From: Tenacibaculum sp. L6
Lineage (GTDB): Bacteria > Bacteroidota > Bacteroidia > Flavobacteriales > Flavobacteriaceae
Length of the DNA stretch: 64,000 nt
Assembly: GCF_028823685.1 (NCBI RefSeq)
Contig: NZ_JAPEHZ010000005.1
Location: 1-64,000, forward strand
Reading direction: 5' to 3'
In this document: in pieces, positions 1-64,000 of the stretch
Layout of the letters: each line of letters opens with the position of its first letter
Numbering within the stretch: the first letter of the stretch is position 1
Program-made: the position numbers and the translations under genes
The notes under the pieces: generated by a model
Told to the model about the DNA's origin: nothing
Database searches by the model: none
Seen by the model: only the letters and a program-made list of their open reading frames with translations

Positions 1-480
1 AGACGTAACTTCTTTTCTGAAATTAGCAGCAACCAAAATAAGTCTTTGAGAATTAAGTCCTTGATTAAGTACAATTTCAGATAATTCTCGACCATCAAAA
101 AAATCGGATAGTTTTTCAGTAGCTATTGCCGAAGTTCCTAAAAAGTCTTGATAGATTTTTATAATATCTTGTTTGGTCAAACTAGCACAATATGATGCGT
201 ATTTTATTGCTTGCCAAGTAACGTCTTTTCCAGAATCGTCTAATTTATTCTCAATAATGACAACATTTCCTAATTTATCCAAAGCTAATAAATCAAGTCT
301 TTCGTTAGTTTCACTAAAACCACTAAATTCTTTTTGGATGATTAACAATTCTTCTCCCAATGAAGAAGGGTTGTTTGCAATCCATTCTTGTAAATGGTCT
401 CTTTCTCTAAATTTTAGTTCAGCGAATGTTCTTTGCTTTAATTTAGAAATTCTATTTTGTTCTTTGTTTATTAAATACAT
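1..480 (-). CDS. NucS-like/DUF91 family nuclease-domain protein, C-terminus cut by window edge
   Basis: An open frame runs from ATG at 480 down to base 1 without a stop (160 codons), so the gene continues beyond the window. The protein starts MYLINKEQNRISKLKQRTF. Near residues 60-80 it has a D-x(n)-E-x-K arrangement in a predicted strand-rich segment (RLDLLALDKLGNVVIIENKL), which is the PD-(D/E)XK nuclease core seen in NucS/DUF91 and DUF4268-type proteins. In those families the domain acts on DNA ends or branched DNA; substrate here is unknown. It is transcribed toward the window edge with no neighbour visible. The family assignment rests on the motif and the general look of the N-terminal region; a role in defence or repair cannot be told apart from the sequence. 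Confidence 0.7.
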   Translation of the reverse strand, partial: MYLINKEQNRISKLKQRTFAELKFRERDHLQEWIANNPSSLGEELLIIQKEFSGFSETNERLDLLALDKLGNVVIIENKLDDSGKDVTWQAIKYASYCASLTKQDIIKIYQDFLGTSAIATEKLSDFFDGRELSEIVLNQGLNSQRLILVAANFRKEVTS

Positions 481-609
481 TTCGATTTTTTTGTCAAATG
501 TGTGCTAACTAGTTTATATACGTAATAAAATTACTTATATATTCCTTTTACGGTAAGATATGCGGAACTTTTAGCAATTTTATTAACACTTTCAAATATA
601 AAGAAATAA

Positions 610-634
610 GATAAAAAAGTGCAACTTTTTTATC
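610..634. terminator. perfect A/T-rich palindrome, possible bidirectional terminator
   Basis: Arms GATAAAAAAGT (610-620) and ACTTTTTTATC (624-634) pair perfectly over 11 bp with loop GCA. The A- and T-runs inside the arms give a weak hairpin on either strand. No gene clearly ends into it, so its function is uncertain. Confidence 0.4.
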
Positions 635-837
635 GGGACTACAAACGAAGCCTAATCGGTTGTCTTCCTTCTTCAGTAATAGGAGCAACTTTAAACAAGT
701 TGACACATTTTATTGAATACTCCCATAACACGGGTCGCTGATATTACGGAATGTTTTCTGCTTTTACATTTGTATAGATACAACCCAACATTCTCTGTAT
801 ACTTATTAGCGAACGTTGCCTTTGGTAGTTAAAAATA

Positions 838-881
838 AACCTCATACTAACAAACCAAAAAAGGATTTATAGTATGAGGTT
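838..881 (-). terminator. terminator of the lipoprotein operon
   Basis: AACCTCATACTA (838-849) pairs with TAGTATGAGGTT (870-881), a perfect 12-bp stem. Read on the minus strand the hairpin lies about 45 bases after the stop of the META lipoprotein gene and is followed by a T-rich stretch. Confidence 0.8.
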
Positions 882-924
882 TCTCCTAAGTTATTAATTC
901 GTTTAAAGTAACAATTATCGTGAA

Positions 925-1353
925 TTATTCTTCGGTAGTTACTTTTTTAAAGCGCATCATGGTTACATCGTCCATTAATAAGTTTAGTTTTCCGTCTTCG
1001 TCAAAACTATACTTGTTTATTTTTTTAATGGTTTTTAAAAACTCTTGTTCTCCTTGTCCGCAGTACATCATAGTTGTTGGTCCTGGTTCTCCAAAAGAAA
1101 TCGCATTTTCTTCTCCTAACGTAAATTCAGCAGCATAACCGTTACAACCGTTATTTCCAGTAGCTTTCTTTGTTTCTTTATTAAACGTAAGTTGTGGCTT
1201 TTTATCAGGAAACAATCCTTCAAAAGCAATTCTAGGTCCAGAGATGTATTCTAGTTCCCAAGTGGTTCCGTATAATTGTTCGCTATTGTCTTTTTTTGTA
1301 CAAGAGACTGTGATTAATAAAATTACTGCGAATACAAATGATAGTTTTTTCAT
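925..1353 (-). CDS. META-domain lipoprotein
   Basis: A 142-residue protein with an N-terminal signal segment ending in the lipobox VSC at residue 18, so it should be lipid-anchored. The rest matches the META/HslJ fold: the TWELEYISG segment after the anchor, the NNGCNGYAAEF core around residues 68-78, and the later MMYCGQGEQEFLK segment with its conserved Cys and Glu. META proteins are small envelope proteins often found as lipoproteins; E. coli HslJ is linked to novobiocin resistance, but the biochemical role is unknown. It lies 11 bases downstream of the PliI-like lipoprotein gene on the same strand and probably shares its transcript, which ends at the hairpin at 838-881. Confidence 0.85.
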   Translation of the reverse strand: MKKLSFVFAVILLITVSCTKKDNSEQLYGTTWELEYISGPRIAFEGLFPDKKPQLTFNKETKKATGNNGCNGYAAEFTLGEENAISFGEPGPTTMMYCGQGEQEFLKTIKKINKYSFDEDGKLNLLMDDVTMMRFKKVTTEE

Positions 1354-1364
1354 AATATGTAAGT

Positions 1365-2372
1365 TTAGTTATTAGTGTTAAATTCAGTTGAGTTTTTTAC
1401 TACAAATTTTCTAGAGGCTTCTCCATCAAACAATTTGTAAGTAATTTGTCTGGTGCCACCTGTTGGGTTGGCATTGCTATCACCTTCTTTATAAATAGGA
1501 AAACGTTGTGATAGGGTAGTTTCAATAATGGTAAATTCATCGTGCCCCATATATCCCTTACTTAATTCTTTGTTATCGGTAATAGGAGGGAAGTATATTT
1601 GACTCATCGATTTTTTATTGTTTACTGAAAATCCTATTACATTTCCGTAGCTTCCACTTCCGTCAGATTTTGTGTACATTAATACTTCAGGAGAACCATC
1701 AGAGTTTAAATCTTCAATTTCTGCATCAACAACACTACCATCAATAGTTTGAGTAACGGCTGAATTATCTATTTCTAATCCGTACGGAGTAACCGTTAAT
1801 TCAGTTTCCATTCCATTTTTTTGAGTAGAAATACTAAAGCTAATTCCTTGTAAGGTTACATTTTTTCTAAAAATGGTTTTGTCTATCTGTGTTTGGTCTA
1901 AATCACCTTCAATTTTCTGATACGAACCCGCAAGACTACCTCCTCCAGAACAATAAAAGTTTAAGATGTTGCTATCAGATTCGTTTTGAGTAGTGATGGA
2001 AATTTGATTGTCTTTAAAAGAAAATAGGATTGTTTTCCCTTCGGCAGTAGCTGTAAAGGTACTGTCATTTACTTTTTTTGCAAGTGCTTCAAAAGTACAG
2101 GTAGGTTTCTTTTTGTCAGCACGCGAACGAACAGCAATTTTTAATTGCTCGTCTTTAGCAGCTTTTACAGCAACCGAAACCCAATCGTAGCCTTCATCTC
2201 TTTTCTCGTATTCGGAAGAAACATAGTTTCCTGTAACACTAAGAGTCGTAGTTACAGCTTCTTGAGTAGTTTCTTGCGTGTCTGTTTTTTTTGTTTCGTT
2301 TTTACAGCTTACTAGGGCTAAAAAAGCCATTCCTAATAAGGCTGAAGTGTTTAGTTTTATCATGTTTTTCAA
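1365..2372 (-). CDS. PliI-type lysozyme inhibitor domain lipoprotein
   Basis: A 335-residue protein with a signal peptide and lipobox LVSC (Cys 23), so probably outer-membrane anchored. Residues 40-150 form an N-terminal part with three conserved cysteines and no firm match. The C-terminal half (about 175-330) resembles the PliI family (periplasmic inhibitor of invertebrate-type lysozyme), with characteristic stretches VTPYGLEIDN, AEIEDLNSDGSPEVLMY, SKGYMGHDEF and RFPIYKEGDSNANPTGG. PliI proteins block host I-type lysozymes, which fits a marine bacterium living with invertebrates, but inhibitor activity is inferred only from family resemblance. It is the first gene of a two-gene unit with the META lipoprotein. 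An octamer word array lies 82 bases upstream (2454-2485). Confidence 0.75.
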   Translation of the reverse strand: MKNMIKLNTSALLGMAFLALVSCKNETKKTDTQETTQEAVTTTLSVTGNYVSSEYEKRDEGYDWVSVAVKAAKDEQLKIAVRSRADKKKPTCTFEALAKKVNDSTFTATAEGKTILFSFKDNQISITTQNESDSNILNFYCSGGGSLAGSYQKIEGDLDQTQIDKTIFRKNVTLQGISFSISTQKNGMETELTVTPYGLEIDNSAVTQTIDGSVVDAEIEDLNSDGSPEVLMYTKSDGSGSYGNVIGFSVNNKKSMSQIYFPPITDNKELSKGYMGHDEFTIIETTLSQRFPIYKEGDSNANPTGGTRQITYKLFDGEASRKFVVKNSTEFNTNN

Positions 2373-2453
2373 TTTTTCAGAGGAATTTGTTTCAATAAAT
2401 ATACCATTAAGGATATGAAAAAAGGTTTTAAGAAAATATTAAGAGAGTTTGAT

Positions 2454-2485
2454 TTTAGATGATTAGATGGTTGGATTGTTAGATC
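2454..2485 (-). repeat. array of four degenerate octamers
   Basis: Read on the minus strand this is GATCTAAC-AATCCAAC-CATCTAAT-CATCTAAA, four in-register 8-nt units of consensus NATCYAAN. The same octamer consensus forms an eight-unit array at 59078-59141, and in both cases the array lies upstream of a gene in the same orientation. See the findings on word arrays. Confidence 0.7.
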
Positions 2486-2508
2486 TCTAGAAAGAAATTT
2501 CATCAAAA

Positions 2509-2542
2509 AAAAGACCGCCAAAACCTAATTTGACGATCTTTT
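2509..2542 (-). terminator. imperfect terminator after the fad operon
   Basis: AAAAGACCGCCAAA (2509-2522) pairs with TTTGACGATCTTTT (2529-2542) with two mismatches. On the minus strand it lies about 110 bases after the fadE stop and ends in a T-run. Confidence 0.65.
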
Positions 2543-2653
2543 AAACAAACAACTAAATTCTAAAACCTATAATAGTTGAAGAAATTTTTTTATTCAAGTT
2601 AGTTTGCTGATAATGTGCACTAACTATGAATTATATCTAATCTTTTCAGAGGA

Positions 2654-4462
2654 TTAGAAGCAGTATTTATTTTCTGCTTTTAATTTTTCTGCGATTGTAT
2701 TACGTAATTCAACTACGTTAGGGTAGTTTGCATACTTTGTAAAACGCTTAAGTCCCATTAACATCATACGTTGCTCATCACCTTCAGCGAAAGAAATAAT
2801 TCCTTCTCTTGCACTTTTGGTAATAATTTCAACAGCATTGTATAAGTATAACTTAGCCATTGCAATCTGTTCTTTTTGAGCATCTTCACCAAAACGCTTC
2901 GCGTTCTTTTCTGTTCTTAAAATTCCAGATTCTGCCATGTATATTTCAATTAAAATATTTGAAGCAGCAGTTAATAACTGTTGGTGTTGCTCTAACTCTG
3001 GTCCAAATTTTTGTAAAGCAGCTCCTGCAACCATTAAGAATACTTTCTTAAGTTTAGCAAGAATTTCTTTTTCTTCTGAGAATAATTCAGAATAATCTGG
3101 AGTATCGAAAGAAGGAATTCCCATTAATTCGTTTTGAACAGCCATTGCAGGGTTTAATAAATCTACATGACCTTTCATGGCTTTTTTAACTAACATTCCT
3201 ACCGATAATAAACGGTTAATTTCGTTAGTTCCTTCGTAGATACGAGCAATACGAGCATCTCTCCAAGCAGACTCCATTGGAGTTTCTTCAGAGAATCCCA
3301 TACCTCCGTAAATTTGGATTCCTTCATCAGCACAGTTTTGTACGTCTTCAGAAACCGCTACTTTTAAGATAGAACATTCAATAGCGTATTCTTCAACACC
3401 TTTTAATTCTGCTTCTTGATGCGTGTTTCCTTCAGATTCACGAATAGCGATTCTGTCTTCAATATTTTTAGCAGCTCTGTATGATGCAGACTCACCAACA
3501 TAAGCGTTAGTAGCCATTTCAGCTAATTTCATTTTAATAGCTCCAAACTCAGCAATAGGAGTTTTAAATTGCTTACGCTCGTTAGCATAGTTTACAGCAT
3601 GAGTTACAATTCTTCTTTGAGAATCTAAACAAGCTGCTGCTAATTTAATACGACCAACGTTTAGAGCGTTCATTGCAATTTTGAATCCACCACCACGTAC
3701 AGATAACATGTTTTCAACAGGAATTAAGGTATCGTTGAAAAATACCTGACGAGTAGAAGAGGCACGAATACCTAATTTGTGTTCTTCTTCTCCTAAAGTT
3801 ACTCCGTTAGGGTTGTTTTTATCATATTCTAAGATAAAACCAGTAATGTTTTTATCGTCTTCAATACGAGCAAAAACGATGAAGATTTCAGCAAAACCTG
3901 CATTCGAAATCCACATTTTTTGTCCGTTAATTTTGTAATGCTTTCCGTCTTCAGTTAATTCAGCAGTAGTTTTACCTGAGTTCGCGTCAGATCCTGCTCC
4001 TGGTTCTGTTAAACAGTAAGCTCCGAATTTTTCACCCATTGCTAATGCAGGAACGTATTTTTGCTTTTGCTCTTCAGTACCGTATAAAGTAATTGGCATA
4101 GTACCAATACCTGTGTGTGCTCCAAAAGCAGTACTAAAAGACCCTGTTCCACTAGATATGTAATCACATGTTAACATTGTAGAAACGAATCCCATTCCTA
4201 ATCCACCATATGATTCAGGAACTGCTACACCTAAGAATCCTAATTCACCAGCTTTACGCATAGTTTCTTCGGTAAGTGCATAGTCTTTCTTTTCAAAACG
4301 TTCTTTATGAGGAATGATTTCGCGGTCGTTAAATTCTTTAACCGCATCACGCATCATTGTTTGCTCTTCTGAAAAATCTTCAGGAGTAAATATATCTTCG
4401 CATTTTGTTTCTTTTACTAAGAACTGCCCTCCGCGTAAAAGATCTTTAGTTAATTCTGACAT
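2654..4462 (-). CDS. fadE: acyl-CoA dehydrogenase, FadE/YusJ type
   Basis: A 602-residue flavoprotein that should introduce the alpha-beta double bond into fatty acyl-CoA, the first step of beta-oxidation. The acyl-CoA dehydrogenase core occupies residues 30-410: the CLTEPGAGSDA flavin/substrate segment near 150, and YGGMGFSEETPMESAWRDARI followed by YEGTNEINR near 410-435, where the catalytic Glu of this subfamily is expected. The additional C-terminal helical domain (to 602) matches the long form of B. subtilis FadE rather than the short 380-residue mitochondrial form. It is the last gene of the operon after fadN, fadA and the inserted four-helix-bundle gene. No membrane segment is seen; the protein should be cytoplasmic. 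Confidence 0.93.
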   Translation of the reverse strand: MSELTKDLLRGGQFLVKETKCEDIFTPEDFSEEQTMMRDAVKEFNDREIIPHKERFEKKDYALTEETMRKAGELGFLGVAVPESYGGLGMGFVSTMLTCDYISSGTGSFSTAFGAHTGIGTMPITLYGTEEQKQKYVPALAMGEKFGAYCLTEPGAGSDANSGKTTAELTEDGKHYKINGQKMWISNAGFAEIFIVFARIEDDKNITGFILEYDKNNPNGVTLGEEEHKLGIRASSTRQVFFNDTLIPVENMLSVRGGGFKIAMNALNVGRIKLAAACLDSQRRIVTHAVNYANERKQFKTPIAEFGAIKMKLAEMATNAYVGESASYRAAKNIEDRIAIRESEGNTHQEAELKGVEEYAIECSILKVAVSEDVQNCADEGIQIYGGMGFSEETPMESAWRDARIARIYEGTNEINRLLSVGMLVKKAMKGHVDLLNPAMAVQNELMGIPSFDTPDYSELFSEEKEILAKLKKVFLMVAGAALQKFGPELEQHQQLLTAASNILIEIYMAESGILRTEKNAKRFGEDAQKEQIAMAKLYLYNAVEIITKSAREGIISFAEGDEQRMMLMGLKRFTKYANYPNVVELRNTIAEKLKAENKYCF

Positions 4463-4477
4463 AGTATATTAGATTTT

Positions 4478-4505
4478 AAGATTCAAGAGCCAAGAGTCAA
4501 GACTT
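4478..4505 (+). repeat. heptamer word array, one arm flanking the four-helix-bundle gene
   Basis: Four in-register 7-nt units AAGATTC-AAGAGCC-AAGAGTC-AAGACTT (consensus AAGANTC) on the plus strand. The last units overlap the stop codon of the four-helix-bundle gene (4497-4499). A related array lies in the opposite orientation at 4854-4889, giving imperfect inverted ends. Confidence 0.75.
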
Positions 4506-4853
4506 ATTCAGACCAGATTGGAAACTTGAAATCATTTTTTGTATTGACTTAATTTTTTGTTCTAATTCTTTAAACTTTTCTTCAGATAGGTAGCTTTCAT
4601 TAAAAGCAATAATTAATTGTGTTTCCCATTCAAATGAAGAACCTAAGCTATCTTCTAAATATTTATTAAAATGTTTGTTAGTGCTTTTACTTGAACCCTC
4701 AGCTATGTTAGAAGGAATAGAAACAGCACATCTATTCATCTGAGAAACCAAGCCAAACTTTTCAAAGTCTGGAAAGGTTCTAGTTAATTTATAAGAATCA
4801 GAAACTAAATTCATGCTTTCAGTCCAAATTTTTAATTTTTTGAAATTGTGCAT
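4497..4853 (-). CDS. four helix bundle protein (S23/IVS-encoded family)
   Basis: A 118-residue protein of the four-helix-bundle family known from intervening sequences inside 23S rRNA genes (S23) and related to the Avd accessory proteins of diversity-generating retroelements. Typical marks are the start MHNFKKLKIWTESMNLV, the middle segment MNRCAVSIPSNIAEGSSKS (residues 40-58), the KYLEDSLGSSFEWETQL stretch and the C-terminal IQKMISSFQSGL helix. Family members bind nucleic acid as a basic pentamer in Avd; the function of stand-alone copies is not known. It sits between fadA and fadE on the same strand and interrupts what is otherwise a compact beta-oxidation operon. Heptamer word arrays touch both its start and stop codons, and no reverse transcriptase or rRNA gene is nearby, so it looks like a cassette inserted in the operon. 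Confidence 0.9.
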   Translation of the reverse strand: MHNFKKLKIWTESMNLVSDSYKLTRTFPDFEKFGLVSQMNRCAVSIPSNIAEGSSKSTNKHFNKYLEDSLGSSFEWETQLIIAFNESYLSEEKFKELEQKIKSIQKMISSFQSGLNKS

Positions 4854-4889
4854 CGTCTTGTTTCTTGATTCTAATAGTCTTGTTTCTTA
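4854..4889 (-). repeat. heptamer word array, second arm flanking the four-helix-bundle gene
   Basis: Read on the minus strand: AAGAAAC-AAGACTA-TTAGAATC-AAGAAAC-AAGAC, a run of 7-nt words with one 8-nt unit. It starts at the fadA stop codon (4887-4889) and ends at the ATG of the four-helix-bundle gene. It is the inverted counterpart of the AAGANTC array at 4478-4505. Confidence 0.7.
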
Positions 4890-6077
4890 ATTTAGGAATT
4901 CAAAAATACCAGCAGCACCTTGACCAGTACCTACACACATGGTTACCATTCCGTATTTGTTATTCATGTTACGCTTACGCATTTCATCAAATAACTGAAC
5001 AGATAGTTTACCACCAGTACATCCTAATGGGTGACCTAAAGCAATTGCTCCACCATTTACGTTAATGATATCCGGATTTAAATCTAATTCGCGAATAACA
5101 GCTAATGATTGTGAAGCAAACGCTTCGTTTAGCTCAATTAATTCAATATCACTTTGTTGTAAACCTGCTTGTTTTAATGCTTTTGGAATAGCTGCTACTG
5201 GACCAATACCCATAATACGAGGTGGTACTCCTGCTGCTGCATAACTTACTAAACGAGCTTCTGGTTGAATACCTAACTCTTTTACCATATCTTCACTCAT
5301 TACCATTACGAAAGCAGCTCCATCACTAGTTTGCGATGAGTTACCAGCCGTAACAGAACCATTAGCAGCAAATACAGGACGTAATTTTGCTAAGGCTTCT
5401 ACTGTTGTTCCACGACGTGGACCTTCGTCTTTAGTAACGATGTAATTTCTTGTAGCGCGTTTTCCGTTTCCATCAATGTAAGTTTCTTCTACATCAATTG
5501 GAGCTATTTGGTCTTGGAAACGGTCACTATCTAAAGCTTTTAAAGCTTTCATGTGCGACTCGTATGCAAATTTATCTTGGTCTTCACGAGATACATTGAA
5601 TTGTTGCGCAACTGCTTCTGCAGTATTACCCATTCCCCAATAATAATCTTCGTGACCAGCATTTACGATATCGTAGTTTAATTCTGGTTTAAAACCTGTC
5701 ATTGGTACAGAACTCATACTTTCTGCTCCACCAGCAATAATACACTCTGCCATTCCAGATTGAATTTTTGCTACTGCCATACCAATAGTTTCTAATCCTG
5801 ATGAACAGAAACGGTTTACGGTAACTCCAGGTACATCTACAGAATCTAATCCGATTAATGAAATGATTCTTGCCATGTTTAATCCTTGAGAACCTTCTGG
5901 CATAGCATTACCAACAATAACATCGTCGATACGCTTTACGTCGAATTCAGGCAGTTGAGTCATCATATATTTGATGGTCTCAGCAGCTAATTCATCAGCT
6001 CTTTTAAATCTGAACACACCTTTTTTAGATTTCCCTACGGCGGTTCTATATCCTTTTACTATATATGCTGTTTTCAT
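4887..6077 (-). CDS. fadA: acetyl-CoA C-acyltransferase (3-ketoacyl-CoA thiolase)
   Basis: A 396-residue thiolase that should cleave 3-ketoacyl-CoA with CoA to acetyl-CoA and a shortened acyl-CoA, the last beta-oxidation step. The nucleophilic Cys is in VNRFCSSGLETI (about residue 90), the NEAFASQSLAV segment is near 345, and the C-terminal pair GGAIALGHPLGCTGGK (His about 354) and MCVGTGQGAAGIFE (Cys about 384) complete the active site. Length and motifs are those of a normal degradative thiolase. It is 4 bases downstream of fadN, with which it should form the multienzyme complex. Its stop codon overlaps the word array that flanks the four-helix-bundle gene. Confidence 0.95.
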   Translation of the reverse strand: MKTAYIVKGYRTAVGKSKKGVFRFKRADELAAETIKYMMTQLPEFDVKRIDDVIVGNAMPEGSQGLNMARIISLIGLDSVDVPGVTVNRFCSSGLETIGMAVAKIQSGMAECIIAGGAESMSSVPMTGFKPELNYDIVNAGHEDYYWGMGNTAEAVAQQFNVSREDQDKFAYESHMKALKALDSDRFQDQIAPIDVEETYIDGNGKRATRNYIVTKDEGPRRGTTVEALAKLRPVFAANGSVTAGNSSQTSDGAAFVMVMSEDMVKELGIQPEARLVSYAAAGVPPRIMGIGPVAAIPKALKQAGLQQSDIELIELNEAFASQSLAVIRELDLNPDIINVNGGAIALGHPLGCTGGKLSVQLFDEMRKRNMNNKYGMVTMCVGTGQGAAGIFEFLN

Positions 6078-6081
6078 TGTT

Positions 6082-8487
6082 TTAGTTTCTTAATGGTTTA
6101 CCAGTTTTTAGCATGTGCTGAATACGCTCTAACGTTTTACGTTCTGTAGTTAAACTTAAGAAAGCTTCACGTTCAAGGTCTAATAAATACTGCTCAGTAA
6201 CTTTAGTAGGTTCTGATAAATCTCCACCAGCCATTACATAGGCTAGTTTGTTTGCAATTTTCTGATCGTGTTCAGAAATATATTTAGAAGCTTCCATAGA
6301 GTCTGTTCCTACTAAGAACATACCTAAGGCTTGCTTACCTAATACTAAAACATCTTTACGTTTTGCTGGTTGTGTATAACCTGCTTCTGCTAATAACACA
6401 GCATGTTTTTTAGCTTCTGCAATTTGACGGTCTTTGTTTACAACCACAACATCTTTTCCTTTTTGTAGTAGGTTTAAGTCGTATGCTTCATAAGCTGAAG
6501 TTGCCACTTTAGCCATACCAATAGTTAAGAAGTGCTCTTGTAATACGTTTAATTGAACATCACCAGTGTGGAATAAGTCTTGCGCTCTTAACGCCATTTC
6601 TTTAGATCCACCACCACCAGGAATTACTCCAACTCCAAACTCTACTAATCCGATGTAGGTTTCAGCAGCAGCTACAACTTTATCGGCATGTAATGATAAT
6701 TCACATCCACCACCTAATGCCATTCCGTGAGGAGCAGCAATCGTAGGAATTGCAGAGTAACGCATACGCATCATGGTATCTTGGAAATACTTGATAGCCA
6801 TGTTTAATTCATCGTACTCTTGCTCAACAGCCATCATAAAAATCATTCCGATGTTGGCACCTACTGAGAAGTTTGCAGCTTGGTTACCAATTACTAATCC
6901 TTGGAAGTCTTTTTCAGCTAAATCAACTGCTTTGTTTAATCCAGCTAAAACATCACCACCAATGGTGTTCATTTTAGATTGGAATTCACAGTTTAAGATT
7001 CCGTCTCCTAAATCTTCAATAACAACTCCAGAGTTTTTGAACACTTCGGTAGTTTTACGAATGTTGTCTAAGATAATAAATGAATCTTGTCCTGGCTTTT
7101 TAACTTGTGCTTTTGCAGGTACATCGTAGTAATATGTTGCACCGTCTTTAACTGTATAGAAAGATTTTTCTCCTTTAGCTACCATTTCAGTAACCCAAGC
7201 AGCTGGTTCCGCCCCTTCAGCTTTCATTAATTCGATACCTTTTTCAACTCCTACAGCATCCCAAATTTCGAAAGGACCATTTTCCCATCCGAAACCAGCT
7301 TTCATAGCATCGTCAATTCTATATAATTCGTCAGAAATTTCTGGAATTCTATTTTGAACGTATGCAAACATTGCTGCGAAGTTTTTACGGTAGAATTCTC
7401 CCGCTTTATCTTTTCCGCTAACTAACACTTTGAATCGGTCAATTGGCTTATCGATTGTTTTTGTTAATTCTAAGGTAGCAAATTTTGCTTTTTTAGACGG
7501 ACGGTATTCCATCGTGTCTAAATCTAAGGCTAAAATTTCACGCTTTCCTTCAGCATTGGTTGTTTTTTTGTAAAAACCTTGCTTGGTTTTGTTACCTAAC
7601 CACTTGTTTTCCATCATGGTGTTGATGAAATCTGGCAACTTAAATAAGTCGTGAGCTTCGTCGTTTGGACAGTTTTTGTAGATTCCGTTAGCAACGTGTA
7701 CTAAAGTATCTAATCCAACAACATCAACAGTACGGAAAGTAGCTGATTTTGGACGTCCAATAACTGGACCTGTTAATTTATCAACTTCTTCAACAGTTAA
7801 TCCTAATTCTTTTACTTGGTGAAATAACGATTGGATTCCGAAGATACCAATACGGTTACCAATAAAAGCAGGTGTGTCTTTTGCTAATACTGAAGTTTTT
7901 CCTAAGAATTTAGAACCGTAATCCATTAAGAAGTCAGTAACTTCTGGCTTACAATCTGGCCCTGGAACAACTTCAAATAATTTTAAATAACGAGGAGGGT
8001 TAAAAAAGTGCGTTACCGCAAAGTGCTTACGGAAATCTTCACTACGTCCTTCATTCATAAACTTAATAGGAATACCTGAAGTGTTGGTAGAAATAATAGT
8101 ACCAGGAGTACGATATTTTTCAACTTGCTCAAAAACACTTTGTTTAATGTCTAAGCGCTCAACAACTACTTCCATAACCCAATCTACATCTTTAATTTTG
8201 TGTAAATCGTCTTCAAGGTTTCCAGTAGTAATTCTATCTGCAAATTTTGTATTGTAGATAGGTGATGGTTTTGACTTTAATGAAGCAGTCAAAGCATCAT
8301 TTACCAAACGGTTACGAACTACTTTGTCTTCTAAGGTTAATCCTTTTGCTTTTTCTTGGTCGTTAAGTTCTCTTGGAACAATGTCTAATAATAAGACCTC
8401 AACGCCAATGTTAGCAAAATGACATGCAATACCAGATCCCATGATACCAGAACCGATAATTGCTACTTTTTTAATTCTTCTTGCCAT
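6082..8487 (-). CDS. fadN: 3-hydroxyacyl-CoA dehydrogenase / enoyl-CoA hydratase, FadN type
   Basis: An 801-residue bifunctional enzyme for the hydration and NAD-linked oxidation steps of beta-oxidation. The dehydrogenase domains come first: Rossmann motif GSGIMGSG at residues 12-19, NTSGIPI near 135 and the HFFNPPRYLKLFEVVPG segment near 160. The enoyl-CoA hydratase/crotonase domain is at the C-terminal end (about 490-700), with VIGNQAANFSVGANIGMI and GMALGGGCELSLHAD forming the oxyanion-hole segments. This order is opposite to E. coli FadB (hydratase first) and equal to B. subtilis FadN (YusL). With fadA and fadE it gives the same order as the Bacillus fadNAE operon. It is preceded by the MarR-type regulator gene. 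Confidence 0.93.
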   Translation of the reverse strand: MARRIKKVAIIGSGIMGSGIACHFANIGVEVLLLDIVPRELNDQEKAKGLTLEDKVVRNRLVNDALTASLKSKPSPIYNTKFADRITTGNLEDDLHKIKDVDWVMEVVVERLDIKQSVFEQVEKYRTPGTIISTNTSGIPIKFMNEGRSEDFRKHFAVTHFFNPPRYLKLFEVVPGPDCKPEVTDFLMDYGSKFLGKTSVLAKDTPAFIGNRIGIFGIQSLFHQVKELGLTVEEVDKLTGPVIGRPKSATFRTVDVVGLDTLVHVANGIYKNCPNDEAHDLFKLPDFINTMMENKWLGNKTKQGFYKKTTNAEGKREILALDLDTMEYRPSKKAKFATLELTKTIDKPIDRFKVLVSGKDKAGEFYRKNFAAMFAYVQNRIPEISDELYRIDDAMKAGFGWENGPFEIWDAVGVEKGIELMKAEGAEPAAWVTEMVAKGEKSFYTVKDGATYYYDVPAKAQVKKPGQDSFIILDNIRKTTEVFKNSGVVIEDLGDGILNCEFQSKMNTIGGDVLAGLNKAVDLAEKDFQGLVIGNQAANFSVGANIGMIFMMAVEQEYDELNMAIKYFQDTMMRMRYSAIPTIAAPHGMALGGGCELSLHADKVVAAAETYIGLVEFGVGVIPGGGGSKEMALRAQDLFHTGDVQLNVLQEHFLTIGMAKVATSAYEAYDLNLLQKGKDVVVVNKDRQIAEAKKHAVLLAEAGYTQPAKRKDVLVLGKQALGMFLVGTDSMEASKYISEHDQKIANKLAYVMAGGDLSEPTKVTEQYLLDLEREAFLSLTTERKTLERIQHMLKTGKPLRN

Positions 8488-8505
8488 TTGTTTATTGGTT
8501 TGTTT

Positions 8506-8967
8506 TTATACAGCTTGATTGTCAATATCCTCTTCGTATATCAACTTATCTGTAATTAGTTTGTTTATTGTTGTTGTTACTTTAAAGAAGGTTTCTAACT
8601 CTTCTTCAGTAATATGCTCTCTTACTTTATTGTTAAATTCGTACACATGTCCCTTAGAAACTTCACGCATTTCCTTACCATATTTAGTAAGTTTTAAAAT
8701 AACACTTCTTCCGTCATTAGGATTCTTTTCGCGACATATAGCTCCTTTGTCTTCCATGGTTTTTAACAAGCGAGAAAGACTTGTAGGCTCCATTCCCATT
8801 AAAGGACCTAAAGCTGTAGAAGGAGTACCATTTTCATAATCTATATTCAACAAAGCAAAAGCTGTAGCCATGGTGCTATCGTGCTTGGCAGCTTGCTCAT
8901 TATACATTTTTGCAACGGCTTGCCAAGTGGCTCTTAATTGGTGATCTATCGATTTATCTTTATCCAT
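8506..8967 (-). CDS. MarR family transcriptional regulator of the fad operon
   Basis: A winged-helix MarR-type repressor of 153 residues. The DNA-binding part is seen in LGPLMGMEPTSLSRLLKTME (recognition helix) and the wing REKNPNDGRSVILKLTKYGK. I choose ATG at 8967 (MDKDKSIDHQL) over the in-frame TTG at 8976, because the TTG lies inside a probable -7 element (8974-8981). It is the first gene of the operon, 18 bases before fadN, so it probably senses an acyl-CoA or fatty acid and controls the beta-oxidation genes and itself. Two near-identical palindromes centred at 8998 and 9027 are likely operators. Ligand is an inference from the neighbours only. Confidence 0.87.
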   Translation of the reverse strand: MDKDKSIDHQLRATWQAVAKMYNEQAAKHDSTMATAFALLNIDYENGTPSTALGPLMGMEPTSLSRLLKTMEDKGAICREKNPNDGRSVILKLTKYGKEMREVSKGHVYEFNNKVREHITEEELETFFKVTTTINKLITDKLIYEEDIDNQAV

Positions 8968-8973
8968 CGATGC

Positions 8974-8981
8974 CAAATATA
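8974..8981 (-). promoter_or_regulatory. -7 element of the marR-fad operon promoter
   Basis: TATATTTG on the minus strand fits the Bacteroidetes -7 consensus TANNTTTG. A start of transcription a few bases downstream would fall close to the ATG at 8967, giving a very short or leaderless message. The -33 region would overlap the first palindrome (8993-9004), which suits repression. Confidence 0.5.
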
Positions 8982-8992
8982 TAAAAATTTAT

Positions 8993-9004
8993 TATGCATG
9001 CATA
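8993..9004. promoter_or_regulatory. operator palindrome 1 (TATGCATGCATA)
   Basis: A perfect 12-bp palindrome upstream of the MarR gene, repeated at 9021-9034. It overlaps the expected -33 region of the operon promoter. MarR repressors bind palindromes of this size in their own promoters, so this is the likely site. Confidence 0.65.
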
Positions 9005-9020
9005 GTATTTAGCAAAAAAA

Positions 9021-9034
9021 TTATGCATGCATAA
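9021..9034. promoter_or_regulatory. operator palindrome 2 (TTATGCATGCATAA)
   Basis: A perfect 14-bp palindrome sharing the 12-bp core TATGCATGCATA with the first site; the centres are 29 bp apart, near three helical turns. It lies between the divergent marR operon and the ABC transporter genes, so it may also affect the latter. Confidence 0.65.
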
Positions 9035-9103
9035 TAAAATTAACATAAAATTAATCTTGTAACGTTTACAGCGAAGTAGATACTAATTGAGTATAAAAAT
9101 ATG

Positions 9104-9111
9104 TAAGTTTG
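9104..9111 (+). promoter_or_regulatory. possible -7 element of the ABC exporter genes
   Basis: TAAGTTTG matches TANNTTTG and lies 47 bases before the ATP-binding gene. A TTG at 9087-9089 is closer than usual for a -33 element, so support is moderate. Confidence 0.4.
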
Positions 9112-9157
9112 TCACTGCTGTTTTTTAACAAGCGGCAATTAATCAACTATTGAGTCT

Positions 9158-10087
9158 ATGAATAATTTATTAGAAATAAATAATGTGGTAAAACGTTACG
9201 GCGATTATACTGCATTAAATAATGTGTCTATGCACATACCTAAAGGAAGCGTTTTTGGCTTGTTGGGTCCTAACGGAGCTGGAAAAACTTCTTTAATTAG
9301 AATCATCAATCAAATTACAATGCCAGATAGTGGTGAGGTAATTTTAGATGGAGAAAAGTTAGCACCACATCATATTGAATATATAGGATACTTACCAGAA
9401 GAACGTGGTTTGTATAAAAGTATGAAGGTAGGAGAGCAGGCGTTGTATTTGGCACAGTTAAAAGGATTGAGTAAAGCCGAAGCTAAAAAACGCCTTAAAT
9501 ATTGGTTTGATAAGTTTGATATTGGCGCATGGTGGAATAAAAAGATTGAAGAACTTTCTAAAGGGATGGCACAGAAGGTACAGTTTATAGTAACGGTATT
9601 ACATCAGCCTAAATTATTAATTTTTGATGAGCCTTTTTCAGGATTCGATCCTATTAATGCACAATTAATAGCAAAAGAAATTTTACAATTGCGTGATGAA
9701 GGTGCTACCATCATTTTTTCTACCCACAGAATGGAATCTGTTGAGGAAATGTGCGATTATATAGCGTTGATTAATAAATCAAACAAAATTTTAGACGGTA
9801 AGCTAGAGGATATTAAAAAGGAATTTAGAACAAATACTTTTCAAGTAGGATTAACAACTTCAAATTCGAGAGAAGTTGAGAGTAAATTAAAACAAAACTT
9901 TGAAGTATTACCAGCAGATTTCAAATTATTGAATGATGGTTTAAAATTAAACGTGAAGCTTTCTAATGGAAGTTCACCAAACGATTTGCTATCGTATTTA
10001 ACTACTCAAGGACAAGTACAGCATTTTGTCGAGTTAGTACCAAGTGCCAATGATATTTTTATTCAAGCAATACATAAAAACAGTTAA
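9158..10087 (+). CDS. ABC transporter ATP-binding protein (NatA-like)
   Basis: A 309-residue ATPase subunit of an ABC-2 type exporter. Walker A is GPNGAGKT (about residues 39-46), the signature is LSKGMAQKVQF (about 138), Walker B is LLIFDEPFSGFDP (about 159) and the H-loop is STHRMESVEE (about 190). The last 90 residues form the C-terminal extension usual in NatA/YhaQ-type proteins. It energises the permease encoded 3 bases downstream; the substrate is unknown, and sodium or a lipophilic compound are the known choices for relatives. The gene is divergent from the marR-fad operon and shares its control region. Confidence 0.9.
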   Translation: MNNLLEINNVVKRYGDYTALNNVSMHIPKGSVFGLLGPNGAGKTSLIRIINQITMPDSGEVILDGEKLAPHHIEYIGYLPEERGLYKSMKVGEQALYLAQLKGLSKAEAKKRLKYWFDKFDIGAWWNKKIEELSKGMAQKVQFIVTVLHQPKLLIFDEPFSGFDPINAQLIAKEILQLRDEGATIIFSTHRMESVEEMCDYIALINKSNKILDGKLEDIKKEFRTNTFQVGLTTSNSREVESKLKQNFEVLPADFKLLNDGLKLNVKLSNGSSPNDLLSYLTTQGQVQHFVELVPSANDIFIQAIHKNS

Positions 10088-10090
10088 GCT

Positions 10091-11413
10091 ATGAAAAGAT
10101 TACGATTAATTATAGAACGTGAATTTATTGCTAAGGTTAGAAATAAATCATTTATCGTCATGACTTTCTTAAGTCCTTTGTTAATGATTGGTATGGGGGC
10201 GTTGGTATTTTTCTTAATGAAAAAGAATGATGAGAAGGTTAAGAAGATAGTTTATGTAGATGAGTCAGGAAAGTTTTCTAAAGATGTATTTGTAGATTCT
10301 AAAACGGTAAAGTATCAAGATTTTACGGCGTTAGGTATTGAAGATTCAAAAAAGAAAGTTGAAGAAGGTGATTATTACGGAGCTTTATATATTCCGAAGC
10401 AAGATAGTTTAGAGGTATTGGCAAAATCGATTGAGTTCTTCTCAAAAGATTCACCAAGTATGTCTATTATGGAAAGTTTGGAGGATAAGATAGACAAAGT
10501 GTTACGTCATGAAAAGCTAACCAGTTTCGGTATTGATTTAGCGCATATAGAAGAGTCAAAAATAGCTTCAGAAATTAAAATGTTGAATTTCTCTGGTGAA
10601 AAATCATCAAAACTAATCAACGGATTAAAAATTGGAGTAGGTGCCATAGCAGGATACTTATTAATGATGTTTGTTATGATTTATGGTACTTCGGTAATGC
10701 GAAGCGTTATTGAAGAAAAAACAAGTAGAATTATCGAAGTAATTGTTTCTTCAGTAAAACCTTTCCAATTAATGTTAGGGAAGATTATCGGAAATGCCTC
10801 AGCAGGGTTATTACAATTCTTTATTTGGGGAATTTTGTTTTTAATATTTAGTCTTGTTGCATCCTCTTTCTTTGGAGTTGATATGATGGATGTGCAATCG
10901 GCTAAAGTTTCACCAGAACAAATGGAGGTAATTAAGCAAACAGCAACCGATAAAGGAGAAATGATTGTACAAGAAATTTTCAGATTGCCTTTAGTTAAAA
11001 TGTTTTTCTTGTTCATCTTCTATTTCTTGGGCGGATATATGTTGTATAGTTCGCTATTCGCAGCTGTTGGTGCAGCTGTAGATAATGAAACAGATACTCA
11101 GCAATTTATGATGCCTATTATGTTGCCTTTAATTTTAGCTGTATATGTCGGGTTTGCAACGGTAATTAATGATCCTCACGGACCTGTATCAGTAGTATTT
11201 TCATACATTCCATTTACCTCTCCAATCGTTATGTTAATGCGTATTCCATTTGGAGTAGCTTGGTGGGAAATAGCCATTTCTATGTTGTTATTAATTCTTA
11301 CTTTTATGGTGATTGTGTGGGTAGCTGCTAAGATTTATCGAGTAGGTATTTTAATGTACGGTAAAAAAGCAACCTATAAAGATTTGTGGAAGTGGATTCG
11401 TTATAACGGATAA
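10091..11413 (+). CDS. ABC-2 type transporter permease (NatB-like)
   Basis: A 440-residue membrane protein. One transmembrane helix near residues 20-45 is followed by a large extracytoplasmic domain (45-190) and then by five or more helices between 195 and 415 (for example LLMMFVMIYGTSVMRSVIEE and MLLLILTFMVIVWVAAKIY). This single helix, outer domain, then multi-helix layout is that of the ABC-2 family (NatB, YhaP). Only 3 bases separate it from the ATPase gene, so both are surely co-translated. The transported compound cannot be read from the sequence. Confidence 0.88.
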   Translation: MKRLRLIIEREFIAKVRNKSFIVMTFLSPLLMIGMGALVFFLMKKNDEKVKKIVYVDESGKFSKDVFVDSKTVKYQDFTALGIEDSKKKVEEGDYYGALYIPKQDSLEVLAKSIEFFSKDSPSMSIMESLEDKIDKVLRHEKLTSFGIDLAHIEESKIASEIKMLNFSGEKSSKLINGLKIGVGAIAGYLLMMFVMIYGTSVMRSVIEEKTSRIIEVIVSSVKPFQLMLGKIIGNASAGLLQFFIWGILFLIFSLVASSFFGVDMMDVQSAKVSPEQMEVIKQTATDKGEMIVQEIFRLPLVKMFFLFIFYFLGGYMLYSSLFAAVGAAVDNETDTQQFMMPIMLPLILAVYVGFATVINDPHGPVSVVFSYIPFTSPIVMLMRIPFGVAWWEIAISMLLLILTFMVIVWVAAKIYRVGILMYGKKATYKDLWKWIRYNG

Positions 11414-11511
11414 TTATTTTTATGAAATAAATTGTAAAGTCATTAGTTTACTATAATCGAAAGAGTTTAATGTAGATTGTATTTAATTAATAAAACAATA
11501 AGAACTACTAG

Positions 11512-12444
11512 ATGAAAGAAATTATAAAGGAAATAACCGATTTTTTAAACTACAGAATCCCTGTGGGAGGAAAAGATGTTGAGTTCACGTTAAAAACAAT
11601 CCTGTTTTTAATTGTAGGCTTACTTTTTGTCAAGTTTTTATTGAAGTATTTAAAAAAGCTGGCAAAAAGCAAGTTAGAACAAGAAGATAAAAATAAGTTT
11701 GATACTATTTTCTCTTTTACCAGTTGGTTAGCTTATGTAGTTGTTTTTTCAATAGGCTTAAGTTCAGCAGGAGTTAATTTAAGTGCGGTTTTAGTAGCTT
11801 CTTCTGCTTTATTAATTGGTATTGGTTTGGCATTACAAACCTTCTTTCAAGATATTATTTCAGGTATTTTTATTATTCTTGATAAAAGTGTACATGTAGG
11901 AGATATTATCGAATTAGACGATAAAGTAGGAAGAGTAGAGGAAATAAAATTAAGAACTACCCGAGCGGTAACTATCGATAATAAAGTGTTGGTAATTCCG
12001 AATCATAAGTATTTATCAAATAGTTTATATAACTGGACGCAAAACGGAACCACAACTCGTGAGAGTGTAAAAGTAGGAGTGGCGTATGGTAGTGATGTTG
12101 CATTAGTAAAAAAACTATTGTTACAAGCGGCTAACGAACATTCAAAAGTGTATCAACACCCTGCTCCGTTAGTGTTTTTTGAAAATTTTGGAGATAGCTC
12201 ATTAGATTTTAAGTTGGTTTTTACATTAAACGATAGCTTTCAGGCAGCGATACCAAAGAGTGATATTAGGTTTAGGATTGATGAATTATTTAGAGAGCAT
12301 AATATAAGTATTCCATTTCCTCAAAGAGATATACATATTGTAGATGCGAAAGGTTTAAAGTTTAATCAAGAATCAAAAGAAAGATTAACTAACGATAAAG
12401 CAACTGAGAAAATCGAAGAAAAATCAAAAGGAAAGTCTCAATAA
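11512..12444 (+). CDS. MscS family mechanosensitive channel
   Basis: A 310-residue small-conductance mechanosensitive channel. Three membrane helices are predicted at about 25-45, 65-85 and 90-120; the last contains the A/G-rich pore helix SSALLIGIGLALQTFFQDII. It is followed by the beta domain (GDIIELDDKVGRVEEIKLR, VLVIPNHKYLSNSLYNW) and the C-terminal alpha/beta domain. It should release solutes on hypo-osmotic shock. The Ser-, Lys- and Glu-rich tail after residue 280 is variable in the family. It stands alone, about 100 bases after the ABC permease; a broken four-helix-bundle gene begins right after its stop codon. Confidence 0.9.
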   Translation: MKEIIKEITDFLNYRIPVGGKDVEFTLKTILFLIVGLLFVKFLLKYLKKLAKSKLEQEDKNKFDTIFSFTSWLAYVVVFSIGLSSAGVNLSAVLVASSALLIGIGLALQTFFQDIISGIFIILDKSVHVGDIIELDDKVGRVEEIKLRTTRAVTIDNKVLVIPNHKYLSNSLYNWTQNGTTTRESVKVGVAYGSDVALVKKLLLQAANEHSKVYQHPAPLVFFENFGDSSLDFKLVFTLNDSFQAAIPKSDIRFRIDELFREHNISIPFPQRDIHIVDAKGLKFNQESKERLTNDKATEKIEEKSKGKSQ

Positions 12445-12445
12445 A

Positions 12446-12592
12446 ATACTTGGCTTACTTTTTGAATTGCAAACACAAATGGTTCTTTCTTGTTATAAAG
12501 AACATATTGATAAAACAACATTAATAGATTTAGAAGACGAAATAGAAGAGTTACAAAAAATGATTTCAGGATTTAAGAACTCATTAGGTTAG
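12446..12592 (+). pseudogene. 3' fragment of a four helix bundle gene
   Basis: After the mscS stop codon an open frame without a start codon reads GLLFELQTQMVLSCYKEHID and ends at TAG 12590-12592 with EELQKMISGFKNSLG. This aligns with the last 45 residues of the intact four-helix-bundle protein encoded at 4497-4853 (SLGSSFEWETQL ... IQKMISSFQSGL). The first 70 or so residues are gone, and the remaining frame is intact to its natural stop. A heptamer word array follows the stop directly (12593-12628), as at the intact copy. It is therefore a decayed second copy of the same cassette, not a live gene. Confidence 0.8.
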
Positions 12593-12628
12593 TCTTTTCT
12601 CTTTTGTCTAACATCTAAAAATCTAAAA
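12593..12628 (+). repeat. heptamer word array after the four-helix-bundle remnant
   Basis: TCTTTTC-TCTTTTG-TCTAACA-TCTAAAA-ATCTAAAA: four in-register 7-nt words and a final 8-nt word. It touches the stop codon of the gene fragment on one side and ends 6 bases before the ATG of the sigma-54 activator. Confidence 0.65.
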
Positions 12629-12634
12629 AAGAAT

Positions 12635-13798
12635 ATGGCTAAAATATTAATAATAGAAGATGAAGCTGCAATCCGCAGAGTGTTAAAAAAAATCATTTCT
12701 GAAGAGAATGATTCCTATGAAGTAGAAGAAGCAGAAGATGGATTAGCAGGAATTGAAATGATAAAAAACACAGATTACGATTTAGTGCTGTGTGATATAA
12801 AAATGCCAAAAATGGATGGTGTTGAGGTATTAGAAAAGGCAAGAAAGATTAAACCAGAAACACCAATGGTGATGATATCTGGTCACGGAGATCTTGATAC
12901 AGCAGTTAATACAATGCGTTTAGGAGCCTTTGATTATATTTCGAAACCGCCAGATTTAAATCGTTTGTTAAACACAGTTCGTAATGCATTGGATAAAAAA
13001 GAACTAGTAGTTGAAAACAAGCGTTTAAAAAAGAAGGTAAGCAAAAACTACGAAATGATTGGTGAAAGTGAGGCTATTACTCATATTAAAGATATGATAG
13101 AAAAAGTTTCAGCTACCGATGCTCGTGTGTTAATTACAGGGCCTAACGGAACAGGAAAAGAGTTAGTAGCGCATTGGCTGCATGAAAAGTCTGATCGTTC
13201 TAAAGCACCAATGATTGAGGTAAACTGTGCAGCTATTCCTTCAGAATTAATAGAAAGTGAACTATTCGGACATGTAAAAGGTAGTTTTACAGGGGCTAAT
13301 AAAGATAGAGCAGGAAAGTTTGAGGCAGCAAATGGAGGAACTATTTTCTTAGATGAAATAGGAGATATGAGCTTATCTGCACAAGCAAAAGTATTACGCG
13401 CATTACAAGAAAATCGCATTCAGCGTGTAGGTTCTGATAAGGATATTAAAGTGAACGTACGTGTCGTGGCTGCTACGAATAAAGATTTAAAAAAGGAAAT
13501 TGAAGAAGGACGTTTTCGTGAAGATTTATATCATCGTTTAGCCGTTATTTTAATAAAAGTACCTGCGTTGAACGATAGGCGAGAAGATATTCCGTTACTG
13601 GTAGATTTCTTTGCCAAAAAGATTTCTGAAGAACAAGGAATGCCTAAAAAAGCATTTGCTGATGACGCAATTAAACAATTACAAGAATACGATTGGACAG
13701 GAAACATTCGAGAGCTCCGAAATGTGGTAGAGCGCTTACTTATTTTAGGCGAAAAAGAAGTGTCTAAAAATGATGTGAAACTATTTGCGAGCAAGTAA
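12635..13798 (+). CDS. sigma-54-dependent response regulator lacking a DNA-binding domain
   Basis: A 387-residue NtrC-type activator. A receiver domain (1-120) has the acidic pair EDE (8-10), the phosphoacceptor Asp in LVLCDIKMPKMDG (about 53), and Lys in YISKPP. The AAA+ domain follows (about 140-380): Walker A GPNGTGKE, the sigma-54 contact loop GSFTGA (Ser in place of the usual Ala), Walker B GGTIFLDEIGD, and the arginine-finger segment FREDLYHRLAV. The protein ends about 20 residues after the AAA+ lid, so the usual C-terminal Fis-type helix-turn-helix is missing. It may act from solution, as reported for FlgR-like activators, or with a partner. No histidine kinase gene is adjacent. Confidence 0.9.
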   Translation: MAKILIIEDEAAIRRVLKKIISEENDSYEVEEAEDGLAGIEMIKNTDYDLVLCDIKMPKMDGVEVLEKARKIKPETPMVMISGHGDLDTAVNTMRLGAFDYISKPPDLNRLLNTVRNALDKKELVVENKRLKKKVSKNYEMIGESEAITHIKDMIEKVSATDARVLITGPNGTGKELVAHWLHEKSDRSKAPMIEVNCAAIPSELIESELFGHVKGSFTGANKDRAGKFEAANGGTIFLDEIGDMSLSAQAKVLRALQENRIQRVGSDKDIKVNVRVVAATNKDLKKEIEEGRFREDLYHRLAVILIKVPALNDRREDIPLLVDFFAKKISEEQGMPKKAFADDAIKQLQEYDWTGNIRELRNVVERLLILGEKEVSKNDVKLFASK

Positions 13799-13820
13799 TA
13801 CATCTAACCATAAATAACAA

Positions 13821-13850
13821 AAAAGAAGAGCACATAGCTCTTCTTTTTTT
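13821..13850. terminator. bidirectional terminator between the sigma-54 activator and katG
   Basis: GAAGAGC (13825-13831) pairs with GCTCTTC (13837-13843) inside A- and T-runs (AAAA before, TTTTTTT after), so it can end transcription from both converging genes. Confidence 0.88.
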
Positions 13851-13871
13851 ATGATTATTAGTCATGTTAAA

Positions 13872-16360
<2,489 letters not shown>

Positions 16361-16999
16361 ATGGCTACAGTAGGAAAAAAATTTCCAAGTTTAAGCGTAG
16401 ATGCAATGAACGAAATGGGTGATACGTTTAAGTTAAATGTATTAGAAGAAGCAGTAAAAAACAACAAGAAAGTATTATTATTCTGGTATCCAAAAGACTT
16501 TACTTTTGTTTGTCCAACAGAATTACACGCTTTTCAAGCTGCTTTATCAGAATTTGAAAAAAGAAACACAATTGTAATTGGTGCGTCATGTGATACTCCT
16601 GAAGTACACTTTGCTTGGTTAAACCAATCTAAAGCTAACGGAGGAATCGAAGGAGTTACTTATCCATTATTAGCTGATAGTAACCGTAACTTATCATCTA
16701 TCTTAGGAATTTTAGATATTACTAATGAAACGTATGATGAAGCTACAGGAACTGTACAAGTAGAAGGAGATAACGTAACATACAGAGCTACGTATTTAAT
16801 TGATGAAGAAGGAACTGTATTCCACGAAGGAATTAACCACATGCCAGTTGGTCGTAACGTAAATGAGTACTTACGTTTAATCGATGCTTACACTCACGTG
16901 CAAGAAAAAGGTGAGGTTTGTCCTGCAAACTGGGAAGAAGGTAAAGAAGCTATGCAAGCAAACGCTAAAGCTACAGCAGAGTACTTAGCGGCAAACTAA
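16361..16999 (+). CDS. 2-Cys peroxiredoxin (AhpC/TSA family)
   Basis: A 212-residue thiol peroxidase that reduces hydrogen peroxide and organic peroxides. The peroxidatic Cys is in FTFVCPTELHAFQ (about residue 51) and the resolving Cys in GEVCPANWEEGKEAM (about residue 187), as in typical 2-Cys AhpC/Prx1 enzymes. I start at ATG 16361 (MATVGKKFPSLS); an upstream in-frame start at 16310 would add 17 residues not seen in the family. The gene heads a three-gene unit with a thioredoxin-like protein and a DUF6952 protein, and the thioredoxin is the likely electron donor. No ahpF-like reductase is present here. Confidence 0.93.
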   Translation: MATVGKKFPSLSVDAMNEMGDTFKLNVLEEAVKNNKKVLLFWYPKDFTFVCPTELHAFQAALSEFEKRNTIVIGASCDTPEVHFAWLNQSKANGGIEGVTYPLLADSNRNLSSILGILDITNETYDEATGTVQVEGDNVTYRATYLIDEEGTVFHEGINHMPVGRNVNEYLRLIDAYTHVQEKGEVCPANWEEGKEAMQANAKATAEYLAAN

Positions 17000-17088
17000 T
17001 ATAACATTAAGAGAGGGAATAAGTTCGTGTGAGATAGGTGAAGGGGTCGAGCACGAGCTCCTTTCGAAATAAAATAATTTTTAAGACT

Positions 17089-17397
17089 ATGGTACAAGAA
17101 TTAAGTCAAGATAATTTATCAGAAGTTGTTGCAGGTAATAAAAAAGTAGTGGTACAATATTCTGCTACTTGGTGCGGTAACTGCCGTATTATGAAACCAA
17201 AATTTAAGAAGTTAGCTTCTGAAAATGAAGACGTGGTTTTTATTATTGCAGATGCAGAACAGTTTCCTGAAAGTAGAAAACTTGCTGATGTAAGCAACTT
17301 ACCAACATTTGCAACATTTGTAGATGGTAAGTTTGTAAACCAAACGCAAACGAACAAGTTTGAAGTGTTAAAAGATTTAGTAAACGAAGTAGCTTAA
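17089..17397 (+). CDS. thioredoxin family protein
   Basis: A 102-residue single-domain thioredoxin-like protein with active site WCGNC in YSATWCGNCRIMKPKF (Cys about 29 and 32) and the cis-Pro in SNLPTFATFVDG (about 72). CGNC differs from the CGPC of general thioredoxins, pointing to a dedicated role. I start at ATG 17089 (MVQELSQDNL); a GTG at 17038 would add a poorly matching leader. It is 90 bases after the peroxiredoxin gene and 2 bases before the DUF6952 gene, so it probably recycles the peroxiredoxin. It lacks a signal peptide and should be cytoplasmic. Confidence 0.9.
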   Translation: MVQELSQDNLSEVVAGNKKVVVQYSATWCGNCRIMKPKFKKLASENEDVVFIIADAEQFPESRKLADVSNLPTFATFVDGKFVNQTQTNKFEVLKDLVNEVA

Positions 17398-17399
17398 TT

Positions 17400-17657
17400 A
17401 TGAAATTACCAGTAATTAAACATTTAACTTCTTTTATTGAAGAAAATGACCAAGATTACGTACTAGAAACTATTGAAACTCTAGAAGCTTTAACAGAAGT
17501 TCCTTCTTTAAAAGACGAAGAGTTAGATGTGATAGGGGAATTAATCTCTAACATGTACGGAGCAATTGAAGTTGATAAAATGATTAAAGACGGAACACCT
17601 AAAAAAGAAGCGTTAAATAACTTTATGAAGCGTGTTTTAGGTTCGATTGACCAATAG
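17400..17657 (+). CDS. DUF6952 family small protein
   Basis: An 85-residue acidic protein (MKLPVIKHLTSFIEEND start, GAIEVDKMIKDG near residue 55). I recognise it as the DUF6952 family, which in flavobacteria follows the peroxiredoxin and thioredoxin genes. It has no cysteine and no membrane segment, and is predicted largely helical. Because it starts 2 bases after the thioredoxin stop it is surely made together with it, so a helper role in the peroxide pathway is likely. No biochemical function is known to me. The unit ends at the terminator 17680-17710. Confidence 0.8.
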   Translation: MKLPVIKHLTSFIEENDQDYVLETIETLEALTEVPSLKDEELDVIGELISNMYGAIEVDKMIKDGTPKKEALNNFMKRVLGSIDQ

Positions 17658-17679
17658 TTTTACTACGAAAGAAAATATA

Positions 17680-17710
17680 AATCCCGAGCAATATGCTCGG
17701 GATTTTGTTT
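17680..17710. terminator. strong bidirectional terminator
   Basis: AATCCCGAGCA (17680-17690) pairs perfectly with TGCTCGGGATT (17694-17704) around loop ATA, followed by TTGTTTT. It ends the peroxiredoxin unit and, on the other strand, the LysR gene. Confidence 0.92.
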
Positions 17711-18603
17711 TATATAAATTGCTGATTGTATCTTTTACCAAGATTCGTAGCATATTCAATAACATTTTTTACAATCTTTCTATCGTCGTTTTTACGCCAG
17801 TTGATAAATAATTCTGTTTTTTCAGGAAGCGTGATAAAACGAACATGTGAGTTTAATGAAAATTGAAAAGAATAAGGCAAAATTGAAATTCCTAACTCTC
17901 TAGAAATTAAGTTTAAGATCATACTTCCAAAATCAGATTCAATATGAGCTTGTGGTTCAAAACCATAAGTGTTAAAAATACTACGAAGTAACGACGAAAA
18001 ATAAGTAGTATGATGTAAGCCAGAAAGAATAAACTTTTCATCTTTTACATCTCTTAAATCTACAAAATCCTCAGCGGTTAACCAGTGGTTTTTTGGAACA
18101 ACAAGGCAAACAGGTTCAGCATACAATCTTTCAGAACAAATAGAAGAGTTTAAAACAGTGTTTCTGCTAAAAGCAACATCTATTTGATAGCTTGTCAGTA
18201 AGTTTTCAAGGGTAATGTCAGTAGGTTCCATAAGTTCAACCTTTAAGTCAGGTTTTTCTTCGGAAAATATCTTGAGTAACTCTGGTAAGTAGTTGTAAGA
18301 AATAGACCCAGGATAGGCAATACTAATAAGCCCAGAAGAACCTTCTTCAATTTTTTTTGCATGTTGAAGTGTACGGTCAAACTCATCTAATAAATCTTCC
18401 CATTTTTTCTTAAGAAAAACACCAGCATCGGTCAATTTTACGTTTCTTTTATCGCGTTCAAATAAGGTAACGCCTAATTCTTCTTCTAACGATTGAATTT
18501 GTCTACTTAATGATGATTGTGAGACATATACCTTTTCTGCGGTTTTCCAAAAATGTAACTCTTCAGCGAGTACTAAAAAATATCGAATTTGTTGTAAAGT
18601 CAT
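17710..18603 (-). CDS. LysR family transcriptional regulator
   Basis: A 297-residue LysR-type regulator. The N-terminal winged helix-turn-helix is clear (LHFWKTAEKVYVSQSSLSRQ, residues 17-36; LEEELGVTLFERDKRNVKLT) and the two-lobed effector domain runs from about 90 to the end. It lacks the paired redox cysteines of OxyR (the segment is SGLHHTTYF), so a direct peroxide sensor is unlikely despite the nearby katG and prx. It is divergent from a LysE-type exporter gene (start 18714), the standard arrangement for a LysR protein controlling an amino acid exporter. The effector is probably an amino acid, but this is only inference. Confidence 0.9.
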   Translation of the reverse strand: MTLQQIRYFLVLAEELHFWKTAEKVYVSQSSLSRQIQSLEEELGVTLFERDKRNVKLTDAGVFLKKKWEDLLDEFDRTLQHAKKIEEGSSGLISIAYPGSISYNYLPELLKIFSEEKPDLKVELMEPTDITLENLLTSYQIDVAFSRNTVLNSSICSERLYAEPVCLVVPKNHWLTAEDFVDLRDVKDEKFILSGLHHTTYFSSLLRSIFNTYGFEPQAHIESDFGSMILNLISRELGISILPYSFQFSLNSHVRFITLPEKTELFINWRKNDDRKIVKNVIEYATNLGKRYNQQFI

Positions 18604-18713
18604 TTTAATGCGGTTTTTGCATTAATCGTTCAAAAATAAGTATTTTTTAATAAACAGAACTGCCGTTGCTTTGCACAAAAAAACATTGATATTCATTTTT
18701 AAAATTAAAGGAA

Positions 18714-19337
18714 ATGGGAATTGAGAACTTTATAGCATTTTTTACAGCAACCATTCTTTTTGTATTAACACCAGGAATGGAAACGATTTTTTTAATTAAC
18801 AAATCGATAAGTCAGGGGAGGAAATCAGGAGTTTATACTGCTTTTGGTTTAAATACGGGGGCTTTAGTGCATACCTTGTTCGGAGCATTAGGCTTGTCAA
18901 TCATTGTAGCAAAGTCAGCAATATTTTTTGCATTGATAAAATATTTAGGAGCTGCCTATTTAATTTATTTAGGAGTGATGAAAGTGTTATCAAAGAAAGA
19001 TTTGATAGGAAATGACGTTGAGGAGCAAAAGAAAAATTCAGCAAAAAATGATTTTAAATCAGGGTTTATAACGAATATATTAAATCCGAAAGTTGCATTA
19101 TTCTTTATCGCATTTTTTCCACAGTTCATCAGTCCTGATCATATAGAAAATCCAGTTCCGTTCATTTTTATGGGAATTTCTTATGCACTTATGACTACCG
19201 TTTGGTATTTATTTTTAACTTCTTTTGCAGGAGCATTTTCAAAAAAGGTAAAAGAAAATCAAAATATCGGGATTCGAATGAACAAGATTTCAGGAGTAGT
19301 TTTTGTTTTAATGGGATTGCAAATAGCGTTTATGTAA
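18714..19337 (+). CDS. LysE/RhtB family amino acid exporter
   Basis: A 207-residue inner-membrane protein with about six hydrophobic segments. It shows the family pattern: an N-terminal helix followed by TPGMETIFLINKSISQGRKSG, a second block ALGLSIIVAKSAIFFALIKYLGAAYLIYLG, and GFITNILNPKVALFFIAFFPQFI around residue 125. LysE/RhtB proteins export basic or neutral amino acids and homoserine lactones by exchange with the proton gradient. It is divergent from a LysR regulator with 110 bases between them. The gene ends at the terminator 19345-19374. Confidence 0.9.
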   Translation: MGIENFIAFFTATILFVLTPGMETIFLINKSISQGRKSGVYTAFGLNTGALVHTLFGALGLSIIVAKSAIFFALIKYLGAAYLIYLGVMKVLSKKDLIGNDVEEQKKNSAKNDFKSGFITNILNPKVALFFIAFFPQFISPDHIENPVPFIFMGISYALMTTVWYLFLTSFAGAFSKKVKENQNIGIRMNKISGVVFVLMGLQIAFM

Positions 19338-19344
19338 AAGTTAA

Positions 19345-19374
19345 AAACCGGTGAGATTTAAATCTTACCGGTTT
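19345..19374. terminator. terminator after the LysE gene
   Basis: AAACCGGTGAGAT (19345-19357) pairs with ATCTTACCGGTTT (19362-19374), with one G-T pair. It lies between converging units and has A and T runs on both sides. Confidence 0.85.
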
Positions 19375-19391
19375 AAATTTGGTTAAAAAGT

Positions 19392-19667
19392 TTATTTTTT
19401 TTGAGTGTAGCTAAGCTCTGGTCGCATTTTTCCTGAAATTTCAGAGTAATTAGAAAGTAAACTATATAAATCGTCAAATTTAAGTTTGAAATCGTTACCT
19501 AATAAGTTTCTGTTTTCTTCACTTTTTTGAGCATAATCCAATCTATTTTTGCAGATATAACCACAACAAAACGGTCTCCTACTTTACCAAAACCACTTTC
19601 ATAAACGCGATAGTGCATTTTAGATTTTTTAGCAACGAAAAGATCTTTAATCTCTTTAATTTTTTTG
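19392..19667 (-). pseudogene. frameshifted remnant of a flavobacterial conserved hypothetical protein
   Basis: On the minus strand two overlapping frames continue one another. The first reads MHYRVYESGFGKVGDRFVV from ATG 19618, with open sequence before it. After a frame change near 19540-19550 the second reads NRLDYAQKSEENRNLLGNDF and ends PELSYTQKK at the stop 19392-19394. The combined C-terminal part resembles a conserved flavobacterial secreted hypothetical protein in which a YAE-type segment is followed by a PxLSY tail, but its N-terminal half and signal peptide are absent. I take it as a decayed gene. A sequencing error could explain the frameshift but not the missing N-terminus. Confidence 0.6.
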
Positions 19668-19668
19668 T

Positions 19669-19827
19669 TTATTCTTCGTTTTTTTCTTCATTCGCCTTTT
19701 TAATAATTGCTTTTAAACGTTCTTTAGTGCGTTGTTTTTCTAGGCGAAGTTTATTCTCCTTTTGTTTCATTAAGCGAGTGTGTTTCGCTTTGTTAACGGT
19801 ATTTTTAGCTTTTCCTTTTTTAGGCAT
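19669..19827 (-). CDS. small highly basic protein
   Basis: An intact 52-codon frame (ATG 19827, stop 19669-19671) starting MPKKGKAKNTVNKAKHTRL and ending in KKANEEKNEE. Nearly half of the residues are Lys or Arg, like small ribosome- or nucleic-acid-associated proteins. The start is 1 base beyond the stop of the YciI-like gene, so the two are probably translationally coupled. Similar short Lys-rich proteins beginning MPKK are known to me in related genomes only as hypothetical proteins. No function is assigned. Confidence 0.65.
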   Translation of the reverse strand: MPKKGKAKNTVNKAKHTRLMKQKENKLRLEKQRTKERLKAIIKKANEEKNEE

Positions 19828-19828
19828 T

Positions 19829-20284
19829 TTAAGGATTGATTTTCCAGATTTTATCTGCGGTTTTTAAATATTCAGACAAAGCAGCTGAACCATACCAGCT
19901 GTATAAATCTACCGCTAAATATTTTTCAGCAATAGCAGGATCTGTTTTTATTAGTTCTTGAGCTTCTTCTAAGGTTTTTACATTAAAAATAAAAAGACCT
20001 CGATAAGTGTTTTCATTCTTGCCAAAAGGTCCAGCAACAATAAGTTTATTTTCTTTAGCTAACCTATTAATATTGTCTAAATGTCCCCTAAAAGCTTTAC
20101 TTTTTAGTTCTTTATCAGTAGAGGTATTAGTGCCTGTTTTTAAGACAGCAAATACATAACTTTTCATTCCGTAGTCGTCTGCACCCAATTCTTTTGCAAG
20201 TTTTGCATCATAGTTAGGATTGTTTTTTTGAGCATGTATTGTGATAGACAATAAGGCTACTATGAGTATAAAAAAAGACTTCAT
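19829..20284 (-). CDS. secreted YciI-like domain protein
   Basis: A 151-residue protein with a signal peptide (MKSFFILIVALLSITIHAQ, cleavage after about residue 19). The mature part has the YciI fold signature: FAVLKTGTN strand, the His in FRGHLDNINRLAKENKLIVAGPFG (about residue 68) and the FNVKTLEEAQELIKTDPAI segment. YciI-like domains form ferredoxin-like dimers and some have weak dehydratase or dioxygenase-like activity. The role of exported members is unknown. It lies 20 bases after the symporter gene on the same strand and is followed directly by the small basic protein gene. Confidence 0.8.
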   Translation of the reverse strand: MKSFFILIVALLSITIHAQKNNPNYDAKLAKELGADDYGMKSYVFAVLKTGTNTSTDKELKSKAFRGHLDNINRLAKENKLIVAGPFGKNENTYRGLFIFNVKTLEEAQELIKTDPAIAEKYLAVDLYSWYGSAALSEYLKTADKIWKINP

Positions 20285-20304
20285 ATTGTGTAAGATTTTG
20301 TGAA

Positions 20305-21758
20305 TTATAAAATTACACGTTTTTTATGAATTGCTAATAAACCTAAGAAAGTTAAGGCTCCGTTTAAGATTAACACAAAGAAACCAAAGTCAAATCCCAT
20401 TTTTTCTTTGCTGTAAAAACTAATTACATACGTTAAAACAGGAGCAATTAAACAAATAATTGGAACTAATTTGTCTTTTACATTTAGTTTGGTAAATAAT
20501 CCGAAGGCATATAATCCTAATAGTGGACCATAGGTATAGCCTGCAAATTGGAATATTTTAGCAATTACACTTTCATCAGCAATAAAATATTTAAAAATTA
20601 AAATAGTAGCCACTAAAATGAAGGAAAATAATATGTGGATTTTCTTTCGTGTTTTTTCTTTTTCTTGCTCATTATCTTTTTTGTCGATTTCTAAAATATC
20701 GATACTAAAAGAAGTAGTTAGTGAAGTTAAAGCACTATCAGCACTAGAGTATGCCGCGGCAATCAATCCTAATAAAAAGAATAGGGCTGTGGCTATTCCT
20801 AAATCACCACTCATAGCTATTGTTGGAAATAGTTCATCTTTATGTGCGTTTATTTCATTAGCAGAAGCATAATCGGTTAACAATACACCTAGAGCTAAGA
20901 AGAAAAAGTTTACAATTACTAATACGATAGTAAACCAAAACATGTTTTTTTGAGCATCTTTCAAGTTACGACAGGTTAAGTTTTTTTGCATCATATCTTG
21001 ATCTAATCCCGTCATTACTATAGAAATGAAAGCTCCTGAAAAGAATTGTTTCCAAAAGTAATTTCCTGCCTTTACATCGTCAAAAAAGAAGGTTTTTGAT
21101 AGATCATTGTTAGCAACATACGAAAATAGATTGTCGATTTGCATTTCATCTTTTATCATCACAATACATACACCAACAGCAATCAGCATGAATAAAGTTT
21201 GTAAGGTGTCTGTCCATACAATAGTTTTTATTCCTCCTTTAAACGTATATAACCAAATTAATAAAATAGTAATGGTAACGGTAATCCAAAACGGAACTCC
21301 ATAGGCATCAAACAAAATTAATTGTAACACGTTGGCAACTAAAAATAATCGAAAGGAAGCTCCAATCGTTCTAGAAAGTAAGAAAAAAGAAGCAAAGAAG
21401 CTCCTGTTTTATAAGAATATCTACCGAAACGACCTTCTAAGTAGGTGTAAATAGAAGTCAGATTTAATCTGTAGTAAAGTGGGAGTAGTACTAAACCAAT
21501 CACGGCATATCCTAATACATACCCAAGTACCATTTGCATATAGCTCATTTTATCACCTTCAATCCATCCAGGAACAGAGATGAAAGTAACTCCTGAAAGC
21601 GAAGCACCAATCATACCAAAGGCAACTAAATACCAAGGAGATGAGTTGTTTGCTTTAAAAAATGTTTGGTTGTTTGCAGATTTTCCAGTGATGTATGAAA
21701 TAAGGATTAATACACCAAAATAAGCTAAAATAAGGAGGAGTATATGTAGTGGTTGCAT
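20305..21758 (-). CDS. sodium:solute symporter family protein, interrupted by a frameshift
   Basis: A sodium:solute symporter (SSS/SLC5 family) of about 484 residues split into two frames: N-terminal part 21339-21758 ([20 protein letters not shown] start, [21 protein letters not shown]) and C-terminal part from the other frame down to 20305. The two join in the A6 run at 21383-21388 (T6 in the coding strand). Adding one T restores a continuous segment through [20 protein letters not shown], which is normal SSS sequence. About 12 membrane helices are expected; the segment [20 protein letters not shown] and the [18 protein letters not shown] sodium-site region are present. Substrate is not evident. 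The break may be a real mutation, phase variation, or a homopolymer sequencing error. Confidence 0.85.
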
Positions 21759-21764
21759 GTAGTT

Positions 21765-21814
21765 AAATTATGAATTACGAATGTACTAAAATTATCATTC
21801 GTAATTCATAATTT
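21765..21814. repeat. perfect 19-bp inverted repeat made of heptamer words
   Basis: AAATTATGAATTACGAATG (21765-21783) and its exact reverse complement (21796-21814) around a 12-base loop. The left arm is made of 7-nt words AATTATG-AATTACG-AATG. It lies between the nitroreductase stop (21822) and the symporter start (21758) and could act as a terminator. Its heptamer make-up links it to the word arrays at 4478, 12593 and 58979. Confidence 0.85.
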
Positions 21815-21821
21815 AGATTAT

Positions 21822-22454
21822 CTAAGAAAGTTCAATAACCACTTCTTCGGTTTTTCTTCGAACTTTTTTTAAGTCTTTCATATAATCGTCTTCAGCTCTA
21901 AAACCAACGGGTAAAACTAAAACCGAATTTAAGTTTAGCTTATTTAAACCTAAAATTTCATCATATTTTACTGGGTTAAAACCTTCCATAGGGCAACTGT
22001 CAATCTTTTCGTTTGCAGCTACGGTCATAAGATTTCCTAAAGCGATATAGGCTTGATTTTTCATCCAAGAGGTAAGAATTTCTTTGGGTTTGTTAGCAAT
22101 GTCATTTACTAAAAATTCTTTAAACGGATTTAAAATTTCGTCTGGTGTGTTTCTTGTGTCTTTTACTAATTTAAAGTAGCTTTCAACGTGTTCAGAAGTC
22201 AATTCTTTAGGAATACAAAGTACTAGTAAATGCGAAGCTTGTACAACCTGAAGTTGGTTCCAAGAATGCGCTACTAATTGTTGCTGTAAATCTTTGTTTT
22301 TTACCACAACCATTTTTACAGGTTGTAATCCGTATGAAGTTGCAGTTAAGTTAAAAGCTTCTTTTAAAATATTGATTTGTTCTTTGGAAAGAAATTTATG
22401 TTCGTCAAATTTTTTAACAGCATAACGCCATTGTAAATTTTCTATACTATTCAT
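21822..22454 (-). CDS. nitroreductase family NAD(P)H oxidoreductase
   Basis: A 210-residue FMN-dependent oxidoreductase of the nitroreductase superfamily (NfsB-like). The flavin-binding start is present (LQWRYAVKKFDEHKFL, residues 6-21), as are the TATSYGLQPVKMVVVKN segment (about 33-51), and the C-terminal region DSCPMEGFNPVKYDEILGL followed by VLPVGFRAEDD. Such enzymes reduce quinones, flavins and nitroaromatics with NAD(P)H; the physiological substrate is unknown. It is upstream of the symporter on the same strand, separated by a long palindrome, so it may be a separate unit. Confidence 0.88.
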   Translation of the reverse strand: MNSIENLQWRYAVKKFDEHKFLSKEQINILKEAFNLTATSYGLQPVKMVVVKNKDLQQQLVAHSWNQLQVVQASHLLVLCIPKELTSEHVESYFKLVKDTRNTPDEILNPFKEFLVNDIANKPKEILTSWMKNQAYIALGNLMTVAANEKIDSCPMEGFNPVKYDEILGLNKLNLNSVLVLPVGFRAEDDYMKDLKKVRRKTEEVVIELS

Positions 22455-22577
22455 GTGGTTTAATTTTCTTATTCGGCAAAAATAGTTGAATAGGACATTG
22501 TTATAAAATACTTTGGATAATAAAAATTGATAATGCCATAAAAATATTTTGTAAATTCATGGAGAAAAAGGAAGTTT

Positions 22578-23849
22578 ATGAAAGAAGAGTTTTTACATTT
22601 TTTGTGGAAATACAAGCTGTTCAGTACAACAGATTTAAAATCGACTAAAGAAGAATCTATTGAGATTGTTAATTCAGGAATTTATAATACCAATACCGGT
22701 CCTGATTTTTTAAATGCACAATTAAAAATTGATGGTCAGTTATGGATTGGAAATATAGAGATTCATTTAAAATCATCTGATTGGTATGCGCATCATCATG
22801 AAGAAGACACAAATTACGATGCGATAATTTTACATGTGGTGTGGAGTTATGATGCTGATGTTTTTATGAAAAATAATCTTCCTTTGCCTACTTTAGAACT
22901 GGAAAAGTTTGTTCAAAAAGAAGTATTGGTAAATTACCAGAAATTATTTTCAAAAGAACAACGATGGATTCCCTGTGAAAAGCAAATAGTAGAAGTAGAT
23001 TCTTTTTTGTTGAATAATTGGTTGGAACGACTGTATTTTGAACGATTAGAAAATAAAGCTGTTTTTATCAAAGAATTGTTGGTGAAATCAAATAATGATT
23101 ATGAAGCTGTATTATTCAAACTACTCGCCAAAAACTTTGGATTAAAAGTTAATGGAGAAGCTTTTTTTGATATGTCTAATTCTTTTGATTTTTCTGTATT
23201 GCGAAAAGTTCGGTTTCAGGAAGAGCAACTATCCGCTTTATTATTTGGACAATCAGGATTTTTAGAAGACGAAGTTGAAGATGGTTATTATACACAACTG
23301 CAAAATGAGTATAAATACTTACAGCATAAACATCAGTTACAGCCTTTAACAAAAAACCGATTTCAATTTTTTAGAATGCGTCCGAACAATTTTCCAACGA
23401 TTCGAATAGCTCAGTTGGTTGCTTTGTATTTCAGGCATCAGCATTTATTTTCTCAAATAGTAGAAGTCTCTCGTTTACAAGATTTTTATATGTTGTTTTC
23501 GGTGGAAGTGAATGATTTTTGGAAAACACATTATACGTTTGAAACCACTTCAAAAAAATCACCGAAAAGATTAACTAAATCGTTTGTTGATTTATTGGTC
23601 ATCAATACGATAATACCTTTAAAATTTGTGTATGAACAAGAAAGAGGAGCAGTAAATGAAGAACAATTATTGCAATTAATGCAACAATTAAAATCAGAGA
23701 AAAACTCTATTGTTAGTAAGTTTTCTGAGTTAAAAATTAAAGGGAAAAATGCTTTTGAAACACAAGCTTTGTTAGAGTTAAAAAATAACTATTGCACAAA
23801 GCAAAAATGTTTACAATGCGCTATAGGAAATAGCTTGTTGCGTAAATAA
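22578..23849 (+). CDS. DUF2851 family protein
   Basis: A 423-residue cytoplasmic protein that I recognise as DUF2851, a family frequent in Bacteroidetes. Marks are the N-terminal FLHFLWKYKLFSTTDL, GIYNTNTGPDFLNAQLKIDG (residues 33-52), and WIGNIEIHLKSSDWYAHHHE. The arrangement of acidic residues, GNIEIH and HVVW resembles a nuclease-like strand core, but this is my inference and not established. The C-terminal end has a Cys cluster (NYCTKQKCLQCAIGN) of the form C-x4-C-x2-C that could bind a metal. It stands alone and ends at the hairpin 23854-23877. Confidence 0.85.
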   Translation: MKEEFLHFLWKYKLFSTTDLKSTKEESIEIVNSGIYNTNTGPDFLNAQLKIDGQLWIGNIEIHLKSSDWYAHHHEEDTNYDAIILHVVWSYDADVFMKNNLPLPTLELEKFVQKEVLVNYQKLFSKEQRWIPCEKQIVEVDSFLLNNWLERLYFERLENKAVFIKELLVKSNNDYEAVLFKLLAKNFGLKVNGEAFFDMSNSFDFSVLRKVRFQEEQLSALLFGQSGFLEDEVEDGYYTQLQNEYKYLQHKHQLQPLTKNRFQFFRMRPNNFPTIRIAQLVALYFRHQHLFSQIVEVSRLQDFYMLFSVEVNDFWKTHYTFETTSKKSPKRLTKSFVDLLVINTIIPLKFVYEQERGAVNEEQLLQLMQQLKSEKNSIVSKFSELKIKGKNAFETQALLELKNNYCTKQKCLQCAIGNSLLRK

Positions 23850-23853
23850 AAAA

Positions 23854-23877
23854 TCTCGTGAATGTAAACTCACGAGA
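23854..23877. terminator. terminator between DUF2851 and E1 fusion genes
   Basis: TCTCGTGA (23854-23861) pairs with TCACGAGA (23870-23877). It lies between two converging genes and is preceded by an A-run, giving a good terminator for the minus-strand gene. Confidence 0.8.
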
Positions 23878-23910
23878 CTCATCTATATTCTTTTATCTAA
23901 AAGCGAAGTG

Positions 23911-26370
23911 TTAGTATAAACTCTTAAATTTTGCAGGATTTACCTCGTGCATAATTTCGTATACTTTTTCAAAAATATCTTCAGCAGAAGGTTTAGAGAA
24001 ATAATCTCCGTCAGTACCATAAGCAGGTCTGTGTGCTTTTGCTGTTAAGGTTTGAGGTTTGCTATCTAAATGTTTGTATCCATTTTGGTTTTCAACAATT
24101 TCTTGTAATAAATATGCTGAAGCTCCTCCAGGAACATCTTCGTCAACTACTAACAAACGATTCGTTTTAGCAACCGATTTAACTGTATCATGATTGATGT
24201 CGAAAGGTAATAAACTTTGTGCATCTACAATTTCTACATCAATACCCACTTGAGCTAAATCTTTAGCAGCTTCTTCCACAATTCGTAAGGTAGAACCATA
24301 AGAAACAATAGTAATATCGCTTCCCTCTTTTATAGTTTCAACAACACCAATAGGAGTTTTAAAATCTCCTAAGTTGGTAGGTAATTCTTCTTTTAAACGG
24401 TATCCGTTTAAACACTCTACTACTAAAGCAGGATCGTCACCTTCTAATAAAGTATTATAGAATCCGGCAGCTTTGGTCATGTTACGAGGAACCAATACGT
24501 GAATACCTCTTACATTATTGATAATTCCACCCATTGGAGAACCAGAATGCCAAATTCCTTCTAAACGATGCCCACGGGTACGAATAATTAACGGTGCTTT
24601 TTGCTTACCAAAAGTACGGTAACGTAACGTAGCTAAATCGTCACTCATAATTTGTAAAGCGTACAGTAAATAATCTAAATATTGAATTTCAGCAATCGGA
24701 CGTAAACCACGCATAGCCATACCAATACCTTGACCTAAAATGGTAGCTTCACGAATTCCAGTATCAGAAACACGTAATTCACCAAACTTCTCTTGTAAAC
24801 CTTCTAATCCTTGGTTTACATCTCCAATATAACCTGCATCCTCTCCAAAGATTAATACCTCTGGGTGTTTTGCCAAAATTGCATCAAAATTATCACGCAT
24901 AATAATACGTGCATCTACCATATTTTTTTCTGAAGCATAGGTTGGAGCTTCAGCAGGAACATTTTCAGTAGCTAATTCAGTTTCACTTAATAAATGAGAA
25001 GAATATTTTACAGCAGCTTTATCAATTGAAGTTTTAATAAAGTTTTGTAAAGTAGTTTTTTCAGCAAGATTTTCATCTCTTAAATAACGTAACGTTTTAC
25101 GAGCAGCTACTAAAATATCTTTTCTAATAGGTTCTGCAATAGCAGCTAAATCGTTTTTGTATTTTGTAATGAAAGATCCGTTGTTGCTCTTTTCAGCGAT
25201 AGTATCTAATAAAGTAATAGCTTCAGCAACTTCTGCTTTAATTTCATTAGTATAAGCACTCCAAGCATCACGTTTAGCTTTACTTACTTCTTTTTTAGCT
25301 TCTTTTTCAATATTGATTAAATCTTCTTCAGAATCAATAAATTTTAAAGTTTCTCCGTCTTCATTTTCTAATTCAAACTCTAAAATCCATTTACGCATTT
25401 GAGCAATACAATCAAATTCTTGCTCCCATTGTAAACGCTCTTTCGATTTGTAACGTTCGTGAGAACCAGAAGTAGAGTGTCCTTGAGGTTGCGTTAATTC
25501 TTTTACATGAATTAATACAGGAATATGTTGCTCTCTTGCAATTTGAGAAGCTTTGTTATAAGTGTCGATTAGCTGAACATAATCCCATCCATTTACTACA
25601 AAGATTTCATACCCGTTACTTTCGTTTTCACGTTGGAATCCTTTTAAAATTTCAGAAATGCTTTCTTTGGTAGTTTGATGACGTGCGTGTACTGAAATTC
25701 CGTACTCATCATCCCAAACATTCATCACCATCGGAACTTGTAAAACACCAGCTGCGTTGATTGTTTCAAAAAACAATCCTTCACTTGTACTAGCATTACC
25801 AATGGTGCCCCAAGCAACTTCGTTTCCGTTGATTGAAAAATTAGTGTGTTTTTCTAATCCTTCAACGTTTCTGTAAATTTTAGATGCTTGTGCCAATCCT
25901 AACAAACGAGGCATTTGACCTGCAGTAGGAGAGATGTCAGATGATGAATTTTTTTGAGCTGTTAAGTTTTTCCAATCTCCATTTTCATCTAAAGAATGGG
26001 TTGCAAAATGACCTCCCATTTGACGACCTGCTGACATCGGCTCAACATCAATATCAGTATGAGCATATAAACCAGCAAAAAATTGTTGTGGAGTTAATTC
26101 TCCAATAGCCATCATAAAGGTTTGATCGCGGTAATAACCCGAACGAAAATCTCCATTTTGAAAGGCTTTAGCCATAGCTAATTGAGGTACTTCTTTACCA
26201 TCACCGAAAATCCCAAATTTAGCTTTACCCGTTAAAACTTCTCTACGTCCTAATAAACTACATTCTCGACTAATACGAGCAATTCTATAGTCGTTTAAAA
26301 CTTCGTTTTTAAAATCTTCAAAAGAAAGCTGTTGAGTATTAACTATTTCGGTATTTTGCATCATAATCAT
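23911..26370 (-). CDS. 2-oxoacid dehydrogenase E1 alpha/beta fusion
   Basis: An 819-residue thiamine-diphosphate enzyme in which the alpha and beta subunits of a branched-chain-type E1 are fused. The alpha part (about 40-450) has GRQMGGHFATHS and the cofactor segment GNASTSEGLFFETINAAG followed by NVWDDEYGIS. After a helical linker the beta part (about 490-819) has ILFGEDAGYIGDVNQGLEG, GIREATILGQGIGMAMRGLRPIAEI and DEDVPGGASAYLLQEI. It should decarboxylate a 2-oxoacid (branched-chain or pyruvate-like) and pass the acyl group to a separate E2. The fused form is common in flavobacteria. No E2 or E3 gene is adjacent. The first Met codons are close together; MMQNTE or MQNTE may be the true start. 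Confidence 0.9.
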   Translation of the reverse strand: MIMMQNTEIVNTQQLSFEDFKNEVLNDYRIARISRECSLLGRREVLTGKAKFGIFGDGKEVPQLAMAKAFQNGDFRSGYYRDQTFMMAIGELTPQQFFAGLYAHTDIDVEPMSAGRQMGGHFATHSLDENGDWKNLTAQKNSSSDISPTAGQMPRLLGLAQASKIYRNVEGLEKHTNFSINGNEVAWGTIGNASTSEGLFFETINAAGVLQVPMVMNVWDDEYGISVHARHQTTKESISEILKGFQRENESNGYEIFVVNGWDYVQLIDTYNKASQIAREQHIPVLIHVKELTQPQGHSTSGSHERYKSKERLQWEQEFDCIAQMRKWILEFELENEDGETLKFIDSEEDLINIEKEAKKEVSKAKRDAWSAYTNEIKAEVAEAITLLDTIAEKSNNGSFITKYKNDLAAIAEPIRKDILVAARKTLRYLRDENLAEKTTLQNFIKTSIDKAAVKYSSHLLSETELATENVPAEAPTYASEKNMVDARIIMRDNFDAILAKHPEVLIFGEDAGYIGDVNQGLEGLQEKFGELRVSDTGIREATILGQGIGMAMRGLRPIAEIQYLDYLLYALQIMSDDLATLRYRTFGKQKAPLIIRTRGHRLEGIWHSGSPMGGIINNVRGIHVLVPRNMTKAAGFYNTLLEGDDPALVVECLNGYRLKEELPTNLGDFKTPIGVVETIKEGSDITIVSYGSTLRIVEEAAKDLAQVGIDVEIVDAQSLLPFDINHDTVKSVAKTNRLLVVDEDVPGGASAYLLQEIVENQNGYKHLDSKPQTLTAKAHRPAYGTDGDYFSKPSAEDIFEKVYEIMHEVNPAKFKSLY

Positions 26371-26388
26371 CTAATTTAGGTATGGTTA

Positions 26389-26396
26389 CAAAGATA
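26389..26396 (-). promoter_or_regulatory. -7 element of the E1 fusion gene
   Basis: TATCTTTG on the minus strand, an exact fit to TANNTTTG, 19-28 bases before the start codon. No TTG lies at the standard -33 distance. Confidence 0.5.
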
Positions 26397-26481
26397 GGTT
26401 TTTTAGTTGAAATTTAAAAATTTCTCTTTTCATTGCATATTTTTCAAAAATAAAGCGAAAAATCAAAAAATATTGAAGTAT

Positions 26482-29307
26482 CTATAATATACCTCTTCTA
26501 ACAAAGTTATAAATCTGATCAATATCAGTCGTGATGATAAACCTAATTTTTGAAGGATAAGCTTCTTTGGTAACTTCAAATCCTTCGTTTGTGTATATTG
26601 GAAGATAAAATTCAAAAATATCAGGAAGGAAGTTTAAACGAATACCATTTTCATAAAAAAACTTAGGAGCATCATTTTTGTTTTTCAACATGGCAACATC
26701 ATTGTAAATTTCGGCCCACTTCCAAACGCTTACGCTGGTGTTTACTGAGGTTATAAATTGATTGGCAAATGAGGGAGTGTTAAATTTCGATTTAAAACCT
26801 CCTTGACCAACTACAAACTGTTGGCTGAAAATTCCTTCGTTTTCAGAACGTCCAAATAAATTTTGTTCAAATAAATAATCGTTTCCGCGGTTTAATCCGA
26901 AGCTAAAATAATTTCCTTCTGTTTTATTGGACACAAAAAGTCCGCCAAAAAATCGAATTTCATAACTTTCATCTGCAGTAAAAAATTTTCTGTAACGAAG
27001 ATCTGTTGATATTTTACTAAAACTTGAATTTATTTCTGCATTGGCAGCAAAGCGGATTCTTTTTACAGCATCAAACTTATTGTTAATGTAACGTAAATTA
27101 AAAATATTGTATTTGTCTTTATCACTTTTAATTTCACCTGACGGAATTTCTTTATTAACACTTACAAGTCGAACAGTAAAAGATTTTGCCCCAATATCAC
27201 GAAGGGTGTTTCGCCTAAACTGAAAACTAACAAAGGGAGTTAGAGTGTTGTAACCAAGCTCTGGGGCGTAATGAAAATTACTACCACCAATTCCGTAGCG
27301 TATTTTATATAAGTCAGGGCTTTTAAGAAAATGATTGTAGGCAACAACGAATGAACCTGTTAAATTTTGACTCTTAGTACTGTAGTTTGGAGTGATGCTG
27401 AATTCAAAGTTTCGATTGACGATTGATCTGTTATTAATATTAACCCCAAGTATTAATCCGTCATATAAATTGTATTTAAAATCGGGATAATAAAATAGCT
27501 GATTATAATAAGGGTTTTCAAAATCTTTGAAAAAACGAAATTGAAGCGGTTTGTTGATAAGATTGTTATTTACATTTCTAAAATTATCTAATGAATTAAA
27601 TTCAGGGTAGCTATTTTCATAGTTTAATGCAAGCTTTTTAAAATCACCTCTTTTAATTTTTACGGTTTTGGTTGAATCAACATCGGTTACCCAAGTTTTA
27701 AATTCAATGTCTTTTTTTTGAATTCCATACAAAGCCACAGGAGCGCTGAAATCACTTTTGTTTTTAATAGTAACGTATAAAGAATCTTTGTTTTCAGAAA
27801 AAGTAACCTTATTTATTTTATAATCTATTTTTTTGTCAGTGGTAATATAATCTCCAAAGAACCACTGTAAATCTTTAGAGGTGTTTTTTTGAAGTATATT
27901 AGCGAAATCACTACTGTTTGAAGGTTTAAGTTGATGTTTTATGTAGAACTCTTTTACAGATTTTTTTAAAATACTGTCTCCAACAAAGTTTTGAAGATAT
28001 TTAAAACCAAGACCAGCTTTATACTTGCTAACTACCTTTCTATTGAAGTTAGAAAGCGAGTCGCTAGCTGTAGTTAAAGGTTGATCGTAAAATTTACGAG
28101 AGCTAAATTGATAAACAAGCGCATATTTATCATTTTGCTTTAATTGAGAAATATTATACGATTTAATAGGCCAGTAGTTAGAATATTTACCTAAAATAGT
28201 GATGTCGGGATAATATTTTTTAACGTACTCCATCATCAAAAAGGTTTGTAAGCCATCAGTTAACCAATAATCTTTTCGGGTATTTTGAATAATAACATCG
28301 TCAAAATATTTTTGAACAAGTGCTTTAAAAAATCCGGTTTCCCATCTAAAGTTGTTAGGAAATGGTTTTAACCACTTTGGAAGACCGTAAATTTCATGCA
28401 ATGAGTTTTTGCTTACTGTACGAGCATCAACAAGAATTTCGGGGTGCGGATGTTTCCCTATAAAATTTTCAATAAATTGTATTTGTCTGTCTATAATCTT
28501 AGTTGTTTCCTTGTTAGGAATACTCTTTAAATAAGCATCTGTTTTTATTTCTTTATCTTTTATTTTGAAAGATTTGAATGTTTTAAGAGAGTCTATGTGT
28601 AATATAATATCTTTCTTTTTTCCGCCAACTAAATAGTAATTGGTAACATCTTTTTGTTCGGTTTTATATTGATACAAGTTGCTCTCAACAAAGTAATTTT
28701 TAGGAACTTCAATAGAAATGTTATAGCTAGAAAGGTTTTCGTATAAATCATCTAAATTTATGTTGCTCATGAGGTGCCATTCTCCATCAAAAATAGCAGG
28801 AGTTACATACCAAAAACGTAAATGATAGCCTGTTTTTGTTTTTCCGTATCCTGTGTATTTAGCATTCGGAATTTTTACAAAATAGGAAGTGTTTATAATT
28901 AAACTATCGTTCGGTTTTAGTTCTTCGTCAAGGTTTATTTTAACAATATCAGGATGCTTTTTTTTCTCTTTAAAAACAACTCGTTTATTGTTAACGGCTA
29001 CGTTTTTTATGTAGCTAAACCCTTTGTCTTGATCTTTAGAAAAGTAAAAGTCATTTTTATAATCTTCAATAAAACGCTTTGCTAAAGGAGTGTTGTTGTC
29101 AGTAAAACTATTTCCCCAATTGTGTAGATATAATTCAGATATACTTGAGGTAGAAGTGTTGAAATAAATTATTTTTTGATCAATATGAATAAGATCGTCA
29201 TCTACATCTAGTCTTGCTTTTATTTCAATACTGTTTTCTTGCGCTAGTAGATGAACACAGCACAAAGAGACAAAAGTTATAAAAAGGGATATTTTTTTTT
29301 TCAGCAT
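26482..29307 (-). CDS. outer-membrane protein with inactive M1 peptidase-like domain and beta-barrel
   Basis: A 941-residue secreted protein (signal peptide MLKKKISLFITFVSLCCVHL, cleaved near AQEN). Residues 25-500 follow the M1 aminopeptidase plan: an N-terminal beta domain, then a gluzincin-like domain. The place of the HExxH-x18-E motif is occupied by FFKALVQKYF ... YWLTDGLQTFLM, in which Lys, Ala and Gln replace the two His and the first Glu, and Asp replaces the second Glu. So zinc binding is unlikely. The rest (about 570-941) is rich in alternating aromatic strands and ends in a hydrophobic residue (VRRGIL), as an outer-membrane beta-barrel. It is probably a surface or transport protein derived from a peptidase. 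It stands alone. Confidence 0.75.
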   Translation of the reverse strand: MLKKKISLFITFVSLCCVHLLAQENSIEIKARLDVDDDLIHIDQKIIYFNTSTSSISELYLHNWGNSFTDNNTPLAKRFIEDYKNDFYFSKDQDKGFSYIKNVAVNNKRVVFKEKKKHPDIVKINLDEELKPNDSLIINTSYFVKIPNAKYTGYGKTKTGYHLRFWYVTPAIFDGEWHLMSNINLDDLYENLSSYNISIEVPKNYFVESNLYQYKTEQKDVTNYYLVGGKKKDIILHIDSLKTFKSFKIKDKEIKTDAYLKSIPNKETTKIIDRQIQFIENFIGKHPHPEILVDARTVSKNSLHEIYGLPKWLKPFPNNFRWETGFFKALVQKYFDDVIIQNTRKDYWLTDGLQTFLMMEYVKKYYPDITILGKYSNYWPIKSYNISQLKQNDKYALVYQFSSRKFYDQPLTTASDSLSNFNRKVVSKYKAGLGFKYLQNFVGDSILKKSVKEFYIKHQLKPSNSSDFANILQKNTSKDLQWFFGDYITTDKKIDYKINKVTFSENKDSLYVTIKNKSDFSAPVALYGIQKKDIEFKTWVTDVDSTKTVKIKRGDFKKLALNYENSYPEFNSLDNFRNVNNNLINKPLQFRFFKDFENPYYNQLFYYPDFKYNLYDGLILGVNINNRSIVNRNFEFSITPNYSTKSQNLTGSFVVAYNHFLKSPDLYKIRYGIGGSNFHYAPELGYNTLTPFVSFQFRRNTLRDIGAKSFTVRLVSVNKEIPSGEIKSDKDKYNIFNLRYINNKFDAVKRIRFAANAEINSSFSKISTDLRYRKFFTADESYEIRFFGGLFVSNKTEGNYFSFGLNRGNDYLFEQNLFGRSENEGIFSQQFVVGQGGFKSKFNTPSFANQFITSVNTSVSVWKWAEIYNDVAMLKNKNDAPKFFYENGIRLNFLPDIFEFYLPIYTNEGFEVTKEAYPSKIRFIITTDIDQIYNFVRRGIL

Positions 29308-29315
29308 TAAATAAA

Positions 29316-29343
29316 AAAGCTCGATGTGAATTCAACGAGCTTT
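29316..29343 (-). terminator. terminator after the LOG family gene
   Basis: AAAGCTCG (29316-29323) pairs with CGAGCTTT (29336-29343), followed on the minus strand by a T-run. It lies 15 bases after the stop of the LOG gene. Confidence 0.85.
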
Positions 29344-29357
29344 AAAGATAATTATTT

Positions 29358-30068
29358 TTAGAAATTAGGTTTCAACTGATATTTAGCATAGAATTTATTG
29401 AAGTGTTCTACGGCTTCATCAGCGGTATCAACGACTCTAAACAGGTTCAGGTCTTTTTCGCTAATGTTTCCTTCTTCTATTAAGGTGTTTTTAATCCAGT
29501 CTAATAAACCACCCCAGAATTTTTTACCTACTAAAACAATTGGGAAACGACCAATTTTGTTGGTTTGAATAAGAGTGATTGCTTCAAAAAGTTCATCCAT
29601 CGTACCAAAACCACCAGGCATCACTACAAAACCTTGTGAATATTTTACAAACATTACTTTACGAACAAAAAAGTAATCGAATTCTAAGTTTTTATCGCTA
29701 TCAATCCAAGGGTTGTCATGTTGTTCAAAAGGTAATTCGATATTTAAACCTACCGAAGTTCCTTTACCGCGATGAGCTCCTTTGTTACCAGCTTCCATAA
29801 TACCTGGTCCACCACCGGTAATAACTCCAAATCCACTTTGTGTTAGTTTAAAAGCTACTTCTTCGGCTAGTTTATAATATGGGTCGTCTGTTTTTGTACG
29901 GGCAGAACCAAAAATAGATACACAAGGTCCTATTTTACTAAGTTTTTCATAGCCATCAACAAACTCAGACATAATTTTAAAAATTGCCCAAGAATCGTTT
30001 GTTTTTATTTCGTTCCAAGTTTTTTGTTGTAGTTTTTCTCTAATTTTTCTGTCATCATTCGGAGTCAT
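29358..30068 (-). CDS. LOG family protein (TIGR00730, Rossmann fold nucleotide hydrolase)
   Basis: A 236-residue protein of the LOG/lysine-decarboxylase-like family. The signature PGGFGTMDELFE (about residue 145) and the GPCVSIFGSARTKTDDPYY start of the fold are clear, as is GFGVITGGGPGIMEAGNKGA. Family enzymes hydrolyse nucleoside 5'-monophosphates to the base and ribose 5-phosphate (cytokinin activation in plants, purine turnover in bacteria). I start at ATG 30068 (MTPNDDRKIREKL); starting at 30155 would add 29 residues rich in Leu, Phe and Lys that are not usual for the family. It is cytoplasmic, stands as a single gene, and its true substrate is not known. Confidence 0.9.
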   Translation of the reverse strand: MTPNDDRKIREKLQQKTWNEIKTNDSWAIFKIMSEFVDGYEKLSKIGPCVSIFGSARTKTDDPYYKLAEEVAFKLTQSGFGVITGGGPGIMEAGNKGAHRGKGTSVGLNIELPFEQHDNPWIDSDKNLEFDYFFVRKVMFVKYSQGFVVMPGGFGTMDELFEAITLIQTNKIGRFPIVLVGKKFWGGLLDWIKNTLIEEGNISEKDLNLFRVVDTADEAVEHFNKFYAKYQLKPNF

Positions 30069-30170
30069 AATTCTTCTACTTTTTATATTAAATAACAAAT
30101 TATTTGCTAAAAATTTAAATTTTAGCAAGCCTGCTAATTTAGCGGTTTTTAACAATAGAAAAAAGGTAAA

Positions 30171-30196
30171 AGAAAAAAACTACCTAAAAGGTAGTT
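30171..30196 (-). terminator. terminator after the uvrA-esterase unit
   Basis: AACTACCT (30178-30185) and AGGTAGTT (30189-30196) form an 8-bp stem with loop AAA. On the minus strand it is followed by a T7 run (complement of A7 at 30173-30179) and lies 26 bases after the esterase stop. Confidence 0.85.
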
Positions 30197-30221
30197 GTAG
30201 TGTGGTGCTTGAAAAATATAT

Positions 30222-31055
30222 TTATTGTTCTTTTTTATAAAGTGTTTTAAATGCTTCGTGTACTGCAGGATGCAATATGGTAGCATGATCTTCATCATAA
30301 TCTGGTTTGTAAATACAGTTGATGTCACTCTTACTAGTTAACTTTTCAGCTAAATCATCGGCAATTTCATTCATAGCAGGATGCTCTTTTCCAACAGATA
30401 AAAACACGTTTGGATTAGAAAACTGCTGATTGTTTAACAAACTATCAATGTTTTTTAGCATTCGGTATTCGTTCCACCATAACGACGGACTAACAATGAT
30501 ATAATCGTTAAACATACTTGGGTTTTTTAGTAAAATTTCTGTAGCTAATAAACCTCCTAACGATTGACCGATTAATGTTGTATGATTACTGGTTTTATAG
30601 TTTTTATTGATGTATGGTTGTGCTTCTTCCTTTAAAAAACGAATGAATTTCTCTGAGCCTCCATGGGTAGGAAAATCTTTAGTATCTAAACTATCTTTAC
30701 TAGGGTGTGTAAAATCTCTATTTCTATCAATATTTCCAACACCTACAACAATGGTGGGTTGCATTTGAGTTGATAATTGCATAAACTGAACCAGTCCAGC
30801 AATGTGTTTAAAATCCTCTTCTTTAGAGCCGTCTAACAAATAAATAGTATTATAGGTTCTAGTTGAATCAGGATGATAACCAAGAGGTAAATAAATGTTT
30901 AAATTTCTGTCTTCATTTAAAATATAAGAATGCAAGGTAGCTACTTCACCGATAGAAATTTGCTCTTTTTTATTTTCTATTTTAACCTCTTGTCTTTTGG
31001 TATTACATGCAATTGAGGTAAAAAGTATTAGAATGTAAAAATAATTCTTCATCAT
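30222..31055 (-). CDS. alpha/beta hydrolase lipoprotein, esterase family (Fes/BesA-like)
   Basis: A 277-residue lipoprotein (MMKNYFYILILFTSIAC, lipobox SIAC). The mature part is a putative esterase of the esterase D/enterochelin esterase type: LNIYLPLGYHPDS start, NTIYLLDGSKEEDF, catalytic Ser in TTLIGQSLGGLLATEI (about residue 165), and a final region with DYDEDHATILHPAVHEAF giving the catalytic His. Relatives hydrolyse siderophore lactones or simple acyl esters in the periplasm. No iron-uptake genes are nearby, so the substrate is open. It lies 11 bases downstream of uvrA and is probably on the same transcript, an unusual pairing. Confidence 0.85.
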   Translation of the reverse strand: MMKNYFYILILFTSIACNTKRQEVKIENKKEQISIGEVATLHSYILNEDRNLNIYLPLGYHPDSTRTYNTIYLLDGSKEEDFKHIAGLVQFMQLSTQMQPTIVVGVGNIDRNRDFTHPSKDSLDTKDFPTHGGSEKFIRFLKEEAQPYINKNYKTSNHTTLIGQSLGGLLATEILLKNPSMFNDYIIVSPSLWWNEYRMLKNIDSLLNNQQFSNPNVFLSVGKEHPAMNEIADDLAEKLTSKSDINCIYKPDYDEDHATILHPAVHEAFKTLYKKEQ

Positions 31056-31066
31056 ACCTTGGGTTT

Positions 31067-33889
31067 TTAGTTTAGTTCTTTCTTTAAGAATTTGGCAGTA
31101 TAACTTGTTTTGTGTTTAGCAACTTCTTCTGGAGTTCCCGAAGTCAGTACTTTTCCACCTTTTTTCCCACCTTCCATACCGATGTCAATAATATAATCGG
31201 CAAGTTTTATGACATCTAAATTATGCTCAATAATTAATACGGTATTTCCTTTGTTGGCTAATTTGTTTAGTACTTCCATTAAAACGCGGATATCTTCAAA
31301 GTGTAATCCAGTAGTTGGTTCATCTAAAATATAAAAGGTGTTTCCGGTATCTCTTTTTGATAATTCTGAAGCTAATTTAATACGTTGCGCTTCTCCACCA
31401 GAAAGTGTGGTAGATTGTTGTCCTAGTGTGATATATCCTAAACCAACATCTTTAATTGTTTTTAACTTACGGTGTATTTTAGGAATGTGTTCAAAAAATT
31501 CGGTAGCTTCGTTAATAGTCATATCTAATACATCAGAAATTGACTTTCCTTTGTAGCGAATTTCTAAGGTTTCTCTATTAAAACGTTTCCCTTGACAGGT
31601 TTCACATTCTACATGAACATCGGGTAAGAAATTCATTTCTATAACTCGAACACCTCCTCCTTGACAAGTTTCACAACGCCCACCTTTTACATTGAAGCTA
31701 AATCTTCCAGGTTTGTAACCACGAATAGATGCTTCAGGAGTTTTAGCAAATAAGCTTCTAATTTCGCTAAACACACCTGTATAAGTAGCAGGATTAGATC
31801 GAGGTGTTCTTCCAATAGGAGATTGGTCGATATCAATTACTTTATCAATATGTTCTAGCCCTTCAATTTTCTTGTAAGGCATTGGCTTTTTTACCGCTCG
31901 ATAAATATGAGAATTTAAAATAGGGTAGAGGGTTTCGTTAATTAAAGTAGATTTTCCACTACCAGAAACACCTGTTACACAAATCATTTTTCCTAAAGGG
32001 AATTCAACAGAAACATTTTTTAAGTTGTTTCCAGAAGCTCCTGATAGTTTAATACTATTTCCGTTTCCTTCACGACGTTTTTTAGGAACCTTTATTTCTT
32101 TTCTTTTAGATAGGTAATCTGCTGTAAGTGTATCGTGACTTTTTAAATCTTCAAAAGTACCTTCACTTACAATTTCACCACCATGTCGTCCTGCACCTGG
32201 ACCGATATCTAAGACAAAATCAGCATTTTTAATCATGTCTTCATCGTGTTCGACTACTAAAACAGAGTTTCCAACATCACGAAGTTTAATTAAAGAATCG
32301 ATTAATTTCTGATTGTCACGTTGATGTAAACCAATACTTGGTTCATCTAAAATATAAAGTACCCCGACTAATTGAGAACCAATTTGTGTTGCTAATCGAA
32401 TACGTTGTGCTTCACCACCTGAAAGTGACTTTGATGTTCTGTCCAAAGTCAAATAATCCAAACCAACATCTAATAAAAATTGAATTCGTGTACGGATTTC
32501 TTTTAAAATTTCAGCGGCAATTGTTAGTTGTTTTTCCGAAAGTTCTTTATCAACTTTTTGAAACCAGCTAGCTAATTCCAGTACATCCATATGAGCTAAA
32601 TCGCTGATGTTTTTATCAGTGATTTTAAAATGAAGGGCTTCTTTCTTCAAACGTTTTCCTTCACATACAGAACAAGTAACTTCATCCATAAAATCTTTAG
32701 CCCAACGTTTGATAGAAGTACTTTCAGAATTGTTATATTGATTTTCAATAAAAGCGATGATGCCTTCAAAGTCGATCTCGTAGTTTCTAGTAACTCCTGC
32801 GGCTTTTGACTGAATTTCAAATTTTTCCTTTCCACCATGTAAAATAACTTCCATAGCTTCTTTTGGAATGCTTTTTATAGGATCGGTTAATTTGAAATTA
32901 TAACGTTCAGCGATAGTTTGAAGCTGTTTAAAAATCCAGCTATTTTTTTGTTCTCCTAACGGAACAATTCCTCCGTTTTTAATAGAAATGTTATCATCGG
33001 GAATTACTTTTTGGTTGTTTATTTCGTTGGTAATACCCAATCCATTACAATGTGTACAAGCTCCTTTAGGAGAGTTGAAAGAAAAAGTATTAGGTTCAGG
33101 GTTTGGATAAGCAATTCCTGTAGTAGGACACATTAATTCTCGACTGAAATAACGCGGTTTTTCATCATCAACATCAATTACCATTAAGATGTTATCACCT
33201 GTATATAAAGCTGTTTTAATAGTTTCTTCTAGGCGTTTTTCAGCAGTGTCATTTACAACCAAACGATCAATAACCACTTCAATATCGTGGGTTTTGTAAC
33301 GATCGAGTTTCATGCCTTTTTCAATCTCTCTAATTTCTCCATCGACACGCACACGTACAAATCCTTGCTTAGAAATTTGCTCGAACAACTCACGATAATG
33401 CCCTTTTCTAGATTTGATTAAAGGAGCAAGAATTGCAATGCGTTTACCATCAAAATCTTTTAAAATCAATTCTTTGATCTGCTCGTCAGAATAACTTACC
33501 ATTTTCTCTCCTGTATTGTATGAGTAGGCATCTGCTGCACGAGAAAATAATAAACGCAGGAAATCGTAAATTTCGGTAATGGTACCTACAGTAGAACGTG
33601 GACTTTTATTAGTCGTCTTTTGTTCAATAGAAATTACGGGAGATAAACCATCTATTTTATCAACATCAGGACGCTCTAATCCCCCTAAAAACTGACGTGC
33701 ATAGGCGGAAAATGTTTCGATATATCGACGTTGTCCTTCAGCATAAATGGTGTCGAAAGCTAAAGAAGATTTCCCACTTCCGCTTAAACCAGTAATCACA
33801 ACTAGCTTTTCACGAGGAATTTTAACATCAATATTCTTTAAATTATGAGCTCGAGCTCCGTAAACTTCTATGTATTCTTGTTCTTTCAA
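31067..33889 (-). CDS. uvrA: excinuclease ABC subunit UvrA
   Basis: A 940-residue DNA damage recognition ATPase of nucleotide excision repair. Two ABC modules are seen: Walker [15 protein letters not shown] (about 33-46) and [15 protein letters not shown] (about 640), and signatures [14 protein letters not shown] (about 490) and [15 protein letters not shown] (about 830). Zinc-finger cysteines occur in [25 protein letters not shown] and CETCQGKRF. The length is normal for the family. A good promoter lies upstream (33928-33956). The gene is divergent from the PspC/K+ channel pair and is followed closely by the esterase gene. Confidence 0.97.
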
Positions 33890-33927
33890 AGTGAGGATTT
33901 TACCAAAAACAGCAAAGTTACCAAAAC

Positions 33928-33956
33928 CAAATTTATTTTGAAGCAGCGATTATCAA
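33928..33956 (-). promoter_or_regulatory. uvrA promoter
   Basis: On the minus strand TTG (33956-33954), 18 bases, then TAAATTTG (33935-33928), matching the Bacteroidetes TTG-N17-21-TANNTTTG pattern. It would start transcription about 30 bases before the ATG at 33889. I see no LexA-like site. Confidence 0.6.
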
Positions 33957-34002
33957 CAAATAAACTGAAAATAGTATATTGCGAATAAAACTTAATTAAT
34001 AA

Positions 34003-34185
34003 ATGAAATTTATCCATTCTGTACGACATTTTTTTGAACGACACGGATTTAATGTGTCTTCACGATTTGCAGATCGTTTAGGTATGCGAGCTACTAATGT
34101 TCGTTTATTTTTTATTTATATATCATTTGTTACTGTAGGTTTGTCATTTGGGTTGTACTTAACCATGGCGTGTTTTGATTTATGA
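34003..34185 (+). CDS. PspC domain small membrane protein
   Basis: A 60-residue protein resembling a PspC domain: a short amphipathic N-terminal part (FIHSVRHFFERHGFNVSSRFADRLGM) and one transmembrane helix (LFFIYISFVTVGLSFGLYL). The pattern RLGMRATNVRLFFIYISFVT corresponds to the PspC core. PspC proteins act in membrane-stress sensing and can bind other membrane proteins. Its stop codon overlaps the start codon of the potassium-channel gene (ATGA at 34182-34185), so the two proteins are made together and may interact. A channel accessory role is an inference. Confidence 0.75.
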   Translation: MKFIHSVRHFFERHGFNVSSRFADRLGMRATNVRLFFIYISFVTVGLSFGLYLTMACFDL

Positions 34186-35186
34186 CAAACACCGTATTTC
34201 AATCAAGGTTATATAGAGCAATTATTCTTTCCTCGTCAATAGTGGCGCTTGGTGTGTTGGGGTATATCCTGCTTTTTGGATATTCGTTTGTCGATGCACT
34301 TTACATGACTACTATTACAATAAGTACCATCGGATTCGGAGAAGTGCATCCGTTCGGAGTAGGAGAAAAACTCTTTACCATAGGTTTAATAATATCGAGT
34401 TTATTTGTTATTGGTTATGCAGTTTCATCGTTTTCAGAATATTTAATCAGTGGGCAATTTTTTCATCAAATAAAAGTAAAAAAAGTGCAAAAAAAAATAG
34501 AAGAATTACAAGGACACACTATTGTTTGTGGTTATGGGAGAAATGGAAGACAAGCTATTTCGAAATTAAAAAGTTATAAAAAACAAATAGTTGTGGTTGA
34601 AAAGTATGAAGGAATCGTTAAACAGTTAGATGAAAAAGGGGTGTTAACAATTGAAGGAGATGCTACGCTTGACGAAACTTTATTGAGAGCGGGTATAATG
34701 AATGCCGATAATTTAATTACAGCATTACCTTCAGACGCCGATAATTTATTTGTAGTATTAACAGCAAAACAGTTAAATAAAGATTGTAAAATTATAAGTA
34801 GAGCCTCGAAAGAAACGTCTTACAATAAGTTAAAAATTGCAGGGGCTGATAATGTGATTATGCCCGATAAGTTGGGAGGCTCGCATATGGCATCTTTAGT
34901 AGTAACTCCAGATGTAATTGAGTTTGTAGATAGATTAACTATTGAAGGAGAAACTACAGCAAACTTAGAAGAAGTAGCCATTAATGATTTGCCAGAAAAA
35001 TACTTAGATAAAACAATTTTAGATTTAGATCTTCGTAAAAAGACCGGATGTACCGTTATCGGTTACCGTACACCAAGTAAGGAGTATATTATAAATCCTG
35101 AAGCAGAAGTAAAGCTAGAAGCAGGAGGAAATCTTATTGTTTTAGGTCGACCAGAACAAATAAATACTTTAAGAAAGCTATTTTAA
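34182..35186 (+). CDS. potassium channel with RCK (TrkA-N) domain
   Basis: A 334-residue two-helix K+ channel. TM1 is at about 13-30, the pore with selectivity filter TTITISTIGFGEV at about 40-52 (GFG in place of the common GYG, as in several prokaryotic channels), and TM2 at about 62-85. The RCK N domain begins with HTIVCGYGRNGRQAISKL (about 112) and an RCK C domain follows at about 245-334. RCK domains gate by calcium or nucleotide binding. The open frame overlaps the PspC gene by 4 bases. It should sit in the inner membrane as a tetramer and help set potential or K+ balance. Confidence 0.92.
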   Translation: MTNTVFQSRLYRAIILSSSIVALGVLGYILLFGYSFVDALYMTTITISTIGFGEVHPFGVGEKLFTIGLIISSLFVIGYAVSSFSEYLISGQFFHQIKVKKVQKKIEELQGHTIVCGYGRNGRQAISKLKSYKKQIVVVEKYEGIVKQLDEKGVLTIEGDATLDETLLRAGIMNADNLITALPSDADNLFVVLTAKQLNKDCKIISRASKETSYNKLKIAGADNVIMPDKLGGSHMASLVVTPDVIEFVDRLTIEGETTANLEEVAINDLPEKYLDKTILDLDLRKKTGCTVIGYRTPSKEYIINPEAEVKLEAGGNLIVLGRPEQINTLRKLF

Positions 35187-35501
35187 AAAGAGGTGAATGG
35201 TTTTTTCTAATTTTCTGTCAAAATAGTTGCGAAAAACTAAATAAAAGTACATTCTTTTTTGTTTTATAAAAATCTTAAAGTTTGTAGGGGTTTTGGTGCT
35301 TTTATTTAAGGGTTTTAAAACCAGTAAAGCTGAGGATATCTTCAAAATAAAGCCAATACACGATTAGTGGTTTAAGTAGGGTTTTACAAAAATTTAAAGA
35401 AAAACTAATCTTATCTTCATATTTAACGATTAAAACTTGTCGTAAGTTCATTTTTTTATGATATTGCGGGCTACTAAATCAAAAAATCTAATACTTACAT
35501 T
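35187..35501. other. intergenic region before the alanine:cation symporter gene
   Basis: About 315 A/T-rich bases with no open frame of note, no tRNA and no convincing hairpin. It should hold the promoter of the symporter gene, but I see no clean TTG-N19-TANNTTTG pair. Confidence 0.5.
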
Positions 35502-37193
35502 ATGAATAAAAGATTACTTGCATTGCTGTTTTTGATAACGCCGATGTTCACATTTGCACAAGAAAAAGGTTTGGATCAACAAATTGATGAAGCATTTAAA
35601 CCTATATCAGATTTCTTTAGTAGTGTAATTTTCTTTCCAGTATTTGGAACCCCTTTTGTATTGATTTTGTTAGTGGCAAGTGCCGCTTTTTTTACGGTTT
35701 ATTTTGGGTTTCCTAACATTCGCCACTTTTTTACAGCAATCAATGTTGTTAGAGGTAAATATGAAGATATAGAGAAGCATGGAGCGCAATTATTGTATGG
35801 AGAAGATGGTATAGCTCAAGGAGTTGATATGAACAATGTAGATGATATCGAAGAGCATATAGAAAATATTGAAAGCATACATAGCGATTTAGAAATTGAT
35901 GGAGATATAAAAGATACGATAAGAGATGAGAGTCATGAAGGAGAAGTATCGCATTTCCAAGCATTGGCAACAGCTGTTTCGGGTACAGTAGGTAATGGTA
36001 ATATAGCAGGGGTTGCATTGGCAATTGCTTTAGGAGGTCCAGGAGCAACTTTCTGGATGATTATTTGTGGTTTATTAGGTATGTCAACAAAATTTGTTGA
36101 ATGTACTTTAGGGGTTCACTATCGTGATGTAGGGAAAGACGGTACAGTATATGGAGGTCCTATGTATTATTTATCAAAAGGATTAAAAGAAAAAGGATAT
36201 GCAACCTTAGGTAAAATTGCAGCAGCTGCATTTGCGGTGTTCTGTATTGGAGGATCTTTTGGTGGTGGTAACGCAGCACAATCTAATCAAGCAACAATTG
36301 TAATTAAAGAGTTATTAGGGTTAGAAAGTACAGCAGCAGGAGCTATAATAGGTTTAGTGTTAGCAGCTTTAGTAGGAATTATCATTATTGGAGGAATTAA
36401 AAGAATTGCTTCGGTAACAGAAAAAGTAGTTCCGTTTATGGCGGTGCTTTACGTATTAGCATGTTTGTATATTATTTTTAGTAACTTTTCTTTAATTGAT
36501 GATGCTATCTCTTTAATTCTTGCCGAAGCATTTAACCCAACGGCAATTGGAGTTGGTGGTGTTATTGGTGTGTTATTAGTAGGGTTCAAAAGAGCAGCTT
36601 TCTCAAATGAAGCAGGAGCAGGTTCTGCTTCAATTGCGCATTCAGCAGTAAAAACAAAATATTCAGCTTCTGAAGGTTTAGTAGCCTTATTAGAGCCATT
36701 TATTGACACGGTATTAATTTGTACAATGACAGCTTTAGTAATTATCATGTTTAACTTCGGAGGAGCATTCGAATACGGAGGAGATGGTTCTGGATCTGTA
36801 TTTATTGATGGTGTAGCTTACGAAGGAGCAGGAATTACATCAAAAGCATTTGCAGCTTATATTCCTTTTTCAAATGTATTTTTAACAGTAGCAGTAGTAT
36901 TATTCGCTGTGTCAACTATGATTTCATGGTCTTACTACGGGTTACAATCTTGGAAGTTTTTATTCGGTAGAGGAAAAAAAGCGGATTTAACATATAAATT
37001 TTTATTCTTAACTTTCGTGGTAATTGGTGCTGCGGCTAGTATGAAATCTATTTGGGATTTCTCAGATGCAATGATTTTTGCAATGGTGTTCCCAAATATG
37101 GTAGGTTTATACTTGTTAATGCCAGTGGTTAAAAAGCAATTAAAAAGATATCTAGATGCTATTAACCTTAAAAAGGAAGCAATTGAAGATTAA
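35502..37193 (+). CDS. alanine/glycine:cation symporter family protein
   Basis: A 563-residue sodium:alanine (or glycine) symporter of the AGCS family with about 11 membrane helices. Core motifs are FQALATAVSGTVGNGNIAGVALAIALGGPGA (residues 150-180), GGPMYYLSKGL, and FKRAAFSNEAGAGSASIAHSA (about 365). Two features differ from textbook members: an N-terminal cleavable-type signal segment (MNKRLLALLFLITPMFTFAQ), and an acidic loop of about 65 residues (roughly 85-148; many Asp, Glu and Ile) between the first helix and the core. Both are seen in other marine flavobacteria, as far as I recall. Substrate is inferred from the family. It is followed 12 bases later by an HhH protein gene. Confidence 0.92.
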   Translation: MNKRLLALLFLITPMFTFAQEKGLDQQIDEAFKPISDFFSSVIFFPVFGTPFVLILLVASAAFFTVYFGFPNIRHFFTAINVVRGKYEDIEKHGAQLLYGEDGIAQGVDMNNVDDIEEHIENIESIHSDLEIDGDIKDTIRDESHEGEVSHFQALATAVSGTVGNGNIAGVALAIALGGPGATFWMIICGLLGMSTKFVECTLGVHYRDVGKDGTVYGGPMYYLSKGLKEKGYATLGKIAAAAFAVFCIGGSFGGGNAAQSNQATIVIKELLGLESTAAGAIIGLVLAALVGIIIIGGIKRIASVTEKVVPFMAVLYVLACLYIIFSNFSLIDDAISLILAEAFNPTAIGVGGVIGVLLVGFKRAAFSNEAGAGSASIAHSAVKTKYSASEGLVALLEPFIDTVLICTMTALVIIMFNFGGAFEYGGDGSGSVFIDGVAYEGAGITSKAFAAYIPFSNVFLTVAVVLFAVSTMISWSYYGLQSWKFLFGRGKKADLTYKFLFLTFVVIGAAASMKSIWDFSDAMIFAMVFPNMVGLYLLMPVVKKQLKRYLDAINLKKEAIED

Positions 37194-37205
37194 AAACTAA
37201 AAAAA

Positions 37206-38105
37206 ATGAAAATATTTAAACCCCATTTCTGGTATAACAAACGCCAACGAAATGGGGTTTTCTTTTTGTTGGCGGTAATTGTCGTCTTACAATTCATTTA
37301 TGCTTTTGTTGATTTTTCTTCGGAAGATGAGCAAAACACTACAACAGATGAATTAATAGCTTTTCAATACCAAATAGATAGTTTAAAGCAAATAGAGCTA
37401 GAAAACAGGAAACCGAAGTTGTTTCCATTTAATCCAAATTATATAACAGACTTCAAAGGTTATCAGCTAGGGATGTCGGCAGAGGAAATCGATAGATTGC
37501 ATAATTATAGAAAGCAAAATAAATGGATTAACTCAGTTAAAGACTTTAAAGAAGTAACAAAGATTTCTGATAGTTTGTTGGCTATAATTTCTCCATACTT
37601 TAAATTTCCAGATTGGGTAGTGAAAAGACAAAATCAAAAGAAAAATAAAGTTACTAAAACGAGTTCTTCTGAAAAGCCTATATATAGCAAGGTATATAAA
37701 ACCTCCACCAACGATATTAATAAAGCTACGCAACAAGATTTTGAAACTGTTAGTGGAGTAGGAGAAGTGCTTGCTACAAGAATTATAAAATACCGAAATA
37801 AATTACAAGGATATTCGCTTTCGTCTCAATTGTATGAAGTTTGGGGGTTGAGTAAAGAAACTGCTAACGAGGTTCTAGAAACATTCAAAATTGTAGATAA
37901 ACCAATTATAGCAAAAGTGAATGTAAACACAGCTACTTTTAAGGAAGTACTGAAAAATCCATATATAGATTATGAGCTATGTAAAAAGATTTTTGAGTAT
38001 AGAGATGAGGTGGCTGAGCTTCAAAATATTTCAGAATTAAGAAATATTAAAGATTTTCCACTAGACAAATACGATAGAATAGTTATATATTTGGAAGCAA
38101 AATAA
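37206..38105 (+). CDS. helix-hairpin-helix protein, membrane-anchored (ComEA-like)
   Basis: A 299-residue protein with one N-terminal membrane helix (about 18-33, NGVFFLLAVIVVLQFIYAFV) and the rest in the periplasm or outside. Three HhH-type units can be made out: about 65-125 (FKGYQLGMSAEEIDRL), 165-225 (DINKATQQDFETVSGVGEVL), and 235-299 (VNVNTATFKEVLKNPYIDY). HhH units bind DNA backbone non-specifically; ComEA uses them in DNA uptake. The three-unit architecture is common in flavobacterial competence-like proteins. No other competence genes are close. It is probably co-transcribed with the upstream symporter or the downstream acyl-CoA dehydrogenase. Confidence 0.85.
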   Translation: MKIFKPHFWYNKRQRNGVFFLLAVIVVLQFIYAFVDFSSEDEQNTTTDELIAFQYQIDSLKQIELENRKPKLFPFNPNYITDFKGYQLGMSAEEIDRLHNYRKQNKWINSVKDFKEVTKISDSLLAIISPYFKFPDWVVKRQNQKKNKVTKTSSSEKPIYSKVYKTSTNDINKATQQDFETVSGVGEVLATRIIKYRNKLQGYSLSSQLYEVWGLSKETANEVLETFKIVDKPIIAKVNVNTATFKEVLKNPYIDYELCKKIFEYRDEVAELQNISELRNIKDFPLDKYDRIVIYLEAK

Positions 38106-38130
38106 CAAACAACAAACAATTAGAGAACGA

Positions 38131-39297
38131 ATGAACAGTATGTATTTTACTGAAGAGCACGAGTCTTTTCGTCAAAGTTTTAAAGATTTTTTACAAAAAG
38201 AGGTTGTTCCGCATATAGATAAATGGGAAAAAGAAGGAACTGTTGAACGTTTTATTTGGAAGAAATTCGGTGAAATGGGATACTTTGGTTTAAATCAACC
38301 AGAAGAATACGGAGGATTAGGTTTAGACCTTTTTTATACAGTAATCTTTTTAGAAGAATTACAAAAAGTGAATTCAGGTGGTTTCGCAGCTAATATGTGG
38401 GCGCATGCTTACTTAGCGATGACACACGTAAATAAAGAAGGAGACGATCGTATTAAAAGAGAATACTTAACACCAAGTATTGAAGGAGATAAAATAGGGT
38501 GTTTATGTATTACTGAACCTTTTGGTGGAAGTGATGTGGCTGGAATGCGAACTACAGCAATTAAAAAAGGAGATACTTATGTGCTTAATGGATCAAAAAC
38601 ATTTATTACAAATGGAGTGTATTCTGATTATTTGGTAGTGGCTGCCAAAACAAATCCTGAAGATAAACATAAAGGAATGAGTATTTTTATGGTTGATAGA
38701 GATACTCCAGGAATTTCATCAACTAAATTAGATAAATTAGGTTGGAGAGCTTCTGATACTGCTGAAATCGCTTTTGATAATGTGGTAATTCCTGCTGAAA
38801 ACTTAATGGGAGAAGAAGGGAAAGGATTTCCATATATCATGCAACACTTTGCGTTAGAAAGATTAATTATGGGAATCAACGCGCATGCACGTGCAGAATA
38901 CGCTGTTGATTATGCTGTGCAATACATGAGTGAGCGTCAAGCGTTTGGTAAAACCTTAGATAAATTCCAAGCCTTACGTCATAAAGTTGCTGAAATGTCA
39001 AGTAGAGTAGATATGTGTAAAGAATATAATTACTCTATTGCAAAAAGATTAAACGATGGTGTTTATGTGGTGAAAGAAGCGAGTATGAGTAAATTACTGT
39101 CAACTAAAATGGCAGATGAGGTAATTTACGATGCATTGCAATTGTTAGGAGGTTATGGTTATATGGAAGAATATCCTATGGCGCGTTTACTTCGTGATAG
39201 CCGTTTAGGACCAATTGGTGGAGGAACTTCTGAAATCTTAAAAGAGATTATCGCAAAAATGGTAATAGATAAGAAAGAATATAAGCCAGCTACGTAA
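38131..39297 (+). CDS. acyl-CoA dehydrogenase family protein
   Basis: A 388-residue short-form acyl-CoA dehydrogenase, different from the long FadE at 2654-4462. Flavin- and substrate-binding segments are CLCITEPFGGSDVAGMRTTA (about 124-143) and TFITNGVYSDYLVVAAK. The C-terminal LLGGYGYMEEYPMARLLRDSR (about 343-363) and GGTSEILKEIIAKMV contain the residues expected near the catalytic base (Glu in this subfamily at about 374). MYFTEEHESF suggests a start at the second ATG, 38140. It should act on a short- or branched-chain acyl-CoA. Its last 14 codons are repeated downstream at 39339-39383 with only silent changes, evidence of a past recombination. Confidence 0.92.
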   Translation: MNSMYFTEEHESFRQSFKDFLQKEVVPHIDKWEKEGTVERFIWKKFGEMGYFGLNQPEEYGGLGLDLFYTVIFLEELQKVNSGGFAANMWAHAYLAMTHVNKEGDDRIKREYLTPSIEGDKIGCLCITEPFGGSDVAGMRTTAIKKGDTYVLNGSKTFITNGVYSDYLVVAAKTNPEDKHKGMSIFMVDRDTPGISSTKLDKLGWRASDTAEIAFDNVVIPAENLMGEEGKGFPYIMQHFALERLIMGINAHARAEYAVDYAVQYMSERQAFGKTLDKFQALRHKVAEMSSRVDMCKEYNYSIAKRLNDGVYVVKEASMSKLLSTKMADEVIYDALQLLGGYGYMEEYPMARLLRDSRLGPIGGGTSEILKEIIAKMVIDKKEYKPAT

Positions 39298-39383
39298 TGT
39301 TGTTGATTATCATTTTTGCGAAAATGCGTCCTCGCATTGCAAAAATGGTAATAGACAAAAAAGAATACAAGCCAGCAACCTAA
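39298..39383 (+). pseudogene. duplicated tail of the acyl-CoA dehydrogenase with quasi-palindrome
   Basis: Bases 39339-39383 repeat the last 15 codons of the gene (AKMVIDKKEYKPAT plus stop, 39253-39297). The two copies differ at five positions, all third-codon and all silent (GAT/GAC, AAG/AAA, TAT/TAC, GCT/GCA, ACG/ACC). Between them, 39304-39328 is an imperfect inverted copy of the segment at 39333-39355, so the spacer can form a long hairpin with loop TCCT. This is a recombination or strand-switch scar, not a separate gene. Confidence 0.8.
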
Positions 39384-39407
39384 GTTGGTTAAATAATACT
39401 AAATAAG

Positions 39408-39434
39408 AATCCTGTTTTTGATAACAGGATTTTT
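39408..39434 (+). terminator. terminator after the acyl-CoA dehydrogenase
   Basis: AATCCTGTT (39408-39416) pairs with AACAGGATT (39423-39431), followed by a T-run. It ends the symporter-HhH-dehydrogenase group before the rpsU promoter. Confidence 0.88.
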
Positions 39435-39459
39435 TTTATGAAAAGAAATTTAAAAATAG

Positions 39460-39489
39460 TTGGTTTTAAACCAATACTTTGTATCTTTG
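39460..39489 (+). promoter_or_regulatory. rpsU promoter
   Basis: TTGG at 39460-39463 and TATCTTTG at 39482-39489 with 19 bases between TTG and the -7 element, an excellent match to the Bacteroidetes sigma-A promoter. Transcription would start near 39495, leaving a leader of about 95 bases. Confidence 0.8.
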
Positions 39490-39572
39490 CCGTCCAAATA
39501 AATTAAAAATAATATAATCTTCTGATATACTGTGTTTTATCAAAAGATTTTAAAATATAGAAAACTACAATG

Positions 39573-39582
39573 AAAGGAGGTG
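39573..39582 (+). promoter_or_regulatory. strong Shine-Dalgarno sequence of rpsU
   Basis: AAAGGAGGTG lies with GGAGG 9 bases before the ATG at 39590, nearly full complementarity to the 16S 3' end. Genes in this phylum normally lack such sites because the anti-SD is buried by bS21, bS18 and bS6. An SD on the bS21 gene itself fits autoregulation, as described for Flavobacteriia. Confidence 0.88.
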
Positions 39583-39589
39583 CAAAAAT

Positions 39590-39787
39590 ATGTTAATCAT
39601 TCCAGTTAAAGAAGGAGAGAATATCGATAGAGCGTTAAAACGTTATAAGCGTAAATTTGATCGTACAAAAACGATGAAGCAATTACGTAACAGAAAGCAA
39701 TTTACAAAGCCGTCTGTAGCTAAACGTGCTCAAATGATTAAAGCATCTTACGTTCAGAAGTTAAGAACTCAAGAAGAAGTAGGATAG
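39590..39787 (+). CDS. rpsU: 30S ribosomal protein bS21
   Basis: A 65-residue, very basic protein with the S21 start MLIIPVKEGENIDRALKRYK and the RKFDRTKTMKQLRNR segment. It sits on the platform of the small subunit. In Flavobacteriia it helps to cover the 3' end of 16S rRNA, which explains why mRNAs in this group rarely use a Shine-Dalgarno. Here rpsU itself has a near-perfect one (39573-39582). Ribosomes short of bS21 would then prefer this message, a feedback loop established for Flavobacterium and inferred here. Promoter 39460-39489 and terminator 39809-39842 make it a single-gene unit. Confidence 0.95.
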   Translation: MLIIPVKEGENIDRALKRYKRKFDRTKTMKQLRNRKQFTKPSVAKRAQMIKASYVQKLRTQEEVG

Positions 39788-39808
39788 TAATCATCCTTAT
39801 AATGTATA

Positions 39809-39842
39809 AAAACCTGTGTTGATCTCAATACAGGTTTTTTTT
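39809..39842 (+). terminator. rpsU terminator
   Basis: AAAACCTGT (39809-39817) pairs with ACAGGTTTT (39830-39838), followed by TTTT. Confidence 0.85.
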
Positions 39843-39872
39843 GTACCTTCATTTTAATAAAAAGAAAGATAT

Positions 39873-40760
39873 ATGCTTATTGAAGCTTTTTTAGAATACT
39901 TAGCGTTTGAGAAAAACTATTCGAAACATACTATACAAGCATACAAAACAGATTTAATTGCATTTAAAGATTTTAGTGCGGTTGAATTTGATCAAGAAGA
40001 TTTAGAAAACATACATTATAACCAAATACGAACATGGATTGTTAGTTTGGTGAATAGTGGTGTATCTAATAGAAGTGTAAATAGAAAGGTAAGTTCACTA
40101 AAGACCTTTTATAAGTTTTTGCAAAAAATAGGTGAAGTAACAACGAATCCGTTAGCGAGTCATAAAGCGTTAAAAGTTCAAAAGAAAATTCAAACACCAT
40201 TCGATCAAAATGAAGTAGAAGAGGTGTTGAAGTTGTTAAATGAAGCTTCCGATTTTGAATCGATAAGAGATCGATTAATTGTTGAATTATTATATTCAAC
40301 AGGAATGAGAAGAATAGAGTTAATAAATGTTAAAGAGAAAGATGTAGATCATTCTAAAAAAGCAATTAAAGTTTTAGGGAAAAGAAATAAAGAACGATAT
40401 GTAACAATCTTGCCGTCAGTCTATAAAACGTTAGAAGAATATTTGTCTGAAAAAAAAGCGTATGAAATAGAAAATGAAGAAGCACTTTTTGTAACCAAAA
40501 AGGGAGTTAAAATTTATGAAACTCTTGTTTACCGAATAATAAATTTGTACTTTAGTAGGGTGTCGACAAAAGCAAAAAAAAGCCCCCATATTTTAAGGCA
40601 CGCTTTTGCAACGCATTTACTAAATAACGGTGCGTCGTTAAATTCGGTTAAAGAATTACTAGGGCATTCAAGTTTAGCCTCTACCCAAGTGTATACGCAT
40701 AATAGCTTGGAACAAATAAAAAAAGTGTATAATAAGGCTCATCCTAGAGAGTCAACCTAA
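39873..40760 (+). CDS. tyrosine recombinase XerC/XerD family
   Basis: A 295-residue site-specific recombinase of the Xer type. The SAM-like N-terminal core-binding domain covers about 1-90 (FLEYLAFEKNYSKHTIQAYK). The catalytic domain has Arg in YSTGMRRIELINV (about 147), the Lys hairpin in KVLGKRNKERYVT (about 172), HILRHAFATHLL (His-x-x-Arg, about 241), and LLGHSSLASTQVYTH with the nucleophilic Tyr (about 275). In this phylum the copy next to rpsU, hpf and tuf is conserved and acts in chromosome dimer resolution, so it is a housekeeping gene and not a sign of an integrated element. XerC or XerD identity cannot be fixed from this sequence alone. Confidence 0.9.
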   Translation: MLIEAFLEYLAFEKNYSKHTIQAYKTDLIAFKDFSAVEFDQEDLENIHYNQIRTWIVSLVNSGVSNRSVNRKVSSLKTFYKFLQKIGEVTTNPLASHKALKVQKKIQTPFDQNEVEEVLKLLNEASDFESIRDRLIVELLYSTGMRRIELINVKEKDVDHSKKAIKVLGKRNKERYVTILPSVYKTLEEYLSEKKAYEIENEEALFVTKKGVKIYETLVYRIINLYFSRVSTKAKKSPHILRHAFATHLLNNGASLNSVKELLGHSSLASTQVYTHNSLEQIKKVYNKAHPREST

Positions 40761-40774
40761 AAGATCGAAGAATT

Positions 40775-41080
40775 ATGAAGGTATTCACGCAATCAGTAAA
40801 TTTCTCAGCAGACAAAAAGTTAATAGATTACATTGAGAAAAAAGTAAGAGGATTAGAAAGGTTTCATGATAAGATCGTTGATGCAGAAGTATTTTTAAAA
40901 GTGCAAAAAACGAGCGAAAAAGAGAATAAAATTACAGAGGTAAAAATCAATATACCAGGAGATGAGTTAATGGTGAAAAAGCAATGCAAAACTTTTGAAG
41001 AAGGAGTTAGTATGTCGGTAGAATCATTAAAAAGACAGTTGCAAAAGTCTAAAGAAAAAAAGAAAGATGCTCTTGTATAA
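40775..41080 (+). CDS. hpf: ribosome hibernation-promoting factor, HPF/YfiA family
   Basis: A 101-residue short HPF: MKVFTQSVNFSADKKLIDYI start, KKVRGLERFHDKIVDAEVFLKV, and a Lys-rich C-terminal tail (QLQKSKEKKKDALV). It binds in the decoding channel of idle ribosomes and protects them in stationary phase. There is no C-terminal dimerisation domain of the long form. It starts 14 bases after the Xer recombinase stop and is probably co-transcribed with it. The next feature is the tRNA-tuf operon, which has its own promoter. Confidence 0.9.
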   Translation: MKVFTQSVNFSADKKLIDYIEKKVRGLERFHDKIVDAEVFLKVQKTSEKENKITEVKINIPGDELMVKKQCKTFEEGVSMSVESLKRQLQKSKEKKKDALV

Positions 41081-41132
41081 AAAAACAATAAAAAATAATT
41101 AAAAAAAGTTTTAAAAATCAAAAATTACTTTT

Positions 41133-41140
41133 TACATTTG
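41133..41140 (+). promoter_or_regulatory. -7 element of the tRNA-tuf operon
   Basis: TACATTTG fits TANNTTTG, 41 bases before tRNA-Thr and followed by CAGTCCG. A TTA, not TTG, is at the expected -33 distance (41111-41113). Confidence 0.6.
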
Positions 41141-41180
41141 CAGTCCGTTAGAAATAGCGGATTGTTTTTTTATAGCAATT

Positions 41181-41254
41181 GCCGATGTAGCTCAGCTGGC
41201 TAGAGCAGCTGATTTGTAATCAGCAGGTCGTGGGTTCGAGTCCCTCCATCGGCT
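41181..41254 (+). tRNA. tRNA-Thr (TGT)
   Basis: GCCGATG acceptor arm pairs with CATCGGC; discriminator T; anticodon TGT in loop TTGTAA; TTCGAGT T-arm. First of four tRNA genes ahead of tuf. Confidence 0.96.
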
Positions 41255-41297
41255 CTAAAAGAACAAAAGTTCATTAAAATTTTGATTTAAGATTTTT

Positions 41298-41380
41298 GGG
41301 GAGATTCCAGAGCGGCCAAATGGGACGGACTGTAACTCCGTTGTCTTACGACTTCGCAGGTTCGAATCCTGCTCTCCCCA
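41298..41380 (+). tRNA. tRNA-Tyr (GTA)
   Basis: Acceptor GGGGAGA/TCTCCCC, discriminator A; anticodon GTA in CTGTAAC; long variable arm as expected of a class II tRNA-Tyr. Confidence 0.96.
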
Positions 41381-41403
41381 CAAAAATCTTAAGAAGCAAA
41401 ATT

Positions 41404-41476
41404 GCGGGAGTAGCTCAGTTGGTAGAGCGTCAGCCTTCCAAGCTGAATGTCGCCGGTTCGAACCCGGTCTCCCGCT
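41404..41476 (+). tRNA. tRNA-Gly (TCC)
   Basis: Acceptor GCGGGAG/CTCCCGC, discriminator T; anticodon TCC in CTTCCAA; normal D and T arms. Confidence 0.95.
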
Positions 41477-41487
41477 CTAAATTCGTT

Positions 41488-41560
41488 GCCGACATAGCTC
41501 AGTTGGTAGAGCGCATCCTTGGTAGGGATGAGGTCACGGGTTCAAATCCCGTTGTTGGCT
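41488..41560 (+). tRNA. tRNA-Thr (GGT)
   Basis: Acceptor GCCGACA/TGTTGGC with one G-T pair, discriminator T; anticodon GGT in TTGGTAG. Fourth tRNA of the quartet, 75 bases before tuf. Confidence 0.95.
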
Positions 41561-41635
41561 CTATTTTAGAGTTTATTTGACAAGAGTTTTAAAATAACAC
41601 TAAATATATTTAACTAAGAATTAAAATTAATAATC

Positions 41636-42823
41636 ATGGCAAAAGGAACTTATGATCGTTCGAAACCGCACTTAAACGTAGGTACTATTGGTCACGTAGA
41701 TCACGGTAAAACTACTTTAACTGCTGCAATTACTAAAGTATTAGCAGATGCAGGATATTCTGAGCAAAGAGCTTTTGATCAAATCGATAACGCTCCAGAA
41801 GAAAAAGAAAGAGGTATTACAATTAACTCTTCTCACGTAGAGTATGCAACAGCTAACCGTCACTACGCACACGTTGACTGTCCAGGTCACGCCGATTACG
41901 TAAAGAACATGGTAACTGGTGCTGCACAAATGGATGGTGCTATCTTAGTAGTAGCTGCTACAGATGGTCCAATGCCACAAACTCGTGAGCACATCTTATT
42001 AGGTCGTCAGGTAGGTATTCCACGTATCGTTGTTTTCTTAAACAAAGTTGATATGGTTGATGACGAGGAGTTATTAGAATTAGTAGAGATGGAAGTAAGA
42101 GACTTATTATCTTTCTATGAGTACGATGGAGATAACGGTCCTGTAATCGCTGGTTCTGCTTTAGGTGCATTAAACGGAGAGCAAAAGTGGGTTGATACAG
42201 TATTAGAATTAATGGAAGCTGTTGATACTTGGATTGAAGAGCCACCAAGAGATACTGAAAAGCCATTCTTAATGCCAATCGAAGATGTATTCTCTATTAC
42301 TGGTCGTGGTACTGTAGCAACAGGACGTATCGAAACTGGTATCGTTAACACTGGAGATCCTGTAGAGATCATCGGTATGGGTGACGAGAAGTTAACTTCT
42401 ACTGTAACTGGTATCGAAATGTTCCGTCAAATCTTAGATAGAGGAGAGGCTGGAGATAACGCAGGTATCTTATTAAGAGGTATTGCAAAAGAAGATATTA
42501 AAAGAGGTATGGTAATCTGTAAGCCAGGTTCTATTACTCCACACGCTAAATTCAAAGCAGAGGTATATATCTTAAAGAAAGAAGAAGGTGGACGTCACAC
42601 TCCATTCCACAACAACTACCGTCCACAGTTCTACGTACGTACAACAGACGTAACTGGTAACATCAACTTACCAGAAGGAGTAGAGATGGTAATGCCAGGT
42701 GATAACTTAACTATCATCGTAGACTTAATCCAACCAATCGCATTAAACGTTGGTTTACAGTTCGCAATCCGTGAAGGAGGTAGAACAGTAGGAGCTGGTC
42801 AGGTAACTGAAATTTTAGACTAA
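41636..42823 (+). CDS. tuf: translation elongation factor Tu
   Basis: A 395-residue GTPase that delivers aminoacyl-tRNA to the ribosome. G-domain motifs are GHVDHGKTT (19-27), the switch I Thr in [16 protein letters not shown] (80-88) and NKVDM (about 135). Domains 2 and 3 follow with [17 protein letters not shown] and the C-terminal [14 protein letters not shown]. Its codon use is strongly biased, as expected for one of the most abundant proteins. It lies in the conserved order tRNA-Thr, Tyr, Gly, Thr, tuf, followed by a hairpin (42846-42874) and tRNA-Trp. Confidence 0.98.
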
Positions 42824-42845
42824 TTACAGTTTAATTATAAATTAT

Positions 42846-42874
42846 AAGGAGTCTCCTTATTGGTGAGACTCCTT
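42846..42874 (+). terminator. hairpin between tuf and tRNA-Trp
   Basis: AAGGAGTCTC (42846-42855) pairs perfectly with GAGACTCCTT (42865-42874), followed by only a short T run (TATAAATA). It may be a partial terminator or an RNA-processing site before tRNA-Trp. Confidence 0.7.
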
Positions 42875-42881
42875 TATAAAT

Positions 42882-42954
42882 ACGGGTTTAGCTCAGTTGG
42901 TAGAGCACTGGTCTCCAAAACCAGGTGTCGGGAGTTCGAGTCTCTCAACCCGTG
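42882..42954 (+). tRNA. tRNA-Trp (CCA)
   Basis: Acceptor ACGGGTT/AACCCGT, discriminator G; anticodon CCA in CTCCAAA; normal D and T arms. It lies between tuf and secE. Confidence 0.95.
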
Positions 42955-43007
42955 CAAAAATTAAAAACGAGTTGTGGTTTTACTGCAACTCGTTAAAAGG
43001 ATAAAAT

Positions 43008-43199
43008 ATGAGTAACTTTGTACAATATATTAAAGATTCTTTTGAAGAATTAAATACCAATATGACTTGGGCATCTCGCGAAGAAGCTCAAAAGTCTACA
43101 GTGGTAGTAGCAGTATTCACTATTGTTTTTGCTTTAGCAGTAGCTGGAATAGATAAAGTTTTTCAAACAGGATTAGATAACTTCTTTAAAATGTTTTAA
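43008..43199 (+). CDS. secE: preprotein translocase subunit SecE
   Basis: A 63-residue single-spanning SecE: amphipathic N-terminal helix (VQYIKDSFEELNTNMTWASR) and one C-terminal membrane helix (VVVAVFTIVFALAVAGIDKV). The short form is usual outside enterobacteria. SecE clamps SecY in the SecYEG channel. The stop overlaps the start of nusG (TAATG at 43197-43201), the classic secE-nusG coupling. Confidence 0.95.
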   Translation: MSNFVQYIKDSFEELNTNMTWASREEAQKSTVVVAVFTIVFALAVAGIDKVFQTGLDNFFKMF

Positions 43200-43750
43200 T
43201 GATGGCTGATTCGGTGATGAAATGGTATGTTGTGAGAGCTATTGGTGGTCAAGAAAATAAGGTTAAATCTTATATCGAGACTGAAATAGCGCGTCATGGG
43301 TTGTCTGATTATGTAAACCAAGTAATCGTTCCAACTGAAAAAGTTATTCAAGTACGAAACGGAAAGAAGATGAACAGAGAAAGAGTTTACTTTCCTGGTT
43401 ATGTAATGGTAGAAGCTAATTTAGCAGGTGAGGTTCCTCACGTAATCAAATCAGTAACTGGAGTTATTGGTTTTTTAGGTGAAACAAAAGGAGGTGATCC
43501 AGTACCAATGCGTAAATCAGAAGTAAACAGAATGTTAGGTAAGGTTGATGAACTTTCTGTTAAAGATGAAAACGTTGCAATTCCTTATTCAGTTGGTGAA
43601 ACTGTAAAAGTAATTGACGGACCTTTCAACGGATTCGATGGAACTGTTGAAAAGGTTAATGAAGAAAAACGTAAATTAGAGGTAATGGTAAAGATTTTCG
43701 GAAGAAAAACTCCATTAGAATTAAATTACATGCAAGTAGAGAAAATATAA
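43199..43750 (+). CDS. nusG: transcription termination/antitermination factor NusG
   Basis: A 183-residue NusG with the NGN domain (WYVVRAIGGQENKVKSYIET, residues 9-28; FPGYVMVEANL) and the C-terminal KOW domain (VIDGPFNGFDGTVEKVNEEK, about 139-158). NusG binds the clamp of RNA polymerase and couples it to Rho or to the ribosome. Two ATGs one codon apart are possible starts (43199 and 43202). It overlaps secE and is 64 bases before rplK, in the canonical order. Confidence 0.96.
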   Translation: MMADSVMKWYVVRAIGGQENKVKSYIETEIARHGLSDYVNQVIVPTEKVIQVRNGKKMNRERVYFPGYVMVEANLAGEVPHVIKSVTGVIGFLGETKGGDPVPMRKSEVNRMLGKVDELSVKDENVAIPYSVGETVKVIDGPFNGFDGTVEKVNEEKRKLEVMVKIFGRKTPLELNYMQVEKI

Positions 43751-43814
43751 TTGTTACACCTATATTTTGGTGTGTTTAAGCTTCCAATTTAAGCACATCG
43801 TTAAATCTTAAACA

Positions 43815-44252
43815 ATGGCAAAAGAAGTAAGTAAATTAGTAAAACTACAAGTTAGGGGAGGTGCTGCGAATCCGTCGCCACCAGTTGGACCCGCTTTAGG
43901 TGCTGCCGGTGTTAACATCATGGAGTTCTGTAAGCAGTTTAATGCTCGTACACAGGACAAACAAGGTAAAGTATTACCTGTTGTTATTACAGTTTATACA
44001 GACAAATCTTTCGAGTTTGTTGTAAAAACTCCACCAGCTGCGGTACAATTATTAGAAGCGGCCAAAATTAAGAAAGGTTCAGGTGAGCCTAATAGAAAGA
44101 AAGTAGCAAGCGTATCTTGGGATCAAATTCGTGGAATTGCAGAAGACAAAATGGCTGATATGAATGCCTTTGAAGTAGAATCTGCAATGAAAATGATTGC
44201 CGGAACAGCTCGTTCTATGGGATTAACAGTAACAGGTGATGCTCCTGCATAA
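43815..44252 (+). CDS. rplK: 50S ribosomal protein uL11
   Basis: A 145-residue L11. The N-terminal domain has [19 protein letters not shown] (residues 9-27) and the Pro-rich hinge; the C-terminal rRNA-binding domain has [19 protein letters not shown] and [13 protein letters not shown]. It forms the base of the stalk with 23S rRNA helices 43-44 and takes part in the stringent response. It is followed 20 bases later by rplA. Confidence 0.97.
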
Positions 44253-44272
44253 ACTTAAAAGAGATTTAGAAA

Positions 44273-44970
44273 ATGGCAAGATTGACTAAAAAACAAAACA
44301 AACGGAGGCTCGTGCTAAAATAGATAGCTCTAAAGTTTATAATTTAAGTGAAGCATCAGCTTTAGTTAAAGAAATTACAAACGTAAAATTTGATGCATCT
44401 GTAGATTTAGCAGTGCGTTTAGGGGTAGATCCTCGTAAAGCTAATCAAATGGTACGTGGAGTTGTAACATTACCTCACGGAACTGGTAAAGATGTAAAAG
44501 TTTTAGCATTAGTTACTCCAGATAAAGAAGCAGAAGCTAAGGAAGCTGGTGCTGATTATGTTGGATTAGATGAGTACCTTCAAAAAATTAAAGGAGGATG
44601 GACTGATGTTGACGTTATTATTACTATGCCTTCAGTAATGGGTAAATTAGGTCCTTTAGGACGTGTCTTAGGTCCTCGTGGTTTAATGCCAAACCCAAAA
44701 ACAGGTACAGTAACTATGGATGTTGCAAAAGCAGTACAAGAAGTAAAAGCTGGTAAAATCGACTTTAAAGTAGATAAAACTGGTATTGTACACGCTGCAA
44801 TCGGAAAAGCATCTTTTGATGCTGCAAAGATTACAGAAAATGCAAACGAGTTAATTCAAACATTAATTAAATTAAAGCCAACAGCGGCTAAAGGAACTTA
44901 TATTAAGAGTATCTTTATCTCTTCTACTATGAGTCCTAGTGTTGCTGTAGATGTTAAAACAGTATCGTAA
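44273..44970 (+). CDS. rplA: 50S ribosomal protein uL1, with a 5-nt insertion near the start
   Basis: The gene for uL1, the L1-stalk protein and the autogenous repressor of the rplKA unit. ATG at 44273 starts MARLTKKQ, but the frame then reaches TAG within 17 codons. The normal continuation ([20 protein letters not shown] and on to the 44970 stop) is in another frame. Removing CAAAC from CAAAACAAACGGAGG gives CAAAAGGAGG, that is Q-K-E-A, and a normal 230-residue L1. So the break is a 5-nt near-tandem duplication (CAAAA/CAAAC) at about 44295-44303. A GTG at 44413 could give an N-truncated protein. It may be a real mutation (L1-less E. coli is viable) or an assembly error. Confidence 0.85.
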
Positions 44971-44991
44971 GGCAGTTAAAACTTTTTAATT

Positions 44992-45507
44992 ATGACTAGA
45001 GAGGAAAAATCACAAGTAATACAAGATTTAACAGCACAATTAGCAGATACTAGCACAATCTATTTAGCAGATATTTCTGGTTTAGATGCAGCTACTACAT
45101 CTAACTTACGTAGAGCTTGTTTCAAAGCTAACGTACAATTGGCTGTTGTTAAAAATACATTGCTTTCTAAAGCAATGGAAGCTTCTGATAAAGATTTCGG
45201 AGAGTTACCAGACGTATTAAAAGGTAATACTTCAATGTTAATTGCTGAGGCTGCAAATGCACCAGCAAAAGTTATCAAAGAGTTCAGAAAAAAATCAGAC
45301 AAACCTTTATTAAAAGGTGCGTATGTTGAAGAAGCAGTTTATGTTGGAGATGACCAATTAGACGCTCTTGTTAACATCAAGTCTAAAGAAGAACTTATTG
45401 GAGATATTATTACCTTATTACAATCTCCTGCTAAGAATGTTGTTTCAGCATTACAATCAGGTGGTGGTAAGTTATCAGGTATCTTAAAGACATTATCAGA
45501 AAAATAA
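44992..45507 (+). CDS. rplJ: 50S ribosomal protein uL10
   Basis: A 171-residue L10: MTREEKSQVIQDLTAQL start, ISGLDAATTSNLRRACF, and the KNTLLSKAM segment, with a C-terminal helix that carries the L7/L12 dimers (VVSALQSGGGKLSGILKTLSEK region). It joins the stalk to L11 and 23S rRNA, and with L12 represses its own message in other bacteria. Only 21 bases separate it from rplA, so no long L10-binding leader is present here. Confidence 0.96.
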   Translation: MTREEKSQVIQDLTAQLADTSTIYLADISGLDAATTSNLRRACFKANVQLAVVKNTLLSKAMEASDKDFGELPDVLKGNTSMLIAEAANAPAKVIKEFRKKSDKPLLKGAYVEEAVYVGDDQLDALVNIKSKEELIGDIITLLQSPAKNVVSALQSGGGKLSGILKTLSEK

Positions 45508-45556
45508 TTTCGCGCACTAATAAACTAAAATAATAAAATTTTTAAAAACAATTAAA

Positions 45557-45931
45557 ATGGCAGATTTAAAAGATTTCGCAGAGCAATTAGTTAACTTAAC
45601 AGTAAAAGAAGTTAATGAATTAGCTGATATTTTAAAAGAAGAGTATGGTATTGAGCCAGCAGCAGCAGCTGTAGCAGTAGCAGGTCCAGCAGCAGGTGGT
45701 GGAGATGCAGCTGAAGAAAAAACTGAGTTTGATGTAATCTTAAAAGCAGCAGGTGGTTCTAAATTAGCAGTTGTAAAGTTAGTTAAAGAATTAACTGGAT
45801 TAGGATTAAAAGAAGCTAAAGAAATCGTTGATAGCGCACCAGCACCAGTAAAAGAAGCAATCTCTAAAGATGAGGCAGAAGGTCTTAAGAAGTCTTTAGA
45901 AGAAGCAGGAGCTGAGGTAGAGCTTAAGTAA
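45557..45931 (+). CDS. rplL: 50S ribosomal protein bL12
   Basis: A 124-residue L7/L12. The N-terminal dimerisation helices ([19 protein letters not shown]) are followed by an Ala-rich hinge ([20 protein letters not shown], about 35-54) and the globular domain with [20 protein letters not shown], which recruits translation GTPases. Four or more copies are present per ribosome, which requires more L12 than the other proteins of the operon. A hairpin downstream at 45969-46007 may reduce read-through into rpoB. Confidence 0.97.
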
Positions 45932-45968
45932 GCTATACTCCCGATTTAAAACGGGGAAAAACAATTAA

Positions 45969-46007
45969 GGTTTAGGTACTAAAAACACATGTTTTTAGGC
46001 CTAAACC
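45969..46007 (+). terminator. attenuator/processing hairpin between rplL and rpoB
   Basis: GGTTTAGG (45969-45976) pairs with CCTAAACC (46000-46007) and inside it CTAAAAAC (45979-45986) with GTTTTTAG (45991-45998). It is not followed by a long T-run, so partial attenuation or RNase processing is more likely than full termination, as in the rplL-rpoB gap of other bacteria. Confidence 0.7.
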
Positions 46008-46165
46008 ATTTTGTGTATATATTCGTTCTTTATTTTTCACAATAAATTCCATTGTGATTTTACGATTATAAAGTGCTGGTTTTTAATCAGTAAAGCAATT
46101 AAAATTGCAGTATTGAAACGGTTAAGTTTCAAAAATATTATTTTTAATTAAAAATAGCATCTCTT

Positions 46166-49100
46166 TTGGCAACGATAAACACTACTGAAAGAATTAACTT
46201 CGCGTCTTCGCAGTTAGGAACTGATTATCCAGATTTTTTAGATATTCAGGTAAAATCATTTCAAGATTTTTTCCAATTGCAAACTAAAGCAGAAGAACGT
46301 GGAGAAGAAGGTTTGTACAAAACCTTTATGGATAACTTCCCGATTACCGATACACGTAATCAATTTGTACTAGAATTTTTAGACTACTTTGTAGATCCAC
46401 CAAGATATAGCATTCAAGAATGTATCGAGCGTGGTTTAACTTACAGTGTACCTTTAAAAGCACGTTTAAAATTATATTGTACCGATCCTGAACACGAAGA
46501 TTTCGAAACGATAGTTCAAGATGTATACTTAGGTACAATTCCTTATATGACTAACTCTGGAACATTCATTATTAATGGAGCAGAAAGAGTTGTAGTGTCG
46601 CAATTACACCGTTCACCAGGTGTATTTTTTGGGCAATCTTTCCACGCAAACGGAACCAAATTATACTCTGCAAGAGTAATTCCTTTCAAAGGTTCTTGGA
46701 TAGAATTTGCTACCGATATCAATCAAGTAATGTATGCTTATATTGATAGAAAGAAAAAATTACCAGTAACAACATTATTCAGAGCCATCGGTTTTGAAAG
46801 AGATAAAGATATATTAGAAATTTTTGATTTAGCTGAAGAAGTAAAAGTTTCAAAAGCTGGATTAAAGAAGGTATTAGGGCATAAATTAGCGGCGAGAGTT
46901 TTAAAAACTTGGCACGAAGATTTCGTTGATGAGGATACAGGAGAAGTAGTATCGATTGAACGTAACGAAATTATTTTCGATCGTGATACCATTATTGAAA
47001 AAGAACATATTGATGAAATTATAGATTCTGGTGCTAAGACTATCTTATTACACAAAGAAGATAATCAGCAAGCAGACTATGCAATCATCCATAACACATT
47101 ACAAAAGGACCCTACAAACTCTGAAAAAGAGGCTGTAGAGCATATATATAGACAATTACGTAATGCTGAACCGCCAGACGAGGAAACTGCAAGAGGAATT
47201 ATTGAAAAATTATTCTTCTCAGAGCAACGTTATAGTTTAGGTGAAGTAGGACGTTTTAGAATGAATACTAAACTTCAGTTAAATGAAGATTTAGATCAAA
47301 AAGTATTAACAAAGAACGATATCATTACCATCATTAAGTATTTAATTGAGTTAATCAATTCAAAAGCTGAAGTAGATGATATCGATCACTTATCTAACCG
47401 TCGTGTTAGAACTGTTGGTGAGCAATTAGCAGGTCAATTTGGTGTAGGTTTAGCTCGTATGGCACGTACTATTCGTGAAAGAATGAATGTTCGTGACAAC
47501 GAAGTATTTACTCCAATCGACTTAATTAACGCTAAGACTTTATCTTCAGTAATTAACTCTTTCTTTGGTACCAACCAGTTATCTCAGTTTATGGATCAAA
47601 CAAACCCATTAGCAGAGATTACTCATAAACGTCGTTTATCGGCTTTAGGACCTGGAGGTTTATCACGTGAAAGAGCAGGTTTCGAGGTGCGTGACGTTCA
47701 CTATACTCACTACGGTCGTTTATGTCCGATTGAAACACCTGAAGGACCAAACATTGGACTTATTTCTTCTTTAGCTGTATATGCTAAAGTTAACAATATG
47801 GGATTCATTGAAACTCCATATAAGAAAGTAGAAAACGGTTCAGTTTCTTCTGAAGAGCCTATTTATTTAAGTGCTGAGGAGGAAGAAGGAATGAAGATTG
47901 CTCAATCTAACTTACCTGTTGCAAATGATGGTAAGATAGAAGGAGATAGAGTAATTGCTCGTGAAGAAGGAGATTTCCCAGTAGAAAGTCCTGAAGCAAT
48001 TAACTATATGGACGTTGCGCCTAACCAAATCGCTTCGATTTCAGCATCGTTAATTCCTTTCTTAGAGCATGATGATGCCAACCGTGCGTTAATGGGATCG
48101 AACATGATGCGTCAAGCAGTTCCATTATTACGTCCAGAATCTCCAATCGTTGGTACTGGTTTAGAGCGTAGAGTTGCTAAAGATTCTCGTATCTTAATCA
48201 ATGCTGAAGGAGCAGGAGTTGTTGAGTATGTAGATGCTAACAAAATTACAATTAAGTACGACAGAACAGAAGAAGAGCGAATGGTAAGCTTCGATTCTGA
48301 TGAAGTATCATACGACTTAATTAAGTTTAGAAAAACCAACCAAGGTACGAACATCAACCTAAAACCAATCGTAAAAGTAGGTGATAGAGTTGAAGAAGGA
48401 CAAGTACTTTGCGAAGGTTATGCAACACAAAAAGGAGAATTAGCTTTAGGTAGAAACATGAAAGTAGCCTTTATGCCTTGGAAAGGGTATAACTTCGAGG
48501 ATGCGATTGTGATTTCTGAAAAAGTTGTTCGTGAAGATATCTTTACTTCTATCCACATTGATGAGTATTCATTAGATGTTCGTGATACGAAGTTAGGAGC
48601 AGAGGAGTTAACAAACGATATTCCTAACGTTTCTGAAGAGGCTACTAAAGACTTAGATGAAAATGGTATGATTCGTATTGGAGCAGAAGTAAATCCTGGT
48701 GACATCTTAATTGGTAAGATTACACCAAAAGGAGAATCTGATCCAACTCCAGAAGAAAAGTTATTACGTGCCATCTTTGGTGATAAAGCAGGTGATGTAA
48801 AAGACGCATCATTAAAAGCTTCTCCATCATTAAGAGGTGTTGTAATCAACAAAAAATTATTCAAACGTGCGGTAAAAGATAAGAATAAGCGTGCTCGTGA
48901 TAAAGAAGCTATCGCAGCTTTAGAAGCATCTTACGTATCTAAGTTTGAAGACTTAAAAGATGTATTAGTTGAAAAATTATTCAACTTAGTATCAGGTAAA
49001 ACATCTCAAGGAGTTTATAACGACTTAGGTGAAGAAGTATTACCAAAAGGTAAGAAGTTCACGCAAAAAATGTTAAACTCTGTTGAAGACTTTACACATT

Positions 49101-49975
49101 TAAACGGAACTTGGACTACCGATAAGGAGTTAAACGATTTAGTTGTAGAATTAGTTCACAACTACAAGATTAAAGTAAACGATTTACAAGGAGTTTTACG
49201 TCGTGAGAAGTTTACTATTTCTGTAGGAGACGAATTACCAGCCGGAATCTTAAAACTTGCTAAAATTTATGTTGCTAAGAAACGTAAATTAAAAGTAGGA
49301 GATAAGATGGCAGGACGTCACGGAAACAAAGGTATTGTTGCACGTATCGTACGTCAAGAAGATATGCCTTTCTTAGAAGATGGAACACCAGTAGATATCG
49401 TATTAAACCCATTAGGGGTACCATCGCGTATGAACATTGGTCAGATTTATGAAACTGTTCTTGGATGGGCAGGTCAAAAATTAGGTCAAAAATATGCGAC
49501 TCCTATTTTCGATGGGGCTTCTTTAGATGAAATTAATAAATTAACAGACGAAGCAGGAATTCCAAGATTCGGTCATACATACTTATATGACGGAGGTACA
49601 GGTAAGCGTTTCGATCAGCCAGCAACGGTAGGGGTAATTTATATGATTAAGTTAGGTCACATGATTGAAGATAAGATGCATGCACGTTCTATCGGACCTT
49701 ACTCATTAATTACACAACAGCCATTAGGAGGTAAAGCTCAGTTTGGAGGTCAGCGTTTTGGAGAGATGGAAGTTTGGGCACTTGAAGCATATGGTGCATC
49801 AAGTATCTTACGTGAAATCTTAACTGTTAAGTCTGATGACGTATTAGGTAGAGCAAAAACTTACGAAAGTATTGTAAAAGGTGAGGCTATGCCAGAACCA
49901 GGTTTACCAGAATCATTTAACGTATTAATGCACGAACTTAAAGGTTTAGGATTAGACGTTAAATTAGAAGAATAA
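46166..49975 (+). CDS. rpoB: DNA-directed RNA polymerase subunit beta
   Basis: A 1269-residue beta subunit with the normal order of conserved blocks: [20 protein letters not shown], the rifampicin-pocket region [26 protein letters not shown] (S, H and R positions as in the sensitive type), and near the end [14 protein letters not shown] and [19 protein letters not shown]. The start is TTG at 46166 (reads [15 protein letters not shown]); no in-frame ATG occurs before residue 55, and homologs begin at this place. It is transcribed with rplKAJL, followed by a hairpin (49989-50010) and rpoC. Confidence 0.97.
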
Positions 49976-49988
49976 TCACAGTGAAATG

Positions 49989-50010
49989 TCTCAGAGTCTA
50001 GGCTCTGAGG
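49989..50010 (+). other. hairpin between rpoB and rpoC
   Basis: CTCAGAG (49990-49996) pairs with CTCTGAG (50003-50009), loop TCTAGG. There is no T-run, so a role in message stability or processing is more likely than termination. Confidence 0.55.
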
Positions 50011-50073
50011 CAAATCATTTTTTCAATATCAGTCTTGTTAAAAGACATTTATTTTTAATTCGAATCCATTATC

Positions 50074-53000
50074 ATGGCAAGAAAAAACGAAAAATACACT
50101 GTTAAGAAGTTTAACAAAATTTCAATAGGTTTAGCATCACCTGAGTCTATTTTAGAGGCTTCAAAAGGTGAGGTGTTAAAACCAGAAACTATTAACTACC
50201 GTACACATAAACCAGAAAGAGATGGGTTATTTTGTGAGCGTATCTTTGGACCTGTAAAAGATTATGAGTGTGCGTGTGGTAAATACAAAAGAATTCGATA
50301 TAAAGGTATCGTTTGTGACCGTTGTGGGGTTGAAGTTACTGAGAAAAAAGTACGTAGAGATAGAGTAGGTCATATTAACTTAGTGGTACCTGTAGCACAT
50401 ATTTGGTATTTTAGATCATTACCTAACAAAATGGGATACCTTTTAGGGTTACCATCTAAAAAGTTAGATATGATTATTTACTACGAGCGTTACGTAGTAA
50501 TTCAACCAGGTATTGCTAAAAATGCTGAAGGAGAACCATTACAAAAAATGGATTTCTTAACAGAAGAAGAGTATTTAGATATTTTAGATACACTTCCACA
50601 AGAAAATATGTACTTAGAAGATTCTGATCCTAATAAGTTTATCGCTAAAATGGGAGCAGAGTGTTTAATCGATTTATTAGAAAGAATCGATTTAGACCAA
50701 CTATCTTATGAGTTACGACATAAAGCAAATACTGAAACTTCTAAACAACGTAAAAACGAAGCATTAAAGCGTTTAAATGTTGTTGAAGCTTTTAGAGATT
50801 CTCAAAAGAACAGAGAAAATAATCCAGAATGGATGATTATGAAAGTAATTCCGGTTATTCCACCAGAATTACGTCCATTAGTTCCATTAGATGGTGGTCG
50901 TTTCGCTACTTCTGATTTAAATGATTTATACCGTCGTGTAATCATCCGTAACAATCGTTTAAAGCGATTAATGGAAATCAAAGCTCCAGAAGTAATTTTA
51001 CGTAACGAGAAACGTATGTTACAAGAATCAGTAGATTCATTATTTGATAACACGCGTAAATCATCTGCAGTAAAAACTGAATCTAACAGACCATTAAAAT
51101 CATTATCTGATAGTTTAAAAGGTAAACAAGGACGTTTCCGTCAAAACTTATTAGGTAAGCGTGTTGATTATTCTGCACGTTCGGTAATTGTTGTTGGACC
51201 AGAATTAAGATTATTTGAATGTGGATTGCCAAAAGATATGGCAGCAGAACTATACAAGCCTTTCGTTATTCGTAAGTTAATCGAAAGAGGTATTGTTAAA
51301 ACTGTAAAATCTGCAAAGAAAATTATAGATCGCAAAGAACCAGTTGTTTGGGATATCTTAGAAAATGTAATTAAAGGACACCCGGTGTTATTAAACCGTG
51401 CCCCTACCTTACACCGTTTAGGTATTCAAGCATTCCAACCAAAATTAATAGAAGGTAAAGCAATTCGTTTACACCCATTAGCATGTTCGGCATTTAACGC
51501 GGATTTTGATGGGGATCAAATGGCGGTTCACTTACCATTAGGGCCAGAAGCTATTTTAGAAGCTCAACTATTAATGTTAGGTTCTCACAATATCTTAAAC
51601 CCAGCAAACGGAGCTCCTATTACTGTACCATCACAAGATATGGTATTAGGACTTTATTATATGACGAAAGAAAGAAAGTCAACTCCTGAAGTGCCAATTA
51701 AAGGTGAAGGATTAACTTTCTACTCTCCAGAAGAGGTAATTATTGCCTTAAATGAAGAAAAAGTAGACCTAAATGCAGGTATTAAGGTTCGTACTAATGA
51801 TGTAGTAAATGGAGAGCACGTAGTTAGAATTATTGAAACTACTGTAGGTAGAGTTTTATTTAACGAAGTTGTACCAGAAGAAGCAGGGTTTATTAATGAA
51901 GTTTTAACTAAGAAATCATTAAGAGGTGTTATTAGTAGAATTTTAAAAGTTACTGATATACCAGCTGTTGGAAAATTCTTAGATGAAATTAAAAATATGG
52001 GATATAAATACGCCTTCGAAGGTGGTTTATCATTCTCATTAGGTGATATCATTATTCCAGAAGAGAAACACGCTATGATTGCTGAGGCAAACCAAGAAGT
52101 GGATGGTATTATCATGAACTATAACATGGGTATGTTAACGCAAAAAGAGCGTTATAACCAGGTAATTGATGTTTGGGGATCTACCAACAACCGATTAACT
52201 GAATTATCGATGAAGCGTTTACGTGAAGATCAACAAGGATTTAACTCGGTATTTATGATGTTAGATTCTGGAGCGCGTGGATCGAAAGAGCAGATTCGTC
52301 AGTTAACAGGTATGCGTGGTCTGATGGCAAAACCTAAGAAATCTACTGCTAGTGGTGGAGAAATTATTGAAAACCCGATTTTATCTAACTTTAAAGAAGG
52401 TTTATCAATTTTAGAATACTTTATCTCTACGCACGGTGCTCGTAAAGGTCTTGCCGATACCGCATTAAAAACAGCCGATGCAGGTTATTTAACACGTCGT
52501 TTAGTAGATGTGTCTCAAGATGTTATCATTAACGAGGTAGATTGTGGTACATTAAGAGGATTAGAAGTTTCTGCATTAAAGAAAAACGATGAAATCGTTG
52601 AATCTTTAAGCGATAGAATTTCAGGTCGTACAGCATTACACGATGTATATCCACCAAACTCTGATGAGTTATTAATAGCTGCAGGAGAATTAATTACTCC
52701 ATTATTAGCTGATAAAATTGAAGCTGCAGGGGTAGATACAATTGAAGTTCGTTCTGCATTAACTTGTGAATCTGAAAAAGGAATTTGTGAGAAGTGTTAC
52801 GGACAAAGTATGTCTACTGGTCAGAAAGTTCAAAGAGGTGAAGCAGTTGGTGTAATTGCAGCACAATCGATTGGAGAACCAGGTACACAGTTAACATTAC
52901 GTACGTTCCACGTTGGAGGGGTAGCAGGAAACATTTCAGAAGATAACAAGTTAATCGCTAAGTTTGATGGAGATGTAACTATTGATGATTTACGTACGGT

Positions 53001-54345
53001 TAAAGGTAAAGACGCAGCAGGAGAAGAAGTAGATATCGTTATTTCTCGTACTGCCGAAGTTAAAATTACCGATAAGAAAAACGGAGTTGTATTAAGTACA
53101 AACATTATTCCTTACGGTTCTATCATTTTTGATAAAGATAGAAAAACAATCAAAAAAGGAGATGCTCTATGTCAATGGGATCCATTTAACGGAGTTATCG
53201 TTTCAGAATTCGCTGGTAAAGTGAAGTTTGATAACTTAGAGCAAGGAATTAACTACTCTGTAGAAATTGATGAACAAACAGGTTTCCAAGAAAAAGTAAT
53301 TACTGATTCTAAGAACAAGAAAATCATTCCTTCATTAATCATTGAAGATGCTGATGGTAATGCATTACGTTCATACAGTTTACCAGTAGGTGCTCACTTA
53401 ATTGTTGATAATGGTGATAAAGTTGAGTCTGGTAAAACATTAGTAAAAATTCCTCGTAAGTCTGGTAAAGCAGGAGATATTACAGGAGGTTTACCACGTG
53501 TAACAGAATTATTTGAAGCACGTAACCCATCTAACCCAGCTGTAGTTGCTGAGATTGACGGAGTTGTATCTTTTGGTAAGATTAAACGTGGTAACCGTGA
53601 AATCATTATTGAATCTAAAACAGGTGATGTTAGAAAATACTTAATCAAGTTATCTAACCAAATCTTAGTTCAAGAAAATGACTTTATCAAAGCAGGTATG
53701 CCGTTATCTGACGGAGCAATTACACCAACAGATATCTTAAATATCAAAGGACCTTCAGCTGTACAAGAGTACTTAGTAAACGAAATTCAAGAAGTATATC
53801 GTTTACAAGGGGTGAAGATTAATGACAAGCATTTCGAAGTAGTAGTACGTCAAATGATGCGTAAAGTTAGAATTATTGATTCAGGAGATACCTTATTCTT
53901 AGAAAATCAATTAGTTCATAAAACTGATTTCATCAAAGAAAACGATGCTATCTACGGAATGAAAGTTGTTGAAGACTCAGGAGATTCAGCAAACTTAAAA
54001 CCAGGACAAATTGTTACTGCTCGTCAATTAAGAGATGAAAACTCTTTATTACGTAGAGAAGATAAAAACTTAGTAATTGCACGTGATGCTCAACCAGCTA
54101 CTGCTGAGCAAGTATTACAAGGTATTACAAGAGCTTCGTTACAAACGAAGTCGTTTATCTCAGCTGCGTCGTTCCAGGAAACTACTAAAGTATTAAACGA
54201 AGCCGCAGTAAACGGTAAAGTAGATACCTTAGAAGGATTAAAAGAGAATGTAATTGTTGGTAAACGTATACCAGCAGGTACAGGAATGAGAGCATACGAA
54301 GATTTAATCGTTGGTCCTAAAGATGAGATTGAACAAAGTTTATAA
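50074..54345 (+). CDS. rpoC: DNA-directed RNA polymerase subunit beta-prime
   Basis: A 1423-residue beta-prime subunit. The N-terminal zinc site is [20 protein letters not shown] (about residues 67-86), the active-site loop [12 protein letters not shown] holds the three Mg-binding Asp (about 475-486), and the second zinc site includes [13 protein letters not shown] (about 901). The bridge and trigger helices ([35 protein letters not shown]) are complete. The C-terminal end [17 protein letters not shown] is normal. It is followed by a strong terminator at 54369-54411. Confidence 0.98.
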
Positions 54346-54368
54346 GAACTTATGTTTATAAATTATAG

Positions 54369-54411
54369 CAAGGGTTTAGAGTTTTTAAAACTCTAAACCC
54401 TTGTTTTTTTT
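54369..54411 (+). terminator. strong terminator of the rpoBC operon
   Basis: CAAGGGTTTAGAGTTTT (54369-54385) pairs perfectly with AAAACTCTAAACCCTTG (54387-54403), followed by T8. A classic intrinsic terminator. Confidence 0.95.
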
Positions 54412-54434
54412 CTAAAAAAATAATATATTACAGT

Positions 54435-54746
54435 ATGGACGATACTAAAAAAGAACCTCAATTAAACATAGAATTAGATCAAGAAATAGCTGAAGGAACC
54501 TATAGTAATTTAGCTATTATAAACCATTCTGTTTCAGAGTTTATTGTTGATTTCATCAACATTATGCCAGGTGTACCTAAGGCAAAAGTAAAATCGAGAA
54601 TTATATTAACACCACAACATGCAAAACGTTTATCAAAAGCGTTGGCAGATAATATTCGTAAGTTTGAACAAGCACATGGTGAAATTAAAGATTATGAGCA
54701 GCCTCCAATTCCAATGAATTTTGGTGGGACTACAGGTGAAGCTTAA
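54435..54746 (+). CDS. DUF3467 family protein
   Basis: A 103-residue protein of the DUF3467 family, common in Bacteroidetes directly after rpoC. The core is YSNLAIINHSVSEFIVDFIN followed by PGVPKAKVKSRIILTPQHAKRL (residues 24-70). It is a small alpha/beta protein with no known activity; in some databases the family is described only by conservation. It has its own terminator (54753-54780) and lies after the rpoBC terminator, so it is probably expressed separately or by read-through. Confidence 0.85.
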   Translation: MDDTKKEPQLNIELDQEIAEGTYSNLAIINHSVSEFIVDFINIMPGVPKAKVKSRIILTPQHAKRLSKALADNIRKFEQAHGEIKDYEQPPIPMNFGGTTGEA

Positions 54747-54752
54747 AACAAA

Positions 54753-54780
54753 AAAATCGTCTATTTAGACGATTTTTTTT
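54753..54780 (+). terminator. terminator after DUF3467
   Basis: AAAATCGTC (54753-54761) pairs with GACGATTTT (54768-54776), followed by TTTT; it lies between converging genes and can serve both. Confidence 0.88.
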
Positions 54781-54790
54781 GTTTTTATAT

Positions 54791-55477
54791 TTAGAAACCT
54801 TCAGACAAGTCTTTTAAGGCTTTAACATCTAAAATAACGATTTCTTTTCCTTGTAAATCGATCATTTTCTTCTTTTTAAATTCAGAAAGTAATCGGATGG
54901 CACTTTCAGTGGCAGTTCCTATAATATTGGCAATATCTTCTCTAGATAAGTTAACCTTTATAGAGCCATTATCATTTTTTTCAAACTTGGCTTCTAAAAA
55001 CAAAAGAGTAGCTGCTAAACGTTGTTTTACGGTTTTTTGAGCCATATCAACAATAACATCATCTGCTTTTTTTAGTGAGTTTGCCATTTTTCTTAAAAGA
55101 TCCAAAGAAAAAAGAGGATTGTTCTCTAAATCCCTAATAATTTCATCTTTAGGAATAAAACAAACCTCCATATCATTTATGGCAATAGCCTTTAAATTTG
55201 AGGCTTCGTTGTTTATTAAACTACGTTCTCCTAAAATATCTCCTTTTTGTATTAAATGAATAATTTGATCTCTACCATTATCACTCATTTTAGAAACCTT
55301 ACAAACACCATCTTTAATACAAAATACTCCGTTGATATACTCTCCTTCATCAAATAAAACTTCTCCTTTTTTCACTGTTTTCGACGTTTTACACCCAGTG
55401 ATTCTTATCAGCTCGTCTTTTGTAAGAGTTTTTAAGGAGTTGAATTCACGAATGATACACTGCTCACACTTGCTCAT
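54791..55477 (-). CDS. Crp/Fnr family transcriptional regulator
   Basis: A 228-residue CRP/FNR-type regulator. The effector domain (about 25-145) contains VKKGEVLFDEGEYINGVFCI and KGDILGERSLINNEAS; the helix-turn-helix is SREDIANIIGTATESAIRLL (about 182-201). The N-terminus has Cys at 4 and 7 (MSKCEQCIIREFNSL) with further cysteines at about 28 and 50, so an oxygen-sensitive Fe-S cluster as in FNR is possible, though spacing differs from E. coli. I start at ATG 55477, not 55522, because MSKCEQC is the usual beginning in the family. It is divergent from ccoI, and its likely DNA sites lie before ccoI and ccoS. So it is the probable low-oxygen activator of the cbb3 oxidase genes. Confidence 0.88.
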   Translation of the reverse strand: MSKCEQCIIREFNSLKTLTKDELIRITGCKTSKTVKKGEVLFDEGEYINGVFCIKDGVCKVSKMSDNGRDQIIHLIQKGDILGERSLINNEASNLKAIAINDMEVCFIPKDEIIRDLENNPLFSLDLLRKMANSLKKADDVIVDMAQKTVKQRLAATLLFLEAKFEKNDNGSIKVNLSREDIANIIGTATESAIRLLSEFKKKKMIDLQGKEIVILDVKALKDLSEGF

Positions 55478-55512
55478 ATTTATGCCTTTTTTTCCACTCA
55501 AATATACAGAAA

Positions 55513-55534
55513 AAGCTGACAATTATCATGTTTT
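55513..55534. promoter_or_regulatory. FNR/CRP-type site upstream of ccoI
   Basis: AAAGCTGA-CAATTA-TCATGTTT, an imperfect palindrome (TGA-N6-TCA core, 6 of 8 outer arm bases matching) centred at 55523.5. The putative -7 element GACATTTG ends at 55560, 36.5 bases from the centre, the same distance as at the ccoS site. Confidence 0.6.
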
Positions 55535-55552
55535 AAAATAGAATCTTATCGG

Positions 55553-55560
55553 ACATTTGT
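55553..55560 (+). promoter_or_regulatory. -7-like element of ccoI
   Basis: GACATTTG agrees with TANNTTTG at all positions but the first (G in place of T). A weak core of this type fits an activator-dependent promoter. Confidence 0.45.
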
Positions 55561-55579
55561 TGTAGGCAAAAGAGTAAAT

Positions 55580-57959
55580 ATGGAAAGCAAAATATGTTTT
55601 CATTGTGGTAACGAATGTGATACCGAAAAAATTACAGTACAAGATAAATTTTTCTGCTGTAAAGGGTGTAAAACCGTTTATGAAATATTTTCAGAAAACG
55701 ATTTAACGTGTTATTACGATTTTCAAAACAACCCAGGAGCTATCCCTGAAGAAATACAAGGAAAGTACGATTTTTTAGATAATCAACCGATTGTAGAAAA
55801 ACTTCTTGAGTTTAACGATGGTAATATGCAGGTCATTAATCTGTATATACCGCATATTCACTGTAGTTCGTGTATTTGGGTTTTAGAAAATCTTCACAAA
55901 CTGCAAAGTAATGTGTCGTCGGCACAAGTTAACTTCCCGAAAAAAACTGTACGAATTACGTACAATTCAGAAAAGACTTCACTAAAAGAAATAGTACTAT
56001 TATTAAGTTCTATTGGTTATGAACCGTATATCAGTTTAGAAGATTATGAAGTAGGAAAAAAGAAAGTTGATCGCAGCTTAATTTACAAATTAGGAATTGC
56101 TGGTTTTGCTTTCGGAAACGTGATGTTTTTATCATTTCCTGAATATTTTGAAGTGTCAGAATACTGGTTAGAACAATACAAAGGTGTATTCCGTTGGTTA
56201 ATGTTTATTTTTTCGCTTCCAGTAGTGTTTTATGCAGGAATTGATTATTTCATTTCAGCTTATAAAGGCTTACGTTCAAAAATTTTGAATATAGATGTTC
56301 CGATTGCTTTAGGAATATTTGTGCTGTTTGTTCGTAGTACAGCTGAAATTCTTTTCGATCTAGGAACAGGATTCTTTGACAGTTTAACAGGATTAGTATT
56401 CTTTTTATTACTTGGAAAGTTTTTTCAACAGAAAACCTATAACTTCTTATCGTTTGAACGTGATTATAAATCGTATTTCCCAATTGCGGTAACCAAGATA
56501 ACTTCCGACAAAAAAGAAGAGAATACTCAAATTTATGAAGTTAAAAAAGGAGATAGATTATTAATTAGAAATCAGGAGTTGATTCCTGTTGATGGAATTT
56601 TAATTAGCGGAGAAGCAAAAATAGATTACAGTTTCGTTACAGGTGAAGAAGTGCCCGTAAACAAAAAATCGGGAGATAAGTTATTCGCAGGAGGAAAACA
56701 ATTATCAGGAAGTATAGAAATGGAAGTGTTAGCTTCGGTTTCACAAAGTTACTTAACGCAGTTATGGAGTAATGATGTGTTTCAGAAAGATAAGAACTCA
56801 TCTTTTAAAACATTAACAGATGAGATAAGTAAAAACTTTACCATAGTTGTGTTTTTTATCTATCGCTTTTTTATCTACTGGATTTTGGCTGTATTACGAT
56901 TCAAGTGTAGCGTTAAACGTATTTACTTCGGTTCTAATTATCGCATGTCCGTGTGCAATTGCATTGGCAGCTCCGTTTACTTTAGGAAACATCTTGCGAA
57001 TTTTTGGCAGAAAGAAATTCTATCTTAAAAATGCGACTGTAGTAGAACAATTAGCAGCTGTTAATTCGGTAATTTTTGATAAAACAGGTACGCTTACCAC
57101 GAATAAAGAAAACACAATAACGTATGAAGGAGAAAGCTTAGATCCCACTCAAAAATCAATACTAAAAAGTTCTCTTAGAGCGTCGAATCACCCATTAAGT
57201 AGAATGTTGTACACTTCGTTACAAGATGAAGAGGTGTTAACCGTAGATAGTTATCAAGAGCACGTAGGTAAAGGAATTGAAGCGAATTATCAACAAACAA
57301 AAATAAAAATAGGTTCATCTTCTTTTGTTAAAAATGCAAAAGAGCAAACGAATTTAGATACTTCAGTACATATTAGTGTTAATGATGAATACAAAGGAAA
57401 GTATGTTTTCAAAAATGCCTATAGAAAAGGTGTTCAGGAATTATTTACTCAGCTAAATAAGAAATATGATTTATCGATAGTATCTGGAGATAATGAAGGA
57501 GAAAAGAAGTTTTTAGAAGAGTTTTTACCGAAAGAAACCACCTTTTTATTCAATCAAAAACCACAAGATAAATTGCACTATGTTGAGGAGTTGCAAGAAA
57601 AAGATAAGAGTGTGTTGATGATTGGAGACGGATTGAATGATGCTGGAGCTCTAGCTCAAAGTAATGTGGGAGTTGTAATATCTGAGAATATTAACGTGTT
57701 TTCTCCAGCCTGTGATGCGATTTTAGATGCGACGAAATTTAATCAGATAGCAGATTATATAAAAGCCTCAAAAAAAGCAGTAAAAATTATAAAATATTGT
57801 TTTTTATTATCTTTAATGTACAATGTTGTAGGACTTTATTTTGCAGTAACAGGGCAATTAATGCCTGTAATTGCAGCAATTTTAATGCCTTTAAGCTCTA
57901 TAAGTGTGGTAGTATTTACAACGATTGCTACCAATATGTTAGGAAGAAAACTAAAATAA
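55580..57959 (+). CDS. ccoI: copper-translocating P-type ATPase CcoI for cbb3 oxidase, with a 1-nt frameshift
   Basis: A P1B-type ATPase of about 792 residues needed for copper supply to cytochrome cbb3 oxidase. The N-terminus has a Cys-rich segment (CFHCGNEC ... FCCKGC) and an HMA domain with PHIHCSSCIWVLE. The membrane and catalytic parts have TGEEVPVNKKSGD, the CPC ion site in LIIACPCAIALAAPF, FDKTGTLT and MIGDGLNDAGALA. The frame breaks in a T6 run at 56852-56857; with five T the protein reads IVVFLSIAFLSTGFWLYYDS without interruption. This may be a homopolymer sequencing error or a real inactivation. Upstream lies a possible FNR site, divergent from the regulator gene. Confidence 0.9.
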
Positions 57960-57968
57960 ATTTAAAAT

Positions 57969-58301
57969 ATGAAAACAGCAGCATTTTTAGAAAACTTAGA
58001 GTACAATGAAGAAAAGGTAGCTGTTTCTTTATTGTTAGAAACCGATTTTTCCAAAGAAATTAGAATAGTTTTTAAGAAAAATCAGGTAATGAAAGATCAT
58101 AAAGCACCTTATCCAATAGTTGTTCAAGTACTGAAAGGAAACATAGATTTTGGTGTAAACAATGAAGTAAAGAGGTTAAATTCAGGAGATATGATTTCTT
58201 TAGAAGCAAAAATTATACATAACTTAACTGCTTTAGAAGACAGTGTTGTGCGTTTAACCTTATCCAAATCAGATTCAGTAAACAGAGTTAAAGAAGTTTA
58301 G
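57969..58301 (+). CDS. cupin domain protein
   Basis: A 110-residue small cupin. The barrel is seen in IRIVFKKNQVMKDHKAPYPI (residues 31-50), VLKGNIDFGVNNEVKRLNSGD and the final HNLTALEDSVVRLTLSK. The two cupin motifs are present, but only the first His of motif 1 (DHKAPYP) and the His in the second (IIHNL) are seen, so metal binding is reduced or uncertain. It begins 9 bases after ccoI and ends 2 bases before deoC, so it is co-transcribed with both. A regulatory role is possible, not shown. Confidence 0.8.
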   Translation: MKTAAFLENLEYNEEKVAVSLLLETDFSKEIRIVFKKNQVMKDHKAPYPIVVQVLKGNIDFGVNNEVKRLNSGDMISLEAKIIHNLTALEDSVVRLTLSKSDSVNRVKEV

Positions 58302-58303
58302 TT

Positions 58304-58969
58304 ATGAGGCTGAATAGATACATAGATCATACGTTGTTGAAAGCTACAGCGACAAAAGCAGATATCGTTAAGCTTTGTAATGAAGCTAAAGAATATAATT
58401 TTTTTGCAGTTTGTGTAAATGGTTGTTATGTAGAATTAGCAGCAAAAGAGTTACAGGAAACAGAGGTAAAAGTAGCTGCGGTTATTGGTTTTCCGTTAGG
58501 AGCAATGACTACCGAAGCGAAAGTTTTTGAAGCTAAAGATTGTATAAAAAATGGAGCATCAGAAATTGATATGGTTATCAATATAGGAAAGCTATTAGAA
58601 GGAGATGAAAAATATGTTGAAAAAGAAATCCGATTGATTAAAGAAGCGATAGGAGAAAACACTTTAAAAGTGATTTTTGAAAATTGTTATTTGTCAAAAA
58701 AACAGATAAAAACAGCAAGTAAGTTAGCTGTAAATGCAGGTGCTGATTTTGTGAAAACATCAACGGGCTTTGGAACAGGAGGAGCAACTTTTGAAGATGT
58801 AACTATCATGGATAGTGTGGTAGATGGAAAAGCTCAAATAAAGGCAGCAGGAGGAATTAGAGATATAGAAACTGCACTGAAGTATATAGCAATGGGAGTA
58901 ACACGTTTAGGAACTTCTTCTGGAGTTTCATTAATAACAGAAGGAACTGCTGATAAAGATCAATATTAA
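58304..58969 (+). CDS. deoC: deoxyribose-phosphate aldolase
   Basis: A 221-residue DERA that splits deoxyribose 5-phosphate into acetaldehyde and glyceraldehyde 3-phosphate. The Schiff-base Lys is in ADFVKTSTGFGTGGATFEDV (about residue 150), with IDHTLLKATATKADIVKLC at the N-terminus and AAGGIRDIETALKY near the end. It is part of deoxynucleoside salvage together with the purine nucleoside phosphorylase gene downstream. It lies 2 bases after the cupin gene. After its stop comes the long word array at 58979-59141. Confidence 0.95.
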   Translation: MRLNRYIDHTLLKATATKADIVKLCNEAKEYNFFAVCVNGCYVELAAKELQETEVKVAAVIGFPLGAMTTEAKVFEAKDCIKNGASEIDMVINIGKLLEGDEKYVEKEIRLIKEAIGENTLKVIFENCYLSKKQIKTASKLAVNAGADFVKTSTGFGTGGATFEDVTIMDSVVDGKAQIKAAGGIRDIETALKYIAMGVTRLGTSSGVSLITEGTADKDQY

Positions 58970-58978
58970 TAGGAATTT

Positions 58979-59141
58979 GAAAACGAAAAGTGAAAAGTGA
59001 AAAATGTAAAACTAAAAGTGAAAAGTTACAAGTGCGTATAGCCTACAGCATATAGCTTACAGCTTTCAGCCAAAAGTAATCTAACAATCAAATAATCCAA
59101 ATATCTAAGCACCCAAGTATCCAAACATCTAAAAATCTAAA
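58979..59141 (+). repeat. tandem tract of heptamer and octamer word arrays
   Basis: Three consecutive arrays in register: eight 7-nt units of the AAAAGTG type (58979-59034; for example AAAAGTG, AAAAATG, AAAAGTT, ACAAGTG), five 7-nt units of the CYTAYAG type (59035-59069: CGTATAG, CCTACAG, CATATAG, CTTACAG, CTTTCAG), and eight 8-nt units of consensus NATCYAAN (59078-59141: AATCTAAC, AATCAAAT, AATCCAAA, TATCTAAG, CACCCAAG, TATCCAAA, CATCTAAA, AATCTAAA). The tract fills almost the whole gap between deoC and deoD and ends 3 bases before the deoD ATG. Units vary, but their length does not. Confidence 0.85.
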
Positions 59142-59144
59142 ATA

Positions 59145-59843
59145 ATGAGCGTACATATTGAAGCAAAAAAAGGAGAAATAGCAGAAACTGTTTTATTACC
59201 AGGTGATCCTATGCGAGCAAAGTGGATTGCAGAAACATTTTTAGAAAATCCAGTTTGCTATAATGATGTTCGAGGTATGTTAGGATTCACAGGAACTTAT
59301 CATGGAAAGAAGATTTCTGTACAAGGAACAGGAATGGGAATTCCTTCAGCGTTAATCTATGCTCATGAATTGATTACTGAGTACGGAGTTAAAAATTTAA
59401 TTCGAGTAGGTTCAGCAGGTTCTTATCAAAAGGAAGTAAGAATTAGAGATATTGTTATAGCGATGGCGGCTTCAACCAACTCAGGATTAAATACGATTCG
59501 TTTTAACGGAGCCGATTATGCGCCAACGGCGAGTTTTGAGTTGTTTCTAAAAGCTATTGAAGTAGCAAAAGAAAAAGGAATTCAGTTAAAAGCAGGGAAT
59601 ATTTTAAGTTCTGATGAGTTTTATGCTGATGAATTTGAAAGCTATAAAAAATGGGCAGATTACGGTGTGCTGTGTGTTGAAATGGAAACAAACGGATTGT
59701 ATACCGTTGCTGCTAAACACAAAGTAAACGCATTATCAATCTTAACTATTTCAGATAGTTTGGTTACAAAAGAAAGAACAACTGCCGAAGAAAGAGAGCA
59801 AACTTTTAAAGAAATGATAGAAATTGCTTTAGAATTGGCTTAA
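59145..59843 (+). CDS. deoD: purine-nucleoside phosphorylase, DeoD type
   Basis: A 232-residue hexameric-type (NP-I) phosphorylase that splits purine (deoxy)nucleosides into base and (deoxy)ribose 1-phosphate. Key segments are [20 protein letters not shown] (phosphate site, residues 17-36), [20 protein letters not shown] (about 85-104), and [16 protein letters not shown] (about 177), with SDSLVT near the end. It feeds deoxyribose 1-phosphate toward deoC. The long word array lies directly before the start codon, so any ribosome-binding region is within that array. Confidence 0.94.
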
Positions 59844-59870
59844 TGTCAGTTCGAGTGATTTTGTAGAAGA

Positions 59871-61256
59871 ATGAAACAAAATAGTATCGAGAACATGAAT
59901 TCACTTATTCAAAAATATAACATTCCAGGACCAAGATATACGAGTTATCCAACTGTTCCGTATTGGGACAATGAAACTTTTTCAAAGGAGAAATGGATAG
60001 CAACGTTTAAACAATCGTTTATAGAAAGTAATTCTACAGAAGGAATTAGTTTATACATTCACTTACCGTTTTGTGAAAGTTTATGTACGTTTTGTGCGTG
60101 CCACAAACATATTACAAAGCGTCATGAAGTTGAAGATCCGTATATAGAAACGGTGTTAAAAGAGTGGCAATTGTACGTTGATTTGGTAGATGAAAAACCA
60201 ATAATAAAAGAAATTCATTTAGGAGGAGGAACGCCAACGTTCTTTTCTGAAACACAATTAAAAAGATTGATTGATGGAATTTTTATGAATGCTGAAAAAC
60301 ATCCTGATCATGAATTTAGTTTTGAAGGGCATCCGAACAATACTACGAAAGAGCATTTACAGACATTGTATAATTTAGGGTTTACACGTGTAAGTTTTGG
60401 AGTGCAAGATTACAATCCGAAGGTACAAGAAGCAATCCACAGAATTCAACCATTTGAAAATGTAGAGAAAGTACATAATTGGGCAAAAGAGATAGGATAT
60501 ACTTCTATCAGCCACGATTTAGTGTTTGGTCTTCCGTTTCAAACGAAAGAAAATGTAATTTATACCATTAATAGAACCAAAGAACTACAACCTGATAGAA
60601 TTTCGTTTTACAGTTATGCGCATGTGCCGTGGGTAAAAGGAGTAGGGCAACGTGGATTTAATGAAAACGATTTACCTAAGAATGAAGAGAAACGAGAGTT
60701 ATATGAAATAGGTAAGGAGTTATTTGCGGAAATGGGCTATGTTGAAATAGGGATGGATCATTTTGCATTACCAACAGACAGTTTATACAAAGCGACCGAA
60801 GAGAAAACTTTACACCGTAACTTTATGGGATATACCGCTAATAAAACTCAGTTAATGATTGGTTTGGGTATGTCGGCAATTTCAGATTCTTGGTACGGAT
60901 TTGCGCAAAATGTGAAAACGGTAAAAGAATATGAAAAAGTAGTTAACGAAGGCGAGATTCCTGTGTTTAGAGGACATATTTTATCCGAAGAAGATTTAAT
61001 TATTAGAAAACATATTTTAAATATTATGTGTCATTTTTCTACTTCGTGGAAAGAAGATTCATTAAAAATTGAAAATGTAGAAATGTACATAGAAAAGCTA
61101 GAAGAAATGATAGCTGATGGATTGGTGTCTGTTGAAGGAAGCGAGTTGATAGTACCTGAAAAAGCAAGACCGTATGTGCGAAATATTTGCATGGCTTTCG
61201 ATAAAAAATTACATGAAAAACAACCAGAAACAAAGTTGTTTTCAATGACTATTTAA
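59871..61256 (+). CDS. hemN: oxygen-independent coproporphyrinogen III oxidase
   Basis: A 461-residue radical-SAM enzyme that decarboxylates coproporphyrinogen III in haem synthesis without oxygen. The 4Fe-4S/SAM motif is CESLCTFCACHK (C-x3-C-x2-C, about residues 60-71). The N-terminal YNIPGPRYTSYPTVPYWDN and the GGGTPTFFSETQL segment (about 118) are typical, and the C-terminal HemN domain is complete. The start could be 59871 or ATG 59895 (MNSLIQKYN). Its place just before the cbb3 oxidase genes fits haem supply under low oxygen. No clear FNR-type site is seen in the 27-base gap before it. Confidence 0.93.
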   Translation: MKQNSIENMNSLIQKYNIPGPRYTSYPTVPYWDNETFSKEKWIATFKQSFIESNSTEGISLYIHLPFCESLCTFCACHKHITKRHEVEDPYIETVLKEWQLYVDLVDEKPIIKEIHLGGGTPTFFSETQLKRLIDGIFMNAEKHPDHEFSFEGHPNNTTKEHLQTLYNLGFTRVSFGVQDYNPKVQEAIHRIQPFENVEKVHNWAKEIGYTSISHDLVFGLPFQTKENVIYTINRTKELQPDRISFYSYAHVPWVKGVGQRGFNENDLPKNEEKRELYEIGKELFAEMGYVEIGMDHFALPTDSLYKATEEKTLHRNFMGYTANKTQLMIGLGMSAISDSWYGFAQNVKTVKEYEKVVNEGEIPVFRGHILSEEDLIIRKHILNIMCHFSTSWKEDSLKIENVEMYIEKLEEMIADGLVSVEGSELIVPEKARPYVRNICMAFDKKLHEKQPETKLFSMTI

Positions 61257-61298
61257 TGAAAAATATTAAAAGAAGGTTATCTTTTTAAAAAAAGATTC

Positions 61299-61320
61299 AA
61301 ATATGATAAATGTCATATTT
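61299..61320. promoter_or_regulatory. FNR/CRP-type site of the ccoSNOQP operon
   Basis: AAATATGA-TAAATG-TCATATTT: perfect 8-bp inverted arms with 6-base spacer, centred at 61309.5. It lies about 43 bases before the expected transcription start, the class II activator position. The neighbouring regulator at 54791-55477 is the likely ligand. Confidence 0.78.
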
Positions 61321-61338
61321 TAAGAAAATCTTCACAAT

Positions 61339-61346
61339 TATCTTTG
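61339..61346 (+). promoter_or_regulatory. -7 element of the ccoS operon promoter
   Basis: TATCTTTG, exact match to TANNTTTG, with no -33 TTG; the FNR-type palindrome occupies that upstream place, so activation is expected. It lies 24 bases before the ccoS ATG. Confidence 0.7.
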
Positions 61347-61369
61347 AACTACAAATTATCAGGCAAGAT

Positions 61370-61537
61370 ATGAGCGTTATTTATTTACTACTTACACTAA
61401 GTATTTTAGTGGCTATTATTTTCTTTATAGCATTTATTGTTTCAGTAAAAAATGGGCAGTACGATGATTCGTATACGCCATCGGTTCGCATGTTGTTTGA
61501 TGATGAATTGGTAAAAGAAGACAATATTAACAACTAA
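61370..61537 (+). CDS. ccoS: cbb3-type cytochrome oxidase assembly protein CcoS
   Basis: A 55-residue protein with one N-terminal membrane helix (VIYLLLTLSILVAIIFFIAF) and a short tail with NGQYDDSYTPSVRMLFDDE, the conserved CcoS end in flavobacteria. CcoS is required for cofactor insertion in the cbb3 oxidase, probably together with CcoI. I start at ATG 61370; an upstream start at 61310 would lie inside the FNR-type site. It is the first gene of the oxidase operon and is 26 bases before ccoNO. Confidence 0.88.
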   Translation: MSVIYLLLTLSILVAIIFFIAFIVSVKNGQYDDSYTPSVRMLFDDELVKEDNINN

Positions 61538-61563
61538 CAATAGATATTAAATTCAAATAGATT

Positions 61564-63765
61564 ATGGAAATGCAACAATTTTATTACGATAATAAGATCG
61601 TAAAAAAATTCATCTACGCAACCTTACTATGGGGAATAGTAGGTTTTTCAGTAGGATTGTTATTGGCTTTTATGTTTTTATTCCCAAATTTAACTGACGG
61701 TATTTCGTGGTTAAGTTTCGGACGTTTAAGACCATTACATACCAACGCAGTAATTTTCGCTTTCGTAGGAAATGCCATTTTTGCGGGAGTGTATTACTCA
61801 TTGCAGCGATTACTGAAAGCGCGTATGGCGAGTAATTTTTTAAGTAACTTTAACTTTTGGGGATGGCAGTTAATTATTGTTGCAGCAGCCATAACACTTC
61901 CGTTAGGGTATACAACTTCAAAAGAATATGCCGAATTAGAATGGCCAATTGATATTGCCATCGCACTAGTTTGGGTAGCTTTTGGCGCTAACATGATTTG
62001 GACAATCTTACAAAGAAGACAACGTCACTTATATGTAGCCATTTGGTTTTACTTAGGAACTTTTGTAACCGTAGCAGTATTACATATATTTAATAGTTTA
62101 GCATTACCAGTAAACTTTATGAAGAGTTACTCTGTGTATGCAGGGGTGCAAGATGCACTGGTACAATGGTGGTACGGGCATAACGCCGTAGCATTTTTCT
62201 TAACAACTCCGTTCTTAGGATTAATGTACTACTTTGTTCCTAAAGCGGCTAATCGTCCGGTATATTCATATAGATTATCTATTGTACACTTCTGGTCGTT
62301 AATTTTTATCTACATCTGGGCAGGACCTCACCACTTATTATATACATCTTTACCAGATTGGGCACAAAACTTAGGAGTAGCATTCTCTGTAATGTTAATT
62401 GCACCATCTTGGGGAGGTATGATCAACGGATTATTAACACTTCGTGGAGCTTGGGATAAAGTAAGAGTAGATCCAGTATTAAAATTCATGGTAGTTGCAA
62501 TTACAGGTTATGGTATGGCAACTTTTGAAGGACCAATGTTATCGTTAAAGAATGTAAACGCAATTGCACACTTTAGTGATTGGATTATTGCTCACGTACA
62601 CGTAGGTGCCTTAGCATGGAACGGATTCTTAACTTTCGGTATGTTATACTGGTTAGTACCAAGAATGTTCAAAACAAAATTATACTCTACAGCATTGGCT
62701 AACTTCCACTTCTGGATTGGAACTTTAGGTATCATCATGTATGCATTACCAATGTACGTAGCAGGATTTGTGCAAGCTTCAATGTGGAAACAATTTAACC
62801 CAGATGGAACCTTAACCTACGGAAACTTCTTAGAAACAGTTAACGAAATCATTCCAATGTACTGGATGCGTGCTATTGGAGGAAGTTTATTTATCCTAGG
62901 AGCATTCGTAATGTTATACAACATTATTAAAACTGTAAAATCTGGTACTGGAGTTACTGATGAATTAGCAGAAGCACCAGCATTAACTAAAGTTTCTAAG
63001 CACAGAACTTCAAATGAAGGATGGCACACTTGGTTAGAAAGAAGACCTGTAAAATTAACTATTTATGCTACTGTAGCTATTTTAATTGGAGGGATTGTAC
63101 AAATTATACCAACATTATTAGTAAAATCTAATATTCCAACAATAACAAGTGTACAACCATATACACCGTTAGAATTAGAAGGTAGAGATATTTATATCCG
63201 TGAAGGATGTGTTGGATGTCACTCACAAATGGTACGTCCATTCAGATCAGAAGTAGAGCGTTACGGAGAGTTTGCCAAGGCAGGAGAGTTTGTATATGAT
63301 CATCCATTCTTATGGGGTTCTAAACGTACAGGTCCAGATTTATTAAGAGTTGGAGGTAAGTATAACGATAGTTGGCACTTAAACCACATGTACGATCCAC
63401 AAAGTACATCACCAGGATCTATCATGCCAGCATACCAATGGTTAGTAAGAGATGAGTTAGATAAGAGTGATACTGAAAGAAAAATGAAAGCAATGGTAAG
63501 TTTAGGAGTTCCATATACTGATGAAGATATTGCCAATGCACAAGCAAGTATGGATGCTCAAGGAGCGAAAATTCAAGAGAATTTATACGCAGACCCTGAT
63601 TTCAAAGCAAACTATGAAGCAGATAAGAAGTATGCTCAAGAAAACGGACAGACTTTCATTGAAATGAAAGATAGAGAAATCGTAGCCTTAATCGCTTATT
63701 TACAAAGATTAGGTACCGATATAAAAGTAAAAGATGTTGAAGATCAATTAAGCGCTAAAAACTAG
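61564..63765 (+). CDS. ccoN: cbb3-type cytochrome c oxidase subunits I and II fused (CcoNO)
   Basis: A 733-residue fusion of the catalytic subunit CcoN (about 1-470) and the mono-haem subunit CcoO (about 500-733). CcoN has about 12 membrane helices and haem/copper ligands in RPLHTNAVIFAFVGNAIFAG, YGHNAVAFFLTTPFLGLMYY, WAGPHHLLYTSLPDW, and DWIIAHVHVGALAWNGF. The CcoO part has one membrane helix (LTIYATVAILIGGIVQII) and the haem c motif CVGCH (about 540), with the axial Met in SIMPAYQWL. It is a high-affinity terminal oxidase for low oxygen. The fusion is normal for Bacteroidetes. Confidence 0.95.
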   Translation: MEMQQFYYDNKIVKKFIYATLLWGIVGFSVGLLLAFMFLFPNLTDGISWLSFGRLRPLHTNAVIFAFVGNAIFAGVYYSLQRLLKARMASNFLSNFNFWGWQLIIVAAAITLPLGYTTSKEYAELEWPIDIAIALVWVAFGANMIWTILQRRQRHLYVAIWFYLGTFVTVAVLHIFNSLALPVNFMKSYSVYAGVQDALVQWWYGHNAVAFFLTTPFLGLMYYFVPKAANRPVYSYRLSIVHFWSLIFIYIWAGPHHLLYTSLPDWAQNLGVAFSVMLIAPSWGGMINGLLTLRGAWDKVRVDPVLKFMVVAITGYGMATFEGPMLSLKNVNAIAHFSDWIIAHVHVGALAWNGFLTFGMLYWLVPRMFKTKLYSTALANFHFWIGTLGIIMYALPMYVAGFVQASMWKQFNPDGTLTYGNFLETVNEIIPMYWMRAIGGSLFILGAFVMLYNIIKTVKSGTGVTDELAEAPALTKVSKHRTSNEGWHTWLERRPVKLTIYATVAILIGGIVQIIPTLLVKSNIPTITSVQPYTPLELEGRDIYIREGCVGCHSQMVRPFRSEVERYGEFAKAGEFVYDHPFLWGSKRTGPDLLRVGGKYNDSWHLNHMYDPQSTSPGSIMPAYQWLVRDELDKSDTERKMKAMVSLGVPYTDEDIANAQASMDAQGAKIQENLYADPDFKANYEADKKYAQENGQTFIEMKDREIVALIAYLQRLGTDIKVKDVEDQLSAKN

Positions 63766-63770
63766 AAATT

Positions 63771-63938
63771 ATGTTAAAGTTTGTAAAAAACCATATGGAA
63801 ACAATTGCAGGTATTGAAATATACCCAATTATTTCACTAACCATATTCTTTACATTTTTCGTAGTGTTATTTTGGTGGGTATTTACAGCCAAGAAAGAAT
63901 ATATAAGTAGTGTAAGCGAATTACCTTTAGATAATTAG
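63771..63938 (+). CDS. ccoQ: cbb3-type cytochrome oxidase subunit CcoQ/subunit 3
   Basis: A 55-residue protein beginning MLKFVKNHMETIAGIEIYPI with one membrane helix (LTIFFTFFVVLFWWVFTA) followed by KKEYISSVSELPLDN. Size, single helix and place between ccoNO and ccoP are those of CcoQ, which stabilises the oxidase. It starts 5 bases after the ccoNO stop. Identification rests on position and general features more than on conserved residues. Confidence 0.85.
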   Translation: MLKFVKNHMETIAGIEIYPIISLTIFFTFFVVLFWWVFTAKKEYISSVSELPLDN

Positions 63939-63952
63939 TAAAATTAAACAAG

Positions 63953-64000
63953 ATGAAAAAATATTTTCAATCTATAGTATATATCATTTTTGTTGCAGTA
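63953..64000 (+). CDS. ccoP: start of cbb3 oxidase subunit III CcoP, cut by window edge
   Basis: ATG at 63953 begins MKKYFQSIVYIIFVAV and remains open to the end of the window (16 codons). Its place directly after ccoQ and the start of a membrane helix fit CcoP, the di-haem c subunit. Only position and the first residues support this; the haem motifs lie beyond the window. Confidence 0.7.
   Translation, partial: MKKYFQSIVYIIFVAV

What the first reader, a model, noticed from the sequence alone, without database searches (positions are those of the whole stretch)
4478..4889. Four-helix-bundle gene bracketed by inverted arrays of 7-nt words inside the fad operon
Seen: between fadA and fadE a four-helix-bundle (S23/Avd-like) gene is flanked by AAGANTC heptamers in register on the plus strand (4478-4505), and by AAGAAAC-type heptamers on the minus strand (4854-4889). 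The arrays touch the stop and start codons of the gene and the stop codon of fadA. Known: the same protein family is encoded by intervening sequences in 23S rRNA genes, where inverted ends form a stem that is excised. Inference: this is a stand-alone cassette of similar design that has entered a protein operon. It would be a small mobile element whose ends are short degenerate words, not a fixed terminal repeat. I do not know of a description of such word arrays.
Basis: partly seen in the sequence, partly recalled or inferred. Interest (0 to 1): 0.8.

Follow-up and report, generated by a model that had tools for sequence, protein, structure and literature searches.

The report
Heptamer-hairpin cassettes carrying a helix-bundle gene
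A small gene of unknown function sits inside bacterial operons between two mirror-image stretches of repeated seven-letter DNA words, and the same arrangement recurs in many Bacteroidota, on cyanobacterial plasmids and in one ribosomal RNA gene, pointing to a widespread and largely unrecognised class of small insertions.

Summary
The window gene is a PF05635/TIGR02436 "23S rRNA intervening sequence protein" between fadA and fadE. In three sets of loci (68 Tenacibaculum and relatives, 79 named, 14 plasmid) the flanks of this gene family carry 7-nt-periodic words (67/136, 85/156 and 21/28 flanks; control segments 6/134, 8/149, 2/28), often inverted between the two sides (37/68, 56/77, 8/14). Words differ between loci, but the arms of one element tend to match each other. 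One plasmid hit is a 23S rRNA IVS with the same heptamer arms. At the fadB-fadA and fadA-fadE gaps of 51 genomes, sites are empty, short (often a gene-less word hairpin or relic) or gene-size. Some elements are almost identical between species whose flanks differ by 4-11%. In the two mostly Bacteroidota sets, 131 of 134 typed loci are sense with both neighbours, none antisense.

The cassette idea is supported; recent jumps to new sites were not seen. Most likely these are IVS-type cassettes outside rRNA, tolerated because the paired arms are cut from the transcript (inferred), with the protein serving the element (inferred). My paper searches found heptamers noted in one IVS (Coxiella), not the operon class.

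The parts
4854..4889 (-). start-side (left) arm: AAGAAAC-type words from the fadA stop codon to the ATG of the gene
   Evidence: not significant for lag-7/8 periodicity alone (p 0.71); inverted match with the other side, shuffle p 0.02, and paired with it in the predicted fold
4497..4853 (-). four-helix-bundle gene, 118 aa, PF05635 23S_rRNA_IVP / TIGR02436
   Evidence: E 8e-38; E 3e-33; solved relatives 2gsc and 2rld
4474..4506 (+). stop-side (right) arm: AAGANTC-type heptamers, overlapping the last codons of the gene
   Evidence: p 0.0005
4887..6077 (-). fadA (thiolase), upstream host gene
2654..4462 (-). fadE (acyl-CoA dehydrogenase), downstream host gene
2453..2486 (.). gene-less word array after the fadE stop (related feature elsewhere in the window)
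58978..59144 (.). three different gene-less word arrays stacked in one gap (related feature elsewhere in the window)
   Evidence: no inverted pair found in the stretch
12407..12571 (+). partial four-helix-bundle gene match (profile positions 52-106), below the Pfam cut-off
   Evidence: E 3.5e-4, L015

Best explanation
It is a small promoterless insertion built like a 23S rRNA intervening sequence: two arms of degenerate ~7-nt words, inverted to each other, around a gene for an S23/IVP four-helix-bundle protein. SHOWN by sequence: the arms are periodic and matched to each other far more often than controls across the family; the words differ from element to element while the arms of one element tend to stay matched; the same gaps occur empty, gene-less and gene-bearing; some elements are far more alike between species than the genes around them; nearly all lie in the sense direction between co-directional genes in the two mostly Bacteroidota sets; the protein is under strong purifying selection; strict word arrays are rare in the sampled genomes without the gene. 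INFERRED: it has no promoter of its own (not tested); in the operon transcript the arms pair into a stem around the gene, and RNase III cuts it as it does in rRNA IVSs, so the host messages are separated and the insertion is nearly harmless; the helix-bundle protein is made from the host operon's transcript and serves the element, most likely by binding the paired arms; the element spreads between strains by replacing the empty allele of the same gap, rarely reaches new gaps, and decays into gene-less hairpins.
For: Inverted flanks: shuffle p<=0.05 in 37/68, 56/77 and 8/14 loci against 2/19, 8/67 and 1/11 other genes of the same loci. Periodic flanks 67/136, 85/156, 21/28 against 6/134, 8/149, 2/28, commonest best lag 7. 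Arms match within an element better than across elements at the same locus: fadA-fadE 97/102 pairs, fadB-fadA 162/185; 16 of 25 loci, Wilcoxon p 0.0025 (pairs not independent). Gap states in 51 genomes: fadB-fadA 24 empty / 18 short / 9 gene-size; fadA-fadE 28 / 14 / 9. Element against flanks: 0 differences in 424 nt against 37 and 46 per about 900 (G000/G078), 1 in 472 against 87 and 96 (G061/G034). Orientation: 65 of 65 and 66 of 69 typed loci co-directional with both neighbours. dN/dS 0.085 summed over 20 overlapping pairs. Arrays per 800 kb at the threshold first used: 3 in 5 genomes without the gene, 22 in 10 genomes rich in it. A 23S rRNA IVS with the same arms (L167). RNase III cutting in the IVS stem and heptamers before S23p: PMC4990558 (passages).
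Against: No recent move to a new locus was seen: all 16 nucleotide clusters (78% or more) with more than one member share their locus or one side of it, which also fits vertical descent plus ordinary recombination. The gene is not more conserved than its flanks in 8 of 48 pairs, the median advantage is only 3.9 points, and in the two most distant pairs of the 12 compared the element is about as diverged as a flank (G000/G072 48 in 424; G022/G002 61 in 440). 31 of 68, 21 of 77 and 6 of 14 loci show no significant inverted match, 9 of 25 loci show no better match within than across elements, and the window's own start-side array is not periodic by lag 7/8. RNA folding of the whole window element is not unusually stable (z -1.38, 11 of 100 shuffles as good). 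Gene-less arrays do not match the words of the same genome's gene-bearing elements better than those of other genomes (18 arrays, combined p 0.22). The array difference is unclear at looser or stricter thresholds (p 0.09 at 16 and at 19 of 24). Three of 10 typed plasmid loci are antisense to both neighbours. No protein-RNA or protein-DNA contact was tested.
Confidence: 0.55

Rival explanations
1. The four-helix-bundle gene is an ordinary, non-mobile host gene (for example an RNA-binding regulator or chaperone), and the arms are its regulatory stems, terminators or autoregulatory binding sites in the operon mRNA. Empty gaps reflect gene loss.
For: Strong purifying selection (dN/dS 0.085); long residence at the same loci (locus labels of 80 rows need 39 changes on the protein tree against 59 when shuffled); sense orientation.
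Against: Near-identity of some elements between species whose flanks differ by 4-11%, with the nearest flank differences 33 and 39 nt outside the element in one pair; 0 to 16 matches per genome within one genus; in-frame stops in 7 of 98 loci; gene-less palindromes in the same gaps.
Confidence: 0.22
2. The word arrays are only slippage-born simple repeats that collect in intergenic gaps; the gene lies beside them because it too lies in gaps.
For: Heptamer repeats are common in some bacteria and polymerase slippage has been proposed for them (PMC4679880, section 3; PMC4692102, passages).
Against: Slippage alone does not make two inverted arms around a gene, or arms that stay matched while the words change; other genes of the same loci seldom show it; strict arrays are rare in sampled genomes of the same genus that lack the gene.
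Confidence: 0.05
3. The cassettes are moved in trans by another element's enzyme: a reverse transcriptase (as with the related Avd protein in diversity-generating retroelements) or a Y1/RAYT transposase (as with REPINs).
For: The protein has weak similarity to the Avd models (PF22296 E 1.5e-4, NF033474 E 4e-4, both below cut-off). Reverse transcriptase matches do occur in 8 of the 15 gene-bearing genomes tested.
Against: No RVT_1 match in 7 of 15 gene-bearing genomes tested, including the window's draft genome; no Y1 transposase match in G017, G020 and G022, which carry 11, 9 and 4 copies.
Confidence: 0.08
4. Apparent spread is ordinary homologous recombination of short tracts under no special drive; the element is a passenger. 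(This rival shares the anatomy of the best explanation and contests only the drive, so the odds given here overlap.)
For: Near copies sit at the same locus; tracts of a few hundred bases are plausible for natural recombination (general knowledge).
Against: In several pairs the low-divergence tract coincides with the element, and this holds also for a 68-nt gene-less hairpin (0 differences against 61 and 71 per about 900 in the flanks).
Confidence: 0.3

Closest known systems
23S rRNA intervening sequence (IVS) with S23p/IVP gene, e.g. Coxiella helix 45 IVS (PMC4990558, passages)
   Same: Same protein family; inverted ends that form a stem around the gene; about 430 nt; tandem heptamers before the start codon (GACAGAT in the paper); gene in the sense of the host transcript.
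   Different: Here the host is a protein operon, not rRNA (no rRNA match in the window); word arrays stand on both sides and vary from element to element; gene-less and empty states occur at the same gap.
Heptamer repeats of cyanobacteria, xanthomonads and Beggiatoaceae (TAACTGA: PMC4679880, sections 3 and 10 read; GGGANTN / GGGGA(C/T)T: PMC4692102, passages)
   Same: Intergenic tandem heptamers, degenerate in part, often near stop or start codons; TAACTGA arrays lie directly beside the gene in two loci seen here (L042, L291).
   Different: The main texts do not hold the terms S23 or four-helix (finds), so no tie to this gene is made there; inverted repeats are noted for some of the G-rich repeats only.
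P6b stem of the cyanobacterial tRNA-Leu intron, motifs TDNGATT and NNTGAGT (PMC4476775, passages)
   Same: A hairpin built of 7-nt words, with repeated independent replacement of one motif by the other at one site.
   Different: Inside a group I intron, with no gene described in the loop; no link to PF05635 in the passages seen.
REPIN/RAYT and MITE systems
   Same: Small palindromic intergenic elements with gene-bearing and gene-less forms (recalled; a REPIN paper, PMC3116915, was seen only in a search listing).
   Different: No Y1 transposase match in three genomes that carry 4 to 11 copies; the arms are variable words, not a fixed repeat.
Diversity-generating retroelement Avd
   Same: Distant relative by profile; homology of PF05635 and Avd is stated in PMC10053308 (passages).
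   Different: No reverse transcriptase match in the window genome; scores below the Avd cut-offs.

Membership tests
23S rRNA intervening sequence (IVS) | lies within a 23S rRNA gene | tested here: not met
   no rRNA match in the 64-kb window; the relative L167 does lie in 23S rRNA
23S rRNA intervening sequence (IVS) | encodes an S23/IVP four-helix-bundle protein | tested here: met
   PF05635 129.3 bits against a cut-off of 33.8
23S rRNA intervening sequence (IVS) | inverted ends able to form a stem around the gene | tested here: met
   window p 0.02, stem in the predicted fold but z only -1.38; family 37/68, 56/77, 8/14 at p<=0.05
23S rRNA intervening sequence (IVS) | excised from the transcript by RNase III | not testable with these tools
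   known for rRNA IVSs from PMC4990558
Diversity-generating retroelement | reverse transcriptase | tested here: not met
   no RVT_1 match in G000 (draft, 98% complete) nor in 6 of 14 other gene-bearing genomes tested
Diversity-generating retroelement | Avd protein over its curated cut-off | tested here: not met
   22.6 bits against 40 and 20.7 against 80
REPIN/RAYT | Y1-type transposase in the genome | tested here: not met
   one in G000, but none in G017, G020, G022, which carry 11, 9 and 4 copies
Insertion sequence / MITE | fixed terminal inverted repeats and a target-site duplication | not tested
   words vary between elements; duplications were not searched for formally
Bacterial heptamer simple repeats | tandem 7-nt units in intergenic DNA | tested here: met
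   best lag 7 in 34 of 67, 46 of 85 and 18 of 21 periodic flanks; stop-side array of the window p 0.0005, start-side p 0.71

The most novel reading that the evidence does not exclude
One element family underlies three things so far described apart: 23S rRNA intervening sequences, stand-alone S23/IVP genes in operons, and the unexplained heptanucleotide repeats of cyanobacteria, Bacteroidota, xanthomonads and giant sulphur bacteria. The heptamer arrays would be the arms (or gene-less relics) of elements whose helix-bundle protein recognises paired 7-nt words by their spacing rather than a fixed sequence, so that the words can drift as long as both arms change together.
Probability: 0.35. Interest if true: 0.92.

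Novelty: new variant of a known kind. Interest (0 to 1): 0.8.

Why it matters
Heptamer repeats in bacterial intergenic DNA and the role of the S23/IVP protein family have both lacked an explanation (PMC4679880 abstract: no transfer mechanism evident; PMC4990558 passage: functionality and origin of IVSs unclear). A shared architecture that joins them gives both questions the same experiments: map transcript ends at the arms, test the protein on paired heptamers, and follow a marked cassette into an empty gap. It would also mean that many 'four helix bundle protein' genes annotated inside metabolic, suf and cas operons are insertions rather than operon members.

Tried and rejected
Tried without result: matching 18 gene-less arrays to the words of gene-bearing elements of the same genome (combined p 0.22); a tie of TAACTGA arrays to the gene (4 of 296 Flavobacteriales genomes have the pattern; of the 7 listed array places examined, 1 has the gene next to it; further places of G020 were counted but not listed and not examined; L042 was found through the gene and is not counted); stability of the whole RNA fold (z -1.38). 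Array counts per 800 kb by threshold, gene-rich against gene-less genomes: 108 against 79 at 16 of 24 (p 0.09), 44 against 11 at 17 (p 0.012), 22 against 3 at 18 (p 0.014), 12 against 1 at 19 (p 0.09). None of the arrays in those stretches lies near the gene, so 'relic or trans-mobilised' is not decided. The tree of the short protein is poorly resolved.

Considered and rejected or set low: reverse-transcriptase or RAYT dependence; chance word matches; conservation of neighbouring genes as the cause of element identity.

Selection of data: the 98 loci of the first set are the 11 of the window genome (2 of them below the Pfam cut-off), 29 given, and 58 taken from the upper part of its list; they are best-scoring, not random. 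I fetched 14 of the 21 plasmid records. 52 of 55 fadA matches were fetched and 51 parsed: G079 was not parsed, although one search places the gene on both sides of its fadA; 2 matches cut by contig ends and 1 paralogue were left out. The 'short' class of gaps also holds decayed genes and a different CCC-rich hairpin (L078, L091, L092, L094). The 20-kb stretches were placed by me at round coordinates, not at random. Pair counts are not independent. One search gives looser counts for the first set (34 and 41 of 68) because it lacks the +1 correction, which I quote.

Full report
WHAT IS THERE. The gene at 4497-4853 (minus strand) is a 118-aa member of PF05635 (129.3 bits, cut-off 33.8) and TIGR02436. 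It lies between the fadA stop (4887-4889) and the fadE start (4460-4462). The plus-strand words at 4478-4505 and the minus-strand words at 4854-4889 are as described. They overlap the last codons of the gene and the fadA stop codon. The stop-side array is strongly periodic (p 0.0005); the start-side one by itself is not (p 0.71), and the two sides match as inverted arms at p 0.02.

THE WINDOW'S ORGANISM. A named record, Tenacibaculum larymnensis (L169), has the gene identical at the same place, with 95.0% and 93.9% identity in the flanks, so the genus is probably Tenacibaculum (inference). The genome carries 9 copies above the Pfam cut-off and 2 weak matches; relatives have 0 to 16 matches.

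THE FAMILY HAS THE SAME ARMS. I printed and tested the flanks of three sets: 68 usable representatives of 69 clusters made from 98 loci of Tenacibaculum and relatives, 79 named loci, nearly all Bacteroidota by title, of which 77 had both flanks, and 14 plasmid loci (19 of the 21 records are cyanobacteria by name; 14 fetched). Upstream and downstream flanks are mutually inverted at shuffle p<=0.05 in 37/68, 56/77 and 8/14, against 2/19, 8/67 and 1/11 other genes of the same loci. Flanks are periodic in 67/136, 85/156 and 21/28 cases, against 6/134, 8/149 and 2/28 segments 400 nt away; the best lag is 7 in 34, 46 and 18 of these. Examples from the plasmids: AGTAGGG (L155), AAAAGCT/AAAAGCC (L160), GGTGACA (L159).

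WORDS DIFFER, ARMS MATCH. Different elements have different words (AAGANTC, GAGAAAA, AGTATTGAG, TCTAAAAA and others). At one and the same locus in different lineages, the left arm matches its own right arm better than that of another lineage in 97 of 102 pairs at fadA-fadE and 162 of 185 at fadB-fadA; over 25 loci, 16 are positive, Wilcoxon p 0.0025. The arms therefore tend to change together, by concerted change or by replacement of the whole element.

LINK TO rRNA INTERVENING SEQUENCES. L167 (Azospirillum lipoferum 4B plasmid AZO_p2) is a 23S rRNA gene by Rfam; the helix-bundle match in it (tblastn E 5e-9; the frame was not checked for integrity) is flanked by inverted heptamer arms (by eye). 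For Coxiella, PMC4990558 (passages) reports an IVS with a 28-bp stem of inverted ends, tandem GACAGAT heptamers before the S23p gene, and RNase III cutting in the stem. The operon cassettes thus have IVS anatomy outside rRNA; the window itself has no rRNA match.

EMPTY, GENE-LESS AND FULL SITES. In 51 genomes of the genus the fadB-fadA gap is empty (24), short (18) or gene-size (9), and the fadA-fadE gap 28, 14 and 9. Empty gaps are 3-6 and 14-28 nt in the 44 first parsed genomes, and up to 27 and 29 nt in those added. Many short gaps are word hairpins with no gene; several fadA-fadE gaps (G061, G063, G076) keep the tail of a broken gene and one arm (read by eye against L050). Genomes with an occupied fad gap have more copies of the gene than those with both gaps empty (p 1.4e-5, not corrected for descent). 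In 1.6 Mb of sampled stretches, strict word arrays number 3 in five genomes without the gene and 22 in ten genomes rich in it (other thresholds, two of them not significant, in Tried and rejected).

SIGNS OF SPREAD. G000 and G078 share the window element with 0 differences in 424 nt, while the flanks differ at 37 and 46 positions per about 900. G061 and G034 share a fadB-fadA element with 1 difference in 472, against 87 and 96, with the first flank differences 33 and 39 nt away. A gene-less 68-nt hairpin of G078 and G028 has 0 differences against 61 and 71. In more distant pairs the element is about as diverged as a flank (G000/G072: 48 in 424; G022/G002: 61 in 440) (all). fadA dS in the first two pairs is 0.16 and 0.53. 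Over the same-locus pairs the gene is more conserved than the mean of its flanks in 40 of 48, median 3.9 points. Against free transposition: near copies (78% or more) share their locus or one side of it in all 16 clusters. On the protein tree, fad copies cluster (8 changes against 24.5 shuffled, 80 rows), but fadB-fadA and fadA-fadE copies are mixed (9 against 10.0, 30 rows), as if elements change between the two gaps of one operon; the tree is weakly resolved and the named set is biased to fad copies.

ORIENTATION AND SELECTION. In the first two sets 65 of 65 and 66 of 69 typed loci are co-directional with both neighbours and none is antisense (3 and 10 loci could not be typed); on plasmids 5 of 10 are co-directional and 3 antisense, 4 untyped. 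The protein is under purifying selection (dN/dS 0.085 summed over 20 overlapping pairs). A reverse transcriptase is not found in 7 of 15 gene-bearing genomes tested, nor a Y1 transposase in G017, G020 and G022.

MECHANISM. Shown: anatomy, sense placement, matched arms, empty and gene-less states, near-identical elements in diverged surroundings. Inferred: the cassette has no promoter of its own, the arms pair in the operon transcript and are cut by RNase III, the protein is made from the host transcript and binds the arms, and the element spreads mainly by replacing the empty allele. The predicted fold does close the gene with the two arms, but is not unusually stable.

WHAT IS IN PRINT. Searches of the open-licence library (some listed only part of their hits, and hits were judged by title and start of abstract) showed no paper on operon cassettes of this gene family with heptamer arms. 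Heptamer repeats are described without the gene (PMC4679880, sections 3 and 10 read; PMC4692102, passages), and heptamer hairpins in the Nostoc tRNA-Leu intron change motif at one site (PMC4476775, passages). The library lacks most subscription journals, so this is not proof of absence.

Mended: flank divergence (4-11%), the TAACTGA place count (listed places only), the distant pairs, threshold results, and the scope of 'Bacteroidota'.

Noticed in passing
window 58978-59144: Three different word arrays (GTGAAAA-, TATAGC- and TCTAAAAA-like) stacked in the gap between what look like deoC and a purine nucleoside phosphorylase gene (names recalled), without a helix-bundle gene.
   Followed up: partly
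window 2453-2486: Gene-less word array downstream of fadE.
   Followed up: partly
window 12407-12571: Partial four-helix-bundle match (profile 52-106) with word-like sequence after its stop; perhaps a decayed copy.
   Followed up: no
fadB 3' end in L045-L096: The last Arg codon of fadB is CGN in 19 of 27 genomes with an occupied fadB-fadA gap and in 2 of 24 with an empty one (p 9e-6, uncorrected for descent). In several occupied gaps the fadB end and the start of the insert form a short palindrome (by eye), as if the host coding end were drawn into the hairpin.
   Followed up: partly
L159, L160, L163: On cyanobacterial plasmids the gene sits inside CRISPR operons: between cas6 and cas4 (two records) and between cas10 and a cmr3-family gene (one record).
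   Followed up: no
L002 120-185: A gene-less palindrome of GAGAAAA words about 1.2 kb from the gene-bearing GAGAAAA element of the same genome.
   Followed up: no
G135, G337 (control columns): The TAACTGA pattern read backwards, meant as a control, has 8 hits in G135 and 2 plus 7 in G337: other heptamer arrays exist there.
   Followed up: no
many relatives: sufA-sufB, sufC-sufD, hmgA-hppD, ruvC-hemW gaps: Besides fad (20 and 15 of 191 loci), other operon gaps recur as sites of the gene, such as sufA-sufB in 9 (gene names recalled from the sequences).
   Followed up: partly
PMC5524665 (passages): In Flavobacterium columnare a four helix bundle gene between guanylate kinase and a nicotinate-nucleotide adenylyltransferase gene is listed there as part of phage regions; it may instead be such a cassette.
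   Followed up: no
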